Origin: an uncultured Victivallaceae bacterium
GTDB taxonomy: Bacteria; Verrucomicrobiota; Lentisphaeria; Victivallales; Victivallaceae
DNA: 64,000 nt
Reading direction: 5' to 3'
NCBI GenBank assembly: GCA_944392655.1
Contig: CALXXL010000002.1
Coordinates: 62,001 to 126,000 of the forward strand
In this document: piece by piece, positions 1 to 64,000 of the stretch
Numbering within the stretch: the stretch's first letter is position 1
Layout: each line of letters starts with the position of its first letter
Program-made: the position numbers and the translations under genes
Notes under the pieces: generated by a model
Seen by the model: the letters and a program-made list of their open reading frames with translations, nothing else
What the model was told of the DNA's origin: nothing
Database searches by the model: none

Positions 1-1
1 A

Positions 2-2587
2 GTCATTATAGCCATTCTGGCCTATGCCGGCTTTATTCTGTTTATCCGCATTCCTGAATTGATGAAGAACAGCGGTCAACCGGAGTTCGCCAGCGTATAC
101 GGAAAGATGCCGTGGGAGCGGCTCGTTACCGTACAGCCGTACGAAAATATAACCTCCGCCACAGTCATGACGCCGGACAATATATTCTTCCCCCGGGAAA
201 TGGTTATTGGCAAAATGGAATTCTCCGGTACCCCGTCCGACACGGAGCGCATCAGACTTTTCAACTCTATACCTCTCGCCCCGCCTTATCCGGTAACGGC
301 AACTTTTAACGATAACCGCACCGCTGTATTTGATAAGGACGCTTGGCAGATCAACTGGCACTCCGGCAATTTCGCCTATCAGCTGCACGCCGCAATCACC
401 GATAATCCCGCCAGACCGGACGGGATTAACTCGCTGCTGCGGCTGTTCCCCTTCCCCGCGCCGGAGGGGAAGGCTGACTTTGACTGCGCCATCTCAGCAG
501 AAAAACTCTCAGGGAACGCCTCCTTTGCCGGTTCGTTCGGCGATGAATCAGGCCGTTTCTCTGCTGATTCAGATATTACTCTGGACGGACAGACTTTCAT
601 ATTCAAATCACTGCATTATAAAAACAGTTCAGGCGGCGTTGCCATCGATTTCGCCCCGGCGGCAGTCACCGTAAAACCCAATGGCGAATACCAATTGTCC
701 GGCAAAATAAGCGCGTTTGCACTGAATACCCCCACCGCAAAACTGTCTCTGAACGGTGAGGCGGAGTTCTCCGGAGTATGGCGGAATGGACAGCTTCCGG
801 AAATCAGCTTCGGCGGTGCAACCCTGAAAGATGGCTCCATATCCGGAACGCTTGAACAGATTAAAGTTGAAAATCCATCCGGCGCGGCAATCCTGCGCCA
901 GGTTGCGTTTGCTTCACCCAGTCAGATTGATGCGGTGGAGTTCTCCGGCAACTTCGGCGGCATAAATATTGAGGCACAGCAGTGCTCGCTCAACCTTACC
1001 GGCAATAACGGCATAGCCGCCAAGGCGGGACAGATGACCGTATCTCACGGAGCATTCACCTGCGGCACCCGGGATACCTCCATCGTCATTACAGCTCAGG
1101 AAGAGGGCAAAACAGCCGTGTCGCTCCAGAGTGCAGAGCTCACTGCGGCGATTGACGGCTTTACCCCGATACACGCGGTCAACGCCGGATTCGGCTTTAA
1201 CGCCGCAACCCAACAGCTGACGCTCGACGCCCGCCAGGTAAGCTGGGGCGACGACATAACTTCAGATGATTTTTCCATGAATTTCACCATCGGAAAAGAT
1301 ATGCTGTCCGCTAAAGCTGGCAAACTGAATGTCAACGCCGCAAAATTCCATGAAATAACCGGAATTGAGGCCGCTTTCTCCACCGCGGAAGGAGTTGAGA
1401 TCACCGTAAAACCGGACTCTTATCCGGTAATCAAAGCAAAAAATATCACTCTGGCTGGAAAAGGATTGCAGGCCTCGTTCCCCAACGGGGAATTCTCGCT
1501 TGACAAGACCAAAGCGGTATGGAAACTCTCCGGCGGCAAACTGAAATCCTCCGCCCCGCTGCCGGAGCTGGAGCTGCATAATCTCACCATTTCAGGCGGG
1601 AATCATGATGAGATCGGCGACCTCTCTGCCGACAGCGTAATTTTCAACGGGTATAATCTTGGCCGGATCACGGCGGTAGACCGGCAAAACGGCTGCGTCT
1701 ACGCTGAGGCGGCCGACGGAGCTAAAACCGAATTCCATTTCAGCCGCGATATATTCGATCTTGACCGGATTAAGCTGGTTCTGCCCAAACTCGAGCACCG
1801 CAAAATGCCGTTCGCCGGAGTCACGCTTACCGGACAGCTCGAAGTCGAAGGCAATCTTGCCAACGGCAATACTCTGCTGACCGCAAAATTCAAAGGCGAT
1901 ATCGCAATGCCGGGAGTTGAAATCAAATCCGCCGCAACCGCTCCGGAATTAACTGACTTCAACCTCAGCTCCTCCAGACCGTTCCAGCAATTATCAGCTC
2001 AGAGCATCAATTTCCACGGCATTCCGCTTGAAGATGTCTCCGCCAGCTATATGCTCGACAACGGCAAACTGAAACTCCAGCTGATGACCGCCAGAGTGTG
2101 GGGAGGCTCGCTCACCCTTACTCCATCGCCCGACCCGGAGGATCAGGCGCTGAACTTCATGACTTACGGAATCGACGGCTCAAGTCTCGCCCGGTTCCTC
2201 GGTTTTAAAGATGCGGAGATCGATGGATCATTTGAGGGAATGCTCTCATTCATGCCCGGAAAATTTCCCGACTTCAATGCTTCGTCGCTCGTTACCACCC
2301 CTGGACGCACCGGAAAAATCACCGTCTCCGCCTTCCCGCAGGTCGTGGCCGACGACCTATCCATGCAGATCAGCCGCGCCGCTCTGGCCGGATTCACTTA
2401 CAACTTTATACGTTTCGATTTCAATGGCGACCGGGTCAAATTCACCGCCGACGGCAGTCCGGATGAACCGATACCGTTCGTCGCCGACCCCGTAACCGGA
2501 GCTTTCCGGCCCGCTACTGATACCGAGCCGGGATTCGACCGGGAACTTACCGTGGAAATGGATTTCAAACCGCACCTGGAAAAATAA
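2..2587 (+). CDS. AsmA/YdbH-like envelope protein, 5' end outside window
   Basis: Open from the first bases of the window: the frame starting at base 2 reads into a hydrophobic stretch (V-I-I-A-I-L-A-Y-A-G-F-I-L-F-I) that is the end of an N-terminal membrane anchor. The true start therefore lies upstream and the ATG at 59 is internal. The remaining 860 or so residues are repetitive beta-strand sequence rich in L-x-G-x and F/I alternation, typical of AsmA/TamB/YdbH-like proteins that span the periplasm and carry lipids between membranes. The last 150 residues, with a 'GSFEGMLSF' segment and a closing 'F-x-Y-x-x-I-R-F-D-F' segment, recall the C-terminus of YdbH-family proteins. The family call is from sequence texture, not a search. 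Its stop lies 3 bases before der, so the two are probably cotranscribed. Confidence 0.6.
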   Translation, partial: VIIAILAYAGFILFIRIPELMKNSGQPEFASVYGKMPWERLVTVQPYENITSATVMTPDNIFFPREMVIGKMEFSGTPSDTERIRLFNSIPLAPPYPVTATFNDNRTAVFDKDAWQINWHSGNFAYQLHAAITDNPARPDGINSLLRLFPFPAPEGKADFDCAISAEKLSGNASFAGSFGDESGRFSADSDITLDGQTFIFKSLHYKNSSGGVAIDFAPAAVTVKPNGEYQLSGKISAFALNTPTAKLSLNGEAEFSGVWRNGQLPEISFGGATLKDGSISGTLEQIKVENPSGAAILRQVAFASPSQIDAVEFSGNFGGINIEAQQCSLNLTGNNGIAAKAGQMTVSHGAFTCGTRDTSIVITAQEEGKTAVSLQSAELTAAIDGFTPIHAVNAGFGFNAATQQLTLDARQVSWGDDITSDDFSMNFTIGKDMLSAKAGKLNVNAAKFHEITGIEAAFSTAEGVEITVKPDSYPVIKAKNITLAGKGLQASFPNGEFSLDKTKAVWKLSGGKLKSSAPLPELELHNLTISGGNHDEIGDLSADSVIFNGYNLGRITAVDRQNGCVYAEAADGAKTEFHFSRDIFDLDRIKLVLPKLEHRKMPFAGVTLTGQLEVEGNLANGNTLLTAKFKGDIAMPGVEIKSAATAPELTDFNLSSSRPFQQLSAQSINFHGIPLEDVSASYMLDNGKLKLQLMTARVWGGSLTLTPSPDPEDQALNFMTYGIDGSSLARFLGFKDAEIDGSFEGMLSFMPGKFPDFNASSLVTTPGRTGKITVSAFPQVVADDLSMQISRAALAGFTYNFIRFDFNGDRVKFTADGSPDEPIPFVADPVTGAFRPATDTEPGFDRELTVEMDFKPHLEK

Positions 2588-2590
2588 TTT

Positions 2591-4108
2591 ATGGAAAATT
2601 CTGCAAACTATATGCCCGTTGTGGCAATTGTCGGCCGGCCGAATGTCGGAAAGTCGTCGCTCTTCAACGCCATTATCGGCACCCGCCTGAGCATCGTTCA
2701 TGAAATGCCGGGCGTTACCCGCGACCGCATAACCGCTCCCGCCACCCATAACGGGCGCAGATTTGAACTGGTCGATACCGGCGGACTCGGCATGCGCTTC
2801 GGCGAAACCAAAAATGTCGATATGTGGGATGAACGCATCGCCCAGCAGGTAAACAGCGCTCTCGAGGACGCCGATGTACTCATCCTCGTCACCAACGTTC
2901 AGGACGGCATTATGCCGCTCGATGAAGAGGTGGTTCAGAAGATCCGCAGCTGCGGCAAGCCGGTAATCGTGGCCGCCAATAAGTCCGACAACCCCAAACT
3001 CGCCCAGCAGGCGGTCGAAATGGAGTCGCTCGGTCTTGACTCGGTAATACCGGTATCGTGCCTCCACCGCTCCGGTATCGGCGATCTGCTCGACAAGGTG
3101 GTGAGCAAGTTCGCCGCGGTTTCCGGTGAAAATACTGCGGATGACGGAGAGGAAGCAGAAGAAAAAAACAATGAACCGGTAAGAATCGCCGTGGTGGGGC
3201 GCCCGAATGTCGGCAAATCTTCGCTGGTCAATGCGCTCCTGGGTGAAGACCGGGTAATGGTCTCCGACGTTGCCGGAACCACCCGGGACGCTATCGACGT
3301 GGATTTCGCCATCAAATACCGCGGTGAAGAGTGCCCCGCCGTACTTATCGACACCGCCGGCCTGCGCAAAAAAGCCAAGGTTCAGGGCGCAGTTGAAATG
3401 TTCAGCGTAATGCGGGCAAAATCCGCCATCGAACGCGCCAGAATTGTCCTCTTTGTCACCGAGGCCAGCATCGACGGCGTTACTGCGCAGGACCGCCGCA
3501 TCGCCGGAATGATCGAAGAGTCCGGCAAGGCGTGCGTTCTCGTGGTCAACAAGATCGATACCTGCTCCGATTACCCCAAGAGCGAAATCGTTAAGCAGAT
3601 CCGCTACTCCCTGCCCGGTATGAGCTATGCTCCGCTGGTTCTTATCAGCGCGGAAAAACACCGCCATCTCGATATGCTGCTCGACCAGATCTCCCAGGTT
3701 ATGGAACAGCTGGAACTGCGCATACCAACAAGCGTGGTAAATCAGCTCATCTACGATGCAATAGAACGCACCACCCCACCGGTAATCGGTCACGCGCCGC
3801 TGCGCTTCTACTACGGCTCGCAGGTGGCGACCGAACCGCCTAAATTTCTGCTGTTCGTAAACGATAAAAAATATTGCGCGCCAAACTATCTTACCTATCT
3901 GCGTAATTCGATCCGGTCGGCGTTCGACTTTACCGGATTGCCGATTATCATTGAACTGCGTTCACGACCGAAGACTATCGTCAGCAAACACACCCCGTCC
4001 AGACCGGTATCCGGACGGCCGGCCAAACCCGGCAGAAAAAAGAGTACACCCAAAAAAGGAATGCCCAACTCAAGAAAACGGGCTCAGGAGAAGAGAAAAA
4101 GCCGATGA
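2591..4108 (+). CDS. der: ribosome biogenesis GTPase Der (EngA)
   Basis: 505 residues with two tandem GTPase domains and a C-terminal KH-like domain, the Der arrangement. Domain 1 has G1 GRPNVGKSS (residues 15-23), G3 DTGGL and G4 NKSD. Domain 2 repeats GRPNVGKSS near residue 203, then DTAGL and NKID. An acidic linker separates them. The protein ends in a Lys/Arg-rich tail of about 45 residues, longer than in E. coli and consistent with rRNA contact. Der is needed for 50S subunit maturation. It starts 3 bases after the AsmA-like gene with little Shine-Dalgarno, suggesting translational coupling. A second in-frame ATG at 2612 would remove seven poorly conserved residues and is possible. Confidence 0.97.
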   Translation: MENSANYMPVVAIVGRPNVGKSSLFNAIIGTRLSIVHEMPGVTRDRITAPATHNGRRFELVDTGGLGMRFGETKNVDMWDERIAQQVNSALEDADVLILVTNVQDGIMPLDEEVVQKIRSCGKPVIVAANKSDNPKLAQQAVEMESLGLDSVIPVSCLHRSGIGDLLDKVVSKFAAVSGENTADDGEEAEEKNNEPVRIAVVGRPNVGKSSLVNALLGEDRVMVSDVAGTTRDAIDVDFAIKYRGEECPAVLIDTAGLRKKAKVQGAVEMFSVMRAKSAIERARIVLFVTEASIDGVTAQDRRIAGMIEESGKACVLVVNKIDTCSDYPKSEIVKQIRYSLPGMSYAPLVLISAEKHRHLDMLLDQISQVMEQLELRIPTSVVNQLIYDAIERTTPPVIGHAPLRFYYGSQVATEPPKFLLFVNDKKYCAPNYLTYLRNSIRSAFDFTGLPIIIELRSRPKTIVSKHTPSRPVSGRPAKPGRKKSTPKKGMPNSRKRAQEKRKSR

Positions 4109-4142
4109 ATAACTTTTATCGCAATTTTAAAATATTCAAAAC

Positions 4143-4170
4143 TTGCAAATCCGGCGAATTGATGTATATT
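4143..4170 (+). promoter_or_regulatory. promoter of rpmF-plsX-fabH
   Basis: TTGCAA (4143-4148), 16 bases, TATATT (4165-4170), in the AT-rich 139-base gap after der and 78 bases before the rpmF start. It matches the window's recurring promoter pattern. Confidence 0.6.
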
Positions 4171-4247
4171 TAGTGTTTATTCTGATATTTTGGAAATATT
4201 TCATTAAAAATTATATAGTTGTTTTTCAAGTATTAAGGAGACTAAAA

Positions 4248-4424
4248 ATGGCAGTTCCAAAACGTAAAACCTCTAAGATGAAAAAGCGTCAGCGCAAGGC
4301 CGCTAACCGCTACGAAGGCGTTCAGGCTACTTTCTGCACCAACTGCGACGCACCGGTCGCTCCGCATCGCGTATGCAAGGCCTGCGGCACCTATAAGGGC
4401 AAACAGGTTATCACTGTTGATTAA
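4248..4424 (+). CDS. rpmF: 50S ribosomal protein L32
   Basis: 58 residues beginning MAVPKRKTSKMKKRQRKA, the conserved basic start of L32. Two CxxC pairs follow (C-T-N-C and C-K-A-C), so this is the zinc-binding form. The frame stays open further upstream to 4143, but the start is fixed by an AAGGAG at 4235-4240 and by the conserved N-terminus. It heads the common rpmF-plsX-fabH arrangement, which ties ribosome synthesis to membrane lipid synthesis. Confidence 0.97.
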   Translation: MAVPKRKTSKMKKRQRKAANRYEGVQATFCTNCDAPVAPHRVCKACGTYKGKQVITVD

Positions 4425-4450
4425 TTCTTTATAAAGAGAGCAGCCCCCTT

Positions 4451-5470
4451 ATGAAAATCGCCGTAGACGCCATGGGCGGAGATTATGCCCCCGGTGTGTG
4501 CATTGAGGGTGCTGCTCAGGCTTTATATGATTTCCCCGATATCGAACTGGTTATAGTAGGCCACGAAAAAAAACTGGCCTACTATCTGGAACGGTACGGC
4601 ATTGCACGGCACAGCCGCATCAGCGTAGTTCACGCCGAAACCGTGGTTGAAATGCGCGAGCCTTCCACTACCTCCATCCGCGGCAAAAAGGATTCCTCCA
4701 TTACTGTATGCGCAAAATTGCTCAAAGAGGGCAAGGTGGATGCGATGGCCAGCCCCGGGCATACCGGAGCAATTGTCGCCGCAACCAAGGTTCTGGTACG
4801 CACCCTGCCGGGAGTCGACCGCGCAGCGCTCATTACGTCGCTGCCGAATATCAATGGCAGATTTCTGCAGATCGACGCCGGCGCAAATACCGATTGTACC
4901 CCGCTTAATCTGGTGCAGTTCGCCTTGATGGCTGAGGTTTTCGCTTCATGCCTGATGAATATAGAATCACCGCGGATAGGTCTTCTCAGCGTAGGCGGCG
5001 AAGCCGGAAAAGGCAATGACCTTACCAAGGAGACATACAAGATCCTTTCCCAGATGCCAATCAATTTTGTCGGCAATGTGGAGGGGAATACTATTTTTGA
5101 AGGAGCTGCGGATATTCTGGTCAGCGACGGTTTCTCCGGCAATGTGCTTTTGAAAACCAGCGAAGGGCTGGCAAAACTGCTTATCCACTGGCTGAAAGAG
5201 GTGTTGTCACGCAATCCGGTCCGGGTTACCGGAGCTATTCTGGCTAAGAACGCCTTTAAAGAGTTAAAAATGTACGGTGACGCCAGTGAATTCGGCGGCG
5301 CACCGCTGCTCGGACTCAACGGTATATGCATTATCGGCCACGGGTCTTCCAACCCCAAGGCGGTACGCAATGCCATCAGAGTGGCAGCTGAGTGCCATAA
5401 CCTAAAATTGAATGAGAAAATTGTTCAGCGGCTGCAGGAGTGTCAGCCGTTTCTGCAGCAACTGAAATAA
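4451..5470 (+). CDS. plsX: phosphate acyltransferase PlsX
   Basis: 339 residues, full length. It starts with the PlsX signature MKIAVDAMGGDYAP and contains the SDGFSGNVLLK segment. PlsX converts acyl-ACP and phosphate to acyl-phosphate, the acyl donor for PlsY in the first step of phospholipid synthesis, at the cytoplasmic face of the membrane. It lies 26 bases after rpmF and 36 before fabH. Only a weak AGAGAG precedes the start, so translation may depend on rpmF upstream. No acpP, fabD or fabG follows, so the fatty-acid cluster is shorter than the Bacillus or E. coli versions. Confidence 0.96.
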   Translation: MKIAVDAMGGDYAPGVCIEGAAQALYDFPDIELVIVGHEKKLAYYLERYGIARHSRISVVHAETVVEMREPSTTSIRGKKDSSITVCAKLLKEGKVDAMASPGHTGAIVAATKVLVRTLPGVDRAALITSLPNINGRFLQIDAGANTDCTPLNLVQFALMAEVFASCLMNIESPRIGLLSVGGEAGKGNDLTKETYKILSQMPINFVGNVEGNTIFEGAADILVSDGFSGNVLLKTSEGLAKLLIHWLKEVLSRNPVRVTGAILAKNAFKELKMYGDASEFGGAPLLGLNGICIIGHGSSNPKAVRNAIRVAAECHNLKLNEKIVQRLQECQPFLQQLK

Positions 5471-5506
5471 TTTGACATTAATAAATAATCAGGGAGTTTA
5501 CTTGAT

Positions 5507-6490
5507 ATGGGTATAAAAATTATCGCCACCGGTCGTTATGTTCCGGAACGGGTCTTGACCAATGCCGACCTTGAAAAGATGGTCGAAACCTCCGATGAGT
5601 GGATCAGAACCCGTACCGGCATCGAAACCAGACACATCGCCGACGCCTCGCAGGCTACCAGCGATATGTGCCGTGAAGCGGCAAAAAAAGCGCTCGAAAT
5701 GGCTGGCATCGCTCCCTCCGAACTCGGTGCAATCGTTGTTGCGACCATCACTCCGGATCACAGCTTCCCAAATACCGCATGCCTGCTCCAGGAAGAGATC
5801 GGAGCGAAAAACGCTTTCTGCTTTGACCTCTCCGCCGCGTGTTCCGGCCTGATATACTCGCTCGTTACCGCTCAGGCGCTTATGAAAATGACGCCGAATC
5901 TCAAATATGTTCTCGTTCTCGGCGCTGAAAAACTTTCCGGTATTGTCGACTGGGAGGACCGCAACACCTGCGTACTCTTCGGAGACGGCGCCGCCGCTGT
6001 AATTCTGGAAAAAACCGATGACGGCAACGACTCCATAAAGGCATACAACCTCGGCGCCGACGGTGCATGCAAGGATATACTCTTTATGCCCGCGGGAGGC
6101 AGCCGGATGCCGGCTTCGCTCGAAAGCGTACAGAACCGCAAACACTTTATCAATATGACCGGTAAAGAGGTATTTAAATTCGCGGTTAACGCCATGGTCT
6201 CCAGCTCTCAGCAGGCTATGACCGATGCCGGAGTAGCTCCGGACGATATCAAATTCCTGGTGCCGCATCAGGCCAACTACCGCATTTTGAAAGCGGTTGC
6301 ACAAAGACTAGACATCCCCGAAGAACGGGTATACATGAACCTCAACCGTTACGGCAATACCTCTGCCGCCAGTATCGGACTCTGCCTCGATGAGATGGTG
6401 CGCAATAATCTGCTCCAGAAGGGCGACAAGGTTCTCCTGACCGCATTCGGCGGCGGACTTACCTGGGGGTCCATCGTTCTTGAATGGTAA
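5507..6490 (+). CDS. fabH: 3-oxoacyl-ACP synthase III (FabH)
   Basis: 327 residues, thiolase fold. The catalytic triad is visible: Cys112 in LSAACSGL, His254 in VPHQAN and Asn284 in RYGNTSAA. The closing glycine-rich FGGGLTWGS is also present. FabH condenses acetyl-CoA with malonyl-ACP to start fatty-acid synthesis. It is the last gene of the rpmF-plsX-fabH unit, directly followed by a strong terminator. Confidence 0.97.
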   Translation: MGIKIIATGRYVPERVLTNADLEKMVETSDEWIRTRTGIETRHIADASQATSDMCREAAKKALEMAGIAPSELGAIVVATITPDHSFPNTACLLQEEIGAKNAFCFDLSAACSGLIYSLVTAQALMKMTPNLKYVLVLGAEKLSGIVDWEDRNTCVLFGDGAAAVILEKTDDGNDSIKAYNLGADGACKDILFMPAGGSRMPASLESVQNRKHFINMTGKEVFKFAVNAMVSSSQQAMTDAGVAPDDIKFLVPHQANYRILKAVAQRLDIPEERVYMNLNRYGNTSAASIGLCLDEMVRNNLLQKGDKVLLTAFGGGLTWGSIVLEW

Positions 6491-6509
6491 AACCGTAAAA
6501 CAGTTTTAC

Positions 6510-6546
6510 AGAACCGGCGGCCGCAAGTCGTCCGGTTCTTTTTTTT
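6510..6546 (+). terminator. rho-independent terminator after fabH
   Basis: An 8-bp stem (6510-6517 with 6532-6539, agaaccgg/ccggttct) is followed by eight T residues. It ends the lipid operon 20 bases after the fabH stop. Confidence 0.85.
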
Positions 6547-6571
6547 ATTCCATAGAAAAGAGCGGTAAAAG

Positions 6572-6600
6572 TTGTTTTTTTGCCTCTTTTCATGTATATT
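6572..6600 (+). promoter_or_regulatory. metK operon promoter
   Basis: TTGTTT (6572-6577), 17 bases, TATATT (6595-6600). The roughly 60-nt leader to the metK start is too short for a known SAM riboswitch, and I see none. Confidence 0.65.
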
Positions 6601-6664
6601 AATATATAATTGCCTGTTGCGATGAATTAATAATAATTTTTTATAAATAAGGAGTAATTTAACC

Positions 6665-7861
6665 ATGAGCAAGATCAGAACGGATCATGTCTTCACCTCC
6701 GAATCGGTTTCGGAAGGGCATCCGGACAAGGTTTGCGATCAAATCTCCGATGCTATTCTGGACGCATGTTTAGCCGGCGATCCGGAAAGCCGCGTGGCCT
6801 GCGAAACCCTGGTCACAACTGACTTGATCGTTATCTCCGGAGAGATCACCACCAAAGCGCATGTCAACTGGCAGGATATTGCCCTCAAGGTCATCTCCGA
6901 TATCGGTTATACTGACAGCGAATTGGGATTCAGCGTGGAAAACTGCAAGGTGATGGTCTGTATTCACAAGCAGTCACCTGATATCTCCCAGGGGGTAACC
7001 GCAGGAACCGGTCTCTATCTGGAACAGGGCGCCGGTGACCAGGGAATGATGTTCGGCTTCGCCACCAACGAAACACCGGAACTGATGCCCGCTCCAATCC
7101 TGTATGCCCACCGCATTATCGAAGAGCTGACCCGGTTGAGAAAGGCTGAACCACAGAAGTACAGCTACCTCCGCCCGGATGCAAAAAGCCAGGTGTCCAT
7201 CCGCTACCGGGACGGCAAACCGCAGTATGTCGAGACCATTGTCGTCTCGCATCAGCATTCCCCGGAGATGAAAATTGAAGAGCTTACTGAGCTTGTCAAA
7301 CAGGTGGTTAACAAGGTTATCCCCAAAGAACTGCTGAATGACAATATCAAATATTTTATCAATCCGACCGGAAAGTTTGAAATCGGCGGACCGCACGGCG
7401 ATACCGGCTTAACCGGCCGCAAGATCATTGTCGATACCTACGGTGGAGTCGGCTCTCACGGCGGCGGCGCATTCTCCGGGAAAGACCCGTCCAAAGTCGA
7501 CCGCTCAGCCGCCTATATGTGCCGGTATATCGCGAAAAATATCGTCGCCGCCGGACTGGCTGACAAGTGCGAAATCCAGGTGGCATACGCTATCGGCGTA
7601 GCACAGCCTTTGAGCATCAACGTCGACACCTACAACACCGGAAAACTCCCGAACGACGGCTGTCTGGAAGCGGTTATCCGTGAAGTGTTCGACCTCCGTC
7701 CGGCTTCGATTCTCGAAACATTGCAGCTCAAATATCCGGCGAAAAACAACTGGAGCTATCTCCAGACCGCCAGCTGCGGACATTTCGGACGCGATATCTT
7801 CCCGTGGGAAAAGACCGATAAAACCGACGTGCTCAAGAAAGCCGCCGAAAAATATATGTGA
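6665..7861 (+). CDS. metK: S-adenosylmethionine synthetase
   Basis: 398 residues, full length. Family motifs are all visible: [20 protein letters not shown] near the N-terminus, the GAGDQG loop, [13 protein letters not shown], and [19 protein letters not shown] with its phosphate-binding Lys/Asp. It makes S-adenosylmethionine from methionine and ATP. AAGGAG at 6649-6654 precedes the ATG. The TGA stop overlaps the ATG of the next gene by one base, so the kinase is translationally coupled. With the two genes downstream it forms a compact S-adenosyl cycle operon. Confidence 0.98.
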
Positions 7862-8865
7862 TGCATCACATCATGCCGGATAAGTGCAAACGGGTGCTTG
7901 GCGTAGGATCGCCTTTGCTGGATATTCTAGCGCCGGTGGAGGAGAGCTTTCTTGCCGCCAATATCGACGGCGAAAAAGGCGGTATGATGCTCACTGCGTC
8001 CGAAAATATCGACCGCGTGGTTGAAATGCTTGATCACAAGGTCGATATCGTTCCCGGCGGCGCCGCCGGGAATACCGTTTTCGCCCTGGCAGAACTGGGT
8101 ATGCCGGTTGCCATGCTCGGCAAAACCGGATGCGACCGGTATGGCGAAATCTACTGCGGCGGATTACAAAAAGCGGGCGGTTCCACAGAGGGATTCTTTA
8201 CAACTGAAACGATTCCCACCGGCAAGTGCCTATCCCTGATAACTCCGGACGGCGAACGCACTATGCGCACATTCTTCGGCGCATCATCCGCGCTTACCCC
8301 GGATGAGGTGAAATCACTCGACTTCTCCCGTTACAGCGTCGTATATATCGAAGGATATCAGCTGTTCCACCGGCAGATGATCGATGAAGTGCTTATTCAG
8401 GCGCAGAATGCCGGTTGCAGAATTGCTCTCGACCTCGCCTCTTTCGAGGTGGTAAACCAGTTTAAGGCCGACCTCATTAAAATACTTGAAAATTATATTG
8501 ATCTGGTTTTCGCCAACGAGGAGGAGGCCGCCGCCCTGCTCGGCAGCGGTTCACCGCAAAACCATGCCGCTCAACTTGCCAGGATGTGTGAGGTTGCCGC
8601 GGTCAAGCTCGGACGCGGCGGAGCGGTAATCGCTGTCAGAGACCGGATTGTCCCAATTAAAATTGAACCGGTCGAACCGGTTGACACCACTGCCGCCGGC
8701 GACTTGTGGGCCGCCGGATTCCTCTACGGTTACCTGAATGGCAAACCGCTTGAAATCTGCGGAAAATTCGCCTCCATCACCGCCAGAGAGGTGGTTCAGG
8801 TGGTCGGCTCCAAAATTCCGGAGGAGAAGTGGCAGCTTATCCGGAATGAGATTTGTCAATATTAA
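7861..8865 (+). CDS. PfkB-family sugar kinase, probably adenosine kinase
   Basis: 334 residues with a ribokinase/PfkB fold. It has the N-terminal GGAAGNTVFALAELG segment, the GKTGCDRYGE segment, and the C-terminal PfkB signature TTAAGDLWAAGFLYG with the catalytic Asp and anion hole. PfkB members phosphorylate sugars or nucleosides. Placement between metK and ahcY points to adenosine as substrate, because ahcY releases adenosine that must be removed to pull the reaction forward. This substrate is inferred from context. Start is taken as the ATG overlapping the metK stop. A GTG at 7858 and an ATG at 7873 are alternatives. Confidence 0.85.
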   Translation: MHHIMPDKCKRVLGVGSPLLDILAPVEESFLAANIDGEKGGMMLTASENIDRVVEMLDHKVDIVPGGAAGNTVFALAELGMPVAMLGKTGCDRYGEIYCGGLQKAGGSTEGFFTTETIPTGKCLSLITPDGERTMRTFFGASSALTPDEVKSLDFSRYSVVYIEGYQLFHRQMIDEVLIQAQNAGCRIALDLASFEVVNQFKADLIKILENYIDLVFANEEEAAALLGSGSPQNHAAQLARMCEVAAVKLGRGGAVIAVRDRIVPIKIEPVEPVDTTAAGDLWAAGFLYGYLNGKPLEICGKFASITAREVVQVVGSKIPEEKWQLIRNEICQY

Positions 8866-8895
8866 TATTAACGCTTTATTCAGCGGAGATTTTTT

Positions 8896-10299
8896 ATGGA
8901 ATACCAAGTTAAAGACATCAGCCTTGCCGACTTCGGCCGCAAGGAGATCGCCATCGCCGAACATGAAATGCCCGGTCTCATGGCCGCAAGACGCAAATAC
9001 AGCCCCGCCAAACCTCTCAAGGGGGTAAAGATTTCCGGCAGCCTCCATATGACTATCCAGACTGCCGTACTGATCGAAACATTGGTGGAACTCGGCGCGG
9101 ACGTGCGCTGGGCATCATGCAACATCTTCTCCACCCAGGATCACGCCGCCGCCGCTATCGCCGCAGGCGGTGTGCCGGTATTCGCGTGGAAAGGCGAGTC
9201 GCTTCAGGAATACTGGGAGTGCACCTTCAAAGCTCTCACCTGGCCGGACGGTTCCGGACCGGATCAGATAATAGATGACGGCGGCGATGCAACTTTGCTG
9301 ATTCACCGCGGATTTCAGGCGGAGAATAATCCGGATATCCTGAATAAGGCCGATTCCGGCGAAATGGAGATAATCAACGCTCTGCTTAAGAAAATCCTCG
9401 ACCGGGATCCGCAGCATTGGCACAAAGTGGTACAGAACGTCCGCGGCGTATCGGAAGAGACTACCACAGGAGTACACCGGCTGCTTCAGATGTCCGAAAA
9501 CGGGGAGCTCCTGTTTCAGGCAGTCAATGTCAACGACTCGGTAACCAAAAGCAAATTTGACAACATCTACGGCTGCCGCCATTCGCTGACCGACGGCATC
9601 AAGCGTGCGCTCGACGTAATGCTCGCCGGTAAAACCGCGATGATCTGCGGCTACGGCGACGTCGGCAAAGGCTGTGCCGAGGCGATGCGCAACGAACGCG
9701 CCAAAGTGATTGTCAGCGAAATCGACCCCATCTGCGCATTGCAGGCATGTATGGCCGGATTCCGCGTAACCACCGTAACAGATGCACTTCCGGAAGCCGA
9801 CGTATATGTTACAACTACCGGCAACTGCAATGTTATAACGCTCGAACACATGCTCAAAATGAAAGATCAGGCCATCGTGTGCAATATCGGCCATTTTGAT
9901 AATGAAATTGAAGTACATAAGCTGGAAAATTATCCCGGCATTGTCAAAGTGGAGATCAAAGGCTCCGAGTGTCCGGTTCACCGCTTCACCTTCCCGGACG
10001 GCCACTCGATCTACCTCCTCGCGGAAGGACGGCTGGTCAACCTCGGCTGCGCCACCGGACACCCGAGCTTTGTCATGTCGTGCAGCTTCACCAACCAGGT
10101 GCTGGCACAGCTCGATATAGCCGCCCACCCGGATCGCCCGGTCGGCGTATATCTGATCGACAAGAAACTCGACGAAGAGGTCGCCCGGCTTCATCTGGAA
10201 AAACTCGGCGCAAAATTGACAGCGTTGACCGATGAACAGGCCGCCTATATCAATGTCCCCAAAGAGGGTCCCTTCAAGGCGGAAAATTACCGTTATTGA
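8896..10299 (+). CDS. ahcY: adenosylhomocysteinase
   Basis: 467 residues, the long bacterial form. It shows the conserved [15 protein letters not shown] start region, the NAD-binding [13 protein letters not shown] near the middle, and the [10 protein letters not shown] segment. The C-terminus ends in YRY as usual. It hydrolyses S-adenosylhomocysteine to homocysteine and adenosine with bound NAD. GGAG lies 8 bases before the ATG. As last gene after metK and the kinase it completes SAM recycling, relieving inhibition of methyltransferases. A strong bidirectional terminator follows. Confidence 0.98.
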
Positions 10300-10310
10300 A
10301 ATAGATAATA

Positions 10311-10353
10311 AAAAACGCCGGCTCCCGATAATTCTGGAGGCCGGCGTTTTTTT
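10311..10353. terminator. bidirectional terminator between ahcY and YhcH-family gene
   Basis: A 12-bp perfect stem (10311-10322 with 10340-10351) is flanked by an A-run on one side and a T-run on the other. It serves both convergent genes. Confidence 0.9.
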
Positions 10354-10366
10354 ATCTGCAGATGTT

Positions 10367-10846
10367 TTATGCCAGAAGCGAACGGTGTATTTTTACAATT
10401 ATCTTGTTCACTGCTTCACGGCCTTTCGCCGTATCACACCCGGGCAGATGCCCCTCGCCGGGATAAAATACAGCAAAACGGCTGCTGCTGATTACCAGAT
10501 CGGTAACTTCATCCATAGTCATATCGTAAAAGGCGATATCTTTTTCCTGCGAATACGGCGCAACCACCGTCAGGCCGTCAATGTCATGGCAGGCGATCCG
10601 TTCCGCACCGGAGAGGGTCATCTGAATATCCAGATACTCCTTATGTGCTTCAAGTTTGGTCGAGTCCAGATTTTTGGTATCGTAAACCGCGGCGTTGACA
10701 AAACACTGACTGCCGGAAATCTCATAACGCCCCGCTTCCAGCGAACCCTTTTTCAAAGCGTCAGCAATAAACTCCTTTACTTTGCCCCAGATCGACGGAG
10801 CCACCGCGTTATAACGGTCAAAATTGGCAAAATCATCGTAAATCAT
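10367..10846 (-). CDS. YhcH/YjgK/YiaL family protein
   Basis: 159 residues, close to the usual 150. Family features are the EAHKEYLDIQ motif with its His and Glu, the GAERI/YSQEKDIAFY segment, and the FYPGEGHLPGC segment with a second His, which build a metal site in a beta-jellyroll. Relatives act in sugar catabolism, and E. coli YhcH is linked to sialic acid. The substrate here is unknown. The gene starts 2 bases after the stop of the parvulin-like gene and shares its operon, an unusual partner for this family. Confidence 0.88.
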   Translation of the reverse strand: MIYDDFANFDRYNAVAPSIWGKVKEFIADALKKGSLEAGRYEISGSQCFVNAAVYDTKNLDSTKLEAHKEYLDIQMTLSGAERIACHDIDGLTVVAPYSQEKDIAFYDMTMDEVTDLVISSSRFAVFYPGEGHLPGCDTAKGREAVNKIIVKIHRSLLA

Positions 10847-10848
10847 AG

Positions 10849-11778
10849 CTATTCTCCCAAATCTATATCTATTTTGTGCAGCAAGGACTCTTCCGCAATC
10901 CGGCGGTTGACCTCGTCGCGCAGCTTCAACTCCAATAACTGTTTGCGCAATACATCCCGCACTTCCGGCAATCCGGCCTGCCGCGCCGGAGCGTATTCCG
11001 CCAGTTTTACCACCACCCAGTAATCACCGGATCTGACCTTGTCCACCGGATTCTCCGGCGTAAGTCTGCCGCCAAGCTCCGCCACTTCAGGACGGGACGA
11101 AACTTTACCAAGTTCCGCCCCCTTTAACACCGAATAGCGCTCTAAAAGCAGATCAAAACGCTCACCCTGCAATACTTTGGCCACTACATCCTGAGCGGCA
11201 CGTTCCCCCTGCCCGTCGCCATTCAGGGCAATTATCGCTATGGTACGGGATTCGGGAACGTTGAACATATCCGGATTCGCATGATAGAATTGATTTATCT
11301 CATCATCCGTAACTGCCGTATCACGCCGGATACTCTCCACCCATAACGAAGAGGCCGCTTGAAACTGAACCTCCGTCAGTTTGGCTCGGGCACGGAAATA
11401 ATCCTCTCGGCTCTGACCGAGCTTTTCCAGTTTTGCCGTCAGCCGCGCCTTTTCCGGTGCACTCATGCGCTCAAAATCCAGCTTCTGTACCTCCAGCGCC
11501 AGCCCCTCCGATGGGGTTATCCCCGCCTTCTTCAGGCAGTTTACCACCACCGCATCACGAGCCGCATTCAAAACCAGCTGTTCTGCTGTCCGGCGCAACG
11601 CCTCCGGCTCAACTTTCAGTTCACTTAACTTATCACGCAACTGCGCACCGGAAATCACCACCGTGCCGTCAACCGCCAACACCTGATCCGGCCATTCCGC
11701 TGTTGTCTCACCTGCCGCGCACAACATCGTGAACCATAACAGCCCGGACAGTCTAATTGCCGCGTTTATAAAGCTCAT
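10849..11778 (-). CDS. SurA-like periplasmic parvulin chaperone
   Basis: About 309 residues. A hydrophobic signal-like N-terminus is followed by a helical SurA-type N-domain and a PpiC-like region with a TPENPVDKVRSGDYWVVVKLAEY ending diverged from catalytic parvulins. The helical 'AVDGTVVISGAQLRDKL' opening is typical of SurA_N proteins. Likely role: helping outer-membrane proteins fold. I use the ATG at 11778, which gives a short export signal and overlaps the upstream lipoprotein gene by 26 bases. The frame stays open to an ATG at 11832, which would add 18 charged residues before the signal. Catalytic activity is doubtful. Confidence 0.75.
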   Translation of the reverse strand: MSFINAAIRLSGLLWFTMLCAAGETTAEWPDQVLAVDGTVVISGAQLRDKLSELKVEPEALRRTAEQLVLNAARDAVVVNCLKKAGITPSEGLALEVQKLDFERMSAPEKARLTAKLEKLGQSREDYFRARAKLTEVQFQAASSLWVESIRRDTAVTDDEINQFYHANPDMFNVPESRTIAIIALNGDGQGERAAQDVVAKVLQGERFDLLLERYSVLKGAELGKVSSRPEVAELGGRLTPENPVDKVRSGDYWVVVKLAEYAPARQAGLPEVRDVLRKQLLELKLRDEVNRRIAEESLLHKIDIDLGE

Positions 11779-12466
11779 TCTCCACCGCTTCCGGCAGTGG
11801 ATCATCCGCAAAAGCGCGTTTCTCCACTTCATATTGTGCCTGTAAGGTACTCAATACTTTGTCCGACGCCAAATCCGCCGCATATATCTCCATCAAGAGA
11901 TCCGCCCGCCGCAGACGGTTCTCACGCCGCCGCATCTCCGCCAGACGTTTAACCCCATCGGTAACCAGTCCCTTCAACGGTGCGGTCTTCTGCGGCTCCT
12001 TAGCTATCGCTTCGCTCAACCGGCGCAGACTCTCATCCAGCGCGGTCGACTCTCCGGCAGAGCGCACCCCGGCAACCGAGTCACGCAATACGGTTAGAAA
12101 TTCCAATTCACTGACGAGTTTGTCAATATCCATATTCAACGGATCGGAAAGCTTCGCCTCCCGCGCCACCGCCAGCGCACCATCCAGATCCCCGGCATCC
12201 AGATGCTTCTGCACCTGCTGGATCACCCGGTTGCTTTTGATCACTACTCCCCATAAGGGCGAAATCCCCTCCTCAGTTGACAATTCATATTTCCGGTACT
12301 GCTCGCCCGCACTGACGTAATCGCCCCTCTCCATGCTCTCAAACATCCGCGACAGCAAGCGCATATTCGCCACCGGAGGCGCACTCTCCGCCTCGCCATC
12401 GCCGCAGCCGCCCAACATAAAAATAAAACCGGTCAATATAACCGCTGAAATAATTTTATTAATCAC
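11753..12466 (-). CDS. predicted lipoprotein with TPR-like helices
   Basis: 237 residues. A hydrophobic start leads to the lipobox L18-G-G-C21, so the protein is probably lipid-anchored. The mature part is helical and charged, with repeated A-L-A-x-A-x-E-A patterns like tetratricopeptide helices (for example DLDGALAVAREAKL). No catalytic motif and no family that I recognise. It is the first gene of a three-gene unit with the parvulin-like and YhcH-family genes, so a role in envelope protein handling is plausible but unproven. Confidence 0.7.
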   Translation of the reverse strand: MINKIISAVILTGFIFMLGGCGDGEAESAPPVANMRLLSRMFESMERGDYVSAGEQYRKYELSTEEGISPLWGVVIKSNRVIQQVQKHLDAGDLDGALAVAREAKLSDPLNMDIDKLVSELEFLTVLRDSVAGVRSAGESTALDESLRRLSEAIAKEPQKTAPLKGLVTDGVKRLAEMRRRENRLRRADLLMEIYAADLASDKVLSTLQAQYEVEKRAFADDPLPEAVENELYKRGN

Positions 12467-12550
12467 TATTACACCATATCCGGATTAGTTGCCGTTTTTT
12501 ACTCTCTCTTATAGTATAATACCATTATCGGAAAAATAAAGCGGCATAAT

Positions 12551-12580
12551 AAAAAAAGCCCCGCATAACTTTGCGGGGCT
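12551..12580 (-). terminator. rpsD terminator
   Basis: An 8-bp GC-rich stem (agccccgc 12557-12564 with gcggggct 12573-12580) is followed on the minus strand by seven T residues, 26 bases after the rpsD stop. Confidence 0.9.
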
Positions 12581-12605
12581 CAATTGCCAAACTTCCAAAT
12601 GGAAA

Positions 12606-13208
12606 TTAACGGGCGTAGTATTCGATTACGCTCATAATCTGCACGTCGGTCTGAATTTCTTCAACCGCGGGGATGCGTACCAGAGTCGCCTTCAGCGCTT
12701 CGCGGTCAACTTCCAGATAGGAGGGAACCGTGGTGTTGCTGCTCTTGGCAACTTCGGCGATCGCCGGGGATTTTTCCGCATTGATGCTGATTACCGACTG
12801 TTCGCGAACCTGATAGCTGGAGCGGTCAACCCGCTTGCCGTCAACCAGGATATGACCGTGGTTGATGTACTGCTTCGCCGCAAAGATGGTTTTGGCGAAA
12901 CCGGCGCGGTATACCAGAGCATCCAGACGGACTTCCAGACTCTGGAACAGCTTGTCACCAGCCTGACCGGTACCGGTCTTGGCCTTCTGATAAGCAATGC
13001 GCAGCTGCTTTTCGGAAATACCATAGAAACCACGGAGTTTCTGCTTTTCCTGCAACAGTGTTCCATAGGTGGAGAGCTTGCTGCGGCGGGTCTTGCCATG
13101 AGGACCGGCCGGGAAAGGACGTTTTACACTCGGACATTTCGGATCGTGCCACAGGCACTGACCGATACGACGGCACAATTTGTGTTTGGCTCGACTTGCG
13201 GTAGACAT
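12606..13208 (-). CDS. rpsD: 30S ribosomal protein S4
   Basis: 200 residues. The N-terminal domain holds a CRRIGQCLWHDPKC stretch with three Cys, and the S4 RNA-binding domain follows from about residue 90 (RLDALVYRAGFAKT, then ILVDGKRVDRSSYQV). S4 nucleates assembly of the 30S 5' domain. The start at MSTASRAKHK is set by AAAGGGA just upstream; the frame also stays open 51 bases further upstream, where it is not conserved. rpsD stands alone here, outside any ribosomal protein operon, with its own promoter, terminator and a structured leader. Confidence 0.96.
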   Translation of the reverse strand: MSTASRAKHKLCRRIGQCLWHDPKCPSVKRPFPAGPHGKTRRSKLSTYGTLLQEKQKLRGFYGISEKQLRIAYQKAKTGTGQAGDKLFQSLEVRLDALVYRAGFAKTIFAAKQYINHGHILVDGKRVDRSSYQVREQSVISINAEKSPAIAEVAKSSNTTVPSYLEVDREALKATLVRIPAVEEIQTDVQIMSVIEYYAR

Positions 13209-13335
13209 AATTCTATCCCTTTCTAGTTTTTTTATTCCATCTGCCGGCTTTAACCGCAAAACCGTTCGCGGCCGCCCAAAGGCACCTCAGGTGTCAAGCT
13301 CCGCATAATGGGGCCTGAGATGCGGCAAATACAGG
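13209..13335 (-). promoter_or_regulatory. structured rpsD leader, possible S4 autoregulation site
   Basis: About 125 nt of transcribed leader. Bases 13314-13323 and 13282-13291 pair in a 10-bp stem with one G-T pair around a 22-nt loop, upstream of the ribosome site. S4 is known to repress its own mRNA in several bacteria. The link here is inference. Confidence 0.4.
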
Positions 13336-13340
13336 TTTAT

Positions 13341-13368
13341 AATATACTTTTATTTTTTGTAAAAGCAA
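13341..13368 (-). promoter_or_regulatory. rpsD promoter
   Basis: On the minus strand TTGCTT (13363-13368), 16 bases, TATATT (13341-13346). It lies about 130 bases before the rpsD start and is divergent from the mazG promoter. Confidence 0.6.
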
Positions 13369-13389
13369 ATCATTCAACCCTTTCAAATG

Positions 13390-13417
13390 TTGATTTTTTG
13401 CCGGGAAATATTATATT
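13390..13417 (+). promoter_or_regulatory. mazG promoter
   Basis: TTGATT (13390-13395), 16 bases, TATATT (13412-13417), only 24 bases before the mazG ATG. Confidence 0.6.
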
Positions 13418-13441
13418 TATCCATAAAAAAGGATAGTTACA

Positions 13442-14239
13442 ATGAAAAATATCGACATTAAAGACAATCCATCCGCCGAAGATCTGCTGGAGGTTCTGCG
13501 CACCCTGCGCTCTCCGGACGGCTGCCCGTGGGACCGGGAACAGACCAGTTCAACGCTGAAAAAATATCTGCTTGAAGAGAGTGCCGAACTGGCCGATGCC
13601 ATTGACGATAATCAGCCGGAAGATATCTGCGAAGAGTGCGGCGATGTTCTGATGAATCTGATGATGCAGACCCTGGTCGCCGAGGAAAAAAACGATTTCA
13701 GCTTTGCCGACGTGGTGAAAGAGGAGTACGACAAAATGATCCGGCGCCATCCGCACGTTTTCGGAGAGGATTCGGTCAACAGCAGCGGCGAAGTTCTCGG
13801 ATTGTGGGAGAAAATTAAAAAGAGTGAAAAACATTCCGCCGAACGCAAATCAGTCCTGGACGGCATACCGCGGGCTTTACCGCAACTCTCCCGCGCTGAA
13901 AAAATTCAGAAAAAGGCCGCAAAATGCGGATTCGACTGGGTAAAATATGAGGATATCTTTGATAAAATCAATGAGGAGATCGGCGAAGCCAGAACGGCGA
14001 TAGCCGGCGGCAATGACGGGGAAATTAACGAAGAACTCGGAGATTTGTTATTTGCTGTAGTAAACCTTATCCGCTTCCTTAAACGCGATCCGGAACAACT
14101 GCTCAAAGAGAGCAACGCCAAATTCTCACACCGGTTTAAACTGATCGAACACATGGTGGCCGATTCCGGCCGGGAGTGGAAGAGCTTCTCTCCGGATGAA
14201 CTTGATGCAATGTGGAACCGCGCTAAAACTATGAAATAA
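13442..14239 (+). CDS. mazG: nucleoside triphosphate pyrophosphohydrolase MazG
   Basis: 265 residues with two MazG domains. The first opens with LRSPDGCPWDREQT and carries the metal-binding EExxE and ExxGD patterns (EESAEL, EECGDVLMNL). The second repeats them (EEIGEARTAI, EELGDLLFAVVNL). It hydrolyses nucleoside triphosphates to monophosphates, as a house-cleaning enzyme or a limiter of ppGpp. It is divergent from rpsD, has its own promoter, and is preceded by AAAAAAGGA. Confidence 0.96.
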   Translation: MKNIDIKDNPSAEDLLEVLRTLRSPDGCPWDREQTSSTLKKYLLEESAELADAIDDNQPEDICEECGDVLMNLMMQTLVAEEKNDFSFADVVKEEYDKMIRRHPHVFGEDSVNSSGEVLGLWEKIKKSEKHSAERKSVLDGIPRALPQLSRAEKIQKKAAKCGFDWVKYEDIFDKINEEIGEARTAIAGGNDGEINEELGDLLFAVVNLIRFLKRDPEQLLKESNAKFSHRFKLIEHMVADSGREWKSFSPDELDAMWNRAKTMK

Positions 14240-14273
14240 TCATAATTTTTCCAGATTTTATTCCCGGAGCATA

Positions 14274-14302
14274 TTGTTTTTTTATGCCCGTGGTTGTATA
14301 TT
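14274..14302 (+). promoter_or_regulatory. promoter of the small secreted protein gene
   Basis: TTGTTT (14274-14279), 17 bases, TATATT (14297-14302), 48 bases before the ATG at 14350. Confidence 0.6.
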
Positions 14303-14349
14303 CGTTATCAGATGTGTAATTTCAGTAATTTATTAACTGTTTTGAAGCG

Positions 14350-14718
14350 ATGAAAAAACTTATATTCACCGGTCTGGTTATAGCTATGCTTTCCGGACTT
14401 ATATATACCCCGAAGGCCGAAGCTATGGACCCGGTGACTATTGCCATTCTGGCACCAATAGCATTGAAAGCCGCCAAGATAGCCGCGCCTTATGTTCTGC
14501 GCGGACTCGCCTGCGGCGGCAAAGGGCTTCTCGAAATGGGCGGCGATGTTATCGATATACTCCGTCTCCCGCTGGGAGTGGTTCAGTCCACATTGCTGTG
14601 GCCGTTCGGACTCTTCGGTACCGGGATAGACAATATGATTCAGGGCGGCATTGCGCCGTTCTCTCTGGTGTGGGATACCCTCGTTCTGCCTATTAAATTC
14701 TTTGGCGTCGACATATAA
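14350..14718 (+). CDS. small exported or membrane protein of unknown function
   Basis: 122 residues. Residues 1-25 form a signal peptide (K-K, hydrophobic core, then a likely A-E-A cleavage site). The mature part has three apolar segments (around residues 30-50, 72-88 and 95-118) with many Gly, Pro and Ile, so it may associate with a membrane. No recognised family. It has its own good promoter and is followed 49 bases later by the DUF721 gene. Confidence 0.65.
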   Translation: MKKLIFTGLVIAMLSGLIYTPKAEAMDPVTIAILAPIALKAAKIAAPYVLRGLACGGKGLLEMGGDVIDILRLPLGVVQSTLLWPFGLFGTGIDNMIQGGIAPFSLVWDTLVLPIKFFGVDI

Positions 14719-14767
14719 CGGTATATATGGCGTTTTTTATCTATATAGACTAATAAATATTATACTT

Positions 14768-15187
14768 ATGACAAAAGAATACGATAGAAAAGTACTGCTT
14801 AACCGACAGGAATTTATCGCCTTGCGCAGCGTGCTTAGCGACTGGTACGGCGACGACCGTGCGGAGCTTGAGATAGGCGCCCGCTCAGTTCCGGTACAGA
14901 AACTCGGAAATGTGGCGGAGGACATTCTCGCCTCCATGGGTGGCAAAGACAATGCCACGGCAATGAAAATCGCAGCGGAATATGAGAAGATTGTCGGCTC
15001 GCCGTTAAATAAATTCACCCGTTTTCTATCGTTCAAAAAACATATTATGACTATTGAAGTGAGCCATCCGGCGATTCTGCGCGAACTCAACGACCGGTTG
15101 AAAAACACCATTATAGCCAAAGTAAACGCAGTTGCCGGCTCCAATGTATGCCGGGAACTAAAAGCGGTTCCAGCCGGTCAGTCTTAA
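14768..15187 (+). CDS. DUF721/DciA-like protein
   Basis: 139 residues. From residue 45 it follows the DUF721 pattern: 'KLGNVAEDILASMG', a helix with W/Y-x-x-I-V-G (here YEKIVGSPL), a strand-rich segment with shared 'V-S-H-P-A-I-L-R-E-L' and a closing 'I-I-A-K-V-N' helix. DUF721 proteins include DciA, which helps load the replicative helicase in bacteria without DnaC. The ATG at 14768 is used. The frame is open further upstream but overlaps the previous gene. Confidence 0.72.
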   Translation: MTKEYDRKVLLNRQEFIALRSVLSDWYGDDRAELEIGARSVPVQKLGNVAEDILASMGGKDNATAMKIAAEYEKIVGSPLNKFTRFLSFKKHIMTIEVSHPAILRELNDRLKNTIIAKVNAVAGSNVCRELKAVPAGQS

Positions 15188-15190
15188 ATA

Positions 15191-15226
15191 AAAAAACGCT
15201 CTTCCCGTAAAGGAAAGAGCGTTTTT
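15191..15226. terminator. bidirectional terminator
   Basis: A stem of acgctctt/aagagcgt (15196-15203 with 15215-15222) is extended by flanking A and T runs. It separates the convergent DUF721 and acetyltransferase genes. Confidence 0.85.
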
Positions 15227-15240
15227 ACCGTCTTTTAATT

Positions 15241-15639
15241 CTATTTACTGTAAAGCATCGGCAGATGTCCGGCCATTTCACGGAAACCGAGTTTACGGTA
15301 AAATCCTTCACTGCCGGGGACTCCGATCAGTCCGACCCAGTCCACCCCCTCGGAGCGCACCAGTTCGACCAGCGCAGTCACAATTGCTCCGCCGATTCCG
15401 CGTTTGCGATATGCCTGACTTACAACAATATCCTGAATGTAAGCGTCGCTGGCATGATCGCAAATCGCCCGCCCCATACCGATAAGCCTGCCTTCATCAT
15501 ATGCGCCAATCCAGTGTGAACTCTCAAGTATCCGCGCAATAAAACCGGTGTCGGCTCCGGCTTCAATCCAGCCGGCTTCGCGGTAAAGAGCCGCTACCGC
15601 CGGCTGATCATGGGCTTCGATTTTATGATATTCGATCAA
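15241..15639 (-). CDS. GNAT-family N-acetyltransferase
   Basis: 132 residues, a single GNAT domain. The acetyl-CoA pyrophosphate loop reads YRKRGIGGAIV after the beta-4 strand 'AYIQDIVVS', and the C-terminal 'GFYRKLGF' is typical. The substrate is unknown. It follows the ion transporter gene by one base on the minus strand and is probably the last gene of its unit. Confidence 0.85.
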   Translation of the reverse strand: MIEYHKIEAHDQPAVAALYREAGWIEAGADTGFIARILESSHWIGAYDEGRLIGMGRAICDHASDAYIQDIVVSQAYRKRGIGGAIVTALVELVRSEGVDWVGLIGVPGSEGFYRKLGFREMAGHLPMLYSK

Positions 15640-15640
15640 C

Positions 15641-17023
15641 TCAATGCATCACAAAATAACGGATCACAATATAAGCGGTGGCCGCAATCAGAGAACCGAG
15701 CGTAACCGGAATACCGAAACGCATAAATGTCTTGAAGTTGACCTCAATACCCGCCTTGCCGGCAATACCGGCTGTAACCAGGTTCGCCGCAGCACCAACC
15801 AGAGTACCGTTACCGCCAAGGCATACCGCCAGCGCCAATCCCCACCATACCAGATTCTGCAGTTCCATATCTCCGGAGAATGCCGGATTGTTATGCAGAT
15901 AGACCGAGATTACCGCAACCATCGCCGCAGTATAGGAGACGTTGTTGGTAACCGCCGCCGCAATACCGCTGATCCACATCAGCACCAGAATGAATACCAA
16001 TGGATGCCAGGAGTAAGTGCCTTCCAGCAGTTTGCCGATCGCATCCATCAAACCGCCGTATTCGGCGCCGCGAACCAGAATGAACAGACCGAGGAAGAAG
16101 AAAAGCGTGCTCCACTCAATCTTTTCCAGCGCATGGTCAACATTTACTTTACAGATCAACAGCGCCAGCGCCGCACCGGCCATCGCCACCACGCATGGCT
16201 GAATGCCGACAAAACTGTGCATCAGAAATCCCATGATGGTAAGCACAATAACCGTCACGCCGCGATACATGTTCGACCAGTCGCTGATCGCCGCCTTTTC
16301 ATCCAACTCCATAATCCGGGCGCGCTGTTCCACCGTAACATGCATTTTAGGACCATACCAGAAAGCCAGAATAACACAGTAGATCACCATGAAAAGCACA
16401 ATCACCCAGCCGAGGTTCAGCAGAAATGGCATAAAGCCGAGATTTGCGGCTGAACCGATGATCAGGTTCGGCGGGTCCCCGATAAGCGTTGCCGTACCGC
16501 CGATGTTCGACGCCATCGTCTCCGCCATCAGGAAAGGCAGCGGCGAAAGCCCCATCTGCGAAGCAACAATCAATGTTACCGGAGCAATCAGAAGCACCGT
16601 TGTAACGTTATCCAGGAAGGACGACATAAACGCCGTTGACGCCACCAGCAACACCATCGTGCGGATCGGCGAACCTTTTGCCACCTTGGCACATTTGATT
16701 GCCACATACTGGAACACCCCGGTACCGCTCAGAAGATTCACCAGAACCATCATACCGGCCAGAGTGAAAATAACGTCGAAATTCACATATCTGGCATAGA
16801 AGTCCAGCGTGTGATTTTCCGCAATATGACGCAGTTCGTCCGTCAGCCAACCCGGAGTTTCGTCAAAAAACAGTCCGGAATTGTGCGGCCCGGGCAGAAC
16901 AAACAGCAGCATTAAACTCGACCCGATAAGAGCCGCAGTCGTCTTATGCACCTTTTCCGAAGCGATAAGTATATAGGTGCCGAAAAATACTATCGTTGCA
17001 AACCAAAAACCAAATGTTTCCAT
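15641..17023 (-). CDS. ion transporter of the ArsB/NhaD/SLC13 superfamily
   Basis: 460 residues with about 12 hydrophobic segments. It has the paired re-entrant motifs of the IT superfamily, SSFLDNVTTVLLIAP in the first half and TNNVSYTAAMVAV in the second, plus an NIGGTATLIGDPPN loop. These favour the NhaD/P-protein branch over citrate carriers, so sodium/proton exchange is the best guess; the ion is not determined by sequence alone. GGGGAGAG precedes the ATG. The EIIA-CBS gene ends 15 bases upstream and probably encodes a regulatory partner. Confidence 0.85.
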   Translation of the reverse strand: METFGFWFATIVFFGTYILIASEKVHKTTAALIGSSLMLLFVLPGPHNSGLFFDETPGWLTDELRHIAENHTLDFYARYVNFDVIFTLAGMMVLVNLLSGTGVFQYVAIKCAKVAKGSPIRTMVLLVASTAFMSSFLDNVTTVLLIAPVTLIVASQMGLSPLPFLMAETMASNIGGTATLIGDPPNLIIGSAANLGFMPFLLNLGWVIVLFMVIYCVILAFWYGPKMHVTVEQRARIMELDEKAAISDWSNMYRGVTVIVLTIMGFLMHSFVGIQPCVVAMAGAALALLICKVNVDHALEKIEWSTLFFFLGLFILVRGAEYGGLMDAIGKLLEGTYSWHPLVFILVLMWISGIAAAVTNNVSYTAAMVAVISVYLHNNPAFSGDMELQNLVWWGLALAVCLGGNGTLVGAAANLVTAGIAGKAGIEVNFKTFMRFGIPVTLGSLIAATAYIVIRYFVMH

Positions 17024-17038
17024 TTTCTCTCCCCGAAA

Positions 17039-17944
17039 CTACCCGCGCAGCACCTTGTGCACTATGTTGTTGATACCGACAACCCCCATCAGGCGGTTCT
17101 CTTCATCCACTACAAAACCAACCCGTGCTTCGCGACGCACCAGACGTATGGTAAACTGAATAAGCGGCGTATTCGGCGCCAGAGTCATGTTCACCGGATG
17201 CAGATACTCTTTTACCGTATGCTTGTTTTCCGATTTAAAAATATTTTCAAATACTTCAAAGCTGGTCATGAAGTTCAGATTTTCCATCATGAAGACATAA
17301 TCCGGAATGAACGACTTGATTATCTCCAATGAACTTATCTGCCCCAGAAGATGATTTTCGCTGTCAACCACCGGCAACACCGCGCGACATTCGCGGTAGA
17401 ATATATCCAGCGCGCCAGCTAAACTGTCATCCATATGCACCACCGGACACGGCAGCATCAGATCCTCCGCCGTAAGCGTCTTGTTGATCAGCACATTGTC
17501 GTCCGCCAGCTTGGAAATCACTTCAATACCGTCTTTGCAGCTGGTGACTCTGGCTATATTGCCTTCCTGTGCCAGATAGCGCGAAAAAGCCGCCAGCGCT
17601 TTCAAGTAAGAGCCGGATGTGCTTTCACTTATCAGCGACATTATGATTATTGACGTGGCCTTGGAGTCATCACTCTTCAGCATCAGCGGCGTCTTGGGTA
17701 TTCCGATGATGATATAAAGATCTCTCAGTTCCGCCAAACGCAGATGCGGCAGAGCCACACCGTCATAAGGAATACGCAGGTTGTCTTCGCGGGCGATCAT
17801 CGCTCCTGCCACCTGCCCCACATCTATTTTTTCCCGCAACTGTCCCTGTGCCTGAGTCAACATATTGCGATAAATCTCTTCACGAGTTTCGCCCGCCAGT
17901 TCACAGAAAATCAATGCCGGATTTAAAAAAGATGCCAGTTTCAT
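17039..17944 (-). CDS. PTS EIIA-like domain fused to a CBS pair
   Basis: 301 residues. Residues 1-150 are a fructose/nitrogen-type PTS EIIA domain with the phosphoacceptor His67 in GVALPHLRL. Residues 155-301 are two CBS repeats (TAEDLMLPCPVVHMDDS and HTVKEYLHPVNMTLAPNT), which bind adenine nucleotides. No EIIB or EIIC is nearby, so this is not a sugar permease. The fusion looks like a sensor of phosphorylation and energy state. Sitting 15 bases before the transporter gene, it may control ion exchange. That link is inference. Confidence 0.85.
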   Translation of the reverse strand: MKLASFLNPALIFCELAGETREEIYRNMLTQAQGQLREKIDVGQVAGAMIAREDNLRIPYDGVALPHLRLAELRDLYIIIGIPKTPLMLKSDDSKATSIIIMSLISESTSGSYLKALAAFSRYLAQEGNIARVTSCKDGIEVISKLADDNVLINKTLTAEDLMLPCPVVHMDDSLAGALDIFYRECRAVLPVVDSENHLLGQISSLEIIKSFIPDYVFMMENLNFMTSFEVFENIFKSENKHTVKEYLHPVNMTLAPNTPLIQFTIRLVRREARVGFVVDEENRLMGVVGINNIVHKVLRG

Positions 17945-18024
17945 GTTTGTTAATCTCCTGACTGAATAATAATAAATCCTGCCTCCAGCCCCATTTCTGA
18001 CACTGAAAACACTATCTTAAAAAT

Positions 18025-19281
18025 TTACATTCTGTCCACTACTGCACGGGCAAACGCTGAACAACTTAATTCCGTCGCCCCATCACCCATCAGGCGGGCA
18101 AAGTCGTAGGTTACCATGCGGTCCTTTATTGCCCGTTCAATGCCGCGGATAACCAGATCGGCCGCTTCATGATAACCGATATAGCGCAGCAGCATTTCGC
18201 CGGACAACGCCAGACTGCTCGGATTAACCTTGTCCAGCCCCGCATATTTCGGTGCGGTTCCGTGAGTCGCCTCAAACACCGCATGTCCGGTGATATAGTT
18301 GATGTTCGCCCCCGGCGCAATCCCGATACCGCCAACGCACGCCGCCAGAGCATCCGAAACATAATCGCCGTTGAGGTTCAGTGTGGCGATTACGTCGTAC
18401 TCTTCCGGACGGGTCAGTATCTGCTGGAGGAAAGCGTCGCAAATGCAGTCTTTTACTAAAATTTTGCCCTCAGGAGCCTGCCAGTCGCAATCCGGAGCCG
18501 GAACCGCCACATCCGCGTATTCGCGGCGAACCAGTTCATATCCCCAGTTCTTGAATGCTCCTTCGGTAAACTTCATGATATTACCCTTGTGCACCAGGGT
18601 AACATTCCGCCGTTTATTGGCGATAGCATAATCCATTGCCGCCCGGATAAGCCGTTCGCTGCCCTCCTGACTTACCGGCTTGACTCCGATGCTGGAGCTT
18701 TCCGGGAAACGGATCTTGGTAACTTTCATCTCTTCAGTGAGGAATTTGATCACTTTTTCCGCTTCGGGAGTACCGGCCATCCATTCGATGCCGGCATAAA
18801 TATCTTCTGAATTTTCGCGGAATATAACCATGTCGGTCTTTTCCGGAGCTTTAACCGGTGACGGAACCCCTTCAAAATAACGCACCGGACGCAGACAGAC
18901 ATAAAGATCCAGCATCTGCCGCAATGCGACATTGAGCGAACGGATCCCGCCGCCCACCGGAGTCGTCAGCGGCCCCTTGATTGCCACCAGATATTCGCGG
19001 ATGGCATCCAGTGTTTCATCCGGCAGCCAGGTATTTTCGCCATATACCGCGTTGGCCTTTTCGCCGGCGTAGAGCTCCATCCACGCAATTTTGCGGCGGC
19101 CGCCGTAGGCCTTTTCCACCGCGCTGTTCCAGATATGCATACTGGCCCGGGTGATATCCGGCCCGATGCCGTCCCCTTCAATAAAACCGATTACCGGATG
19201 ATCGCAAAGTTCAATTCTCCCGCGGGAATCAATGGTGAGTTTATCGCCGGATGGTACGGAAATTTTTTTGTATGCCGCCAT
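18025..19281 (-). CDS. icd: NADP-dependent isocitrate dehydrogenase
   Basis: 418 residues, close to E. coli Icd in length and sequence. The substrate loop [13 protein letters not shown] contains the Ser that AceK phosphorylates in E. coli. [31 protein letters not shown] and the C-terminal [15 protein letters not shown] segments are all present. It oxidises isocitrate to 2-oxoglutarate with NADP in the TCA cycle. Its stop is 80 bases before the EIIA-CBS gene. There is no aceK nearby. Confidence 0.97.
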
Positions 19282-19386
19282 AACTTGTCAACCTCTCAAA
19301 GATAGCCTGTAACACAAAAAAACCAATCATGCCGGAGAAATAAAATTTATCCGTTTCCGGCATTCCAAAAAAAATACTCTTTAATA

Positions 19387-19434
19387 TAGTTCTTTTTCAG
19401 GATATTGCAATAGTTCTTTTTCAGGATATTACAA
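19387..19434. repeat. 24-bp tandem duplication
   Basis: Two adjacent copies of a 24-bp unit starting tagttctttttcaggatatt (19387-19410 and 19411-19434), differing at one base. They sit between icd and the end of the exonuclease gene. Confidence 0.9.
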
Positions 19435-19436
19435 TT

Positions 19437-20330
19437 TTAAAAATTAAAAAGTCCCTGAGATAATTCCGGTTCAGGCGGCGGAAGCTCTTTTAAGAGCGAG
19501 CCGAATTCAAGTTCTTCGAACTCCCTGCGGATGCCGTTCCAGTCAGGATTACGGCGGAGCCAGCGCTCAATTTTAGAATAATGTTCCGGCAATGCCCCAC
19601 GCAATTTTATCAGACGGCGGTTCTTCTCCACCAGTTCGCGGCCGTCAAGCAATCGCTGCCGGTTTTTCTCTGAACTTACCAACCCCGGGTTGTCATAAAA
19701 AGCGGTCAAACTCCCGCATTCCGCCAGGATTGCCGCCGCGCCTTTTTTGCCGATTCCGGCCACTCCGGGAATGTTATCCGAAGAGTCGCCGAGCAGAGCC
19801 AGATAATCCACTATCTGCTCCGGACGGACGCCGAAACCGGATACCACCTCGTCCTCCCCCCAGAATTCAAATCCGGACGGGCGTGCCGGACGCAGAAGCC
19901 GGACATGTTCTTTGACCAGCTGCGCCAGATCTTTGTCGGATGAAAGTATGCCCACCTCCCGGCCGGAGAAGAGTCCGCTGCCTCCGGCAATCAGGTCATC
20001 CGCCTCGAAATTGTCCTCCTCAATCAGCGGCCAGCCGAACAGCTCCGCCAAAGTGCGAATCCGTGGAATCTGCAATAAAAGCAGTTCCGGCGTCGGAGGA
20101 CGGTTTCCCTTGTATTCCGGCAGGATCTCCAGCCGGAACTGTACCTTGCCGCGATCAAAAGCCATGCCGCCGTAAGGTGACGGAAACTCCTTTTCCAACT
20201 GCATAAGAAGTTTGGCAAAAGCAAATATCGCGTTGGTGGGTTCGTTTTTGGAATTGGATAAAAAACGGATGGCGTAGAAGCCACGGAAAATTTGTGAATA
20301 AGCGTCCACAAAAATTGCATCCATAGCCAT
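19437..20330 (-). CDS. 5'-3' exonuclease (flap endonuclease type)
   Basis: 297 residues, equivalent to the N-terminal domain of DNA polymerase I as a stand-alone enzyme. It begins with the metal-binding 'IFVDAYSQIFRGFYAI', has FDRGKVQFRLEILPEYKGNRPPTPE, EADDLIAG with its acidic ligands, SSDKDLAQLV, and the helix-hairpin-helix LLGDSSDNIPGVAGIGKKGA. Probably removes RNA primers or flaps. AGGAG lies 9 bases before the ATG at 20330, so I prefer it to in-frame ATGs upstream. Confidence 0.92.
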   Translation of the reverse strand: MAMDAIFVDAYSQIFRGFYAIRFLSNSKNEPTNAIFAFAKLLMQLEKEFPSPYGGMAFDRGKVQFRLEILPEYKGNRPPTPELLLLQIPRIRTLAELFGWPLIEEDNFEADDLIAGGSGLFSGREVGILSSDKDLAQLVKEHVRLLRPARPSGFEFWGEDEVVSGFGVRPEQIVDYLALLGDSSDNIPGVAGIGKKGAAAILAECGSLTAFYDNPGLVSSEKNRQRLLDGRELVEKNRRLIKLRGALPEHYSKIERWLRRNPDWNGIRREFEELEFGSLLKELPPPEPELSQGLFNF

Positions 20331-20387
20331 CTGCGCCATCTCCTGTATCAAGACTCCGTACCCGGCGGAGCCGTTAAATAGAAGCGG

Positions 20388-21110
20388 TTATTTACCGCTG
20401 TCTTTAATCTCCTGCTCAACCGCTGCCGCCTCTTCAGCAGAGAGGGACTGGGCGTCATTCACCGTTGCAGTCGGAATATCAGCGGTACTGCCGGAAAGCA
20501 TCTGATAACGTCCGCCGCGCTGTTCCGGCAGATCTTTTTCCAGAGCTTCATAACTGCGGGCGAGATCAACCTGACCGAGATTGCTGGTGGTCATTCCGTT
20601 ATATTCAGTTGTGGCGGTTAAATCCAGATTATAGGTATCAAGCGAGCTGTCCAGCAGCACTTCCTCCGAGGATATGACGATAAAGTCCAACGCTTCTTTG
20701 CCGATATTGCACAATGTAACCTGCTGCCCGCCGGGAACAATCACTGCGCTGCCGGTAGAGAGCGGCATAGTGTATGAGTTTACGACAAGATAACCGCCAC
20801 GGCGTACGGCATAGAATATCTGCCAGTCCGGAGTGATCGCCTGTTCCCAGGCCTTTCCGGCATCAAGCGTGTAGCTCTTGCCGACCATCGTCACATCATC
20901 GCCCAGCCGGAAGGCCTTGCGTGAAGCCGTAATAAGCTCTTCCACGCTGAGTCTGCGCCCGACCACTTCGGATTCAACCGTGGTAGCCGGAGCCGGCGGC
21001 TGAAGCTGTTGAGGCTCCACCGGAGCCGGAGTTATCGAAAAAATAGAGCATCCGCCGCAAAGCAGAAGCGCACCGATAAGCGAACCATACCAAGCTGTTC
21101 TCAATTTCAT
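20388..21110 (-). CDS. predicted lipoprotein with cupin-like core
   Basis: 240 residues. The start at 21110 gives a signal of 20 residues ending L-L-L-C-G-G-C, a lipobox-like site with an unusual Cys at -3. GGAG lies 12 bases upstream. A Pro/Gln linker leads to a strand-rich region (residues 60-170) with GSAVIVPGGQQVTLCNIG, similar to a cupin barrel without the metal-binding His. The tail is acidic and Ala-rich. Function unknown. A longer frame open to 21197 has no ribosome site. Confidence 0.65.
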   Translation of the reverse strand: MKLRTAWYGSLIGALLLCGGCSIFSITPAPVEPQQLQPPAPATTVESEVVGRRLSVEELITASRKAFRLGDDVTMVGKSYTLDAGKAWEQAITPDWQIFYAVRRGGYLVVNSYTMPLSTGSAVIVPGGQQVTLCNIGKEALDFIVISSEEVLLDSSLDTYNLDLTATTEYNGMTTSNLGQVDLARSYEALEKDLPEQRGGRYQMLSGSTADIPTATVNDAQSLSAEEAAAVEQEIKDSGK

Positions 21111-21249
21111 TTCTAAAAATCTCCATATTTTAAGTATTTCAATATAATCAGAAAAACTTGTGTTTGCTAATATAACACCTCTACGCGGTTTTTTCATCTG
21201 TCAATTCAATAATAAAATTTAACTTTTTTTCAAAAAAAAGCAAATCTGC

Positions 21250-21278
21250 TTGAATTTGATTGACGTTTCGGCTATCTT
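21250..21278 (+). promoter_or_regulatory. promoter of SurA-like gene
   Basis: TTGAAT (21250-21255), 17 bases, TATCTT (21273-21278), 42 bases before the ATG. Confidence 0.5.
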
Positions 21279-21319
21279 AACTTTTAGAATTTTTTAATCT
21301 TAACAACATTCAGAACAAT

Positions 21320-22327
21320 ATGATTATTGCAGAAAAACACAGCAAATTGCTGATATTTTGCACCGCACTTCTGGCAGTGTCAATCTCGCTTTCCGCAGCG
21401 GAAGATCAATCTCCTGCACTGAGCGATGTCATGAAAGATATTCCGGAAATCATGGCCACAGCTTATGACAGCGACATAACCAAAAATGAGATGTTGGATT
21501 ACTACCGCAATGCACCGGATGAAGTGCCGGAGTGGCTGCCGGATCCGTACCGTGCCACCCAGGCGGCGAACTTTGCCAGAAATTATGTATATCAGCGTGA
21601 ACTTGCCATGGGGGCGGCGAAAAACGGCTTTGCTCCGTCGGCAGAAATCGCCCGGCAGTATATCCAGCGGAAGATTGATGAAATGGATGAAGAGCAACTG
21701 GCGGGATTTAATAATTATCTGAAAAAAGAGGGTATCACTCAGGAAGAGTATCTTGCCCGATACAGTGCATCGCCGGAAATTCAGCAGACTGCGGCGAAAG
21801 AGGAATATCTGCACAAGCTGGCACAGCAGCATATCGTCACCGAAGATGAGATTCGTGAAGTTTATGAACGCGAGCAGGCCGAAAAAGCGGATCAACGCAA
21901 TGAAACTATAGGCGCCTATTACGTTATAATGACCAAGGATGACGGCACCCCGCAGGCCAAAGAATATATCGATGCCATTTATGAAAAAGTCATCGCCGGC
22001 AAGGGTGAAAATTTTGTCCAGCTAGCCAAGAATTACAGCATAGGAGAAGTTGAAGACACACCGCATATGTTTGATTTGAACTCGGTACATAAATCTTTTC
22101 TGGATCGGTTTGAGGCGCTAAAACTCAATGAAATTTCAAAGCCGTATCAGGAGGCCGGTCAATGGCGTATTCTCTATCGCGTACCGGTTCCCAAAGCCTC
22201 TTACAAAGGCCAGCAGTGGCGGATACGGATACGGCTGGAAAAAGAGCGACTGGGCGATGCATGGAGCTCTCTGCATGAAGAATCCGGCTTGAAGTTGAAC
22301 TTCGCCGTTCCGGATATAGGAATGTAA
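21320..22327 (+). CDS. SurA/PpiC-like periplasmic chaperone
   Basis: 335 residues. A signal peptide of about 26 residues (cleavage near SLSAAED) is followed by long charged helices as in SurA N-domains (residues 45-190). A parvulin-like part follows with 'IGAYYVIMTKDDGTPQAKEYIDAIYEKVIAGKGENFVQLAKNYS' reduced to its core; the glycine-rich GGDLG loop of active rotamases is missing. Probably a chaperone without isomerase activity. It lies directly upstream of a second gene with an intact PpiC domain and may share its work. Confidence 0.72.
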   Translation: MIIAEKHSKLLIFCTALLAVSISLSAAEDQSPALSDVMKDIPEIMATAYDSDITKNEMLDYYRNAPDEVPEWLPDPYRATQAANFARNYVYQRELAMGAAKNGFAPSAEIARQYIQRKIDEMDEEQLAGFNNYLKKEGITQEEYLARYSASPEIQQTAAKEEYLHKLAQQHIVTEDEIREVYEREQAEKADQRNETIGAYYVIMTKDDGTPQAKEYIDAIYEKVIAGKGENFVQLAKNYSIGEVEDTPHMFDLNSVHKSFLDRFEALKLNEISKPYQEAGQWRILYRVPVPKASYKGQQWRIRIRLEKERLGDAWSSLHEESGLKLNFAVPDIGM

Positions 22328-22392
22328 TTTTTCGGCATTATTATGCCGTTCGACAGAATAAAAATTACTATCCGTTCATTTTAATGGAGAAA

Positions 22393-22422
22393 TTGTTTGA
22401 ATTAGAATTATCGGATTATAAA
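22393..22422 (+). promoter_or_regulatory. promoter of the PpiC gene
   Basis: TTGTTT (22393-22398), 18 bases, TATAAA (22417-22422), 29 bases before the ATG. Confidence 0.5.
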
Positions 22423-22450
22423 CCATCAAAAAAAGGAAAGCAATAGGATT

Positions 22451-23623
22451 ATGAAAAAGTTTACCTTGTTACTGACAGCCGCCGCGCTCAGCGCCGGCGT
22501 CGCTTTTGCCCAGGAAGAACAGGCAGCCGCTGCAGCAGCTGCGGCAACTGATGCGGCGGCGGGTGCGGCTCAGCAGACACAGCAGATCACGCAGGAACAG
22601 CTTCAGGCACTGCTTGCCCAGATGCAGCAGAACGCCCCGGCTCCGGCGAAAATCGAAGATATTAAAGCAATGCTGCCCGAAGTAATCGGGACCGTCCGCG
22701 GCGAAAACTTCACCCGCGATGAACTGCTTAAAGCACTGGAAGAAAATCCCAACGCCCTGGCTATGCTGGGACGGGTTGAAGGAGCGGATCGCGCACAGAT
22801 GCTCAAAGATATGGCTGATGAACTCATGACCATGAATCTGCTGGAAAAAATCGCCGATGAAAAAGGTCTGCTGCCTAAAGATGCGGCAGCTGCCAAGGCA
22901 GCGCTTCAGGAAGAGATCAACGCCATGCCGGAAGAGATGAAAGCGGCCTTTGAAGACCAGCTTAAAGCTCAGGGTTCCACTCTGGACAAATTTCTTGACG
23001 AATGGAGCAATAAAGAAGAGATCCGCCTCAATCTCGCGCTGGACAAACTCATGAAGCAGATGACCAGCGAAGCCAATGTCAACACCGACGAAGCGGCAAA
23101 GAAATACTATGATGAAAACATCAAGGATTTCACTCTTGACGGCACCGAACTTGCCGCCTCTCATATTCTGATCACTCCGGAAGCCGACACCCCGGAAGCT
23201 GACGAAGCGGCGAAAAAAGCCGCTGAAGATGTGATCAAACGCATTCAGGCCGGTGAAAACTTTGAAGATATCGCCAAAGAACTCAGCGCCTGCCCGAGCA
23301 AAGCCCAGGGAGGTGATCTCGGTTACTTCCGGGCGGAACAGATGGTTCCGGAATTTTCCGCCGCAGTTGTAATGGCCGAAGAAGGCAAACTCATTGAAAC
23401 TCCGGTCAAGACCCAGTTCGGCTACCATGTCATCCGCCGCAACGCGCTGCCCAAAGCAGTACCGTTCGAAAAGGTGAAGGATGCCATCAAGAATCAACTT
23501 GCGGCCAAATTCATGCAGAGCTATGTTGAATCGCTCCAGAAGAGCGACATTGTCAACAATATAACCGTTCCGGCGGAAGAAGCGGCCCCGGCAGAAACAG
23601 CCGCTCCGGCGGAAGCCAAATAA
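22451..23623 (+). CDS. periplasmic peptidyl-prolyl isomerase, parvulin type
   Basis: 390 residues. A clean signal peptide ends at AFA-Q (residues 1-20), then an Ala/Gln-rich low-complexity stretch to about residue 60, a helical SurA-like N-domain, and a full PpiC domain around residues 230-330: AASHILI, the CPSKAQGGDLGYF loop and QFGYHVIRR. The tail is an Ala/Pro/Glu repeat. It should isomerise prolyl bonds and hold exported proteins for folding. AAAGGAAAG precedes the start, and a strong terminator follows. Confidence 0.93.
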   Translation: MKKFTLLLTAAALSAGVAFAQEEQAAAAAAAATDAAAGAAQQTQQITQEQLQALLAQMQQNAPAPAKIEDIKAMLPEVIGTVRGENFTRDELLKALEENPNALAMLGRVEGADRAQMLKDMADELMTMNLLEKIADEKGLLPKDAAAAKAALQEEINAMPEEMKAAFEDQLKAQGSTLDKFLDEWSNKEEIRLNLALDKLMKQMTSEANVNTDEAAKKYYDENIKDFTLDGTELAASHILITPEADTPEADEAAKKAAEDVIKRIQAGENFEDIAKELSACPSKAQGGDLGYFRAEQMVPEFSAAVVMAEEGKLIETPVKTQFGYHVIRRNALPKAVPFEKVKDAIKNQLAAKFMQSYVESLQKSDIVNNITVPAEEAAPAETAAPAEAK

Positions 23624-23658
23624 GCCAAGCTGACACACGCTGTATATTTATTGACATC

Positions 23659-23696
23659 AACGCTGTCCGTACCTTGCGGTGCGGGCGGCGTTTTTT
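23659..23696 (+). terminator. terminator after the PpiC gene
   Basis: A 14-bp stem with G-T pairs (23659-23672 with 23679-23692), a 6-nt loop and a T6 run. Confidence 0.85.
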
Positions 23697-23747
23697 CTTC
23701 CGTAAAAATAAAAATTCATACCTGTATGGATTTTTTCAGCGGCAAAC

Positions 23748-23776
23748 TTGATAATTATTATAAAGTGTGGTAAATT
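23748..23776 (+). promoter_or_regulatory. yebC-ruvC promoter
   Basis: TTGATA (23748-23753), 17 bases, TAAATT (23771-23776), 51 bases before yebC. Confidence 0.6.
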
Positions 23777-23827
23777 ATTTAACGATATTTATAGTTTTAA
23801 AGTTCAACTAAAAAAAGGAATCATAAA

Positions 23828-24580
23828 ATGTCCGGACATAGTAAATGGGCCAATATTAAACATAAGAAAGCCGCTACCGACGCCAAAAAAGGCAAAGTAT
23901 TCTCCCGTTTAGCCAAGGAAATCATGGTTGCCGCCAAAATGGGCGGCGGCGACAGCGACGCCAATCCGAGACTCCGTGCCGCCCTGGCCGCGGCCAGAGC
24001 AGTCAACATGCCGAACGCCAATATCGAACGTGCGATTAAAAAGGGTACTGGCGAACTTGGTGATGTAACCTTTGAAGAAATCATCTATGAAGGCTATGCC
24101 GCCGGCGGCGTTGCGCTTATCATCGAATGCCTGACCGACAACCGCAACCGCTCCATCAGCGACGTCCGCTCCACGCTCGACCGCAACTGCGGCAACCTGG
24201 CCGCTTCCGGCGCGGTGGCATGGATGTTCAAACGCATGAGCCACTTTACTGTTACCGGTGACGCTGCCGATGAGGACAAACTTATGGAAATCACGCTTGA
24301 AGCCGGGGTTGAAGATATCCAGGTGGATGACGGCATGGCTGAACTCTGGGGTCCGCCGGAAGCGTTTGAAGATATTCTGAAAGCGCTCAACGATGCCGGG
24401 ATCAATCCGGAAGAAGCAGAAATCACCCGCAAGCCGGATACCACGGTAGAAATTAAAGACGTAAAAACTGCGGAACAGGTACTTCGCGTAGTTGACCGTC
24501 TGGAAGAGCTTGACGACGTTCAGTCTGTCACCGCCAACTTTGAAATTGACGACGAAATCGCCGATCAGATTGAAGCCTGA
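23828..24580 (+). CDS. yebC: YebC/PmpR-family protein
   Basis: 250 residues with the family opening SGHSKWANIKHKKAATDAKKGK and the RLRAALAAARAVNMPNANIERAIKKG and IYEGYAAGGVALIIECLTDN blocks. Members were first seen as transcription regulators; some act on translation by helping ribosomes past proline runs. AAAAAAGGA precedes the ATG. ruvC begins within 6 bases of the stop, a pairing found in many bacteria. Confidence 0.97.
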   Translation: MSGHSKWANIKHKKAATDAKKGKVFSRLAKEIMVAAKMGGGDSDANPRLRAALAAARAVNMPNANIERAIKKGTGELGDVTFEEIIYEGYAAGGVALIIECLTDNRNRSISDVRSTLDRNCGNLAASGAVAWMFKRMSHFTVTGDAADEDKLMEITLEAGVEDIQVDDGMAELWGPPEAFEDILKALNDAGINPEEAEITRKPDTTVEIKDVKTAEQVLRVVDRLEELDDVQSVTANFEIDDEIADQIEA

Positions 24581-24586
24581 TTGCAG

Positions 24587-25099
24587 ATGCTGGTTTTAGG
24601 GATAGACCCGGCAATCAGAAACACCGGTTACGGAGTTATTGAAGTAACCGGTGCCGCCTCTTTCCGGATAGTAGATTGCGGTTTGATCCGCAACAAACCC
24701 GGAATGCCGCATTCGGAATGTCTGCTGAGGCTGGCCGGGGGAATCCGGGAACTGGCGGATAATTATCCTATTGATTCAGCCTCAATTGAGGATCCTTTTG
24801 TGGGCAAGAACGCCAATACTGCCATCATTCTCGGGATGGCCAGAGGTGCGATAATCGCGGCGTTGGCTCAGCTGGATATTCCGGTTTATGCCTATACTCC
24901 GAGGCACGCCAAGAAAATCGCCGTTGGCACCGGCAGTGCCACCAAACAGCAGGTGGCGATGATGATGGCCGCCGAATTGGGAATAGAGATTGAGAATATT
25001 CCTCTCGACGCAACCGACGCTCTGGCGCTTGCGGTATGCCATGCGCAGATTGCATCGCGGCCGGAGCTGATGCGGGCATACAATGTAAAGTATTTATAA
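24587..25099 (+). CDS. ruvC: Holliday junction resolvase RuvC
   Basis: 170 residues. All RuvC catalytic blocks are visible: LGIDPAIRNTGYG (first Asp), IEDPFVGKNANTAI (Glu), the KIAVGTGSATKQQV loop, and LDATDALALAVCHA (final acidic residues). It cuts four-way DNA junctions together with RuvAB, which are not in the window. The ATG at 24587 is preferred; a TTG at 24581, touching the yebC stop, is possible. Either way translation is likely coupled to yebC. Confidence 0.94.
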   Translation: MLVLGIDPAIRNTGYGVIEVTGAASFRIVDCGLIRNKPGMPHSECLLRLAGGIRELADNYPIDSASIEDPFVGKNANTAIILGMARGAIIAALAQLDIPVYAYTPRHAKKIAVGTGSATKQQVAMMMAAELGIEIENIPLDATDALALAVCHAQIASRPELMRAYNVKYL

Positions 25100-25130
25100 C
25101 AAAAACTGTAAATCAGATGGAGGTCACTTT

Positions 25131-25499
25131 ATGCGTATGGTAAAATTGCTGCTTGCCGGGCTTGTAACTTTAGTTTTTGCCGGATGCGCCACGGAAAAGA
25201 TCCCGGTGGAAGATCCCATTGTCTTCACAGAATATGCCAAGGAAATAGCGGTTTTGCGCGATCCTATGCTGACATCGAATTCTGAAGAAAAATTCAAAGC
25301 AGCGGAATTCATTGCTGACAATGTTGACTTCTCCTATACCCGCAATGTTGCAACCCTTGACAAACTCTTTCTGGCTTCTGAAGCCGCCACCAATGGAGTG
25401 GAAATTGTGTTCCAGTATGCCTATCAGGACCGGATCATTCAGTTCCGTTTCCGCAGATATGACAATATTATTCTGTTTGCGGAAGTGGTAAAGAAATAG
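25131..25499 (+). CDS. small predicted lipoprotein
   Basis: 122 residues. The signal ends V-F-A-G-C19, a usable lipobox. The mature part has one helical region (residues 45-65) and a C-terminal strand-rich 'QFRFRRYDNIILFAEVV'. Not recognised. A good GGAGG precedes the ATG. It lies between ruvC and tadA with short gaps, probably cotranscribed with them. Confidence 0.7.
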   Translation: MRMVKLLLAGLVTLVFAGCATEKIPVEDPIVFTEYAKEIAVLRDPMLTSNSEEKFKAAEFIADNVDFSYTRNVATLDKLFLASEAATNGVEIVFQYAYQDRIIQFRFRRYDNIILFAEVVKK

Positions 25500-25517
25500 C
25501 CATATATCCGGAATATC

Positions 25518-25985
25518 ATGGAGTTTCTCAACGACGAATATTTTATGCGTCAGGCACTGCGCCAGGCGGAAAAAGCAGCTGAACTCGGCGAAGTTCCAGT
25601 CGGCGCGGTTGCAGTGCTGGACAATGTCATAATCGCGCGTTCCGGCAACATGGTTGAACAGCTGAAAGACGCCACCGCCCATGCGGAGATGCTTGTGATA
25701 ACCCAGGCGGCCAACCATATTGGCGACTGGCGGCTGGACCAAGTGGAAATATTTGTCACCAAGGAACCGTGCGCCATGTGCGCAGGGGCGATGGTCAATG
25801 CCCATTTAAAGCGGGTTGTATTTGCGCTGCCCGACCCCAAATACGGAGCCTGCGGGTCGGCCTTGAACGTTACGGCGCACCCCGGTGCATTGTGGCATGT
25901 GGAGAGTGCCGGTGGGATTCTGGAGAATGAATCAAAAGCTCTCATGCAGGAGTTTTTCCGCCGGGTGCGAAACCGTAAATCGTGA
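25518..25985 (+). CDS. tadA: tRNA-specific adenosine deaminase
   Basis: 155 residues. The zinc deaminase motifs are H55-A-E57 and P84-C-A-M-C88, with the TadA-specific 'GDWRL' and the 'PDPKYGACGSALNV' segment. It converts A34 to inosine in tRNA-Arg(ACG) and is usually essential. It starts 18 bases after the lipoprotein gene. Confidence 0.95.
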   Translation: MEFLNDEYFMRQALRQAEKAAELGEVPVGAVAVLDNVIIARSGNMVEQLKDATAHAEMLVITQAANHIGDWRLDQVEIFVTKEPCAMCAGAMVNAHLKRVVFALPDPKYGACGSALNVTAHPGALWHVESAGGILENESKALMQEFFRRVRNRKS

Positions 25986-26152
25986 CTTTTTTTAAATTTT
26001 CGCAGTTTTTTAAAGTTGTATTTTAAGTAGTTTGCTATATTTTATATAAATACAACAATAATATCAATATGCGGTGCGTTTATATTGGCATTAATATCGG
26101 GCGCCGCCTGTTTTCAGGTGAAATAACAAGTCTTGTTTCAAGGAGTTTTTGA

Positions 26153-27706
26153 ATGAATAGAAAATGGTTGATGACAACTCTTGCAACCGGAGTTGTCGGC
26201 ATATTGGCATTGGGCAATGGTTGTTACAGTTACACACCGGCACCGGAGGGGCAGACCGGAACCACGTTTACCGAACGCAAACTGGCGGAAAGCGATAAAA
26301 TTCTCTCCGACATAAAGGTGCTCACGCTGAAGCAGGCTCAGGAAATTGCCGTGATGAACAATCCGACCTACATATCCGCCTACCATGCCGTAAATGCTGC
26401 CAGAATGAGCTATTACCAGGCTCTGGGTGCATTTTCACCGACCGTTTCAGCCAGTTTTACTATGTCCAGACCTGAATCGACCTATTTCAACCGGCACGGC
26501 AACCAGGCCAACAGCAACTCTTTTACCACGGCAACCGGAGTTCAGGCCTCATGGTTGATTTTTGACGGTTTCTCCCGTTATTTTGCCGCCATGGCCGCCA
26601 AACACCAGTATGAATACCAGGTGGATATGGAAGAAAACTCACGCCGGCTTCTGATGCAGGCGGTAGCATATGCTTATAATGATATTCTGCTCTCCATCGC
26701 CCAGCGCAACATTGCCTTGAACAACCGTCAGTTCCAGGAAACCAACCTCGATGCGGCAAAATCCAAATTGAGTGTTGGTGCAGTATCGCTTTCTGAACCG
26801 ATCAACTTCCAGATCGGGATCAACGACGCGATAAACTCCCAGATGCAGGCCGAATACAACTACGACCTTGCGCTCTATAATCTGGCCGTACTTATGGGTT
26901 ACAGCGAAGGGGTTCTGCCCGGCAACATCCAGTTTGAAGATATTGAGATCGACCTCGATGCGCCGATTTCCAATATTGACGTATATCTTGATGCTGCGCT
27001 GAACAACCGTCCTGACCTTGCCGGCTACCGTGAACAGATGGAGATGGCGAAATACAATCTCTACAACACCTACAGCGCTTTCTCCCCCACGCTTACCGGA
27101 ACAATCAATTACAGTTTCAATACCAATAAAAGCCACTCCTACGACTACAGGGAACATGGCACATATTATGCTTTTGAGTCGGAAAACTACTACAACCGCA
27201 ATGACTTCAGTTACGGTTTGCAGGCCGACTGGGTGCTTTTTAACGGCGGACAGCGCTACAACTCCATGCGCAATGCCCAGGCGCTCTACGCCGCCAGCGA
27301 ATTCGACCTGGCTCAGGGCTGGTTGAACGTGGTGCAGGAAGTGCGTAACGCCTATGCAAACTATGTTTACAGTATCAAGCAGGCCAGAGTTTACGCCATG
27401 ACGCTCAGTTTGGTAGATAAGCAGCGCGAACTGGTACAGATTGAATATGATGCCGGTACCGTAGCTATTACCCGGTTGAACGAAGCGCAGACCGACTACG
27501 TTGATGCGGCGATGAATCACGCCACGGCATTAATCAATATTCAGAACGCCAAAGCAGAGCTGATTGCGGCGGTGAATATTGACAGTACCGGTTACAACTT
27601 CCTTGACCGCTATAAAGAATTTGAGCGGCACGAGGAGGAGATGGCAGAGATACTTACGGAAGAGGCTATGACCGAGGAGAGCAACTCTGAACCGGCGGCG
27701 GAATAA
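26153..27706 (+). CDS. TolC-family outer membrane efflux protein
   Basis: 517 residues. Two outer-membrane efflux repeats are visible: long helices rich in Ala, Asn and Gln around residues 60-270 and 300-480, with 'LTLKQAQEIAVMNNPTYISAYHAVNAAR' opening the first and 'DWVLFNGGQRYNSMRNAQALYAASEFDLAQ' in the second, typical of TolC. The signal ends near L-G-N-G-C24, which may be a poor lipobox, so lipid modification is uncertain. TolC forms the exit duct for efflux pumps or type I secretion; no inner-membrane partner is in the window. AAGGAG precedes the ATG. The C-terminus is acidic. Confidence 0.9.
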   Translation: MNRKWLMTTLATGVVGILALGNGCYSYTPAPEGQTGTTFTERKLAESDKILSDIKVLTLKQAQEIAVMNNPTYISAYHAVNAARMSYYQALGAFSPTVSASFTMSRPESTYFNRHGNQANSNSFTTATGVQASWLIFDGFSRYFAAMAAKHQYEYQVDMEENSRRLLMQAVAYAYNDILLSIAQRNIALNNRQFQETNLDAAKSKLSVGAVSLSEPINFQIGINDAINSQMQAEYNYDLALYNLAVLMGYSEGVLPGNIQFEDIEIDLDAPISNIDVYLDAALNNRPDLAGYREQMEMAKYNLYNTYSAFSPTLTGTINYSFNTNKSHSYDYREHGTYYAFESENYYNRNDFSYGLQADWVLFNGGQRYNSMRNAQALYAASEFDLAQGWLNVVQEVRNAYANYVYSIKQARVYAMTLSLVDKQRELVQIEYDAGTVAITRLNEAQTDYVDAAMNHATALINIQNAKAELIAAVNIDSTGYNFLDRYKEFERHEEEMAEILTEEAMTEESNSEPAAE

Positions 27707-27750
27707 AAAAGATTTTAATATTCTTACATACAAGATAATTTAATCACTAC

Positions 27751-27788
27751 AAGTTCGTTCCGACCGCGTCACCGGTTGGAACGGACTT
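27751..27788 (+). promoter_or_regulatory. hairpin between the TolC-like gene and gltX
   Basis: An 11-bp stem with one G-T pair (27751-27761 with 27778-27788) ends 11 bases before the gltX AAGGAG. A T-run follows only after five more bases, so it is a weak terminator or a leader element. Confidence 0.4.
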
Positions 27789-27816
27789 TGGAATTTTTTA
27801 AGGAGATATTATTTTT

Positions 27817-29397
27817 ATGGCTATACGAGTTCGTTTCGCACCGTCGCCCACGGGGCAGGTGCATATCGGCAATATCCGTACTGCGATTTTCAACTATCTT
27901 TTTGCCAGACATTACAATGGCGAATTTCTGCTCCGCATTGAAGACACTGACCTGGAACGCTCCACGCCGGAAGCGATTGCCAAGCTGTTTGAATGCATGG
28001 AATACCTCGGACTGGATTACGATGGGGAAGTGATGTATCAGAGCAAGCAGGCCGCTTCTCACATTGCCGCCGCGGATGAGTTGCTGAAAAAGGGTTATGC
28101 TTATTACGGTGCGCCGGATGAAGAGGGCAGAAAGCCGGTATTCTTCCGTATTCCGTTTGACTTTGCCAACTTCCCGATGATCAGAACAGTCGGCGAAACA
28201 GAGATTGTACTGCATGACGGGTCGGAAACAACGGTATCCGCGTCCGGCATCAGCTTTTTCAGTCTCACCGCCAAGGGCAAAGCGGCGCCGATGGCCTGCT
28301 GCCTGGCCGGTCTGGCCGACGCCAGATATTTTGATGCGGAAGATAAACTGATTTTTGATACCGCCGCGGTTTTTGACCGTATTCTTAACGGTGAACACTT
28401 TAAATTTACCGGTGCGGCCAAAGTAAAATTCACCCGTCACGAGGTAACCTACCATGACCTGATCAAAGGCGATATGGCCAAACCGCTTGACGGGATGAAG
28501 GATCAGATTATTGTCCGGAGTGATTCCAGTCCGGTATTCCATCTTGCCAATGTGGTGGATGACATAGCCCAGGGTGTAACCCATATTGTACGTGGTGACG
28601 ACCATGTTGAGAACACCTACCGTCATGTACTGCTTTTCCATGCGCTCGGCCATACATTGCCCGACTACGCTCACATGCCGATGATCGTCAATGCGGCGGG
28701 TAAACCGTACAGCAAGCGTGACGGTGATGCATTTGTAGGCGACTTCCGCAAAAAAGGTTTCCTGCCGGAAGCGCTGTTCAATTATCTGTCGCTTCTGGGG
28801 TGGTCCCCTGGCGACGACCGTGAAAAGATGACCAAACAGCAGCTGATTGAAGCGTTCACGTTTGACCGGGTCAAGAGCTCTCCGGCGCAGCTGGATATGA
28901 ACAAGCTGATCAATCTGAACAGTCAATATATCGCCGAGATGAAGCAGTCCGACTTTGTTGACATGGCCTACACATTTTATCATGACATTACAGGTGAAGA
29001 TGTCGCGATGGATGCGTTCAAACCGGTGGCTGAATTGATGCAGAGCCGCACAAAAACCCTGGGTCAGGTTGACAGCTGGAAATATTTCTTCTCGGAAGAT
29101 TTCAGTTATGATCAGAAAAACTGCACTAAACATCTGACCAATCCTGAAATCAGAACCGCGCTTGTGGAAGCGGTGAATGCGCTGACTCAGCTCGGTGATT
29201 TTTCGCCGGAAAATATTGCCAAAACGATTGAAAAAACAGAACTTGACCATGGTCTGGCTCACGGAAAACTTTTCCAGCCGATGCGGCTGGCGGTCACCGG
29301 AGTTGCCGGAGGCGCTGATCTGAATAAGACCATTGCGTTAATCGGCAGAGAAAAACTTGCAGAACGGGTCAACTCGGCGCTGCTGACATTTAAATAA
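27817..29397 (+). CDS. gltX: glutamyl-tRNA synthetase with an inserted segment
   Basis: 526 residues, longer than the usual 470-500. The class I 'HIGH' site reads HIGN (residues 17-20) in APSPTGQVHIGNIRTA, and the 'KMSKS' site reads PYSKR (297-301). THIVRGDDHVENTYRHVLL is normal GluRS. The middle is unusual: between FFRIPF (109-114) and the 'YHDLIKGDMAKPLDGMKDQ' block (212-230) lie roughly 90 residues that I cannot place on the standard acceptor-binding domain. Charges tRNA-Glu with glutamate; it might be the non-discriminating form. AAGGAG precedes the ATG. It heads the long plus-strand unit to 39.3 kb. Confidence 0.93.
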   Translation: MAIRVRFAPSPTGQVHIGNIRTAIFNYLFARHYNGEFLLRIEDTDLERSTPEAIAKLFECMEYLGLDYDGEVMYQSKQAASHIAAADELLKKGYAYYGAPDEEGRKPVFFRIPFDFANFPMIRTVGETEIVLHDGSETTVSASGISFFSLTAKGKAAPMACCLAGLADARYFDAEDKLIFDTAAVFDRILNGEHFKFTGAAKVKFTRHEVTYHDLIKGDMAKPLDGMKDQIIVRSDSSPVFHLANVVDDIAQGVTHIVRGDDHVENTYRHVLLFHALGHTLPDYAHMPMIVNAAGKPYSKRDGDAFVGDFRKKGFLPEALFNYLSLLGWSPGDDREKMTKQQLIEAFTFDRVKSSPAQLDMNKLINLNSQYIAEMKQSDFVDMAYTFYHDITGEDVAMDAFKPVAELMQSRTKTLGQVDSWKYFFSEDFSYDQKNCTKHLTNPEIRTALVEAVNALTQLGDFSPENIAKTIEKTELDHGLAHGKLFQPMRLAVTGVAGGADLNKTIALIGREKLAERVNSALLTFK

Positions 29398-29417
29398 ATA
29401 ACCTGGAAACACTGCTG

Positions 29418-30005
29418 ATGCTGAAGAAAAGAAAAAATCTGTTTGTTGAGACACTTGGTTCCCCGGTGCTGCGGGCGATATCCAAACCGGTTGAGAAAGT
29501 GGATGATACGCTGCGCAATCTTGTTGAAATCATGCTGCTCAGCATGGAAAAGTTCAACGGCATCGGCATTGCCGCACCGCAGGTCGGGCGCAATATAAGA
29601 GTGATTGCCATAGACATTCCAGAGGATTCAATGGGTGAACCGCCCACTCCCGGCGAAATAAAGCTGTTGCCGAAGATGCCGTTGATACTGATAAATCCTG
29701 AAGTTGAAGCGGTAGGCGGGGATACCAGCCGCCGGGAAGAGGGTTGTTTAAGCGTACCCGGCATCTGGGCGGAAGTAGAACGTCCGGAAAGGATACGGCT
29801 GCTGGCGGAAACAATTGACGGGGAGAAGATTGATGTGGAGTGCGGCGGACTGCTCGGGCGTTGTTTACAGCATGAAGTTGACCATTTGAATGGACTCACG
29901 TTTATTGACCGTCTGGACAAGACGGCCGCCGCCAAGGTAGAGGTCAAGGTAAAAAACCTCCGTCGTGAGGGCGGGCGGAACAACTATCACCGGGTACTGG
30001 AATAA
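29418..30005 (+). CDS. def: peptide deformylase
   Basis: 195 residues with the three deformylase motifs in order: GIGIAAPQVG, EGCLSVPG (metal Cys) and QHEVDHLNG (metal His pair and catalytic Glu). It removes the formyl group from new proteins. It starts 21 bases after gltX and runs directly into the following membrane protein gene. Confidence 0.97.
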   Translation: MLKKRKNLFVETLGSPVLRAISKPVEKVDDTLRNLVEIMLLSMEKFNGIGIAAPQVGRNIRVIAIDIPEDSMGEPPTPGEIKLLPKMPLILINPEVEAVGGDTSRREEGCLSVPGIWAEVERPERIRLLAETIDGEKIDVECGGLLGRCLQHEVDHLNGLTFIDRLDKTAAAKVEVKVKNLRREGGRNNYHRVLE

Positions 30006-30006
30006 T

Positions 30007-30924
30007 ATGAATTTTTTTACCACACTGTTTGAAGTATGCCGCGGAGTACATATTTTTCCGCAGTTGGCGGAGAGATCGATGTTCCGGGTATTCTGGCACT
30101 ACTTTGTGATGCTGGTAATATGCACTTTGATTATCACCGGAGGTCAATATCCGGCAATTGATAAAATCATCCGTGCCTCTCAGGAGATGATAAGTGAAAA
30201 ATTCGGTGTTATGACGGCGGGTCCGGCGGGAGGAATAAATATCACCAATTCCCCGCAGGAAGAGCAGTTGTGTCTGTTGCCCGGAGGAATAAGCATATAT
30301 TATCTGCCGCAGGAGCTGCCGGAAAAATTTCTTGATTTCCAGAAAGATGCAACGGGGGGGCTGATTTTTTCTCCGGCGCATATAATTTTGTGGAGCAATC
30401 AGCCGACGCCGTCGATGATGCCGCTGCCGGCTCAGGCGTCGGCAATGATTCATGAAACTGAAGAGCTGACTGATACAGCGCTTAGAGAAGCATTGAGCCG
30501 CCCGGCGCTCACTGAACCATTGCCGGCCAGTGAGAGCATGGCAACGGCGGTGCTGACTATGATTGAACGGCCGTCGCTGTATGTAAAGATGCTTTTATTT
30601 GTTTTCAATCTGCTGATGCGGGCGTTTGAAACGCTGCCCTTTATTCTGATTTTCGGATTGATTTTCTCAGTTTTCGGTTCATTCCGGGCCAAGAATATTT
30701 TTTCTACCAGAGCGATTATTGCCATTTGCGTATACGCGAGCATGCCGCCGATGCTGGTGGCGAGCATGTTTCCGGCGCTTGATCTGCCGTTTCTCGACTT
30801 CAACACCGTCTTTCTGTTCGGCAGTGCGATTTACACCATGATTGCGATCAATTTTGTAGCGATGTCTAAACTGTCCCAAAGCAGCGGTTTTTTTAAAGAT
30901 GAATCCGACTCAACCAAGGAGTAA
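30007..30924 (+). CDS. multi-pass membrane protein, DUF1189-like
   Basis: 305 residues. One transmembrane segment near residues 28-45, an extracytoplasmic-looking loop of about 150 residues, then three or four hydrophobic segments from residue 185 to 290. This one-plus-four layout and the 'SLYVKMLLFVFNL' region resemble DUF1189, but the match is weak. The ATG at 30007 follows the def stop by one base. No function can be assigned. Confidence 0.65.
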   Translation: MNFFTTLFEVCRGVHIFPQLAERSMFRVFWHYFVMLVICTLIITGGQYPAIDKIIRASQEMISEKFGVMTAGPAGGINITNSPQEEQLCLLPGGISIYYLPQELPEKFLDFQKDATGGLIFSPAHIILWSNQPTPSMMPLPAQASAMIHETEELTDTALREALSRPALTEPLPASESMATAVLTMIERPSLYVKMLLFVFNLLMRAFETLPFILIFGLIFSVFGSFRAKNIFSTRAIIAICVYASMPPMLVASMFPALDLPFLDFNTVFLFGSAIYTMIAINFVAMSKLSQSSGFFKDESDSTKE

Positions 30925-30928
30925 CGGA

Positions 30929-31648
30929 ATGATGAATGATTTTTTGCGTACACCAAACTGGTTTCCTGTTCTCGGTGCACATACGTTTATAACGATGTTT
31001 ATGAAACTTGCCCCGGATGAAATTGCCGCACTGGCGGCCGGAGAGGAATCCGGTGAAGCGGCGGAAAAGGCGATTGCGCGGCTCAAACCTATAATGCAAT
31101 CGATACCCGGTCACTGTTTTGTCTCGACCGATGTCTGTGCGCCGGTCGACACTGAACGCTATGAATTGAAACGCGGCGCAGTATATTCGGCCAGAAGCGC
31201 CTGGCAATGGCTGGCACGCAGTAAAAAAGTGCAACAGGCCGCCAGGGATGGATTTGTGACCACCGTCTGTATCCGGCCATTCCGCCGGATGAGTTCGCCG
31301 CGTGAATTCAGGTTGTTCATCAAAGACCGCAAACTGGCTGCGGCGAGTCAATATCACCTGATCCGCCACTTCCGCCGGCTGGAGGGGGTCAAGGATCAAT
31401 ACTGGAAACTGCTGGATGATTTTGTCAACAGCATATCCGGCAATTTACAGCTGAAAGATGTAGTGATGGACGTATATGTGACCAGAAGCAGGAAAGTTAT
31501 GATTATTGACCTGAATGAATTCGGTCTGCCCACCGATCCATTGCTGTTGAAAAGCTGGAATATCAACTGGTATGATGTACCGGAACCGAAACTGAAGCTG
31601 ATGCCGCCACCGTTCAGAATCTCCGGTGAAGTAAAGGTTTCGTTCTGA
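30929..31648 (+). CDS. CDC123/D123-like ATP-grasp protein
   Basis: 239 residues. Conserved CDC123 blocks appear in order: 'FVSTDVCAPVD' (residues 64-74, where eukaryotes have SxKDA), REFRLFIKDRKLAAASQY (125-142), DVYVTRSRKVMIIDLNEFG (181-199) and TDPLLL (202-207). These hold the predicted ATP and metal residues of this divergent ATP-grasp clade. Eukaryotic CDC123 assembles translation factor eIF2; bacterial homologues are predicted to join molecules by ATP-dependent ligation. AAGGAG at 30916-30921 fixes the start. It lies 37 bases before a family B DNA polymerase. Substrate unknown. Confidence 0.82.
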   Translation: MMNDFLRTPNWFPVLGAHTFITMFMKLAPDEIAALAAGEESGEAAEKAIARLKPIMQSIPGHCFVSTDVCAPVDTERYELKRGAVYSARSAWQWLARSKKVQQAARDGFVTTVCIRPFRRMSSPREFRLFIKDRKLAAASQYHLIRHFRRLEGVKDQYWKLLDDFVNSISGNLQLKDVVMDVYVTRSRKVMIIDLNEFGLPTDPLLLKSWNINWYDVPEPKLKLMPPPFRISGEVKVSF

Positions 31649-31685
31649 CGGTTCTGCCGTTATCCCCAGAGAGGAGGCGGGAGTT

Positions 31686-33917
31686 ATGTTGGAAAATCTG
31701 AATAATCTGATCCACTCCGGGCGGAATTATCTGGTAGCCGCCGAGGTTGATGCGGCAGGCATGGCGGAACTGTTTTTCCGGGAACCTGGGAGCAGTCAGG
31801 TAACCCGGGAGAGTGTAAGTTTTGCGCCGTTTATTCTGCTGGCGCACCGGGAGGTGCTGGATGGGTTCACCGGTGAATTTGCGCTACATCCGCTGCACGG
31901 CAGTGCTCCGGTAAGATATATGGCGGTATTTCCGGATACCGCGGTTTACAAAGAGGCGGTGGATTTTCTCAAAAAGGAGGCGAAAAAGTCCCCTGCCGGC
32001 GCGATGATGCTGTTTCAGGATATGACCAATCAGATACTCAACGCGCTGGAGCTGAGATTCTACCGCGGCATGAAATTCAACGACATCCGCCGGATGCAGT
32101 TTGATATAGAAACGGTCTCCCCGTCGCATGAATTTCCCAGTCCGGAACGGGAGGAGGATGAGATCGTTATCATCTCCATGACCGACAATCACGGTTTTGA
32201 ACGGGTCATATCGCAACGGGATTTTTCTGAAAAAGAGCTGCTGGAGGAGTTTGTCAAGACGGTAATCGACCGGGATCCGGATGTACTGGAAGGACATAAT
32301 ATCTGCCGTTTTGACCTGCCTTATATCGAAGCCCGCGCCAAACGCCACAAGGTGAAACTCAATATCGGGCGCGACGGCAAACCGGCTAAAAAACGCAGTT
32401 CATTCTTCACCGCGGCAGAGCGTACAGTCAACTATACCAGATATGACATTTACGGGCGGATGGTGGTGGATACTCTGCATCTGGCCCAGTTCTATGATGT
32501 AATCAACCGTTCGTTAGAGTCGTTCAACCTGAAATATCTCGCCCGTCACTTCGGAGTGGCGGCGGAAAACCGCACCTATGTGGATGGCGGCAGCATCACC
32601 TCCGTCTGGCATGATGATCCGGAAAGGCTGCTGGCATACGCGCTGGACGACGTCAAGGAGACCCGTGCAATCGCCGATATTCTGCTGCCGAGCTACTTTT
32701 TCATGGCGCAGCTGGTACCGTTGAAATTGCAGGATTGCGTGATTCGCGGCAAAGCCACGGTAATCGATCACATGCTGATTGCGGAATATCTTAAAAAGGG
32801 TGAAGCGCTGCCATTGCCCGAAGCGCCGGTGCAGTTTGCCGGAGCGCTGACGATTTCGCCGAGAACGGGGGTATTTAAAGAGATCTATCACTGCGACGTA
32901 CGGAGCCTCTATCCCTCCATTATTATTGCAGATAATCTTACGCCATCCCGCGATACGCTGGGGATCTATCCGAAACTGCTGAAGGAGCTGCGTCTGTTCC
33001 GGCTGGAAGCGAAGGATGCCGCCCGCGCCAATCCGGCGGAACGGGACTACTATAATGCGCTTCAAAGTACATTTAAAATTCTTATCAACTCATTTTACGG
33101 TTATTTAGGCGCGTCGCAGAGTATATTCAACGATTACGCCATGGCGGAAAGAATTACAGCCAAAGGGCGGATGATTCTGCAGTCGATGCTCGACTTTTTA
33201 ACTGAGAACCGGTGCACCGTGCTGGAAGCGGATACCGACGGAGTCTATTTTCTCCTCCCCTCCCCGGATGATTCCCCCAAAGAGTGGCAGGAGAAGATTC
33301 AATCCATTCTGCCGCCCGGCATCAATATTGAACTGGATGCCCACTATCTGGCGATGTTCTGTTATAAGAGCAAAAACTATGCGCTTCTGACGGAAAATTG
33401 TGAAATTGAAATCTCCGGAGCGGCGTTGAAATCCCGGGGGCTTGAGCCGTTTCAGCGGGAATTCCTGAACGTCATCCTCCATTCGCTGCTGAAAGAGGAG
33501 TATTCCGGGATTACGGAGCGCTATCAGGAGTTCTCCCGGCAGATATCCGATGGCGCTATGCCGACTGCAATGGTTGCAAAAACTGAAACGCTGAAGGACT
33601 CGGTAGCGGTGTACAAACGCAAACTCGCCTCCGGTTCGGGACGGCGGGCGGCGGCGTATGAACTGGCGGCGGCGCATGAAGAGGATTATCAGCCCGGCGA
33701 TCAGATAAGTTATTATGTTACAGGCGAAAAGAAGACCGTTCCGGTAGTGGACAACTGTAAACTGCTTGCTGATGCCAACGACAGTAATCCGGATTACAAC
33801 CGGGCCTACTATCAGAAAAAGCTCGATGAGCTTTACGGGAAATTCCGCGAATTCATTCCCGATCCGCCATCCGGAGATGATCTGTTCAACCAAAATCAAC
33901 CGCACGGAATTCAATGA
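31686..33917 (+). CDS. family B DNA polymerase, archaeal-like
   Basis: 743 residues. The 3'-5' exonuclease sites are complete: Exo I FDIET (139-143), Exo II EGHNICRFDLPYI (202-214), Exo III YALDDVKET (318-326). Polymerase motif A is DVRSLYPSI (404-412), motif B KILINSFYGYLG (464-475) and motif C ADTDGVYF (515-522). DTDG rather than the DTDS of E. coli Pol II, and SLYPSIIIADN, resemble archaeal PolB. The archaeal Cys-rich stretch between motifs A and B is missing. It could serve repair or damage bypass. GGAGG precedes the ATG; its stop overlaps the permease start. Confidence 0.92.
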   Translation: MLENLNNLIHSGRNYLVAAEVDAAGMAELFFREPGSSQVTRESVSFAPFILLAHREVLDGFTGEFALHPLHGSAPVRYMAVFPDTAVYKEAVDFLKKEAKKSPAGAMMLFQDMTNQILNALELRFYRGMKFNDIRRMQFDIETVSPSHEFPSPEREEDEIVIISMTDNHGFERVISQRDFSEKELLEEFVKTVIDRDPDVLEGHNICRFDLPYIEARAKRHKVKLNIGRDGKPAKKRSSFFTAAERTVNYTRYDIYGRMVVDTLHLAQFYDVINRSLESFNLKYLARHFGVAAENRTYVDGGSITSVWHDDPERLLAYALDDVKETRAIADILLPSYFFMAQLVPLKLQDCVIRGKATVIDHMLIAEYLKKGEALPLPEAPVQFAGALTISPRTGVFKEIYHCDVRSLYPSIIIADNLTPSRDTLGIYPKLLKELRLFRLEAKDAARANPAERDYYNALQSTFKILINSFYGYLGASQSIFNDYAMAERITAKGRMILQSMLDFLTENRCTVLEADTDGVYFLLPSPDDSPKEWQEKIQSILPPGINIELDAHYLAMFCYKSKNYALLTENCEIEISGAALKSRGLEPFQREFLNVILHSLLKEEYSGITERYQEFSRQISDGAMPTAMVAKTETLKDSVAVYKRKLASGSGRRAAAYELAAAHEEDYQPGDQISYYVTGEKKTVPVVDNCKLLADANDSNPDYNRAYYQKKLDELYGKFREFIPDPPSGDDLFNQNQPHGIQ

Positions 33918-35203
33918 CCTGGTATATAACAAAAAGAATCGGTTACTGCATATTTATCATCGCCGGCGTGGTGATGCTGACATTTCTATTGTTTAACGTA
34001 GCTGCCGGTGATCCGGCTGCCGCGGTGCTGGGCAAGAACCCGTCGCCGCAGGAGATTGAGGATCTGCGCCGCGAACTTGGCAGTGATCTGCCGCTGTTTG
34101 CGGGGAAATGGCGCAGTTCAGAGGCTTTTTCGCCGTACAGCGCTGCCACGGGGAATCTGCCCGGCGGAGCAGCAATCTCCGGAACTCCGGAGGTAAAAAA
34201 TGGGAAAATGATTTTAAAATCCGGCGAGAGCTGCACACTGACGCGTAACTTTGACACTCCCGGAGAATACGGTCTGTTCACCATTGACGGCGGCGGTAAT
34301 ATTCTGGTAAACGGAGAGGAGTTCACCGGCGAAACGATAATCGCGCCTGAAACCGGCTCAATTACCATTGCCTCCGGCTCCGGCGGAGCGGAGATCAGCG
34401 GTTTCAGTTTCTCGCGTCCGAACGAATCGGTATGGAACTCTCAATTTATCCGTACGTTGAATGAGATCTGTTCATTTTCCTCCGAACCGCCCTATGTAAG
34501 TTTTCTCAACTTCGGAAAAACACTGATCACCAGGGAACCGATCGGGGATATTCTCCGGCGCGGAGTGTGGCCGTCATTGCTGCTTATGATACCGATATTT
34601 CTCGGCGAGCTGGTTCTGGGGATAATTCTGGCGCTTCTCGCCACTGCGGCAAAAGATACGTTTATAGACCGGCTCATTCTGGCCGGATCAATCTCATTAA
34701 TGAGCATAAGTTATCTGGTGGTAATTATTTTTGCGCAATGGTCACTGGGATATTACTACAACTTTTTCCCGGTATGGGGATGGGGCGGAGTGGAATATCT
34801 GGCACTGCCGGTCTTAATCGGCATTGTCTGCGGGTTGGGCGGCAGTGTGCGTTTCTACCGTTCGGTATTTGTAAATGAGCTGAATAAGGAGTATCTGCGT
34901 ACCGCCGCGGCCAAAGGGTGTTCGCCGCTGATTGTATATAATAAGCACCTGCTGCGCAATGCGTTGATACCGATCATCACCCGTGCGGCATCGGTACTGC
35001 CTTTTCTATTTACGGGAAGTCTGCTTCTGGAGTCGTTTTTCGGTATACCCGGGCTGGGTTACGCCGGGCTGGATGCGATCTACAACTCGGATCTGCAACT
35101 ATTGAAAGCGCTGGTAATTGTAAGTGCGCTGCTGTTTGTACTGATAAATCTGATTACGGACATTGCCTATGCGTGGGCGGATCCCCGTATCAGACTGAAA
35201 TAG
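33914..35203 (+). CDS. DppB-like ABC permease with an inserted domain
   Basis: 429 residues, about 100 more than usual. Residues 8-30 are the first membrane helix of the DppB/OppB type, followed by GDPAAAVLGKNPS and 'LRRELG'. From about 62 to 172 lies an insert rich in Gly, Ser and Thr that looks like a beta-sandwich facing the periplasm. The permease core resumes with five helices and the ATPase-contacting EAA loop (NKEYLRTAAAKGCSPLIVYNKH). No DppC, ATPase or binding protein is in the window. ATGA overlap with polB shows cotranslation. Confidence 0.85.
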   Translation: MTWYITKRIGYCIFIIAGVVMLTFLLFNVAAGDPAAAVLGKNPSPQEIEDLRRELGSDLPLFAGKWRSSEAFSPYSAATGNLPGGAAISGTPEVKNGKMILKSGESCTLTRNFDTPGEYGLFTIDGGGNILVNGEEFTGETIIAPETGSITIASGSGGAEISGFSFSRPNESVWNSQFIRTLNEICSFSSEPPYVSFLNFGKTLITREPIGDILRRGVWPSLLLMIPIFLGELVLGIILALLATAAKDTFIDRLILAGSISLMSISYLVVIIFAQWSLGYYYNFFPVWGWGGVEYLALPVLIGIVCGLGGSVRFYRSVFVNELNKEYLRTAAAKGCSPLIVYNKHLLRNALIPIITRAASVLPFLFTGSLLLESFFGIPGLGYAGLDAIYNSDLQLLKALVIVSALLFVLINLITDIAYAWADPRIRLK

Positions 35204-35230
35204 AACAATTTAAATCAAGGAGATTTTTTC

Positions 35231-35662
35231 ATGTCGGATATTGAAATCAAGAAATTCATTGCGCAGGAGCTGAATAACGGAGTAAACCTCTCTCACGTTC
35301 AGGATATGGTAGCGGAAAAATTCGGCGTAAAATACACGTTTTTTGAAATGCGTATGCTGGCGGCGGAACTGGAAAATGTGGACTGGAAAAAACTCGATCC
35401 CGAACCGCCGAAAGCCAAAGAAGAGGCTCCCGCCGCCGCACCTGCTCCGGGAACAGGAGTATGCAAGGTTGAAAGAAGCAAACTTGCCCGTCCGGGTGCA
35501 CTTGCCAGCGGTACTGTCACCTTCGGTTCCGGAGCGACTGCGGAGTGGATACTTGACCAGACCGGACGCCTGGGGCTGGATAAACTTGTCGGAGAGCCCA
35601 CAGAAGAAGATTTCCAGGAGTTCCAGACCGAACTGAAAAAGCTCTTCGCCAACGGACTTTAA
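35231..35662 (+). CDS. unknown small protein
   Basis: 143 residues. Two short helices with a helix-turn-helix feel (residues 1-50), an Ala/Pro/Lys linker (56-74), then a small strand-and-helix domain with 'SGTVTFGSGATAEWILDQTGRLGL' and a C-terminal amphipathic helix. No signal or membrane segment, so cytoplasmic. AAGGAG lies 8 bases before the ATG. It follows the permease gene by 27 bases and precedes the AsmA-like gene by 7. Not recognised. Confidence 0.7.
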   Translation: MSDIEIKKFIAQELNNGVNLSHVQDMVAEKFGVKYTFFEMRMLAAELENVDWKKLDPEPPKAKEEAPAAAPAPGTGVCKVERSKLARPGALASGTVTFGSGATAEWILDQTGRLGLDKLVGEPTEEDFQEFQTELKKLFANGL

Positions 35663-35669
35663 GTTATCA

Positions 35670-38600
35670 ATGCCGCAGGCGGTGGAAAAAGTATCGACTA
35701 ACAGGCAGAAATCCCGTAAATGGTTAAGCCGTATAAAAATTACGGCATTGTTACTGTTTACGGTGGCGGTGTTATATTTTTTCTTTACCGGCTCATGGTT
35801 TATCACCCGGATAGCGATGCCGCTGCTCAGTGACGTTATCGGCTATGGTATTACGGCACAGGAGGCACGGCTATCGCTATGGAACGGCGAACTTGAGTTG
35901 CGCAACTTCAACTTCGGCCCCGGGTGGCAGCCGATTGTCAGTGCGGACTCGTGTGTGATAAAATTCAATCCTGCCACGCTTATGCGGGGGGAGATAAATA
36001 TCTCCACGGTAAAAATAGACGGGGCGGATATAGCGATAGTCCGGAATATAGCGGATAACTTCAACGTTCTTCCGGCAAAATTCAAACGCAAGCGTAAGGG
36101 TAAGGAGATGGCCCGGGCGCCGTGGCGGGGAGAGATGAACATTGTCATGCCGCCAGTGTCGATAGGCCAGATAACCTTTAATGATACGACATTTCTGCTT
36201 GACTATATTCTGAACGGCGAAAATATTGTTATGGTCAAGGCCGGCAATATTTCAGGTGCGATTGGACAACTTGTCAACGGCGGTGAATCGACGCTTCATC
36301 TCTCCGGCGAGTGTGAAATCCATACCGGAAAACTTGAACTGGAACATAGTTTTACCGATATAGACATACGTTTTGGCGTCACAGACGCATTTATTCCCCG
36401 TTTTGCCGAAGCGGCAATCACCATGAATCAGTTGTCCGGCCACGCCGCCCGGCTCGATTTAACCGGCAAAACGCTCTCCGTAACCGGCTATGCCGAAGGG
36501 GATAACATTTTCAAGCATCTTGATGTTGATCATATTAAAGTTGACATAACCGACCGTGATCAGCCGTTTGCCAATGCAGAAATTTCAGCGCAGCTGGATT
36601 TCTTCCCATGGAAGATGCACTCAGAATACACACTGTCCAAGCTGCCGAGAGAGGCTGTAGGCTGTATATTGGATTTTTTCAATCTCTCCTGGCGCAGTGC
36701 GGAAATAACCGGCACAGGAAGTGTTGACTTTATTGATGATAAGGGCATTTTCAGCAGTTCGCTGGCTCTGCATGATCAAGCCGGCCCGTACGATGTTGAT
36801 CTTGAAGGTTCAGGCAAACTGATATGTTCATTCCGGCAGCAATACCTTGAACTTGCCGGATTAACGGCAAAACTGAATTTGAATGATCTCCCGTCTGCCG
36901 ATATAAACATATCCAGTCCGATCAGGGTACTCTGGGGTCCTGAGCCCCGGCTGGTAGGCAAACCAGGTGATATAGAACTGAAATTAAACAATCTTGAACT
37001 ATCTGTATTTGAGCGTTATATCGACCTGCCTGACATTGAACTTTCCGGCGGGCGGCTCTCCATGGACATCTTATGCAGTCCTGATCCTGAGCTTGTCGGT
37101 ATGCAGCTCTCCGGCTGGGGTATGGTGGAGGATATAAATCTCACTACAGCGAACCAGTATAACTACAATCATTTAAGCGGCAGTATTTCACTGAATGCGG
37201 AAGTCAACCGCAAAGGGGTGATGAAATTCAACGATTTTGAACTTGTCTTTGCCGATGAGAACCGGAATCTGATGGCAGCGCAGCTGAGCAACACAATAAT
37301 CGACGCCTCTTCCGGCGAATGCCGTGTGGAGCTGGCCGTCAGCGGGGTAAAGGAGTCCGTTATGCAGATACAGCCGTTGTACGACTGGCTGAAATCCTCT
37401 CCGGAGGCGGAAAAAATCATTGAAGAACTGAAGCCGCTTGAACTGACCGGTCAACTGAAAATGCACTATAAGCCGGGTTCAGAAAGCATATCGTTTGACA
37501 ATGCCGGCATCGCCATTTACAGCTGCAGCAAAAAAATTGCCGAGATAACAGTCAACCCCAACACCTACAACATATCTTCCGGCATAATGAAGCGTGATTT
37601 TGATCTTGATATAGTGCTTCATCAGCTGGAATTTCATCCGGTATGGTATAATCTGACCGAAGCATTTCAACTGCCGTTTGACCTTACTGGCGGAATAGTG
37701 AACGGCAAACTCCATCTTGCAGCGCCGCACGACTTAAGCACCATCGCTCTGTCCGGCAATTTAATGGTGGACAATTGTTCATTAAAAATCGGCGATGCTT
37801 CCATTCAGCCTCTGCAATTCAATCCGCGATTTAAACTTGAAATTGACCGGCTTGGCCGCAACACCACCATTTCGGCTGCAGTAAAAGCCCGTCAGCATCA
37901 TGAAAAGGTTCTCGATTTCACCGTTGACATGACAGTTCCAATGAACGGCAACGCGCCGCGAACCGGCACGATCGTCCTCAACCAGTTGAGTACGATCTGG
38001 GGCGATATGCTCGGGCTGGAAAATCTCGCCTCATTAAACGGCACAGGCATGGTAAATTTCTCCTGGCAGGGGATTAACAATTTCAATACCGATATTCAAT
38101 TCAACTTTGATTCAGTATGGGACAACAAAAACGATTCACCCCGTACAATTGCGGGTCAGGCGGCGGCTAAACTTCACGGCACCCGCGACGGAGTATTTCT
38201 GAACCGTGGCATAATTCAGTTTGCCTCTCCGGAGGAACAGCTGTGCGATGCCGGATTTTCCGGAAGCTGGAACAGCAGAGATAATATCATTAATCTGAAC
38301 CTTGATTCCAGAAAAATCGCGGCAAAGACCATTTTCAACATAATCAAATTCAAACGGCAGAAGATGCAGCCGGACAATCCGGTATTATACTTTGGTAAAA
38401 TTCCCATAATTCTGGATGCTTCGCTCAACGATATCAGCTGGGGGGAAGGCATTAATGCCAGCAGCCGGGTCAAGTTGCGTGCGCAGGGAAATTCGCTTTT
38501 GATCGAAAGGATGTATCTGATATTTAACGGAGCGGAAATCCGTGCGGTCGGGGAATTCAATACGGCGGCCGACAATCAGTCTTATGCGCTGTCAATTCTA

Positions 38601-39257
38601 GCCGACGATGTGGAACTGGCAACTTTACTTGCGCCGGTATTATCCTCCAGCTACAGCAAGCTCTACGCCGCAATAACCCATTTCAGTCTGGATATTCAGG
38701 GTAAATCCTTCTCCAGAACCGGATTCTGGGATACTCAGGAGGGAGTGCTCTCCGCGGATTTCGGCCGGGTAATACTGCCGAATGCCATCGGTTCCAATCC
38801 TTTCGGCCGCATTCTGCTGCTGCCGTTCAGTATTATTGCCAATCTGCACGACTGGCTGCCGGTCAATTTTGAACGGATGCAGAGGATGACGCAAATCATC
38901 ACTCTTTTCCGCAATTTCTACAGTCACACCGGGGCATTTGAATTCAATCACGGCAATCTGGTTTTGCGCAGCAAAGGCGGCAGAATAGCTATTGAGAGTT
39001 TTCATCTGTCCGGTGCGCCGATAAAAAACTTCACCTTCTCCGGCAGTTTCGGGCTGGGCAGCAAGCGTGAACTGGATCTGCACTCCACCGTTGAAGTTAT
39101 GTCAATTCTGATTCCGATTGACATAACCGGCACGGTTGACAATCCGGAAACCGACTATCCCAAAATAATTGCCAATATACTGATGGACAACTTTTTAAAT
39201 CTGATGGACTTTATAAATCCGTTGAATCTGCTTCCGGAAGATGACGATGCCGCCTAA
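35670..39257 (+). CDS. large AsmA/TamB-like envelope protein
   Basis: 1195 residues. A basic N-terminus, one membrane helix (about residues 24-42), then more than 1100 residues of alternating beta-strand sequence with recurrent 'L-x-G-x-G-x-V/I' turns, as in AsmA-like lipid-transport bridges. The final 200 residues (ADFGRVILPN, then GAFEFNHGNLVLRSKGG) match the AsmA C-terminal pattern. Similar in style to the gene at the start of the window. It probably spans the periplasm, carrying phospholipid to the outer membrane. Its stop interlocks with that of the convergent HAD gene. Confidence 0.75.
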   Translation: MPQAVEKVSTNRQKSRKWLSRIKITALLLFTVAVLYFFFTGSWFITRIAMPLLSDVIGYGITAQEARLSLWNGELELRNFNFGPGWQPIVSADSCVIKFNPATLMRGEINISTVKIDGADIAIVRNIADNFNVLPAKFKRKRKGKEMARAPWRGEMNIVMPPVSIGQITFNDTTFLLDYILNGENIVMVKAGNISGAIGQLVNGGESTLHLSGECEIHTGKLELEHSFTDIDIRFGVTDAFIPRFAEAAITMNQLSGHAARLDLTGKTLSVTGYAEGDNIFKHLDVDHIKVDITDRDQPFANAEISAQLDFFPWKMHSEYTLSKLPREAVGCILDFFNLSWRSAEITGTGSVDFIDDKGIFSSSLALHDQAGPYDVDLEGSGKLICSFRQQYLELAGLTAKLNLNDLPSADINISSPIRVLWGPEPRLVGKPGDIELKLNNLELSVFERYIDLPDIELSGGRLSMDILCSPDPELVGMQLSGWGMVEDINLTTANQYNYNHLSGSISLNAEVNRKGVMKFNDFELVFADENRNLMAAQLSNTIIDASSGECRVELAVSGVKESVMQIQPLYDWLKSSPEAEKIIEELKPLELTGQLKMHYKPGSESISFDNAGIAIYSCSKKIAEITVNPNTYNISSGIMKRDFDLDIVLHQLEFHPVWYNLTEAFQLPFDLTGGIVNGKLHLAAPHDLSTIALSGNLMVDNCSLKIGDASIQPLQFNPRFKLEIDRLGRNTTISAAVKARQHHEKVLDFTVDMTVPMNGNAPRTGTIVLNQLSTIWGDMLGLENLASLNGTGMVNFSWQGINNFNTDIQFNFDSVWDNKNDSPRTIAGQAAAKLHGTRDGVFLNRGIIQFASPEEQLCDAGFSGSWNSRDNIINLNLDSRKIAAKTIFNIIKFKRQKMQPDNPVLYFGKIPIILDASLNDISWGEGINASSRVKLRAQGNSLLIERMYLIFNGAEIRAVGEFNTAADNQSYALSILADDVELATLLAPVLSSSYSKLYAAITHFSLDIQGKSFSRTGFWDTQEGVLSADFGRVILPNAIGSNPFGRILLLPFSIIANLHDWLPVNFERMQRMTQIITLFRNFYSHTGAFEFNHGNLVLRSKGGRIAIESFHLSGAPIKNFTFSGSFGLGSKRELDLHSTVEVMSILIPIDITGTVDNPETDYPKIIANILMDNFLNLMDFINPLNLLPEDDDAA

Positions 39258-39907
39258 AGTTGCTTCAATTGATACAGCATCGCCCGGGTAAAAGCCGGAA
39301 AATCGTCAAATACAGCATCATAATATTCATTGCGCGGCGCACCGAATCCCCATTTGGCCAGAGCGCGGCGCACTCCGGCTCTTCTTCCTGCCGCCAGATC
39401 GGTGTAGTGATCGCCCAGAATCCAGCTCCACTGCCGGTTCAATTGATATTTCTCCGCCATTCCAAGCAGTGCATCCGGAGCCGGTTTAAGCGCGAACCCT
39501 CCGCCGCCGCCAATAATACTGGTGAAATATCTCTTAACCGCGAGTTTTTCCAATATTCCCAGCGCTATCTCCTGCGGCTTATTGGTAACCAAAAACAGTC
39601 TGGCTCCGGCCTCCGCCATCGCTTTCAATCCTGCGTCCACTCCGGGATAAAGCACCGTATATACCACCTCGTGCTCAGAGTAATAGTTCCGGGTTAATTC
39701 CAGCACCCGGTCATCTTCGGCAAAAGGAGTTCCGGAAAAACTTCTGCGCACCAGATTGGTCATGCCATCGCCGGTAAAGTCGGCCACCGTCTGCAACGGC
39801 AGTTCCGGCAATCCCGATTCGCGCCGGGCGAAATTGACTGCGGCGGCGATATCCTGTTTGGAGTCGATCAGAGTTCCATCCAGATCAAAAAAAATACCGG
39901 TATTCAA
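39254..39907 (-). CDS. HAD phosphatase, phosphoglycolate phosphatase-like
   Basis: 217 residues. HAD motif I FFDLDGTLIDSK, motif II LVTNKP, motif III Lys in ALKPAPDALL, and motif IV ILGDHYTDLAAGRRAG. The helical cap between motifs I and II is of the Gph/PGMB kind. Likely hydrolyses a small phosphate ester such as 2-phosphoglycolate; substrate not certain. Its TAG stop overlaps the TAA of the convergent AsmA-like gene by three bases. Confidence 0.9.
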   Translation of the reverse strand: MNTGIFFDLDGTLIDSKQDIAAAVNFARRESGLPELPLQTVADFTGDGMTNLVRRSFSGTPFAEDDRVLELTRNYYSEHEVVYTVLYPGVDAGLKAMAEAGARLFLVTNKPQEIALGILEKLAVKRYFTSIIGGGGGFALKPAPDALLGMAEKYQLNRQWSWILGDHYTDLAAGRRAGVRRALAKWGFGAPRNEYYDAVFDDFPAFTRAMLYQLKQL

Positions 39908-39946
39908 GCGTCACCTCAAGGCAAAATTCCGTACAATTTTCAGCAT

Positions 39947-40402
39947 TTACTGCTGTTTCAATGCCTCCCACTCTTCGCGGGTAAATTCCAATGCTTCGCG
40001 CAGTTGAGAGCTCGGGCCGGGATCACGTACTGTCTCCTGGCCGGTCTCCCGCAGGACTGAATAACGTACGATCAGCTCATCGCTGTCTTTAGAGTTAAGC
40101 AGTCCGGAAAAAGAGACCCGGAAGTATTTACGCGGCAGCTGCCATGTAAGAGTTGCGCGACCATAGCAGTCGCCCCGGTAGAATATGCGCATTTCCGGTT
40201 CGCTGTTAAGGATATAATTGAGCTGATTGCGCTGGATCTCGGAATCCTCCTGTTGAATAACATTCCGGGCAATCCGTACGAGTTCCGCCTTTTCGCTGTC
40301 GTTCAATTCGACGAACCCGCTTGAGCCCACCGGACGGCTTTCACACCCGACAAGCAGCATAAAGAAAGCCCCGACTATACCAGCCAACATCTTTATTTTC
40401 AT
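39947..40402 (-). CDS. predicted lipoprotein
   Basis: 151 residues. A good lipobox L17-V-G-C20 closes the signal. The mature part has a helix (residues 33-60) and a strand region with 'RIFYRGDCYGRATLTWQLPRKY', then a Glu-rich C-terminus. Not recognised. Located between the HAD and Nif3-like genes on the same strand. Confidence 0.7.
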   Translation of the reverse strand: MKIKMLAGIVGAFFMLLVGCESRPVGSSGFVELNDSEKAELVRIARNVIQQEDSEIQRNQLNYILNSEPEMRIFYRGDCYGRATLTWQLPRKYFRVSFSGLLNSKDSDELIVRYSVLRETGQETVRDPGPSSQLREALEFTREEWEALKQQ

Positions 40403-40427
40403 ATCTGTTTTCCTTTCAAATTGAATA

Positions 40428-41198
40428 TTAAAGCCCGGTGGGCAGATCTATCCATACCCCCGGAATGCCGAGTTCGCGCTCCACCCACTCTTTCACGGCG
40501 GCGACTCCGATTGTCTCCGAGGCGTAATGGCCGAGAGCAATAACAGTCAACCCGCTTTCCATCACTAAGTTGTAAATCTCATGACTCATCTCTCCGGTGA
40601 TCAGCAAATCGAGATTATTTGCCAGCGCGGAATCGACCGCATCAAATCCGCCGCCGCCTGATACCGCCCCCACCCGTTTAACCGGCCGGGTGATATCGCT
40701 GCCGTAAATCCGCACCTCCGGCGGAGATATCAACGCCTCCGCCAGCCGCTGTCCGATAACGGCCGGAACTTCAGGCGCGGCGAGTTCGCCATACCATCCG
40801 ATCATCATGCCGTGATAAGGGCAGAATTTTTCAACATTGCGCACTCCTGAAATCCGGCACAAACATGCGTTGTGTCCCAGCAGTTCATGCGCGTCCAGCG
40901 GCAGATGCACGGCATAGAGCGAAAGGTTGCGCTGGAAAAGTTCACGGAACCGTCCTCCGGTAACTCCGGTAAACCGGCGCGGTTCGCCGCCCCAGCTCAA
41001 TCCGTGATGAACAAATATAAACTCTGCTCCGGCCCGGTCTGCCTGTATCGCCATAGCGAGTGAAGCGTCCACGCCGTAAGCGATTTTAGTAACCTCGTCC
41101 GCCCCCTCGACCTGCAAACCGTTATTGGATACATCCCCGGCAAAATCGCCCAGTTTAAGCAAGTTATTCAAATGGTTGACCAGTTCATTCCGTTTCAT
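40428..41198 (-). CDS. Nif3-like dinuclear metal protein
   Basis: 256 residues. NIF3/DUF34 features: 'SNNGLQVEG' at the start, the metal-binding FVHHGLSWGG, YAVHLPLDAHELLGHN, the GGGGFDAVDSAL loop and the C-terminal GHYASETIGVAA. Members bind two metals and are sometimes named GTP cyclohydrolase type 2 homologues; true function is unsettled. GGGAG lies 8 bases before the ATG at 41198. It overlaps the upstream zincin gene by 14 bases. Confidence 0.93.
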   Translation of the reverse strand: MKRNELVNHLNNLLKLGDFAGDVSNNGLQVEGADEVTKIAYGVDASLAMAIQADRAGAEFIFVHHGLSWGGEPRRFTGVTGGRFRELFQRNLSLYAVHLPLDAHELLGHNACLCRISGVRNVEKFCPYHGMMIGWYGELAAPEVPAVIGQRLAEALISPPEVRIYGSDITRPVKRVGAVSGGGGFDAVDSALANNLDLLITGEMSHEIYNLVMESGLTVIALGHYASETIGVAAVKEWVERELGIPGVWIDLPTGL

Positions 41199-42132
41199 CT
41201 GCAATCTCCCTCAAAAAACGGTATCCGATAATTTTAAATCTCTGAGTTGACTTGATGCGCTCAATCAGCCACGCCCTCAACTCCCCGTCACTGCGGGCGG
41301 CGGCAATTGCGGCGATCTCCCGGCAGGTACACCTGAATAACACCGCCTGCGGTAATTTTACTTTAAGCTGTTCGAGTTTTGTCTTTGCCCGGAAGTACAG
41401 ATTTCTCGACCGCTGATTACGGATCAGGAATCCTGCCGGCACCAATCCGATCAATGCCCAGAACGGCCACTCCGCGATTCCGGTTCCGGCAAAGATATTC
41501 ATCATCTGCACCGCCAGCAGAATAAACGGCGGGGCGATGAATATAAATGCGTCCATACCCCGGACAAAAATATTGCCGAGATAACGCCGGAATCTGCTGT
41601 CGCTGGTCTGATAAGCGAAAAACTCCTCCAGCTTATCGTCAGCCACCGGAGTATGCGCCACATGGCACAGCTCATGAGCCAGCAACTCATCGCGCCGGTA
41701 TATAAACCACTTTTTCCGGTATTTAAACGCCGGTCGGACAATAAAGACCATTTCGCCGCTTTGTGGATCATACCATGAACTTCCGCCCCACAGCAATCCC
41801 ATCTTTTCAGTGACAAAAAAGCCCTTTGCCCAGTTAATCTTAAACCCGTACAGTTTTCCGGTTTTTGCCGAAGCCTCGCGCATAATATCTTCCGGTATGC
41901 GCGCTTCCCGGCGCAGTTTCAAACCGAAAGCCGAAACCGCCGCGCCATTTTCCCTGAGTTCGCACTCCATCCGGCGGTAGAAGTCGAATATACTCCGGCA
42001 ACGGTTAATAAAAGCGGTCTTATCCTCATTTTCGCCGGGAAACAATCCGTTTTCATCCAGTTCCGCCCACAGATCGAGCGCCTCATCCTGCCGTGCGGCG
42101 AGTTCTGCGATTATTTTTTCAGGCCGGATCAC
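41185..42132 (-). CDS. membrane zinc metallopeptidase-like protein
   Basis: 315 residues. A zincin motif HELCH (153-157) with a downstream EE (169-170) as candidate third ligand, in the order seen in M48-like or gluzincin peptidases. The active region is followed by two hydrophobic segments (about 194-217 and 223-238) and a basic C-terminal part. I cannot name the family. It ends overlapping the Nif3-like gene and starts 14 bases after the PSP1 gene stop. Confidence 0.7.
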   Translation of the reverse strand: MIRPEKIIAELAARQDEALDLWAELDENGLFPGENEDKTAFINRCRSIFDFYRRMECELRENGAAVSAFGLKLRREARIPEDIMREASAKTGKLYGFKINWAKGFFVTEKMGLLWGGSSWYDPQSGEMVFIVRPAFKYRKKWFIYRRDELLAHELCHVAHTPVADDKLEEFFAYQTSDSRFRRYLGNIFVRGMDAFIFIAPPFILLAVQMMNIFAGTGIAEWPFWALIGLVPAGFLIRNQRSRNLYFRAKTKLEQLKVKLPQAVLFRCTCREIAAIAAARSDGELRAWLIERIKSTQRFKIIGYRFLREIADETE

Positions 42133-42145
42133 TTAAGCGTCACTT

Positions 42146-43012
42146 TTATTCCAGATTCTTGAGTTCAGGCGGAATATCATTATCTCTGGAGCTGCCCTTG
42201 CGTCCGGATGAAAGAACCTTTATCTCCGTCTTGGAAAAAGTTGCGATATTTCCGGTAACATCCAGTTGCAGGGAGACGGTTCCCGTGAGCAGATTGCGAT
42301 CCACCACCTTGCCTTTTTTGCCGTCGCTGCTGACGCAATAATCGCCCCGTTTCGGCATGGAGCGTTCCAGTTCGATATAACCTTCGTGCTCATATTTGAG
42401 ACAGCACTTGAGTCTGCCGCATGCACCTGAGATGGTACCCGGGGTAAGAGAGAGATCCTGATCCTTGGCCATTCTCACATTTATGGAATTGAACTCCTTA
42501 AGGAAGCGCCGGCAGCACAGCTCTTCGCCGCATATGCCGATGCCGCCGCATATCGCGGCTTCGTCCCGCACGCCGATCTGGCGCAATTCGATTCGGCACC
42601 CCAGGATTCTGGAGAGCTCTTTAACCAGTTCGCGGAAATCCACTCTGCCGTCGGCGGTAAATTGGATCACCACCTGTTTATTATCCAGCGAGTGATGACA
42701 ATTCAACAGTTTCATCGGCAATTTCAGCAGTTCCACCTGCTTAACCGCCATCCGGAAAGAGCCGCGTGCCTTCTCCAGATTTTCCCTGCCGGTATCGATA
42801 TCGGCCGGTTCGGCGCGGCGGATTACGGTAACCGTCTCGCGCGGTTTATTGTCGTCACTGAGCTCCCCGTGACATATGCATACTTCGCCGGAATCGATAT
42901 AAAAATCCCGTCTGAAAACGCACCATTCACCCTTTTTCAGCTCCATATCTCCGGCGGCGGACGCGATAAGCGTTGCGCCGTTATCCAATCTTACGGTATA
43001 AAACAGATCCAT
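42146..43012 (-). CDS. PSP1-domain protein, RicT (YaaT)-like
   Basis: 288 residues. The PSP1 core is strongly conserved: FTADGRVDFRELVKELSRIL, IELRQIGVRDEAA, GIGICGEELCC, RMAKDQDLSLTPGTISG and CGRLKCCLKYE. The Cys pairs match those that hold an iron-sulfur cluster with RicA and RicF in B. subtilis RicT, which guides RNA processing. I use the start at 43012, where family members begin (FYTVRLDNG). A longer frame open to 43084 would have a good promoter -10 inside its first codons, so it is unlikely. Confidence 0.88.
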   Translation of the reverse strand: MDLFYTVRLDNGATLIASAAGDMELKKGEWCVFRRDFYIDSGEVCICHGELSDDNKPRETVTVIRRAEPADIDTGRENLEKARGSFRMAVKQVELLKLPMKLLNCHHSLDNKQVVIQFTADGRVDFRELVKELSRILGCRIELRQIGVRDEAAICGGIGICGEELCCRRFLKEFNSINVRMAKDQDLSLTPGTISGACGRLKCCLKYEHEGYIELERSMPKRGDYCVSSDGKKGKVVDRNLLTGTVSLQLDVTGNIATFSKTEIKVLSSGRKGSSRDNDIPPELKNLE

Positions 43013-43072
43013 AGTCAGCAACCACTCTATTTGCGCGCTCAAGCGCATATTATATAAAAACTTATCAGGAGT

Positions 43073-43101
43073 AATATAGTCCATTCCGTCATCATTGACA
43101 A
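43073..43101 (-). promoter_or_regulatory. promoter of the PSP1 gene
   Basis: On the minus strand TTGTCA (43096-43101), 17 bases, TATATT (43073-43078). Transcription would begin near 43066, leaving the 43012 start inside the transcript. Confidence 0.6.
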
Positions 43102-43138
43102 ACTCTTAATAAAAAAAACGAAAAAATACCGGCATATA

Positions 43139-43167
43139 TTGGCAATTTTTTACTTTGGAATTATCTT
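43139..43167 (+). promoter_or_regulatory. ftsA-ftsZ promoter
   Basis: TTGGCA (43139-43144), 17 bases, TATCTT (43162-43167), 33 bases before the ftsA ATG and divergent from the PSP1 promoter. Confidence 0.5.
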
Positions 43168-43199
43168 TATTAGGTAACATTCCGGGGTTTGATTTTACC

Positions 43200-44474
43200 A
43201 TGTTTAAAAGACGTAATATTGTAAGCGCGATTGATATCGGCACATCCAAAATCTGTGTACTTGTGGGGTGCTGTGAGAATGACGAACCTTTGTCGGTCAT
43301 CGGCCGTGGCGAGGTATCGCTGAGCGGAGAAGTTGTCAAAGGTGAAATTGCCGACATGGAGAAGGTGTTTGAAAAATTCTCCGCAGCGCTGGATCTGGCC
43401 GACGAATCGTGCGGCGGCGAGCTGAACAATGCGGTATTGACGGCAATGTCCATCACCGGCTGTAACATCGGCAGTTTTCAAACCTCGGCGCCGACTTTTA
43501 TCAACTCGAACGAGGGGCGGGTGACGATGGCAGACATCGAATCGGCCTATTCAGCGATTGAACAGAAGCCGTTGCCGGGCAATCAGAAGCTGCTCAATAC
43601 GGTTGACTCATATTATCTGCTGGACAGTGTAAGACGGGTACGCAATCCTCTGGATCAGGCGGCGCAGAAGTTTGAGCTGTTCTGCCATGTCATTTACGGC
43701 GACGCCACCAGAATCGACAATTTCACCTCGCTGTACCGCAATGTCGGTTTTGACGACCAGCCGGTTCTGCTGTTCAGCGGCATGGCCGATTTGTACGGCA
43801 TAATCAGTCCGGAAGAGCGTGAACACGGCGTGCTTGCGGTGGACATGGGGCGCGGCACGACGGAATATATAGCGATATTCAACGATGGAGTATTTGCCTC
43901 CGGGGTTGTTCCGGTGGGTTTTGACCATGTGGCCAACGACCTGGCGATCGGGCTGGGGCTGCCGATTGAGACGACGCGGGATCTTCTGGTTTCCAACACC
44001 ATTCCGCAGGCGGTAACCAGCGGCAGCGGCATTATTCAGATCAAGCAGGGTTCGCAGAGCCGCAGGATTCCTCTGGCGAGTTTTGAAAAGATCATTGATT
44101 TGCGCCTGCGTGAATTGTTCACTATTATCAAGAACAGCTTTGAAGACCGCAATGTTCTGCGCAATCTGGCCAGAGGCGGTGTAATCACAGGAGGCGGAGC
44201 GCTGTTTCCGCGTACGGCGGAGATATTCCAGCAGACGTTTGAATTTCCGGTCCGCACCGGCTATCCCTACGATGTCGAGCACAATCTCGGGGAGCTGGCC
44301 AATCCGCGTTACAGTACGGTGTGGGGAACGCTCAAATTTGCGGAAGAGCAGCTTAAACTGATGCTGCAGAACCGCAGGCAGGGTATGTGGGCCACGTTGT
44401 CGGGAGCGGTCGGCAATGTTGGTGAATCGGCATGGCGGACACTGGCGGGATTAAAGAATTCGATTAAGATATGA
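43200..44474 (+). CDS. ftsA: cell division protein FtsA
   Basis: 424 residues. Actin-fold motifs of FtsA: 'SAIDIGTSKICVLVG' (phosphate 1), 'LAVDMGRGTTEYIAIF' (phosphate 2), VITGGGALFPRT (adenosine site). The last 16 residues (from ESAWRTLAG on) could form the amphipathic helix that binds the membrane. FtsA anchors FtsZ filaments to the inner membrane. Start taken at MFKRRN (43200), in line with the family; a longer open frame starts at 43155. It overlaps ftsZ by four bases (ATGA). Confidence 0.93.
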   Translation: MFKRRNIVSAIDIGTSKICVLVGCCENDEPLSVIGRGEVSLSGEVVKGEIADMEKVFEKFSAALDLADESCGGELNNAVLTAMSITGCNIGSFQTSAPTFINSNEGRVTMADIESAYSAIEQKPLPGNQKLLNTVDSYYLLDSVRRVRNPLDQAAQKFELFCHVIYGDATRIDNFTSLYRNVGFDDQPVLLFSGMADLYGIISPEEREHGVLAVDMGRGTTEYIAIFNDGVFASGVVPVGFDHVANDLAIGLGLPIETTRDLLVSNTIPQAVTSGSGIIQIKQGSQSRRIPLASFEKIIDLRLRELFTIIKNSFEDRNVLRNLARGGVITGGGALFPRTAEIFQQTFEFPVRTGYPYDVEHNLGELANPRYSTVWGTLKFAEEQLKLMLQNRRQGMWATLSGAVGNVGESAWRTLAGLKNSIKI

Positions 44475-45679
44475 CAGAAGCAACAGCAAACAATTTGAAT
44501 ATGAAGATTGCGGTTCTCGGTCTGGGCTGCGGCGGAGTGCGTACGCTTAACGCGCTGGCGGCGTTGCCTGCGGCGGACAAACTTTTTCTGTACGCGCTGG
44601 ATACAGACGGGCAGACGCTTGGTCAGTCGAAGTTGCCGGAAACGCACCGTCTGATGCTGGACGAACAGTGGCGTCAAGGCCAGGGCTGCGGCGGTGATCC
44701 GCTAAAAGGTCAGCGTGCGATTGCCCGGGTTCGCGGCTCATTGGAGCAGCAGTTGACGGGTTTTGACTATGTTATTGTGGTTGGAGGGCTTGGCGGCGGC
44801 TTTGCTTCCGGCGCGGTGGTAGCATTGTCGGGGCTTTTATCGACGATGAAGATTCCGGCGATACATCTTCTGACCATACCGTTTTCGTGGGAAGGCCAGG
44901 CCAAGCGGAAGATTGCCGATGGGGCGATTGCCGAAATACTGAATCAGACTGACTGTCTGATGGTGCTGCCGAATGACCTGTTGTTTTCGGTACTGTCGCC
45001 TGAGTCTCCGGCGCGCGAAGCGTTTCTGCTGGCCGATGGCGAAATTGCGCGGGCGATCATTGCGGTGGCGGAAATTCTGACCAACCGCAACATTATTCCT
45101 GCCGACTACTCCGACCTGGCGGCGATACTCAAGGAACGCAAGAGTTTCTGTTCCATCGGCGTAGGCATTGCGGCGCTCAATGAGGTGCAGAATCCCGGTG
45201 AGCTGGCGGTTGACCGGATGCTGTCGTCGCCGTTGCTGGGCGGAGTAGGCAAACTGCGGGAAGCGGATGTTATTTTAATTTCGCTTCTTGGGGGGCCGGA
45301 GCTCTCGATTGCCCAACTTCAGCAGTCGGCTGCCTCGGTGGAAAAGTGCTGTGGCGAGTATCCGCGGATAATCCTCTCGGCCAACACGGCCGAAGAGTAC
45401 GCCAACTGCATTCTTGCCTCGGCAATTGCGATAAAATATACGGAAAAGGCGAAGATAAAGGTACGTAAAAAGCAGTCGAGCTTAAAGGAACAGCAGGTGG
45501 TATCGCCGGTTCCGCCGGAATCTGAATCCTCTCCGGAGCAGCTGGCATTGCCGTTGCCGCAGCCCCCGGTGGACAAAGGTATATTCTTCAACTCGGTTCA
45601 GGTGGTCTATAATGGAGAAGATCTCGATATACCGACCTTCCAGCGGCGGGAAATTCCGATAGACCGCGGAGAGAACTGA
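44471..45679 (+). CDS. ftsZ: divergent FtsZ
   Basis: 402 residues. FtsZ landmarks: 'IAVLGLGCGGVRTLN' at the start, LDTDGQTL, IPFSWEGQAKR, VLPNDLLFSVL, and a T7-like ADYSDL (211-216) keeping both Asp that act on GTP of the next subunit. The tubulin signature loop, normally GGGTGTG, reads GGGFASG (108-114). After an 80-residue Ser/Pro-rich linker the C-terminal tail DIPTFQRR (386-393) matches the FtsA-binding peptide of ordinary FtsZ. Position directly after ftsA agrees. Polymerisation and GTP use may differ from E. coli FtsZ. Confidence 0.88.
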   Translation: MTEATANNLNMKIAVLGLGCGGVRTLNALAALPAADKLFLYALDTDGQTLGQSKLPETHRLMLDEQWRQGQGCGGDPLKGQRAIARVRGSLEQQLTGFDYVIVVGGLGGGFASGAVVALSGLLSTMKIPAIHLLTIPFSWEGQAKRKIADGAIAEILNQTDCLMVLPNDLLFSVLSPESPAREAFLLADGEIARAIIAVAEILTNRNIIPADYSDLAAILKERKSFCSIGVGIAALNEVQNPGELAVDRMLSSPLLGGVGKLREADVILISLLGGPELSIAQLQQSAASVEKCCGEYPRIILSANTAEEYANCILASAIAIKYTEKAKIKVRKKQSSLKEQQVVSPVPPESESSPEQLALPLPQPPVDKGIFFNSVQVVYNGEDLDIPTFQRREIPIDRGEN

Positions 45680-45701
45680 ACCACTATTGTAATTGAATCA
45701 T

Positions 45702-45725
45702 GCGGGATCATCTCCCGCTTTTTTT
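45702..45725 (+). terminator. ftsAZ terminator
   Basis: A gcggga/tcccgc stem (45702-45707 with 45713-45718) and a T7 run, overlapping the last bases of the convergent helicase gene. Confidence 0.8.
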
Positions 45726-48700
45726 ATTTCTGAAAAATGACGGCTATTCCGGATGGCGGATTTATCACTATTCCTGTAACTGAATCGGGGTCTACCTGCA
45801 ATATTCCGGCCAGGGCCTGATTGTAAATGGCGATAATATCCCGGTATTTCTCTCTGATATACGACTCATCGGCATTGGCGGAGAAGTCGAACATAATCTG
45901 CTGAACCTCAGTAATAACGCCGCCGGACTCTGCAATATTGACCAGGTCAAAGCATCCGCTGATCTGCCGGTCATCTATAATGACGTCGAATTTTCTGCCG
46001 ATCCATCTGGTCCCTGCGAACTGGAGCAGAGAGGCAGTAAGCGGTACCTCCAGACATGATTTAAGCCATCCATCGCTGCTGTACCCGCCGGAGACAAATT
46101 CGCTCATAAACTGCCGTCGCATACGGTTATTATGCTCTTCGGTTCCGCTGTCGCGCAGCTGAAGAAGGGAGCTGACCGTCTCCTCATGCGGTACCGGCAT
46201 TATGCGCGGCATACGATGCCGGACTCCACCGGGAGCGAGCTCCGGCCAGACGGGGGAACTCTGAACCTGACGCGGCTTTACCGGTTCGGATTTATACCAT
46301 GCCGTCCCGAATCTGCCGGTCAATACCTGTTCCTGCGGGAACGACTCATCCATAACGGTTATATCGTTGAGTTTAAAGCAGCTTTCAAAAACAAGGTCAG
46401 CCGGATAATACGACATTTTGCGGTTATCTTTGATGTAGGTTGACTCCCCTGCCTTATCCGACCACTTGCAATACAGTTTTCTTTTCTCCTTTGCCGGAGC
46501 CGGCAGTAATACAAATACCGCTCTCCGTGCCCGGGTAAGGCCGACATATAAGACGCACAGCTCCTCAAATACTCTGCGGCTGTGGGTACTGTGCATAAGT
46601 CTGGCAAGCGAAGGCTCGGTAAAACCCTCGGCGCCGGGGTTGAAGAGGATGAACTCCTCCTCTTCAGAACGCATAAACCCCCGGGTTGGAACAGTAGTCC
46701 AGCTGTTGCTGTTTTTAAGCGGCAGAAATACCGCATCAAAAGTCAACCCTTTGCTGTGATGGATAGTCATCATCTTGATTTTGCCAGCCAGCGCGGTAGA
46801 ACTTTTTTTGTAATCGTTAACAAAACTGCGAAAATTTATCGCATCTTTGAAAGCGTTTATCCGGTCAAAATCGCGTGCCGCGGTCAAAAGCAGTTCAATA
46901 TTTTCGCTGAACTCACGCTTTGCAGATGCGTTATCACGTATTCCGGCAAGGGTATAGGTCAAAAACTTATAAATTCCCCTGCTGAGCAGTTCGGCGTCGT
47001 GAGCGAATACTCTGCGGTTGCGCGGCACTCTTCCGGCGACCTCCGGGTGCATCTCGGCAGCGAACAGGCTCAAAGTGTCGCCGGGATGTTGCAGGTAAAC
47101 CATCAGCTCCAGCAGGGAGGCGATAAAATAGTCTGAAGCGATCGACTCCTCGCCCTCCCATGTAAGTTTATCCTGCAATGCCGGGTTCAGATTAATCAGC
47201 GCCTCTTTCAACTCCATGCCCTCTTTGTTGTCGCGCACCAGAATTGCGCACTGCATGGCGCGCTCCTGCCACTTGAGTTCCTCAAGTCTGGTATTGATCA
47301 GCTCAGCAAACTCCATTGTGCTCTCCGGCTGAAGCTGTAATATCTCCATACATCCATCCACATCGCGGCCGGGAGTGTGCCTGGTCCAGGCCGCATTCCA
47401 GTCTTTGGCGGTCAGTTCGGGAATTGCGGCATGCGCCAGAGCCTCCGGAGCAAAAATGGTATTCAATCCATGGCAGATATCCAGACCGTAGCGGTATGAA
47501 TGGGGTAAAGTTTCATCTTGCAAACAGAACCGCTTTTTCTCCGCCGCCATCAGCCGGTAATCGCCCGACCGCCAGCCGTATATCGCCTGTTTCACATCGC
47601 CGACAATATAGAGAGAGCCTGCCTCATCCTCCGGCAATTCATCGATTATACTGTTGAACACCTCCAGCTGTTCCATACCGGTATCCTGAAATTCATCAAT
47701 CAGCCAGTGCCGCAACCGGCTGTTCAGGCGGAAATGGATATCATAAACCCACTCATTGCTGTGATCGCAGAGAATAAGCGGCAAATCGCTGAATCCGGCC
47801 ATACCCCGGGCCAGGACTTCGCGCCGGTAGCTGTCAGAGTAATCGGCCAGCAGTTTCCGGATTGCCGCGGTTCTTCTGCCGGAACGCAGAATGAGCAGAT
47901 CCGCCGCGAGTTTCAAAAGTCTTTTAACCGCCATCCGGCATTCAGCCGGGAATTTATTCATAAATGCGAAGCCGTCCGGTTTAAGTTCCCCGCAGTCGAA
48001 ATCCTCCCATGATTTAAAAATCTCTCTCAGCGACGCCAGCTCTGCCGAAGAAAATCCGGTATATTCATTAATATCCCGGCATTTCTCCATAAGATTATGA
48101 AGCTCCATGCCGCGTGGTTTAGCGCGGTCTTTAGCGAACGCATCGCTGTTGCGGTAACTCTCCCATATGCTGAAATCCGCGGCAGCGGTGCGTTTATCCA
48201 GTCTGATATCGGCAAATCGCTCCCAGCACTCCGGTTGATTACGCCACGCATAATATGTCTTAGCCTGCAACAACAGTTCTTCGGCAACGGTGAACAGCTG
48301 TTTTCCGGCGGCCGATTCAACCAGTGCCTCCCGGCATGCCTCTCTCAGTTCCTCCGCCTCATCGCCTGCGGCCTCTCCCAGGAGCCGGCTTATCATGATA
48401 ACGGATATTCTTTCGGAGTCGAATCCGGAAATTATCTCCGGTGCGCCCGGAAATCCCAGCTCAAACGGGAAAGCGGAAGCGATATTGAGCATAAAACTGT
48501 CTATAGTGCTGATATTCAAACGGTTTTTATACAGAATCAGCAATTTCAGCAACCGTTCAGTCTGTTCACGCGTTGCCGTAACGCCGGAGGATTGAAGTTT
48601 GCGGTTCAATCCGTCCATGCCGTTCTTCAATGCGCCGCACAATATAAGAACGACGCGCTCATATATCTCCATTGCCGCAGCCCGGGTAAAAGTCATTGCC

Positions 48701-48837
48701 ACAATCGTAGAGAGGCTGGTCTCCGGATTGTCTGCCGCGAGTAGCATTCCGATAAACCGCACCGCCAGATTTTCAGTCTTTCCGAATCCGGCCGAAGCGT
48801 TAACCGCGCACGACTTGAATTGTACCGTATTGTTCAT
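45724..48837 (-). CDS. UvrD-type helicase, AddA-like
   Basis: 1037 residues, superfamily 1. Walker A is ASAGFGKT (14-21), with Phe where Ser or Thr is usual. LIDEFQDTGMEQL (Walker B) and YIVGDVKQAIYGWRSGD, MTIHHSKGLTFDAVFLP and YVGLTRARRAVFVLL follow in order. The C-terminus keeps the GCFDLV of an AddA-type nuclease fold but reads ITEVQQIMFDFS where active enzymes have a DYKT, so the nuclease is probably dead. Works with the downstream-named AddB-like protein to process DNA ends for recombination. The start overlaps the addB stop by four bases. Confidence 0.88.
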   Translation of the reverse strand: MNNTVQFKSCAVNASAGFGKTENLAVRFIGMLLAADNPETSLSTIVAMTFTRAAAMEIYERVVLILCGALKNGMDGLNRKLQSSGVTATREQTERLLKLLILYKNRLNISTIDSFMLNIASAFPFELGFPGAPEIISGFDSERISVIMISRLLGEAAGDEAEELREACREALVESAAGKQLFTVAEELLLQAKTYYAWRNQPECWERFADIRLDKRTAAADFSIWESYRNSDAFAKDRAKPRGMELHNLMEKCRDINEYTGFSSAELASLREIFKSWEDFDCGELKPDGFAFMNKFPAECRMAVKRLLKLAADLLILRSGRRTAAIRKLLADYSDSYRREVLARGMAGFSDLPLILCDHSNEWVYDIHFRLNSRLRHWLIDEFQDTGMEQLEVFNSIIDELPEDEAGSLYIVGDVKQAIYGWRSGDYRLMAAEKKRFCLQDETLPHSYRYGLDICHGLNTIFAPEALAHAAIPELTAKDWNAAWTRHTPGRDVDGCMEILQLQPESTMEFAELINTRLEELKWQERAMQCAILVRDNKEGMELKEALINLNPALQDKLTWEGEESIASDYFIASLLELMVYLQHPGDTLSLFAAEMHPEVAGRVPRNRRVFAHDAELLSRGIYKFLTYTLAGIRDNASAKREFSENIELLLTAARDFDRINAFKDAINFRSFVNDYKKSSTALAGKIKMMTIHHSKGLTFDAVFLPLKNSNSWTTVPTRGFMRSEEEEFILFNPGAEGFTEPSLARLMHSTHSRRVFEELCVLYVGLTRARRAVFVLLPAPAKEKRKLYCKWSDKAGESTYIKDNRKMSYYPADLVFESCFKLNDITVMDESFPQEQVLTGRFGTAWYKSEPVKPRQVQSSPVWPELAPGGVRHRMPRIMPVPHEETVSSLLQLRDSGTEEHNNRMRRQFMSEFVSGGYSSDGWLKSCLEVPLTASLLQFAGTRWIGRKFDVIIDDRQISGCFDLVNIAESGGVITEVQQIMFDFSANADESYIREKYRDIIAIYNQALAGILQVDPDSVTGIVINPPSGIAVIFQK

Positions 48838-51635
48838 GCGTCCCTCCTGCGGTTTTCCGGCTGAATCATATCCTCAGCCCGGTATACGCCGATTCTGGCT
48901 CTCAAGGGATCGAACATATCCTTTTCCGCCCGCGGCGGCCAGAATACCCGGTCGACAAATATCCGTCTGAGGACATAGTCGGCGCAAGCGACTGCACTCT
49001 CCAGCATCTCCTTTTCGCTCAGCTCCCGGAAAAGTTCCACTCCGGTAAAGGCATATGCGACCGGCAGATTAAAATATCCGCTTTCAATCTCATCCTCCGC
49101 GCCCAGTTCTCCGCGCTGCTGCAGAATATGGCGGACAATAACCGAATAAAGCGGCAGTTGCAGATCAGTCCAATACTTTTTCCCTCCCGGGACTTTCCGC
49201 ATTCTCTCTTCTTCCGCATCATCAGTCCACAGAGCTGCCGCACCGCCCCAGTGCCTGGTGGCCGGGGAATCGCCTTTATTGCCGGTCTTATAATCGACCA
49301 CCCGCCATATTTTATGGTCGCCAGAATCCGCCGTGCGGCAGTCCAGCCGGTCGAGTTTACCGACAATGGTGATATTCTTCCGCCACTCCCCGTGATCGGA
49401 AAAATACTCATTATACAGTTCATCCCAGTTAATGGCGATACTCTCTTCCACCGCTTTTAGCCGCCATCCCTCTTCAAACAGTGCGGTCTGTACACCGGCA
49501 AATGCGGTCAGATTGTTTCTGAGGATCTCCTTCTGCAGTTCAACCACGCCGAAATCGCCGCCGAATATCTGCTTACGGAAAACCGACTCCATTGTTTTAA
49601 GCAGAAATCCGGTAATCTCCCCGCACTCTCCATTGCGACACTCCCGCCCAAACTTCTCCAGTACAGCGTGAGCCACCGTGCCGAACTCCAGAGGATCCAT
49701 TTCCAGACTGCGGTCCTCCTGTTCTTTTGCCCGATATATCCGTTCATAATAATACCGGAACGGACACTTCAGATATTGTGCAAATCCGGTAACCGACATA
49801 GTTCTGCCGGCGAACTCCCGCTGTGGAACCACCAGCTTTTCCGGTGGTTCAGTTCTGGCGTTGAACGGTGCCGCCAAATCCAGGTCGCCGGAGAAAATTG
49901 CTTCAGCCCGTGCATACATCTCCTCGCCGTCGCACTGCAAAAGCAGCCGTGAAGGCGACAGCGCATCCCCCTGCTGCGAGGTCCGCCCGAAGAATATCAC
50001 CATATCCCCGCCGCGCGACAGAAGCGATTGAAATCTAACCACATCCGCCGCATAATTAAGCTCCTGGCTGCTCATTTGCAAAAACTCCCGCAACTGCCGG
50101 GGCAGGAAGATTCCCGACTCGGGCGGATAGGCAAAATTATCCTCATTCATACCCGCCAGAACAAGCGCGCACTCCTTGTGCCACGGCAGTTCCAGAAAAC
50201 CCGCCATCTCCGGTTTTCCGTCCAGATTGCCCTCATCCGGCATCCGCGTGCGGTGTAAAATATCAGCCAGGAGTACGAGTTGTGTTTCGCGTTCACTCTC
50301 TTTTAAAGCGAGCACACTCTCCACGCAATTCCGCAGTAATTTCAACTCAACCGGATCAATCTCCTCTTCCGAAACGGTTACAATTCTGCTGAAGATTCCC
50401 CATAACTCATTTATCACCCTTCCGCCGCACTCCTGTAAACTCTTGCGCCAGCCATACACCGTCTGGCTGAACAAACCGCTGTCCGCCAGATGCAGTTCAT
50501 CGAGTGAAGAAATTATATGTTCACTCTGCATTTTGTCGAGTTGAGCGAGAGAGTCCTGCCACACCCATGTATTGTCCATCTGCTCAAGATAATTGCGGAT
50601 AAAGAAGTTGCGGGCAAGCCTGCCTGCCGTATCGTAATTGACCTTTTCCCTGGCAAGTTCCATAAGTGTCATAAACAGCGCCGTGCACGGCTGCATGCGA
50701 AGCTCTTCACTTCCCGGGTTATAAAACTCCGGAGCTCTGTCCAGAATAAATTCGCGCACCTCCCGGTCAAGTACGCCGATCACCTGTGGCGACACCGGCC
50801 CAATGGTGCGGAGAACTGCCCGTCCCTGTTCAGCCGGAGTACCGAGCCGACGCACCCGGTTCTGCCAATCCAGTTCTATCTGCCACTTCTGCCAGTAATC
50901 AATATCGGGGCGTCCCCACTGGTCAAAATGTTGCAGCTCCTCTTCCGGAGCAAAAATCATCACATCAATATCTCTTGAACTAAGTTGAACGGCGTTAATC
51001 ACCGCTCCGCGCAGTTCACTGCATCCGATTATGACAACTCTTCTATGTCTCGCCGGATTACGCATTGCGTTCAATTTTGCGGTCACCGGATCGCTTCCGC
51101 CGTCGAGACTGGCGAGATACTCTCTTTCCAGCAGTTCAAGCGTTCTGAATCGCTCCTGCTCTTCATACCGCATAACGCCTGACATCTCTTCCAATTTCAG
51201 CAGTACGTCGCCAAGGCTCAATCCATCCGCCGCCAGCTCCTCGCGCAACTGTTGTATCTCGTGAGCTATACCGGAATAGAACTCTGCCGGCCAATCCTCT
51301 TCAAATGGATTCTGATGCAGAAGGATCATCATTTCCTGCGGATGCCGGGTAAAGACCTCCAGCCAGCACTTTAATATCTGAGCCTCATTAGCGGTCTCCT
51401 GTCCGGTAAACAGCACAGAGTCCGGCAGTTCAATATTCAATCCGGTAACTCCTCCGGCATTCTGATATCGAACAGCCATCTCCTCGCGCAGCAGTCGTCC
51501 GGCTTCCGCAGTCGGCACCAGAATCAAGGTATCGCTGAAGTCGGCGATTCCGGCATGGGAGCAGTAACGGCACAGTTGTTCCGCCGCCAGTTCGGTGTAG
51601 GAAGAGTTCCAGTTTAAAGCGATTTTTCTTATCAT
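48834..51635 (-). CDS. AddB-like PD-(D/E)XK nuclease
   Basis: 933 residues. The N-terminal part is a helicase-like fold without a working Walker A, opening with NWNSSYTELAAEQLCRY. The C-terminal nuclease is intact: 'VTGFAQYLKCPFRYYYERIY', FGTVAHAVLEKF and KLDRLDCR..VVDYKTGNKG with the catalytic Asp and Lys. The Cys cluster that binds iron-sulfur in Bacillus AddB is not seen. Together with the AddA-like partner it would resect double-strand breaks. Upstream sits a 56-residue basic protein gene, 39 bases away. Confidence 0.85.
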   Translation of the reverse strand: MIRKIALNWNSSYTELAAEQLCRYCSHAGIADFSDTLILVPTAEAGRLLREEMAVRYQNAGGVTGLNIELPDSVLFTGQETANEAQILKCWLEVFTRHPQEMMILLHQNPFEEDWPAEFYSGIAHEIQQLREELAADGLSLGDVLLKLEEMSGVMRYEEQERFRTLELLEREYLASLDGGSDPVTAKLNAMRNPARHRRVVIIGCSELRGAVINAVQLSSRDIDVMIFAPEEELQHFDQWGRPDIDYWQKWQIELDWQNRVRRLGTPAEQGRAVLRTIGPVSPQVIGVLDREVREFILDRAPEFYNPGSEELRMQPCTALFMTLMELAREKVNYDTAGRLARNFFIRNYLEQMDNTWVWQDSLAQLDKMQSEHIISSLDELHLADSGLFSQTVYGWRKSLQECGGRVINELWGIFSRIVTVSEEEIDPVELKLLRNCVESVLALKESERETQLVLLADILHRTRMPDEGNLDGKPEMAGFLELPWHKECALVLAGMNEDNFAYPPESGIFLPRQLREFLQMSSQELNYAADVVRFQSLLSRGGDMVIFFGRTSQQGDALSPSRLLLQCDGEEMYARAEAIFSGDLDLAAPFNARTEPPEKLVVPQREFAGRTMSVTGFAQYLKCPFRYYYERIYRAKEQEDRSLEMDPLEFGTVAHAVLEKFGRECRNGECGEITGFLLKTMESVFRKQIFGGDFGVVELQKEILRNNLTAFAGVQTALFEEGWRLKAVEESIAINWDELYNEYFSDHGEWRKNITIVGKLDRLDCRTADSGDHKIWRVVDYKTGNKGDSPATRHWGGAAALWTDDAEEERMRKVPGGKKYWTDLQLPLYSVIVRHILQQRGELGAEDEIESGYFNLPVAYAFTGVELFRELSEKEMLESAVACADYVLRRIFVDRVFWPPRAEKDMFDPLRARIGVYRAEDMIQPENRRRDA

Positions 51636-51674
51636 GTAGTGGAATAGTGTTGCCGGGGCAATACCGGGTTGTGG

Positions 51675-51845
51675 TTATTCGCGTTTGCGCGGTCTTTTTT
51701 TCTTTTTATACCGTGGTGGACGCTCGGCCAGCGCCCAAACGTCGGTCTCGTCGTCGGACTCCCGGCCATTAAGTCCGTCGCGAATATCCTCGCGGGCCAG
51801 GGCATCCCAGAATAGATCCCGGTCGTCTTTATTTTTTATTGCCAT
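51675..51845 (-). CDS. 56-residue protein with basic tail
   Basis: Short frame MAIKNKDDRDLFWDALARED followed by IRDGLNGRESDDETDVWAL and a basic end AERPPRYKKKKRPRKRE. AAGGTG lies a few bases before the ATG. Acidic first half, strongly basic end, no signal. It lies 39 bases upstream of the AddB-like gene on the same strand and after a terminator, so it likely leads that operon. The basic tail suggests nucleic acid contact. Not recognised. Confidence 0.6.
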   Translation of the reverse strand: MAIKNKDDRDLFWDALAREDIRDGLNGRESDDETDVWALAERPPRYKKKKRPRKRE

Positions 51846-51873
51846 ACCCGCACCTTGTTCATATTATAAAATC

Positions 51874-51905
51874 AAAAAACCCGGAGCCACCGTAATGGCT
51901 CCGGG
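51874..51905 (-). terminator. terminator of the small-protein unit
   Basis: A 10-bp perfect stem (51880-51889 with 51896-51905), 6-nt loop, then six T residues on the minus strand. It follows the stop of the 97-residue protein gene by 38 bases. Confidence 0.9.
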
Positions 51906-51943
51906 AACAAACCAAATCAGAGAAATCTATACCCAAATAAATC

Positions 51944-52237
51944 TCACAATCTCAAACAGCAATTCAAAGTTCTCAGCGCGGGACGCTTAATGCTCAGCTT
52001 TGTCGGCACCCGGCGTTTGGCCGTAAGGGTGTGAGCCGTCCAAAATACCTTGCTGGCGCCAACGGAGATGGTCAGAGAATCAGAACAGGGCATAACCCTG
52101 TATTCCCGGGATTCCAAATCTCCCGCTGCGGCAAATACCACGCTAGAGGATGAATGAACCCACGTGGAGAGAGAGATCGTCAGCTCATCGGCCAACGCCC
52201 CGTTTTTAATCCACATCTGGTTCAGGAGTAAATGCAT
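51944..52237 (-). CDS. 97-residue protein of unknown function
   Basis: Mostly strand-forming: 'LADELTISLSTWVHSSSSVVFAA' and 'SLTISVGASKVFWTAHTL', then a basic C-terminal part with KRRVPTKLSIKRP. No signal peptide. Second gene of a two-gene unit with its own promoter and terminator, 50 bases after the 79-residue gene. The ribosome site is weak. Real coding is likely because it sits exactly between promoter and terminator, but the product is not recognised. Confidence 0.6.
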   Translation of the reverse strand: MHLLLNQMWIKNGALADELTISLSTWVHSSSSVVFAAAGDLESREYRVMPCSDSLTISVGASKVFWTAHTLTAKRRVPTKLSIKRPALRTLNCCLRL

Positions 52238-52287
52238 TTTTACGCTCTTTTAAATTTCTTTGTCTAATCGGTTAAATCAAGTTTGTA

Positions 52288-52527
52288 TTACTTAGCCTGT
52301 TCGTTTTTCTGCAGAACGCCGGCTTCGAGCAATTTGTCGATCAGCTGCTGCATGGAGTTGAACGCGCCGAGGAAGCCCTGCGGAGGCATGATGATGCGTT
52401 CGTTAACTTCCGGAACGGGAGCGGCGCCGTCAGCTTCGGGCTGCAGGGTTACGAAATCGAAACGAACCATGCCGCCAGCGAAATGAATCTGACCGATACC
52501 ATCTGCGTAAATTTCTTTCTTTGCCAT
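52288..52527 (-). CDS. 79-residue protein of unknown function
   Basis: 79 residues with Met-Ala-Lys-Lys start, a strand region (GQIHFAGGMVRFDFVTLQPE), IIMPPQGFLGAFNSMQQL and a C-terminal amphipathic helix. It vaguely recalls DUF3467-type proteins (a strand, then an 'ERIIM-P' step and a helix), at low confidence. A perfect AAAGGAG precedes the ATG. The good ribosome site, promoter and compact unit point to strong expression. Confidence 0.68.
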   Translation of the reverse strand: MAKKEIYADGIGQIHFAGGMVRFDFVTLQPEADGAAPVPEVNERIIMPPQGFLGAFNSMQQLIDKLLEAGVLQKNEQAK

Positions 52528-52730
52528 TTTTGAACTCCTTTTGTTTATTTGGGTATTTTTCTTTTCCGTGCACACCTTGTGCAACGGGTTAAATCTTATT
52601 ATAACTTGCCACTGCACATTATGCAGTGCCGCCCATGCGCTATGTGGAACTGTAGCTTACCATCTCATTCCAACCATTGGCACGGCGCTCTTTTTTTAAC
52701 AGCCTCCGGAACTCATCATCCCGGACTACG
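52528..52730 (-). promoter_or_regulatory. 200-nt transcribed leader of the small-protein unit
   Basis: About 200 nt between the promoter and the ATG at 52527 without a gene. It holds a 7-bp hairpin at 52610-52628 (cactgca/tgcagtg) and a second with one bulge at 52567-52586. No known riboswitch is recognised. It could be a regulatory leader or a small RNA. Confidence 0.45.
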
Positions 52731-52735
52731 GCATT

Positions 52736-52764
52736 ATAATAATCCCACCTTAAATAATAGTCAA
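52736..52764 (-). promoter_or_regulatory. strong promoter of the small-protein unit
   Basis: On the minus strand TTGACT (52759-52764), 17 bases, TATTAT (52736-52741), close to consensus. Confidence 0.65.
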
Positions 52765-52793
52765 GGCGTTTTTAAGATTTTTTTGCACTTTTT

Positions 52794-52823
52794 TTGAACC
52801 TGAAAAGCTAAAACATTTGTAAT
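52794..52823 (+). promoter_or_regulatory. possible promoter of the 641-residue protein gene
   Basis: TTGAAC (52794-52799), 18 bases, TGTAAT (52818-52823), 49 bases before the ATG. Confidence 0.35.
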
Positions 52824-52872
52824 AAAGGGTTTTTGAATTATTTTAATATAAAAATTCAAAGAGTTTCATACC

Positions 52873-54798
52873 ATGTTTAAACTGATAAAACTGATTTTAC
52901 GCAGTAAAATATTCCGTATTTTTCTTTTGATTATCAGCATATTATGGATAATATTCCTGCCGCATTTATGGGATATGGCTGATGATGGAAATATTTCCGG
53001 ACTGCCTCCAAAAGAAGAGCAAATTTTTACTGGTGCGGCGGCTGAACCGGTAAATTTCCGGCAGATATCCGAAGCTCTTGCCGGGTTTAAGCAAGATGTA
53101 CCTGAGATAGCGGAAAAAGATCTTGAACCGCTGCACCGGATTTTCAAACTGGCGGCCTGCAAGCCGGATTTACGGGATAATGCGGAACACCGGGCGCAAT
53201 TTCTGGCGGCGCATGGCAGTGCCTGCGCCATGCTGCTCGCCTCCGGAGAGACCGGTGCCGCCGGAACCTATGCAACGCAACTGGAAGCCGCCGCGGGGAA
53301 TGAACCGGTATGGTCTGCGGTTGAATTCAATCCTGCGGCGCTGGCAGTAACTCCATTGCTGACTTGGGAAAACCGGGAGTTGAGCGACTTTTTTATGCGG
53401 GAAGCGGAGTGGCTGGCGGAGCTGCTGGCGTGGCAGGATGTCCCGGATGCACCTGAAGAGAGGATGAATACCATCATAAACTATATAGAGATTGCCAGGC
53501 GTCATCATCCGCTGGTCCGGGAACTTTTTTACGCTTTTAACGGAAAGAATCCGGAGCTGTTGAGCGAACTTTTTTTTCTGGCGGATAATTTCAGCGATGT
53601 GCTGGAACAAACCGGCCGCAACAATATTCCTTTAGCTGAGAGCGCTGAAGTTCTTGCGGTATCGCCGTCAATAAAGGATTACCGTTCCGCGGTTGAAATT
53701 GCCAATCTTCTTACGATATTCTATAACCGGGATAAGGCTCTGTGGCAACAACTGCGGGAAGTTCCGCACTTTTTCACGCTGTACACGCTTGCGCCGGAAG
53801 ATGCGGAAGCTCTGCTGACGGAATTCGGCACAGACCTCCCCGGATTCATCGTCATCCGTTATCCTGATGTAATTCCCTATGCGGCTAATGCCGTCCGGCA
53901 GAGTGGGGACACCGCCATTGTCATACTGGAGACGTACCACGCACTGCCCGAAATGGATAATTTTCTGAGCAATCCGTCATTGCGCCGCCGCCTGATTCCT
54001 TTTATTGGCCGTTTCGGGGATGAGGCGTTTGCCATGCTTTCCGATGATCCCCGTTGGGCGGAGCGTTACTTTCTGCCGGACGGCACACCGAATCCGGAAG
54101 CGACCACAGTCATTGACATGCTGCCGATAATCGGAGCGCCCTATACGCTGGGCAGGAATCTGCTTATGGGTTATCCGAGCAGCTGGGGCGAAGTCGGCTG
54201 GGCGGCGCTGGACATTGCCGACGGATTTCTGTTAATCGCCTCATTCGGCAGTTCAACGCCGTTAAGTGCGGCTAAAGGCGTAGCTAAATCATCGCTGAAA
54301 GCGGTGGAAAAGAATATTACCAGAATCCCCTTGCGTCAGGCCGGCAGAGATATTTTAAGTGCGGCGGCAAAGAGATCCTGGCGGCTTGCCGCAAAAAACT
54401 CAGTGCGTTTTGGCGCCGGACTGGCAACCGGCAGTATTAAGCCGTTATGGAGTGCGATACGCAAAACGCACACGCTCTGGCGCAACACGCCTCCTGCTGT
54501 CCGTAAATGGAGCAGCCGGGCTATGCTTGGCGCCGGCTTATATATAACGATAACTGAACGCTCGGCGAAACAGTATCCTGAAGCGATGAGCAATCTGGCG
54601 GAAACGCTCTCCCGTATTACTGAGGCTTCGGTCGAACACCTGAATAACGCTATGCAGGAGGCGGTCAATACCATTATTGATGCTTACGCGCCGCGCCACC
54701 CGTGGCAGAGGCGCGTTGTATCCATAACCGGACTGATAATACTGTTATTTCTCTGGAATGCGACATTGCGCTCCGGGAAACGGCAAAACGCCGCCTGA
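52873..54798 (+). CDS. unknown membrane-anchored protein
   Basis: 641 residues. One membrane helix at residues 14-30 and one near the end (about 614-632); between them a long helical soluble region. Residues 400-500 contain a Gly/Pro-rich 'DMLPIIGAPYTLGRNLLMGYPSSWGEVGWAALD' stretch and a basic Ala-rich region that might touch membrane. No catalytic motif recognised. It stands alone: the strand-opposite small-protein unit lies before it and 250 bases separate it from the next gene. Confidence 0.65.
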   Translation: MFKLIKLILRSKIFRIFLLIISILWIIFLPHLWDMADDGNISGLPPKEEQIFTGAAAEPVNFRQISEALAGFKQDVPEIAEKDLEPLHRIFKLAACKPDLRDNAEHRAQFLAAHGSACAMLLASGETGAAGTYATQLEAAAGNEPVWSAVEFNPAALAVTPLLTWENRELSDFFMREAEWLAELLAWQDVPDAPEERMNTIINYIEIARRHHPLVRELFYAFNGKNPELLSELFFLADNFSDVLEQTGRNNIPLAESAEVLAVSPSIKDYRSAVEIANLLTIFYNRDKALWQQLREVPHFFTLYTLAPEDAEALLTEFGTDLPGFIVIRYPDVIPYAANAVRQSGDTAIVILETYHALPEMDNFLSNPSLRRRLIPFIGRFGDEAFAMLSDDPRWAERYFLPDGTPNPEATTVIDMLPIIGAPYTLGRNLLMGYPSSWGEVGWAALDIADGFLLIASFGSSTPLSAAKGVAKSSLKAVEKNITRIPLRQAGRDILSAAAKRSWRLAAKNSVRFGAGLATGSIKPLWSAIRKTHTLWRNTPPAVRKWSSRAMLGAGLYITITERSAKQYPEAMSNLAETLSRITEASVEHLNNAMQEAVNTIIDAYAPRHPWQRRVVSITGLIILLFLWNATLRSGKRQNAA

Positions 54799-54989
54799 CC
54801 GTCTATTACGCCGCAACCGGTATACCTCTTTTTTCCTTCAAGCACTCCACTGCCTTGACTGGCTTAATGCAAATAAAACCATTATCTGCGAAGATGGCAT
54901 TGTCCCTTATCCAAAACGATAAAAATCTATTTTTTATGCTATATTATTTATTATCGAATAAAAAATAATTTAAAACTACATTAATATTT

Positions 54990-55017
54990 TTGCATTGAAG
55001 AATATTTGCATTATAGT
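54990..55017 (+). promoter_or_regulatory. promoter of the CsgG-like pair
   Basis: TTGCAT (54990-54995), 16 bases, TATAGT (55012-55017), 30 bases before the ATG at 55048. Confidence 0.5.
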
Positions 55018-55047
55018 TTCTTTTATTAAAAATATAAGGAGCTGAAA

Positions 55048-56031
55048 ATGATGCACAAAATGCTGAAATTAATTTGCGCCGGAGTGGCTGCAACTGCAAT
55101 AGTCTTCCTGTCGGGTTGCGTATCCGCTCCCGGCGACTATAAGTATATAGCAGGAAAAGATGATGTTCAACTCTCGCAAGAGGTAAAAGATTTTCTGAGG
55201 AGATCGGAACAGCGGTTCAAGGTTGCGGTGCTGCCGGAAAGTGAGAGTTACAGGAATAAGTATGTAAAGAAATATGAGCTGAACCGTCTTGTCGGCGATA
55301 AACTTGAACACCAGTGTTCCAAACTTTCCACGTTTGATGTCATTGCCCGTCAGGAATTGGATGTGGTTTTAGACGAACAGGATCTGAATAATCTATCCAC
55401 CGCCGATCCCTCGATTCAAATTGAAAAAATTGATGCAGTTTTATTATATTCCATCACCTCGTGCGCTTTGAACTCCGACTATTTCATCACAACAGATTAT
55501 GATCTTGAAAAGAACAAATTAGTCAAAAAGCGGGTCCGGAAATACCGTGCCTCCGTAACGCTCAGCATTTCAATGGTGGATCCTCAAACTCAGGGAAAAA
55601 CTTTTTCTGAAGTCGTTGAGGGCGAATCATCATGGCAGGATGGAAACGCGCCGGATCTGCTTATGCGTGAAGCGATAGATCTTGCGTTGGATGAATTTAT
55701 GAAAAAGATGGCCTATCACTTCTATCAGCGCGGCTACGTTATTCAAACCGTAGGCGGCGGCCGCTGGGCCAAGATTTCATTGAGTGCGGAGGCGGGAATA
55801 CGCCCGAACACCCAGGTGGAGTTCTGCATAACCGACATCAACGGTCAAATTCTTCCATTTGCCTATGGTGAGGTGCGGGAGGTCAACAATAAAGACTCCT
55901 GGGTCATGGTATATAATTATAAAGATGCCAATGTCAGGAACAACACTCTGGTACGCGTCTCCTCCAATCAGAAGCGTGATTTTGCCCAGCAGTTAGCTGA
56001 TACTTTAGGACTTATTTACGGGGCGGAATAA
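55048..56031 (+). CDS. CsgG-like lipoprotein
   Basis: 327 residues. Lipobox L21-S-G-C24 ends the signal. The core resembles CsgG-type proteins: 'FKVAVLPE', 'VGDKLEHQCSKLSTFDVIAR' followed by 'QELDVVLDEQDL', then a strand pair with 'DAVLLYSITSC'. CsgG forms secretion pores or assembly factors in the outer membrane. Whether this one makes a pore is unknown. AAGGAG precedes the ATG. The next gene starts one base after its stop. Confidence 0.7.
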   Translation: MMHKMLKLICAGVAATAIVFLSGCVSAPGDYKYIAGKDDVQLSQEVKDFLRRSEQRFKVAVLPESESYRNKYVKKYELNRLVGDKLEHQCSKLSTFDVIARQELDVVLDEQDLNNLSTADPSIQIEKIDAVLLYSITSCALNSDYFITTDYDLEKNKLVKKRVRKYRASVTLSISMVDPQTQGKTFSEVVEGESSWQDGNAPDLLMREAIDLALDEFMKKMAYHFYQRGYVIQTVGGGRWAKISLSAEAGIRPNTQVEFCITDINGQILPFAYGEVREVNNKDSWVMVYNYKDANVRNNTLVRVSSNQKRDFAQQLADTLGLIYGAE

Positions 56032-56032
56032 T

Positions 56033-57004
56033 ATGCGGTCACTCTACACTCTGCTTTTATCCGGTCTACTGTCAATTACCGCCTGGCATAATATATGCGC
56101 CGGAGAAAAAATTCTCATTGGAGTTGATACACTAACCAACAGCTCTGCGGCCGGTGATGACATTCTGACAACGCTGAAATCGCGTCTGGAAAACTCATTT
56201 GCCCGGAATGAGCAGTTTGCAGTAATTGCCGACCGGGCCAAACTGGTGGAGCAGAGTAAGGATGCCGCACCTGATGCCACCGTAATCGGCATTCGCGGCA
56301 ACGTTTTGTCAGTAAACCTCACCTCATCATATTTCACCCGGAACAAGCGCCGATACATAAGAACATTCTGCACAATAGAGATGTCGGTACAGCTTTGCGA
56401 CATGAAAAGCAGCCTGATAAGAGAAAGCAAACAGGTAAAAGCCACCTCCACACCAATTATAGAAGCGTCTACGAGAAGTTCTACCACGGTTTCTTCGCGG
56501 CGTGCCAGTGAAATAAACGTCAGGGATTTCTCCTCCACAGAAGCCGCAGCATACTATGATGCGCTTCAGAAAGCGGTAGACGAAACATTTGAACTGCTTA
56601 TAAACAAGCTGTATCCTCTCTATGTTGCGGCAGTCAGCAACAATCAGATCTATATAAATCTTCCTGTGCCGGAGTTATTGAAAACTGACTCTGCCGATAC
56701 TGTATTTGAGATTTTGCAGCTTGGTGAAGAGATTATTGATCCCGATACTGGAAGAGTTATTGGCAGAACTGAAAATCGTGTTATGCTCGCAAAACTGCAT
56801 CATATAGATAAAAATTTTGCAATTGCAGTCCCGATAGACGGCCACGATAATCTGCCTCTGCTCCGGAAAGAGCTGGATATCTATCATGAAAAGGCAGCTC
56901 AATCCACATCTGATTCAGCAGAAATCCACCCGCCGTTTCTGGCACGTCCGCTTCCGGATCAGAATACAGCTGAAGCGATGAAGAACCGTTTCCGGCGGCA
57001 TTGA
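56033..57004 (+). CDS. exported CsgG-like partner protein
   Basis: 323 residues. Signal peptide of about 24 residues without lipobox (ends near NICAGE). The mature part has the same order as its neighbour: 'ILIGVDTL', 'LKSRLENSFARNEQFAVIADRAKLVEQ', then a strand region with 'IRTFCTIEMSVQLCDM', so it seems a diverged relative. It is cotranscribed with the lipoprotein one base upstream, suggesting the two form a complex. A terminator follows. Confidence 0.65.
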   Translation: MRSLYTLLLSGLLSITAWHNICAGEKILIGVDTLTNSSAAGDDILTTLKSRLENSFARNEQFAVIADRAKLVEQSKDAAPDATVIGIRGNVLSVNLTSSYFTRNKRRYIRTFCTIEMSVQLCDMKSSLIRESKQVKATSTPIIEASTRSSTTVSSRRASEINVRDFSSTEAAAYYDALQKAVDETFELLINKLYPLYVAAVSNNQIYINLPVPELLKTDSADTVFEILQLGEEIIDPDTGRVIGRTENRVMLAKLHHIDKNFAIAVPIDGHDNLPLLRKELDIYHEKAAQSTSDSAEIHPPFLARPLPDQNTAEAMKNRFRRH

Positions 57005-57100
57005 ACGATACCAATCCAAATATGTCCCAGACCGCATTCTGAAAATCCGTCAGTCGCATCTACGGCTCAACAGTCTCGTCTGTGTTGTAATTCATGCAAT

Positions 57101-57138
57101 AAAAAAAAGCCGCTCACTTAAACGGGAGCGGCTTTTTT
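57101..57138. terminator. bidirectional terminator
   Basis: Stem agccgctc/gagcggct (57108-57115 with 57126-57133) between an A-run and a T-run. Serves the CsgG-like pair and the convergent fba. Confidence 0.88.
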
Positions 57139-57162
57139 GAATATCAATCTTATTTCAGATTA

Positions 57163-58140
57163 TCAATCCCAGGCATGACCGGCAGAACCGAGAACTTCGC
57201 GGTTCTTGCGTTCATAGAGTTCCTTAAGCGCGGTACGAGCCGGGCCGAGGTATTTGCGCGGGTCGAATTCTTCGGGCTTGTCATGGAAGACCTTGCGGAT
57301 AGCAGCGGTCATAGCCAGACGGCCGTCGGAGTCGATATTGATTTTGCATACAGCTGAGCGGGCAGCTTCGCGCAACTGATCTTCACCGATACCGATAGCA
57401 TCTTTCAGTTTACCGCCGTTTTCATTGATGATCTTAACCAGATCCTGCGGTACGGAGCTTGAACCGTGCAGAACGATCGGGAAACCGGGGATGCGTTTTT
57501 CGATTTCAGCGAGGATGTCGAGGCGGATTTTCGGATTGTCGCCCGGTTTGAATTTGTAAGCGCCATGGCTGGTACCGATAGCGATAGCCAAGCTGTCAAC
57601 GCCAGTGCGTTTTACGAAGTCTTCCACTTCTTCCGGACGGGTGTAGGTGTGTTTTTCAGCCTTAACATCATCTTCAACGCCGGCGAGAACGCCGAGTTCG
57701 CCTTCAACGGTCACGTCATGAGCGTGAGCGTATTCAACCACTTTACGGGTCAAAGCGACGTTATCTTCATAGCTCAGGTGAGAGCCGTCAATCATAACCG
57801 AGCTGAAGCCGTAGTCGATACAGCTTTTGCAGGTTTCAAAATCCGGGCCGTGGTCAAGGTGCAGAACAATCGGGATGCACTTGCCATTGTTAAGTTCCTT
57901 GGCATATTCAACTGCGCCCTGGGCCATATAGCGCAGCAGGGTCTGGTTGGCATATTCACGCGCGCCTTTGGAAACCTGAAGAATCAACGGGGATTCAGTT
58001 TCCACGCAAGCCTGAATAATCGCCTGTAGCTGTTCCATATTATTGAAGTTGTACGCCGGGATAGCGTATCCGCCCTTAATGGCCTTGGCAAAAAGTTCCT
58101 TGGTATTCACCAGGCCAAGACTTTTGTAACTGATAGTCAT
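57163..58140 (-). CDS. fba: class II fructose-bisphosphate aldolase
   Basis: 325 residues. Zinc-binding His in HLDHGPDFETC, SSVMIDGSHLSYEDNVALTR, EGELGVLAG, IGTSHGAYKF, VLHGSSSVP and the INIDSDGRLA phosphate-binding part are all present. It splits fructose-1,6-bisphosphate in glycolysis and forms it in gluconeogenesis. AGGAG precedes the ATG. Single-gene unit with its own promoter and terminator. Confidence 0.97.
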   Translation of the reverse strand: MTISYKSLGLVNTKELFAKAIKGGYAIPAYNFNNMEQLQAIIQACVETESPLILQVSKGAREYANQTLLRYMAQGAVEYAKELNNGKCIPIVLHLDHGPDFETCKSCIDYGFSSVMIDGSHLSYEDNVALTRKVVEYAHAHDVTVEGELGVLAGVEDDVKAEKHTYTRPEEVEDFVKRTGVDSLAIAIGTSHGAYKFKPGDNPKIRLDILAEIEKRIPGFPIVLHGSSSVPQDLVKIINENGGKLKDAIGIGEDQLREAARSAVCKINIDSDGRLAMTAAIRKVFHDKPEEFDPRKYLGPARTALKELYERKNREVLGSAGHAWD

Positions 58141-58202
58141 TTTTGGCTCTCCTGTGGTTAATTGTTGTTATATATTGAAATATTATTCAACAACGTTTAT
58201 AT

Positions 58203-58230
58203 AATTTACTGCCAGTAACATAAAATACAA
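58203..58230 (-). promoter_or_regulatory. fba promoter
   Basis: On the minus strand TTGTAT (58225-58230), 16 bases, TAAATT (58203-58208), 62 bases before the ATG. Confidence 0.5.
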
Positions 58231-58765
58231 TCCCCAAAGTAAAAAAAGACGCAATAATCACTGTCATTAATTACCGGAAGCAGGCCGCCGGAAGGAATTA
58301 AAGCGGTACCGTATTTTCAAGGATCGACATGGTCATCATAAATCCGGCACATATTCTAAAAAACGCAATTGATTACTTTACAAGATACGTTTTATAAAAC
58401 GCTCTATCACCGCCGGACGTTGAAGAAATACTTTTTGCCGTTATCAGAATCTATCCATTCAGAGTTGCAGCCGCTCTCAACTTCCGCCGGGAATTTTGCC
58501 ATACATGACCGTTTATTATGGCTAACAGAATCATCATCCAATGGTATATTCCGCCTTCAATGCGATATCCTCAACAATCCGGCACGGGCTCTTAAAATTT
58601 GTCCGAAACATCCATTTTGCTGTTTGCCAATATATATCTAATGCCGTAGTTCAACGTCAAATCTCAAGTTTTACATTTTAGAATTATCCGATTGAAAACA
58701 TTTTTAATTTTAAAGTTTAAACCGCTTCAGCAATGTATCGAACAATCCGATATTTCTATTTTAGT
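58231..58765. other. intergenic stretch without a supported gene
   Basis: About 530 bases between the fba promoter and the pseudopilin terminator. A 90-codon open frame at 58369-58641 has no ribosome site and no family likeness, so I do not call it. I see no RNA gene, repeat or remnant that I can name. Confidence 0.5.
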
Positions 58766-58796
58766 AAAAAAAAAGCCCGTCTTGATGACGGGCTTT
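58766..58796 (-). terminator. terminator of the pseudopilin-like gene
   Basis: A 10-bp stem (aaagcccgtc 58772-58781 with gacgggcttt 58787-58796) followed on the minus strand by a T-run. Confidence 0.88.
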
Positions 58797-58819
58797 CAAG
58801 ATAATCTGGATATTTCAGA

Positions 58820-59719
58820 TTAATCAATCGCGTATTCGGAACGGTCGTCAGCGTTATTGCTCATTACGTTACCGTTGATGTCGCGGTTGAAGATACGCAT
58901 CCCTGCGGCGTCATAGATAGCGCCGATCTTGGAGAGTTCGAGCATCTGAACTGCGTCCTTCATGCTGCCGACGTGACCGTCAGCATATCCGGCATTACCA
59001 TCGCCCATGTGACGGGCGGAAACGGTGGAGCTCGGCGGATCTGACGGAGCAACATCGGAACGGCGATAGAAGGTCATAGCCTGGCTACCGGGAGCAGCGG
59101 TATCATTGTTTTCATTCTGAGCCCAGGTCATAGTGGTTTCAGAAATCAACACGAAAGTAGACGGATTGGAGATATTGGATGTCTTGATTGCCTGACCACC
59201 GGAGTTACCCTCAAACACAATATCCCAGAAGTGAGATTTATCCTGTTCATAATCTTCTGCGGTAGTCTGAGAAACGACCGGCACACCGTAGCTGTAGTTA
59301 CCATACCAAGTGCCATCGCTAAAGGCGCCGCTCGGGCAGTAAGTAATCGGGCGTCCTTCCGGACCCATACCTTCGCGTTCATTACCGGTACTGACGTCGT
59401 AACCGGAGTCACCGATAGCTTCAACTGCGTAGTCTTTTTCGTCCAGGCTGTAAACCGGCATATTCAGCCCCAATTCATTACGCAGCGCCAATGTTGCGCG
59501 ATACCATCCGGAGAAGTAGCAACCATAACCGATCAGCCACGGGTCATAGCTTACGCCGTAGGTCTGAACAGCCAGCAGACACTGTTTAAGGTTGCCAGAG
59601 CAAGAGGCTTTCTTGGCCAATTCCTTGGCTTTGCCCAATGATGGCAGCAGCATAGCCGCCAGAATTGCGATAATCGCAATGACTACCAACAACTCAATCA
59701 ATGTAAATTTTTTTTTCAT
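58820..59719 (-). CDS. type IV pseudopilin-like protein with H-x9-DG motif
   Basis: 299 residues. The start [20 protein letters not shown] is a type III prepilin signal: K-F-T-L-I-E with Glu5 after the cleavage site, then a hydrophobic helix. A Cys-poor globular part follows and near the C-terminus [18 protein letters not shown] gives the H-x9-DG pattern. This family, with the DUF1559-like layout, is very numerous in Lentisphaerota, Planctomycetes and Verrucomicrobia. Function is not known; it probably forms surface or secretion pseudopili. No pilus gene lies beside it. Confidence 0.9.
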
Positions 59720-59781
59720 ACTGAATTTGCCTTTATTGGTTAAGTATTTTTTTATAGATTGTCGTTATAATAGCTGTTTCT

Positions 59782-59810
59782 AATGTAGCATATAATTTAA
59801 AAAAAAGCAA
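59782..59810 (-). promoter_or_regulatory. possible pseudopilin promoter
   Basis: On the minus strand TTGCTT (59805-59810), 17 bases, TACATT (59782-59787). The 307-base gap to lpdA is otherwise AT-rich sequence without a gene. Confidence 0.35.
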
Positions 59811-60026
59811 TATTTCAACATTAAAATTATCTTAATTTTTTTAATATCACAATTTTAAAACTTTTTTCAAACAGCACAAACATTTATATAAACGTTTTAA
59901 TTTGAACGTATTAAAATAAAATCAGGAATACGTATAATTACTTTTGGTATTTTTACAAAATTTGAATTACAGATTTTCAATATATATTAAAGCGGTTAAA
60001 AATTCAAATAATGAGGACCACTTATA

Positions 60027-61412
60027 ATGAAAATATTTGATGTTATTGTGATAGGTTCCGGTCCCGGCGGCTACACTGCGGCGCTGGAAGCGGCGCGGCT
60101 GAATCTGGCAACGTTGATAATTGAAAGCGGTCAGCTTGGCGGAGTATGCCTCAACACAGGTTGCATTCCAAGTAAAACGTTAATATATGAAGCCGGAGAA
60201 TACGCTCTGCTGCGGAAAAAATTTCCGGCATCGCTTCCGGAAGCTGCCTTACTGTTTCCGGAAATCCTGAGCCGCACTCAAGCAAAGGCGGCGGCGTTGT
60301 GCAGCGGAGTAGAATCGCTGCTTTCCAGAGCGGGGGTGGAAATCGTCTATGGGAAAGCAGCCTTTACATCGCCCAAATCAGTTATAATAAATGATGAAAC
60401 AGAATACAGTGCAGAAAACATCATAATTGCGACAGGGACATCTCCTGTAATGCCTGATATTCTTCCTTCCGGAGCACGGATTCTGAATTCCGAGTCGGTT
60501 TGGCATCTGTCGGAGCTTCCAAGTTCAATAGCTATTATGGGCGGCGGAGTAATCGGCTGTGAACTTGCCTCGGCCTTGGCGGATCTTGGGGTCAAGGTAA
60601 CGGTATTTGAAATGGCGGAAGAGATATTGCCTGGGGTGGATCATGAACTAGTCCGGGCTTTAAAGCGGGCGTTTGAAGCAAAATCCATTCAGCTTCTCAC
60701 CTCCTCTGCCATAGATACAGTTGAATTGACAGCCAGCGGAGTAAAGCTCACGTCCGGCGGTCAGGATTACTTTGCAGATTACTTATTATCCGCGGTCGGG
60801 CGCAAACCGAATTCCGGGGAATTGAATCTTGAAGCTGCTGGAGTTGAGTGCGACCGGCGTGGATTTATAAAGATTGATGAATTCTGCCGTACGACGGTAC
60901 CGAACATCTATGCAATTGGCGACATTACTGGCAAGATGCTGCTTGCACATACAGCGTCTGCTATGGGCAAGAGTGCGGTACGCAATATTACCGGTAGCGG
61001 CAAAGAGTTCAGCACAGATGGTATTCCGGCGGTAATATTCACGCATCCGGAGCTTGCGTCAGTCGGGTTGACGGAGAATGCAGCAAAAGCGCAGAATATA
61101 CATTATAATACAGGTCGTTTTCCGTTTGCCGCGCTTGGGCGTGCGGTAGCGGAAGATGCGCCCGACGGCATGGTCAAGATTATAGCGGAAGAAGATTCGG
61201 GTCGTATTCTGGGCGCCCACATTGCCGGCAAGAATGCCGGTGAACTGATTGCAGCGATGACGCTGGCGGTCAAGAAGGGCCTTACCGCCGCCGAAGTTGG
61301 AGAAACAATTCAGGCGCATCCGACTTACGGTGAAGCTTTAAGTGAATGTGCTGACGCAGTAGACAATCGATCGCTTGCGCTGCCGTTAAGAAGAAAAAAA
61401 ATGCAAAAATAG
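60027..61412 (+). CDS. lpdA: dihydrolipoyl dehydrogenase
   Basis: 461 residues. FAD fingerprint VIGSGPGGYTAALEA (residues 8-22), redox disulfide GGVC41LNTGC46IPSK, NAD fingerprint IMGGGVIGCELASALADLG, IYAIGDITGKMLLAHTA, and catalytic HPTYGEALSE at the C-terminus. It reoxidises lipoamide in pyruvate or 2-oxoglutarate dehydrogenase or glycine cleavage. It is alone here, with no E1/E2 gene, so which complex it serves is unclear. GAGGA precedes the ATG. Confidence 0.96.
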   Translation: MKIFDVIVIGSGPGGYTAALEAARLNLATLIIESGQLGGVCLNTGCIPSKTLIYEAGEYALLRKKFPASLPEAALLFPEILSRTQAKAAALCSGVESLLSRAGVEIVYGKAAFTSPKSVIINDETEYSAENIIIATGTSPVMPDILPSGARILNSESVWHLSELPSSIAIMGGGVIGCELASALADLGVKVTVFEMAEEILPGVDHELVRALKRAFEAKSIQLLTSSAIDTVELTASGVKLTSGGQDYFADYLLSAVGRKPNSGELNLEAAGVECDRRGFIKIDEFCRTTVPNIYAIGDITGKMLLAHTASAMGKSAVRNITGSGKEFSTDGIPAVIFTHPELASVGLTENAAKAQNIHYNTGRFPFAALGRAVAEDAPDGMVKIIAEEDSGRILGAHIAGKNAGELIAAMTLAVKKGLTAAEVGETIQAHPTYGEALSECADAVDNRSLALPLRRKKMQK

Positions 61413-61435
61413 TTTTTCTTTCCAGTATGTTTTCA

Positions 61436-61463
61436 TTGACTTTAGTCAAAAAAGCAATATGTT
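61436..61463 (+). promoter_or_regulatory. promoter of the 259-residue membrane protein gene
   Basis: TTGACT (61436-61441), 16 bases, TATGTT (61458-61463), 62 bases before the ATG. One of the best promoters in the window. Confidence 0.65.
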
Positions 61464-61525
61464 AAAGGGTGTATATATATAATTTTTAAAGTATTTAACC
61501 AAAATAAAAAACTATGGAGTGAAAA

Positions 61526-62305
61526 ATGACATTCGGTTTTTTGCAAATTATTTTAGGTCTGGTTGCTCTTGGAGCAATGGTAGGAATCTATTTCATTAAC
61601 AAGAAGCAGAGTCCTCAGGGGCAGTCTATGTCGCTTCTGTTGCTGGCGGTGTTCATTATTGCCGGCGGAGCGTTCCTGTGGACCTCCAACATTCTCTCGG
61701 TTATCGGTATTGGCCAGACCAGACAGGAAAAGATGCGTGAAGATGGTCAGCAGTTCTATGCCAGTCAGGCGTTTGTCCTTGGCAACAAGATAGGGGCTGG
61801 CCAGAAAGTGCTTATCATTGTAGACGATACAGACAAAGAAGCGCTTGATGCCAACAAATCCTCCAATGTTGTGGCATTTGATGAAGTTTTCAAAGAAACT
61901 CCTGCCGGAGCCGATTATATTATTGACACTCCGGAACTTTCTATGCTGAAGAATCTTTCTGAAGATCAGAAGCTTGCCCGCCGCTCGATGGCCGGATACT
62001 CTATGACTGTTACTCCTGACGACTACAACAAGCTGGTTGACAAGCACAATCCTGATGTAATTATTATTGCAGCCGGTCTTCCTGCCGGCTCACCTGCCGG
62101 CATCCGTTGCATCAAAAAGAACAACAAGACTCCAGTATATCTCTCCTATAAATCCGGTATCAGAAGAGACATGGCTGAGCAGCTGGTTGGTGAAGGCTAT
62201 GTTGCCGGAGCGATTGTCCGCACCAACAAATCCCAGAAAGATGCGGTTGCTTCAGCCGACCTTCAGGAAAGCTTTGATCAGATGTACAGCTACATTGGCG
62301 AATAA
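61526..62305 (+). CDS. unknown membrane-anchored protein
   Basis: 259 residues. Two hydrophobic segments (residues 5-24 and 36-52) and then a soluble domain with 'KVLIIVDD', 'PDVIIIAAGLPAGSPAG' and 'TPVYLSYKSG', an alternating strand-helix arrangement that looks Rossmann-like. The family is not recognised. Monocistronic, with its own strong promoter and a terminator 15 bases after the stop, so likely well expressed. Confidence 0.72.
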   Translation: MTFGFLQIILGLVALGAMVGIYFINKKQSPQGQSMSLLLLAVFIIAGGAFLWTSNILSVIGIGQTRQEKMREDGQQFYASQAFVLGNKIGAGQKVLIIVDDTDKEALDANKSSNVVAFDEVFKETPAGADYIIDTPELSMLKNLSEDQKLARRSMAGYSMTVTPDDYNKLVDKHNPDVIIIAAGLPAGSPAGIRCIKKNNKTPVYLSYKSGIRRDMAEQLVGEGYVAGAIVRTNKSQKDAVASADLQESFDQMYSYIGE

Positions 62306-62320
62306 CAGCTAGCTGATTTC

Positions 62321-62349
62321 AACCGCCCTGTATCCGGGGCGGTTTTTTT
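62321..62349 (+). terminator. terminator after the unknown membrane protein gene
   Basis: Stem aaccgccc/gggcggtt (62321-62328 with 62337-62344) and a T7 run. Confidence 0.88.
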
Positions 62350-62357
62350 GTATAGTT

Positions 62358-63134
62358 ATGAGTGATGTATGGTATCAGATCCGGCGTCGTGCAGGTGCAG
62401 CGATAGCCAAATACAGGATGATCAATCCGGGTGACCGGATTATGGTCTGTCTTTCCGGAGGCAAAGACAGTGCGGTGCTGCTGCGTACGCTCTGCTTGCT
62501 GCAAAAGCGTTCTCCGGTAAAATTTGAACTGGGAGGAGCGGTTTTCCATCCGGGTTTTGAACGTTTCAATATTGCATCAATACAAAAGCAGGCCGAAGAG
62601 TGCGGCATAAAGCTGCACATCACCGGAGCCGACATTCCTCTCATTATCGAAGACAAATCAGCGCAAGATCATCCGTGTATGCTTTGCTCGCGTTTACGAC
62701 GTGGTGCGCTGTACTCACTGGCGGAAAAGGAGGGCTACAATAAACTGGCGCTCGGCCATCATCTGGATGATCTTGCCGTATCGTTTTTAATCAGTCTCTT
62801 CCGCGGGCAGGGTTTAACCACTATGGGGCCGAATGTAGCGGCGAAGGAACATGCCTTGCGGATAATCCGTCCACTGATAACCACGCAGGAATCGTTAATC
62901 TCGCGTGCAGCGGCAACGTTGGAGATAGATTTCAGCGAACGTTGTCCTTATGCCGGAATGCTGTCGGCCTCCGGAGACCGGGCTTATTTCCGGCGTCTTA
63001 TGGATGATTTGACACAACGCATTCCCGACATTCGTGAGCAGATGCTCAATTCGCTTGGCAGCATTCAGCCGGACTATCTGCTGGATTTAAGGTTTCTCAA
63101 TTTGCCAGCTCCGGCAAAAGGCGGCTCAGATTGA
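62358..63134 (+). CDS. ttcA: TtcA-like tRNA 2-thiocytidine synthetase
   Basis: 258 residues. ATP pyrophosphatase loop SGGKDS (33-38), CxxC Cys107 and Cys110 in DHPCMLCSRLRRGAL, third Cys196 in SERCPYAG, and ALGHHLDDLAVSFLISLFRGQG. These are the TtcA features with an oxygen-sensitive [4Fe-4S] cluster that thiolates C32 of tRNA. A TtuA-like variant cannot be excluded. Its last 38 bases overlap the end of the convergent rsmA. Confidence 0.88.
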   Translation: MSDVWYQIRRRAGAAIAKYRMINPGDRIMVCLSGGKDSAVLLRTLCLLQKRSPVKFELGGAVFHPGFERFNIASIQKQAEECGIKLHITGADIPLIIEDKSAQDHPCMLCSRLRRGALYSLAEKEGYNKLALGHHLDDLAVSFLISLFRGQGLTTMGPNVAAKEHALRIIRPLITTQESLISRAAATLEIDFSERCPYAGMLSASGDRAYFRRLMDDLTQRIPDIREQMLNSLGSIQPDYLLDLRFLNLPAPAKGGSD

Positions 63135-63927
63135 GAAAATCCTGACAGGTAAGATTTTCCGGGCGGGCATCGACGGAGAGTTTCAATTGGTAAAGCGCCT
63201 CTGCCACACAATCGTTTCCGAATGCCGCGCCGAGAGTATTGGTCAATTTCTTTCTGCGTTGATGAAAAGCCATTCTGGCGATGGAATCCACCTTTTTTCG
63301 TTCGCACTCAGGCGGCACATTCTCCAATAATTGAGCCGCCAGCAGAGCCGACTCAACTGCGGGCGGTGGATAAAACACCTCCGGCGGAACGACTCTGACC
63401 AGTTCAAGTTTATACATCAGCTGCGCGCGGACGCTGAGTGCGCCGTAATTTTTGGTTTTAACGTCGGCAGCGAGCCGCTGAGCCATCTCTTTCTGTAGCA
63501 TGAAAAACCAGTTGGTAGGCGGATTATCCAGGGTCAGGAGTCTGGCAATAAACACAGAGCTTATTGCGTAAGGCAGATTGGCGATACAGCGGAACGGTCT
63601 GTCCTGCGGCAGTTGCGAAGCGAAATCGACCTTGCATGCGTCTCCTTCGATCAGGTGGAATTCCGGCATGGTAAACTCTTTTTTGAGATAATGAATCAGT
63701 CTGCGGTCAAACTCGATGGCATATACCTCTGCACCGGCCTCCAAAAGTCCTCTGGTCAAAGCTCCGAATCCCGGTCCCACCTCCAAAACGGTCATCCCCG
63801 GAGCCGCGCCGGAGGTACGGACAATGTAATCGAGCAAGTTTCCGTCAAGCAGAAAATTCTGCCCCAGTCCCCGTCCGGGGCGCATCCCCAGACTGGTCAT
63901 TATATCCATCAGCTGTTGTTTCTTCAT
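63097..63927 (-). CDS. rsmA: 16S rRNA dimethyladenosine transferase
   Basis: 276 residues. SAM-binding LEVGPGFGALTRGLLEAG, GLGQNFLLDGNLL at the start, catalytic NLPY, and the FYPPPAVESALL segment of the KsgA/RsmA family. It dimethylates A1518 and A1519 of 16S rRNA late in 30S assembly. The C-terminal 38 bases are shared tail to tail with ttcA on the other strand. Confidence 0.97.
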   Translation of the reverse strand: MKKQQLMDIMTSLGMRPGRGLGQNFLLDGNLLDYIVRTSGAAPGMTVLEVGPGFGALTRGLLEAGAEVYAIEFDRRLIHYLKKEFTMPEFHLIEGDACKVDFASQLPQDRPFRCIANLPYAISSVFIARLLTLDNPPTNWFFMLQKEMAQRLAADVKTKNYGALSVRAQLMYKLELVRVVPPEVFYPPPAVESALLAAQLLENVPPECERKKVDSIARMAFHQRRKKLTNTLGAAFGNDCVAEALYQLKLSVDARPENLTCQDFLNLSRLLPELAN

Positions 63928-64000
63928 AGTACATCCGTTTTAAAAATTAAACCAAGGTAATATAACATTTTTTCATGAAATGGCGAAAAGAAAAGTTGAA

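Follow-up and report, generated by a model that had tools for sequence, protein, structure and literature searches.

The dependence of FtsZ on GTPase activity and treadmilling has so far been probed mostly by point mutants in model species. In Staphylococcus aureus FtsZ, T109 contacts the gamma-phosphate mimic, N25 hydrogen-bonds GDP, the substitution N208L abolishes assembly in vitro, and R143K lowers GTPase activity about sixfold and stabilises the polymers while assembly still occurs (PMC8936486). In Bacillus subtilis, the hydrolysis-impaired FtsZ(D213A), present beside native FtsZ, slowed constriction and did not stop it (PMC8079713). The canonical sequence is described by the tubulin signature [SAG]GGTG[SAT]G (as quoted in PMC1845146) and by the T7 motif NxDxx[DE] (as given in PMC12583498). 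Reviews of the PVC bacteria go no further than stating that FtsZ is encoded in these phyla or that its genes have undergone modification (PMC5147048, PMC12283558).

The window, a 64,000-nucleotide stretch from an uncultured Victivallaceae bacterium, carries an intact ftsZ gene of 402 codons (44471..45679, forward strand), the sole tubulin/FtsZ homologue detected in the genome. It is joined to the upstream ftsA (43155..44474, forward strand) by an ATGA overlap, the ftsA stop codon (TGA, 44472-44474) sharing bases with the ftsZ start (ATG, 44471-44473). The preliminary description had called this a fusion to a normal ftsA, and the FtsA protein indeed scores above the NCBIfam cut-off for TIGR01174 (207 versus 175.85). 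Translation of ftsA probably begins downstream of the listed TTG at 43155, the ATG at 43200 (MFKRRNIVSAIDIGTSK) being the better fit. At its other end, the FtsA C-terminus (AWRTLAGLKNSIKI) looks like a putative amphipathic membrane-targeting helix. The FtsZ protein ends in a conserved tail (QLALPL...DKGIF...GEDLDIPTFQRREIPIDRG; 45539..45676, forward strand) that holds the FtsA-binding peptide and is the best-preserved part in reduced relatives; the DIPTFQRR reported earlier was found here, near the C-terminus. Adjacency to ftsA together with this peptide (LDIPTFQRR) is as expected of an ftsZ ortholog.

Profile scores place the protein within the FtsZ fold but below the curated level of the ftsZ equivalog. 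The match to the Tubulin/FtsZ GTPase domain is clear (PF00091, 76.7 bits; cut-off 33), that to the C-terminal domain lies barely above its cut-off (FtsZ_C, PF12327, 27.2 bits; cut-off 27), and that to the ftsZ equivalog TIGR00065 falls below it (170.9 bits; cut-off 295.2). Five relatives from the same order score equally low (151-208 bits), and two FtsZs from the phylum outside the class reach 301 and 315 bits. The low score is therefore a mark of the lineage and not of the window gene alone.

We compared the nucleotide-binding and catalytic loops with those of B. subtilis FtsZ (residue numbers as in 2vam) and of relatives; all coordinates are on the forward strand. The T4 signature reads GGGFASG (residues 108-114, 44792..44812; wider context GGLGGGFASG), with B. 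subtilis T109 replaced by F111 (codon ttt, 44801-44803), G110 by A112 and T111 by S113, and it does not fit the canonical tubulin signature. This confirms the Phe-for-Thr exchange that had first drawn attention to the gene. The T1 loop (IAVLGLGCGGVRT, residues 13-25, 44507..44545) aligns without gaps and has C20 for G21, V23 for N24 and R24 for N25, and the T3 loop (GQGCGGDP, residues 70-77, 44678..44701) has C73 for A71 and G75 for A73; Cys or Thr and Gly are almost fixed at these two T3 positions across the order. In the T5 region (WEGQAKRK, residues 140-147, 44888..44911), the ribose-contacting E141 (E139 in B. subtilis) is kept and R143 is replaced by K145, so that the R143K state is natural here. 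The guanine-contacting N168 (N166 in B. subtilis) is kept in the T6 P-N-D (residues 167-169, 44969..44977).

The T7 loop (IIPADYSDL, residues 208-216, 45092..45118) had been described as kept (ADYSDL, 211-216). This holds for its aspartates, D212 and D215 (D210 and D213 in B. subtilis), but not for its asparagine, as N208 has become P210. The alignment is free of gaps at this point (GLINLDFAD in B. subtilis, NIIPADYSD in the window), and the sequence PADYSD departs from NxDxx[DE] by the loss of Asn alone. Residues retained relative to B. subtilis are D46, Q48, E139, N166, F183, D187, D210 and D213. The earlier picture of a single changed loop in an otherwise normal protein is thus not supported: T1, T3, T4, T5 and T7 are all altered, and they are altered class-wide.

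The sample comprised FtsZs from 67 genomes of the order (that of the window included), together with 15 full-length sequences found elsewhere in the class and 26 found in the phylum outside it. A single scan of GTDB contigs yielded just one further FtsZ, from Spartobacteria, at 24% identity. Within the order, 51 of 67 sequences have Thr at T109 (B. subtilis numbering), and the other 16 carry Leu, Met, Val, Phe, Cys or Ile there. Arg or Lys stands at N25 in 55 of 67 and Ala at G110 in 49 of 67, and Asn persists at N208 in just 7 of 67. The ribose and base contacts are far more stable (Glu at E139 in 67/67, Asn at N166 in 62/67), and the full-length core is present in all sampled complete ftsZ genes of the order. 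Phe also occupies the T4 site in one other species (G172, L158), as GRGFGSG. Loop erosion is class-wide, to varying degrees, and is not peculiar to one species. This erosion, rather than the single T-to-F change, is the interesting result.

If nucleotide binding had been lost, drift would be expected at the columns that contact the nucleotide. Across the 67 order FtsZs, the 22 contact columns, a list taken from general knowledge of FtsZ structures, had a mean entropy of 0.86 bits versus 1.90 for the core, and none of 20,000 random draws was as low; glycines among these columns may persist for folding, and related sequences are not independent. Side chains that contact base and ribose averaged 0.79 (P = 0.009), the phosphate contacts in T1 and T4 were intermediate (1.53, P = 0.17), and the T7 trio N208/D210/D213 was conserved no better than average (2.06, P = 0.60). 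Conserved contact columns beside an average T7 trio point to nucleotide binding having been retained in the order, with hydrolysis relaxed, as far as sequence conservation can indicate.

The predicted structure is compatible with an FtsZ fold. An AlphaFold2 model, computed from a 20-row alignment that included 19 distant FtsZs, the majority of them encoded on viral contigs, had a pLDDT of 74; its core is well predicted, whereas the linker and tail are disordered. Its best Foldseek matches in the PDB were FtsZs (E ~1e-27, target-normalised TM mostly 0.84-0.90); these include GDP-bound and GTP-analogue-bound structures, although the model speaks to fold only and not to GTP binding. Many viral contigs in IMG/VR (L159-L222) were seen to encode an FtsZ of ~312 residues with a canonical GMGGGTGTG. 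These viral proteins are without the C-terminal tail, and hence without the FtsA-binding peptide.

We consider it probable that the window FtsZ is a working division scaffold that would bind guanine nucleotide and hydrolyse it slowly or differently. As the sole FtsZ of the genome, it may bind guanine nucleotide and assemble head to tail into a polymer that serves, via FtsA, as the scaffold of septal wall synthesis. Its lineage, which spans the class, appears to be under relaxed selection in the phosphate-side and catalytic loops. GTP or GDP would be held through T5, T6, H7 and the T4 glycines, and Phe111, Lys145 and Pro210 would make hydrolysis slow or re-wired. Slow hydrolysis could in turn give more stable filaments, with a turnover less dependent on GTPase activity. 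Altered GTP handling is thus what we would naturally infer from these residues. The genome encodes three FtsW/RodA and three PBP-dimer proteins, so that septal wall synthesis looks complete. The S. aureus R143K variant (PMC8936486) and the constriction seen in B. subtilis with FtsZ(D213A) (PMC8079713) also speak for this reading. Several points count against this reading. Since N208L abolishes assembly and both T109 and N25 contact nucleotide in S. aureus (PMC8936486), the change of all three might mean that binding or polymerisation has been lost. Many of the conserved contact positions are glycines, which could be kept for the fold, and the TIGR00065 score is far under the equivalog cut-off.

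Elsewhere in the class, reduction of the ftsA-adjacent gene has gone much further. In family f10 this gene is an open frame of 257-342 residues in six genomes (G110, G175, G208, G291, G178 and G239; for example L099:2086-2997, forward strand, which adjoins ftsA, as do those in L100, L102, L103, L105 and L106). The encoded proteins have lost T7 and the tubulin C-domain, and consist of a partial N-domain followed by the tail (GIF..P...GxNLDIPTFQR). Loss of the C-domain in this sister family also counts against the scaffold reading, since polymerisation may not be the selected trait. Another genome, G202, has a 247-residue frame that matches over the tail alone, with no ftsA within the stretch examined. 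Genus g52 encodes a FtsZ-like protein of 357 residues (L111:1750-2820, forward strand; also L112) that lacks the T4 motif, does not lie beside ftsA and has no Pfam match above cut-off.

Of the 95 class genomes, 29 encode a second, conserved tubulin-like protein (~376 residues), and every f10 and g52 genome is among them; two further genomes of the phylum have it too. Its T4 reads GGGTGNG, and members from different families are 44-58% identical. Examples are found at L113:1455-2582 (reverse strand), L115:790-1917 (reverse strand) and L239:1501-2601 (forward strand), with 26 more class genomes carrying a member. These proteins fall below the Pfam and NCBIfam cut-offs and have no constant neighbour visible; none occurs in genomes of the window's family. 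Among class genomes without this second family, no reduced FtsZ was seen. The co-occurrence is an association that reflects one or two independent events only. These observations allow a broader though less probable reading, in which the FtsZ of the class is being freed from GTPase-driven treadmilling: the window's family would retain a full-length, eroded, slow or static scaffold, f10 would have reduced it to a small FtsA-binding adaptor, and the second tubulin-like protein would possibly do the polymer work.

One alternative, which we regard as rather unlikely for the window gene, is that FtsZ has become a pseudo-GTPase adaptor. Nucleotide would no longer be needed, the protein would be a static scaffold or tether whose selected part is the FtsA-binding tail, and FtsA with the wall synthases would supply the dynamics of division. 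The f10 proteins, which keep the tail without C-domain or T7, and genus g52, without any T4, both fit such an adaptor, as does the FtsZ of Nitrosopumilus, which has AGKAGSA, lacks T7 and forms no filaments in yeast (PMC3684127). However, nearly all species of the order retain the ribose and base contacts, all of their sampled complete genes keep a full-length core, and the window genome encodes no other tubulin that could step in.

It is less likely still that the substitutions reflect ordinary tolerance, in which the backbone would bind phosphate without help from the T4 Thr side chain and compensating residues would maintain a normal rate. The site does tolerate change: on a tree built without these loops, T109 changes state at least 8 times, and Leu, Met, Val, Ile, Cys or Phe can stand there instead. 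The corresponding minimum is 9 changes for N208 and 11 for D210; all three counts are approximate because the tree is a quick one, and they do not distinguish gain from loss. The window FtsZ also retains D210 and D213. Yet the 26 FtsZs from the phylum outside the class keep Thr at T109 in 26/26, Asn at N25 in 25/26 and Asn at N208 in 22/26, and thus the relaxation is specific to the class; N208 and R143 furthermore matter in vitro (PMC8936486).

That the sequence is wrong at this site, or that the gene is decaying while a canonical ftsZ lies elsewhere, is formally possible in an assembly that is 95.3% complete (2.34 Mb, 37 contigs) and could have a gene missing, but has next to no credibility given the intact frame, Leu at the same site in a congener and a single copy throughout the family. 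An error at 44792-44812 had been named beforehand as one thing to exclude, and it was excluded: turning ACN into TTT would take two or more base changes, and in the congener (G001), whose FtsZ is 58% identical, the motif reads GGGLATG with Leu at the F111 site. The supposition that this is the only FtsZ of the genome also stood. A PF00091 search gave one match even at E ≤ 10, and an FtsZ profile made at the level of the order likewise gave one. Tubulin_2 (PF13809) had no match in the genome at E ≤ 1 and was absent from the Pfam matches of the window FtsZ, and the second tubulin-like family of the relatives had no match in this genome. Each of the 39 family genomes that are at least 90% complete has exactly one PF00091 match (39/39), which makes an overlooked second ftsZ in the window genome very unlikely. 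One genome of the same order (G130, family f4), 92% complete, had neither a PF00091 nor an order-profile match, probably owing to an assembly gap.

The class is a natural series, from a full-length sole tubulin with relaxed T4 and T7, to a protein with no T4 motif, to a partial N-domain with tail, and therefore a natural experiment on how far FtsZ depends on its GTPase machinery. If the eroded FtsZs still divide cells, evolution can do without textbook treadmilling in the long run; if they fail to polymerise, some other scaffold has to do so. The literature searched, of which coverage was partial and which did not extend to Pilhofer et al. 2008, yielded no account of class-wide signature loss.

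Among known systems, the divergent tubulin-superfamily protein FtsZl1 (Tubulin_2, PF13809; PMC2875224) resembles the window FtsZ in its divergence, but it coexists with a normal FtsZ in a different gene neighbourhood, and the window genome is without a PF13809 match. The FtsZ of Nitrosopumilus maritimus is likewise an FtsZ-family protein with an altered T4 signature and T7; there, however, T7 is wholly missing and cell division is attributed to Cdv proteins, whereas the window FtsZ is the sole candidate and keeps T7 in part (PMC3684127).

Closer at hand, the FtsZs of the phylum outside the class (L036-L061) share with the window FtsZ an extended tail (theirs G-x-F..x...GxDLDVPT). D213 is critical in model FtsZs. 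In these otherwise canonical phylum proteins it is frequently Thr; many are without D213, yet they keep T109, N25 and mostly N208, and the two tested pass TIGR00065. With canonical FtsZ from B. subtilis, S. aureus and Escherichia coli (TIGR00065, PF00091 with PF12327), the window protein shares fold, domain order, ftsA linkage, the C-terminal FtsA-binding peptide, the ribose and base contacts and the T7 aspartates. It differs in T4 (GGGFASG), T1 (N25R), T5 (R143K) and T7 (N208P), and in a score of 170.9 bits versus 295.2.
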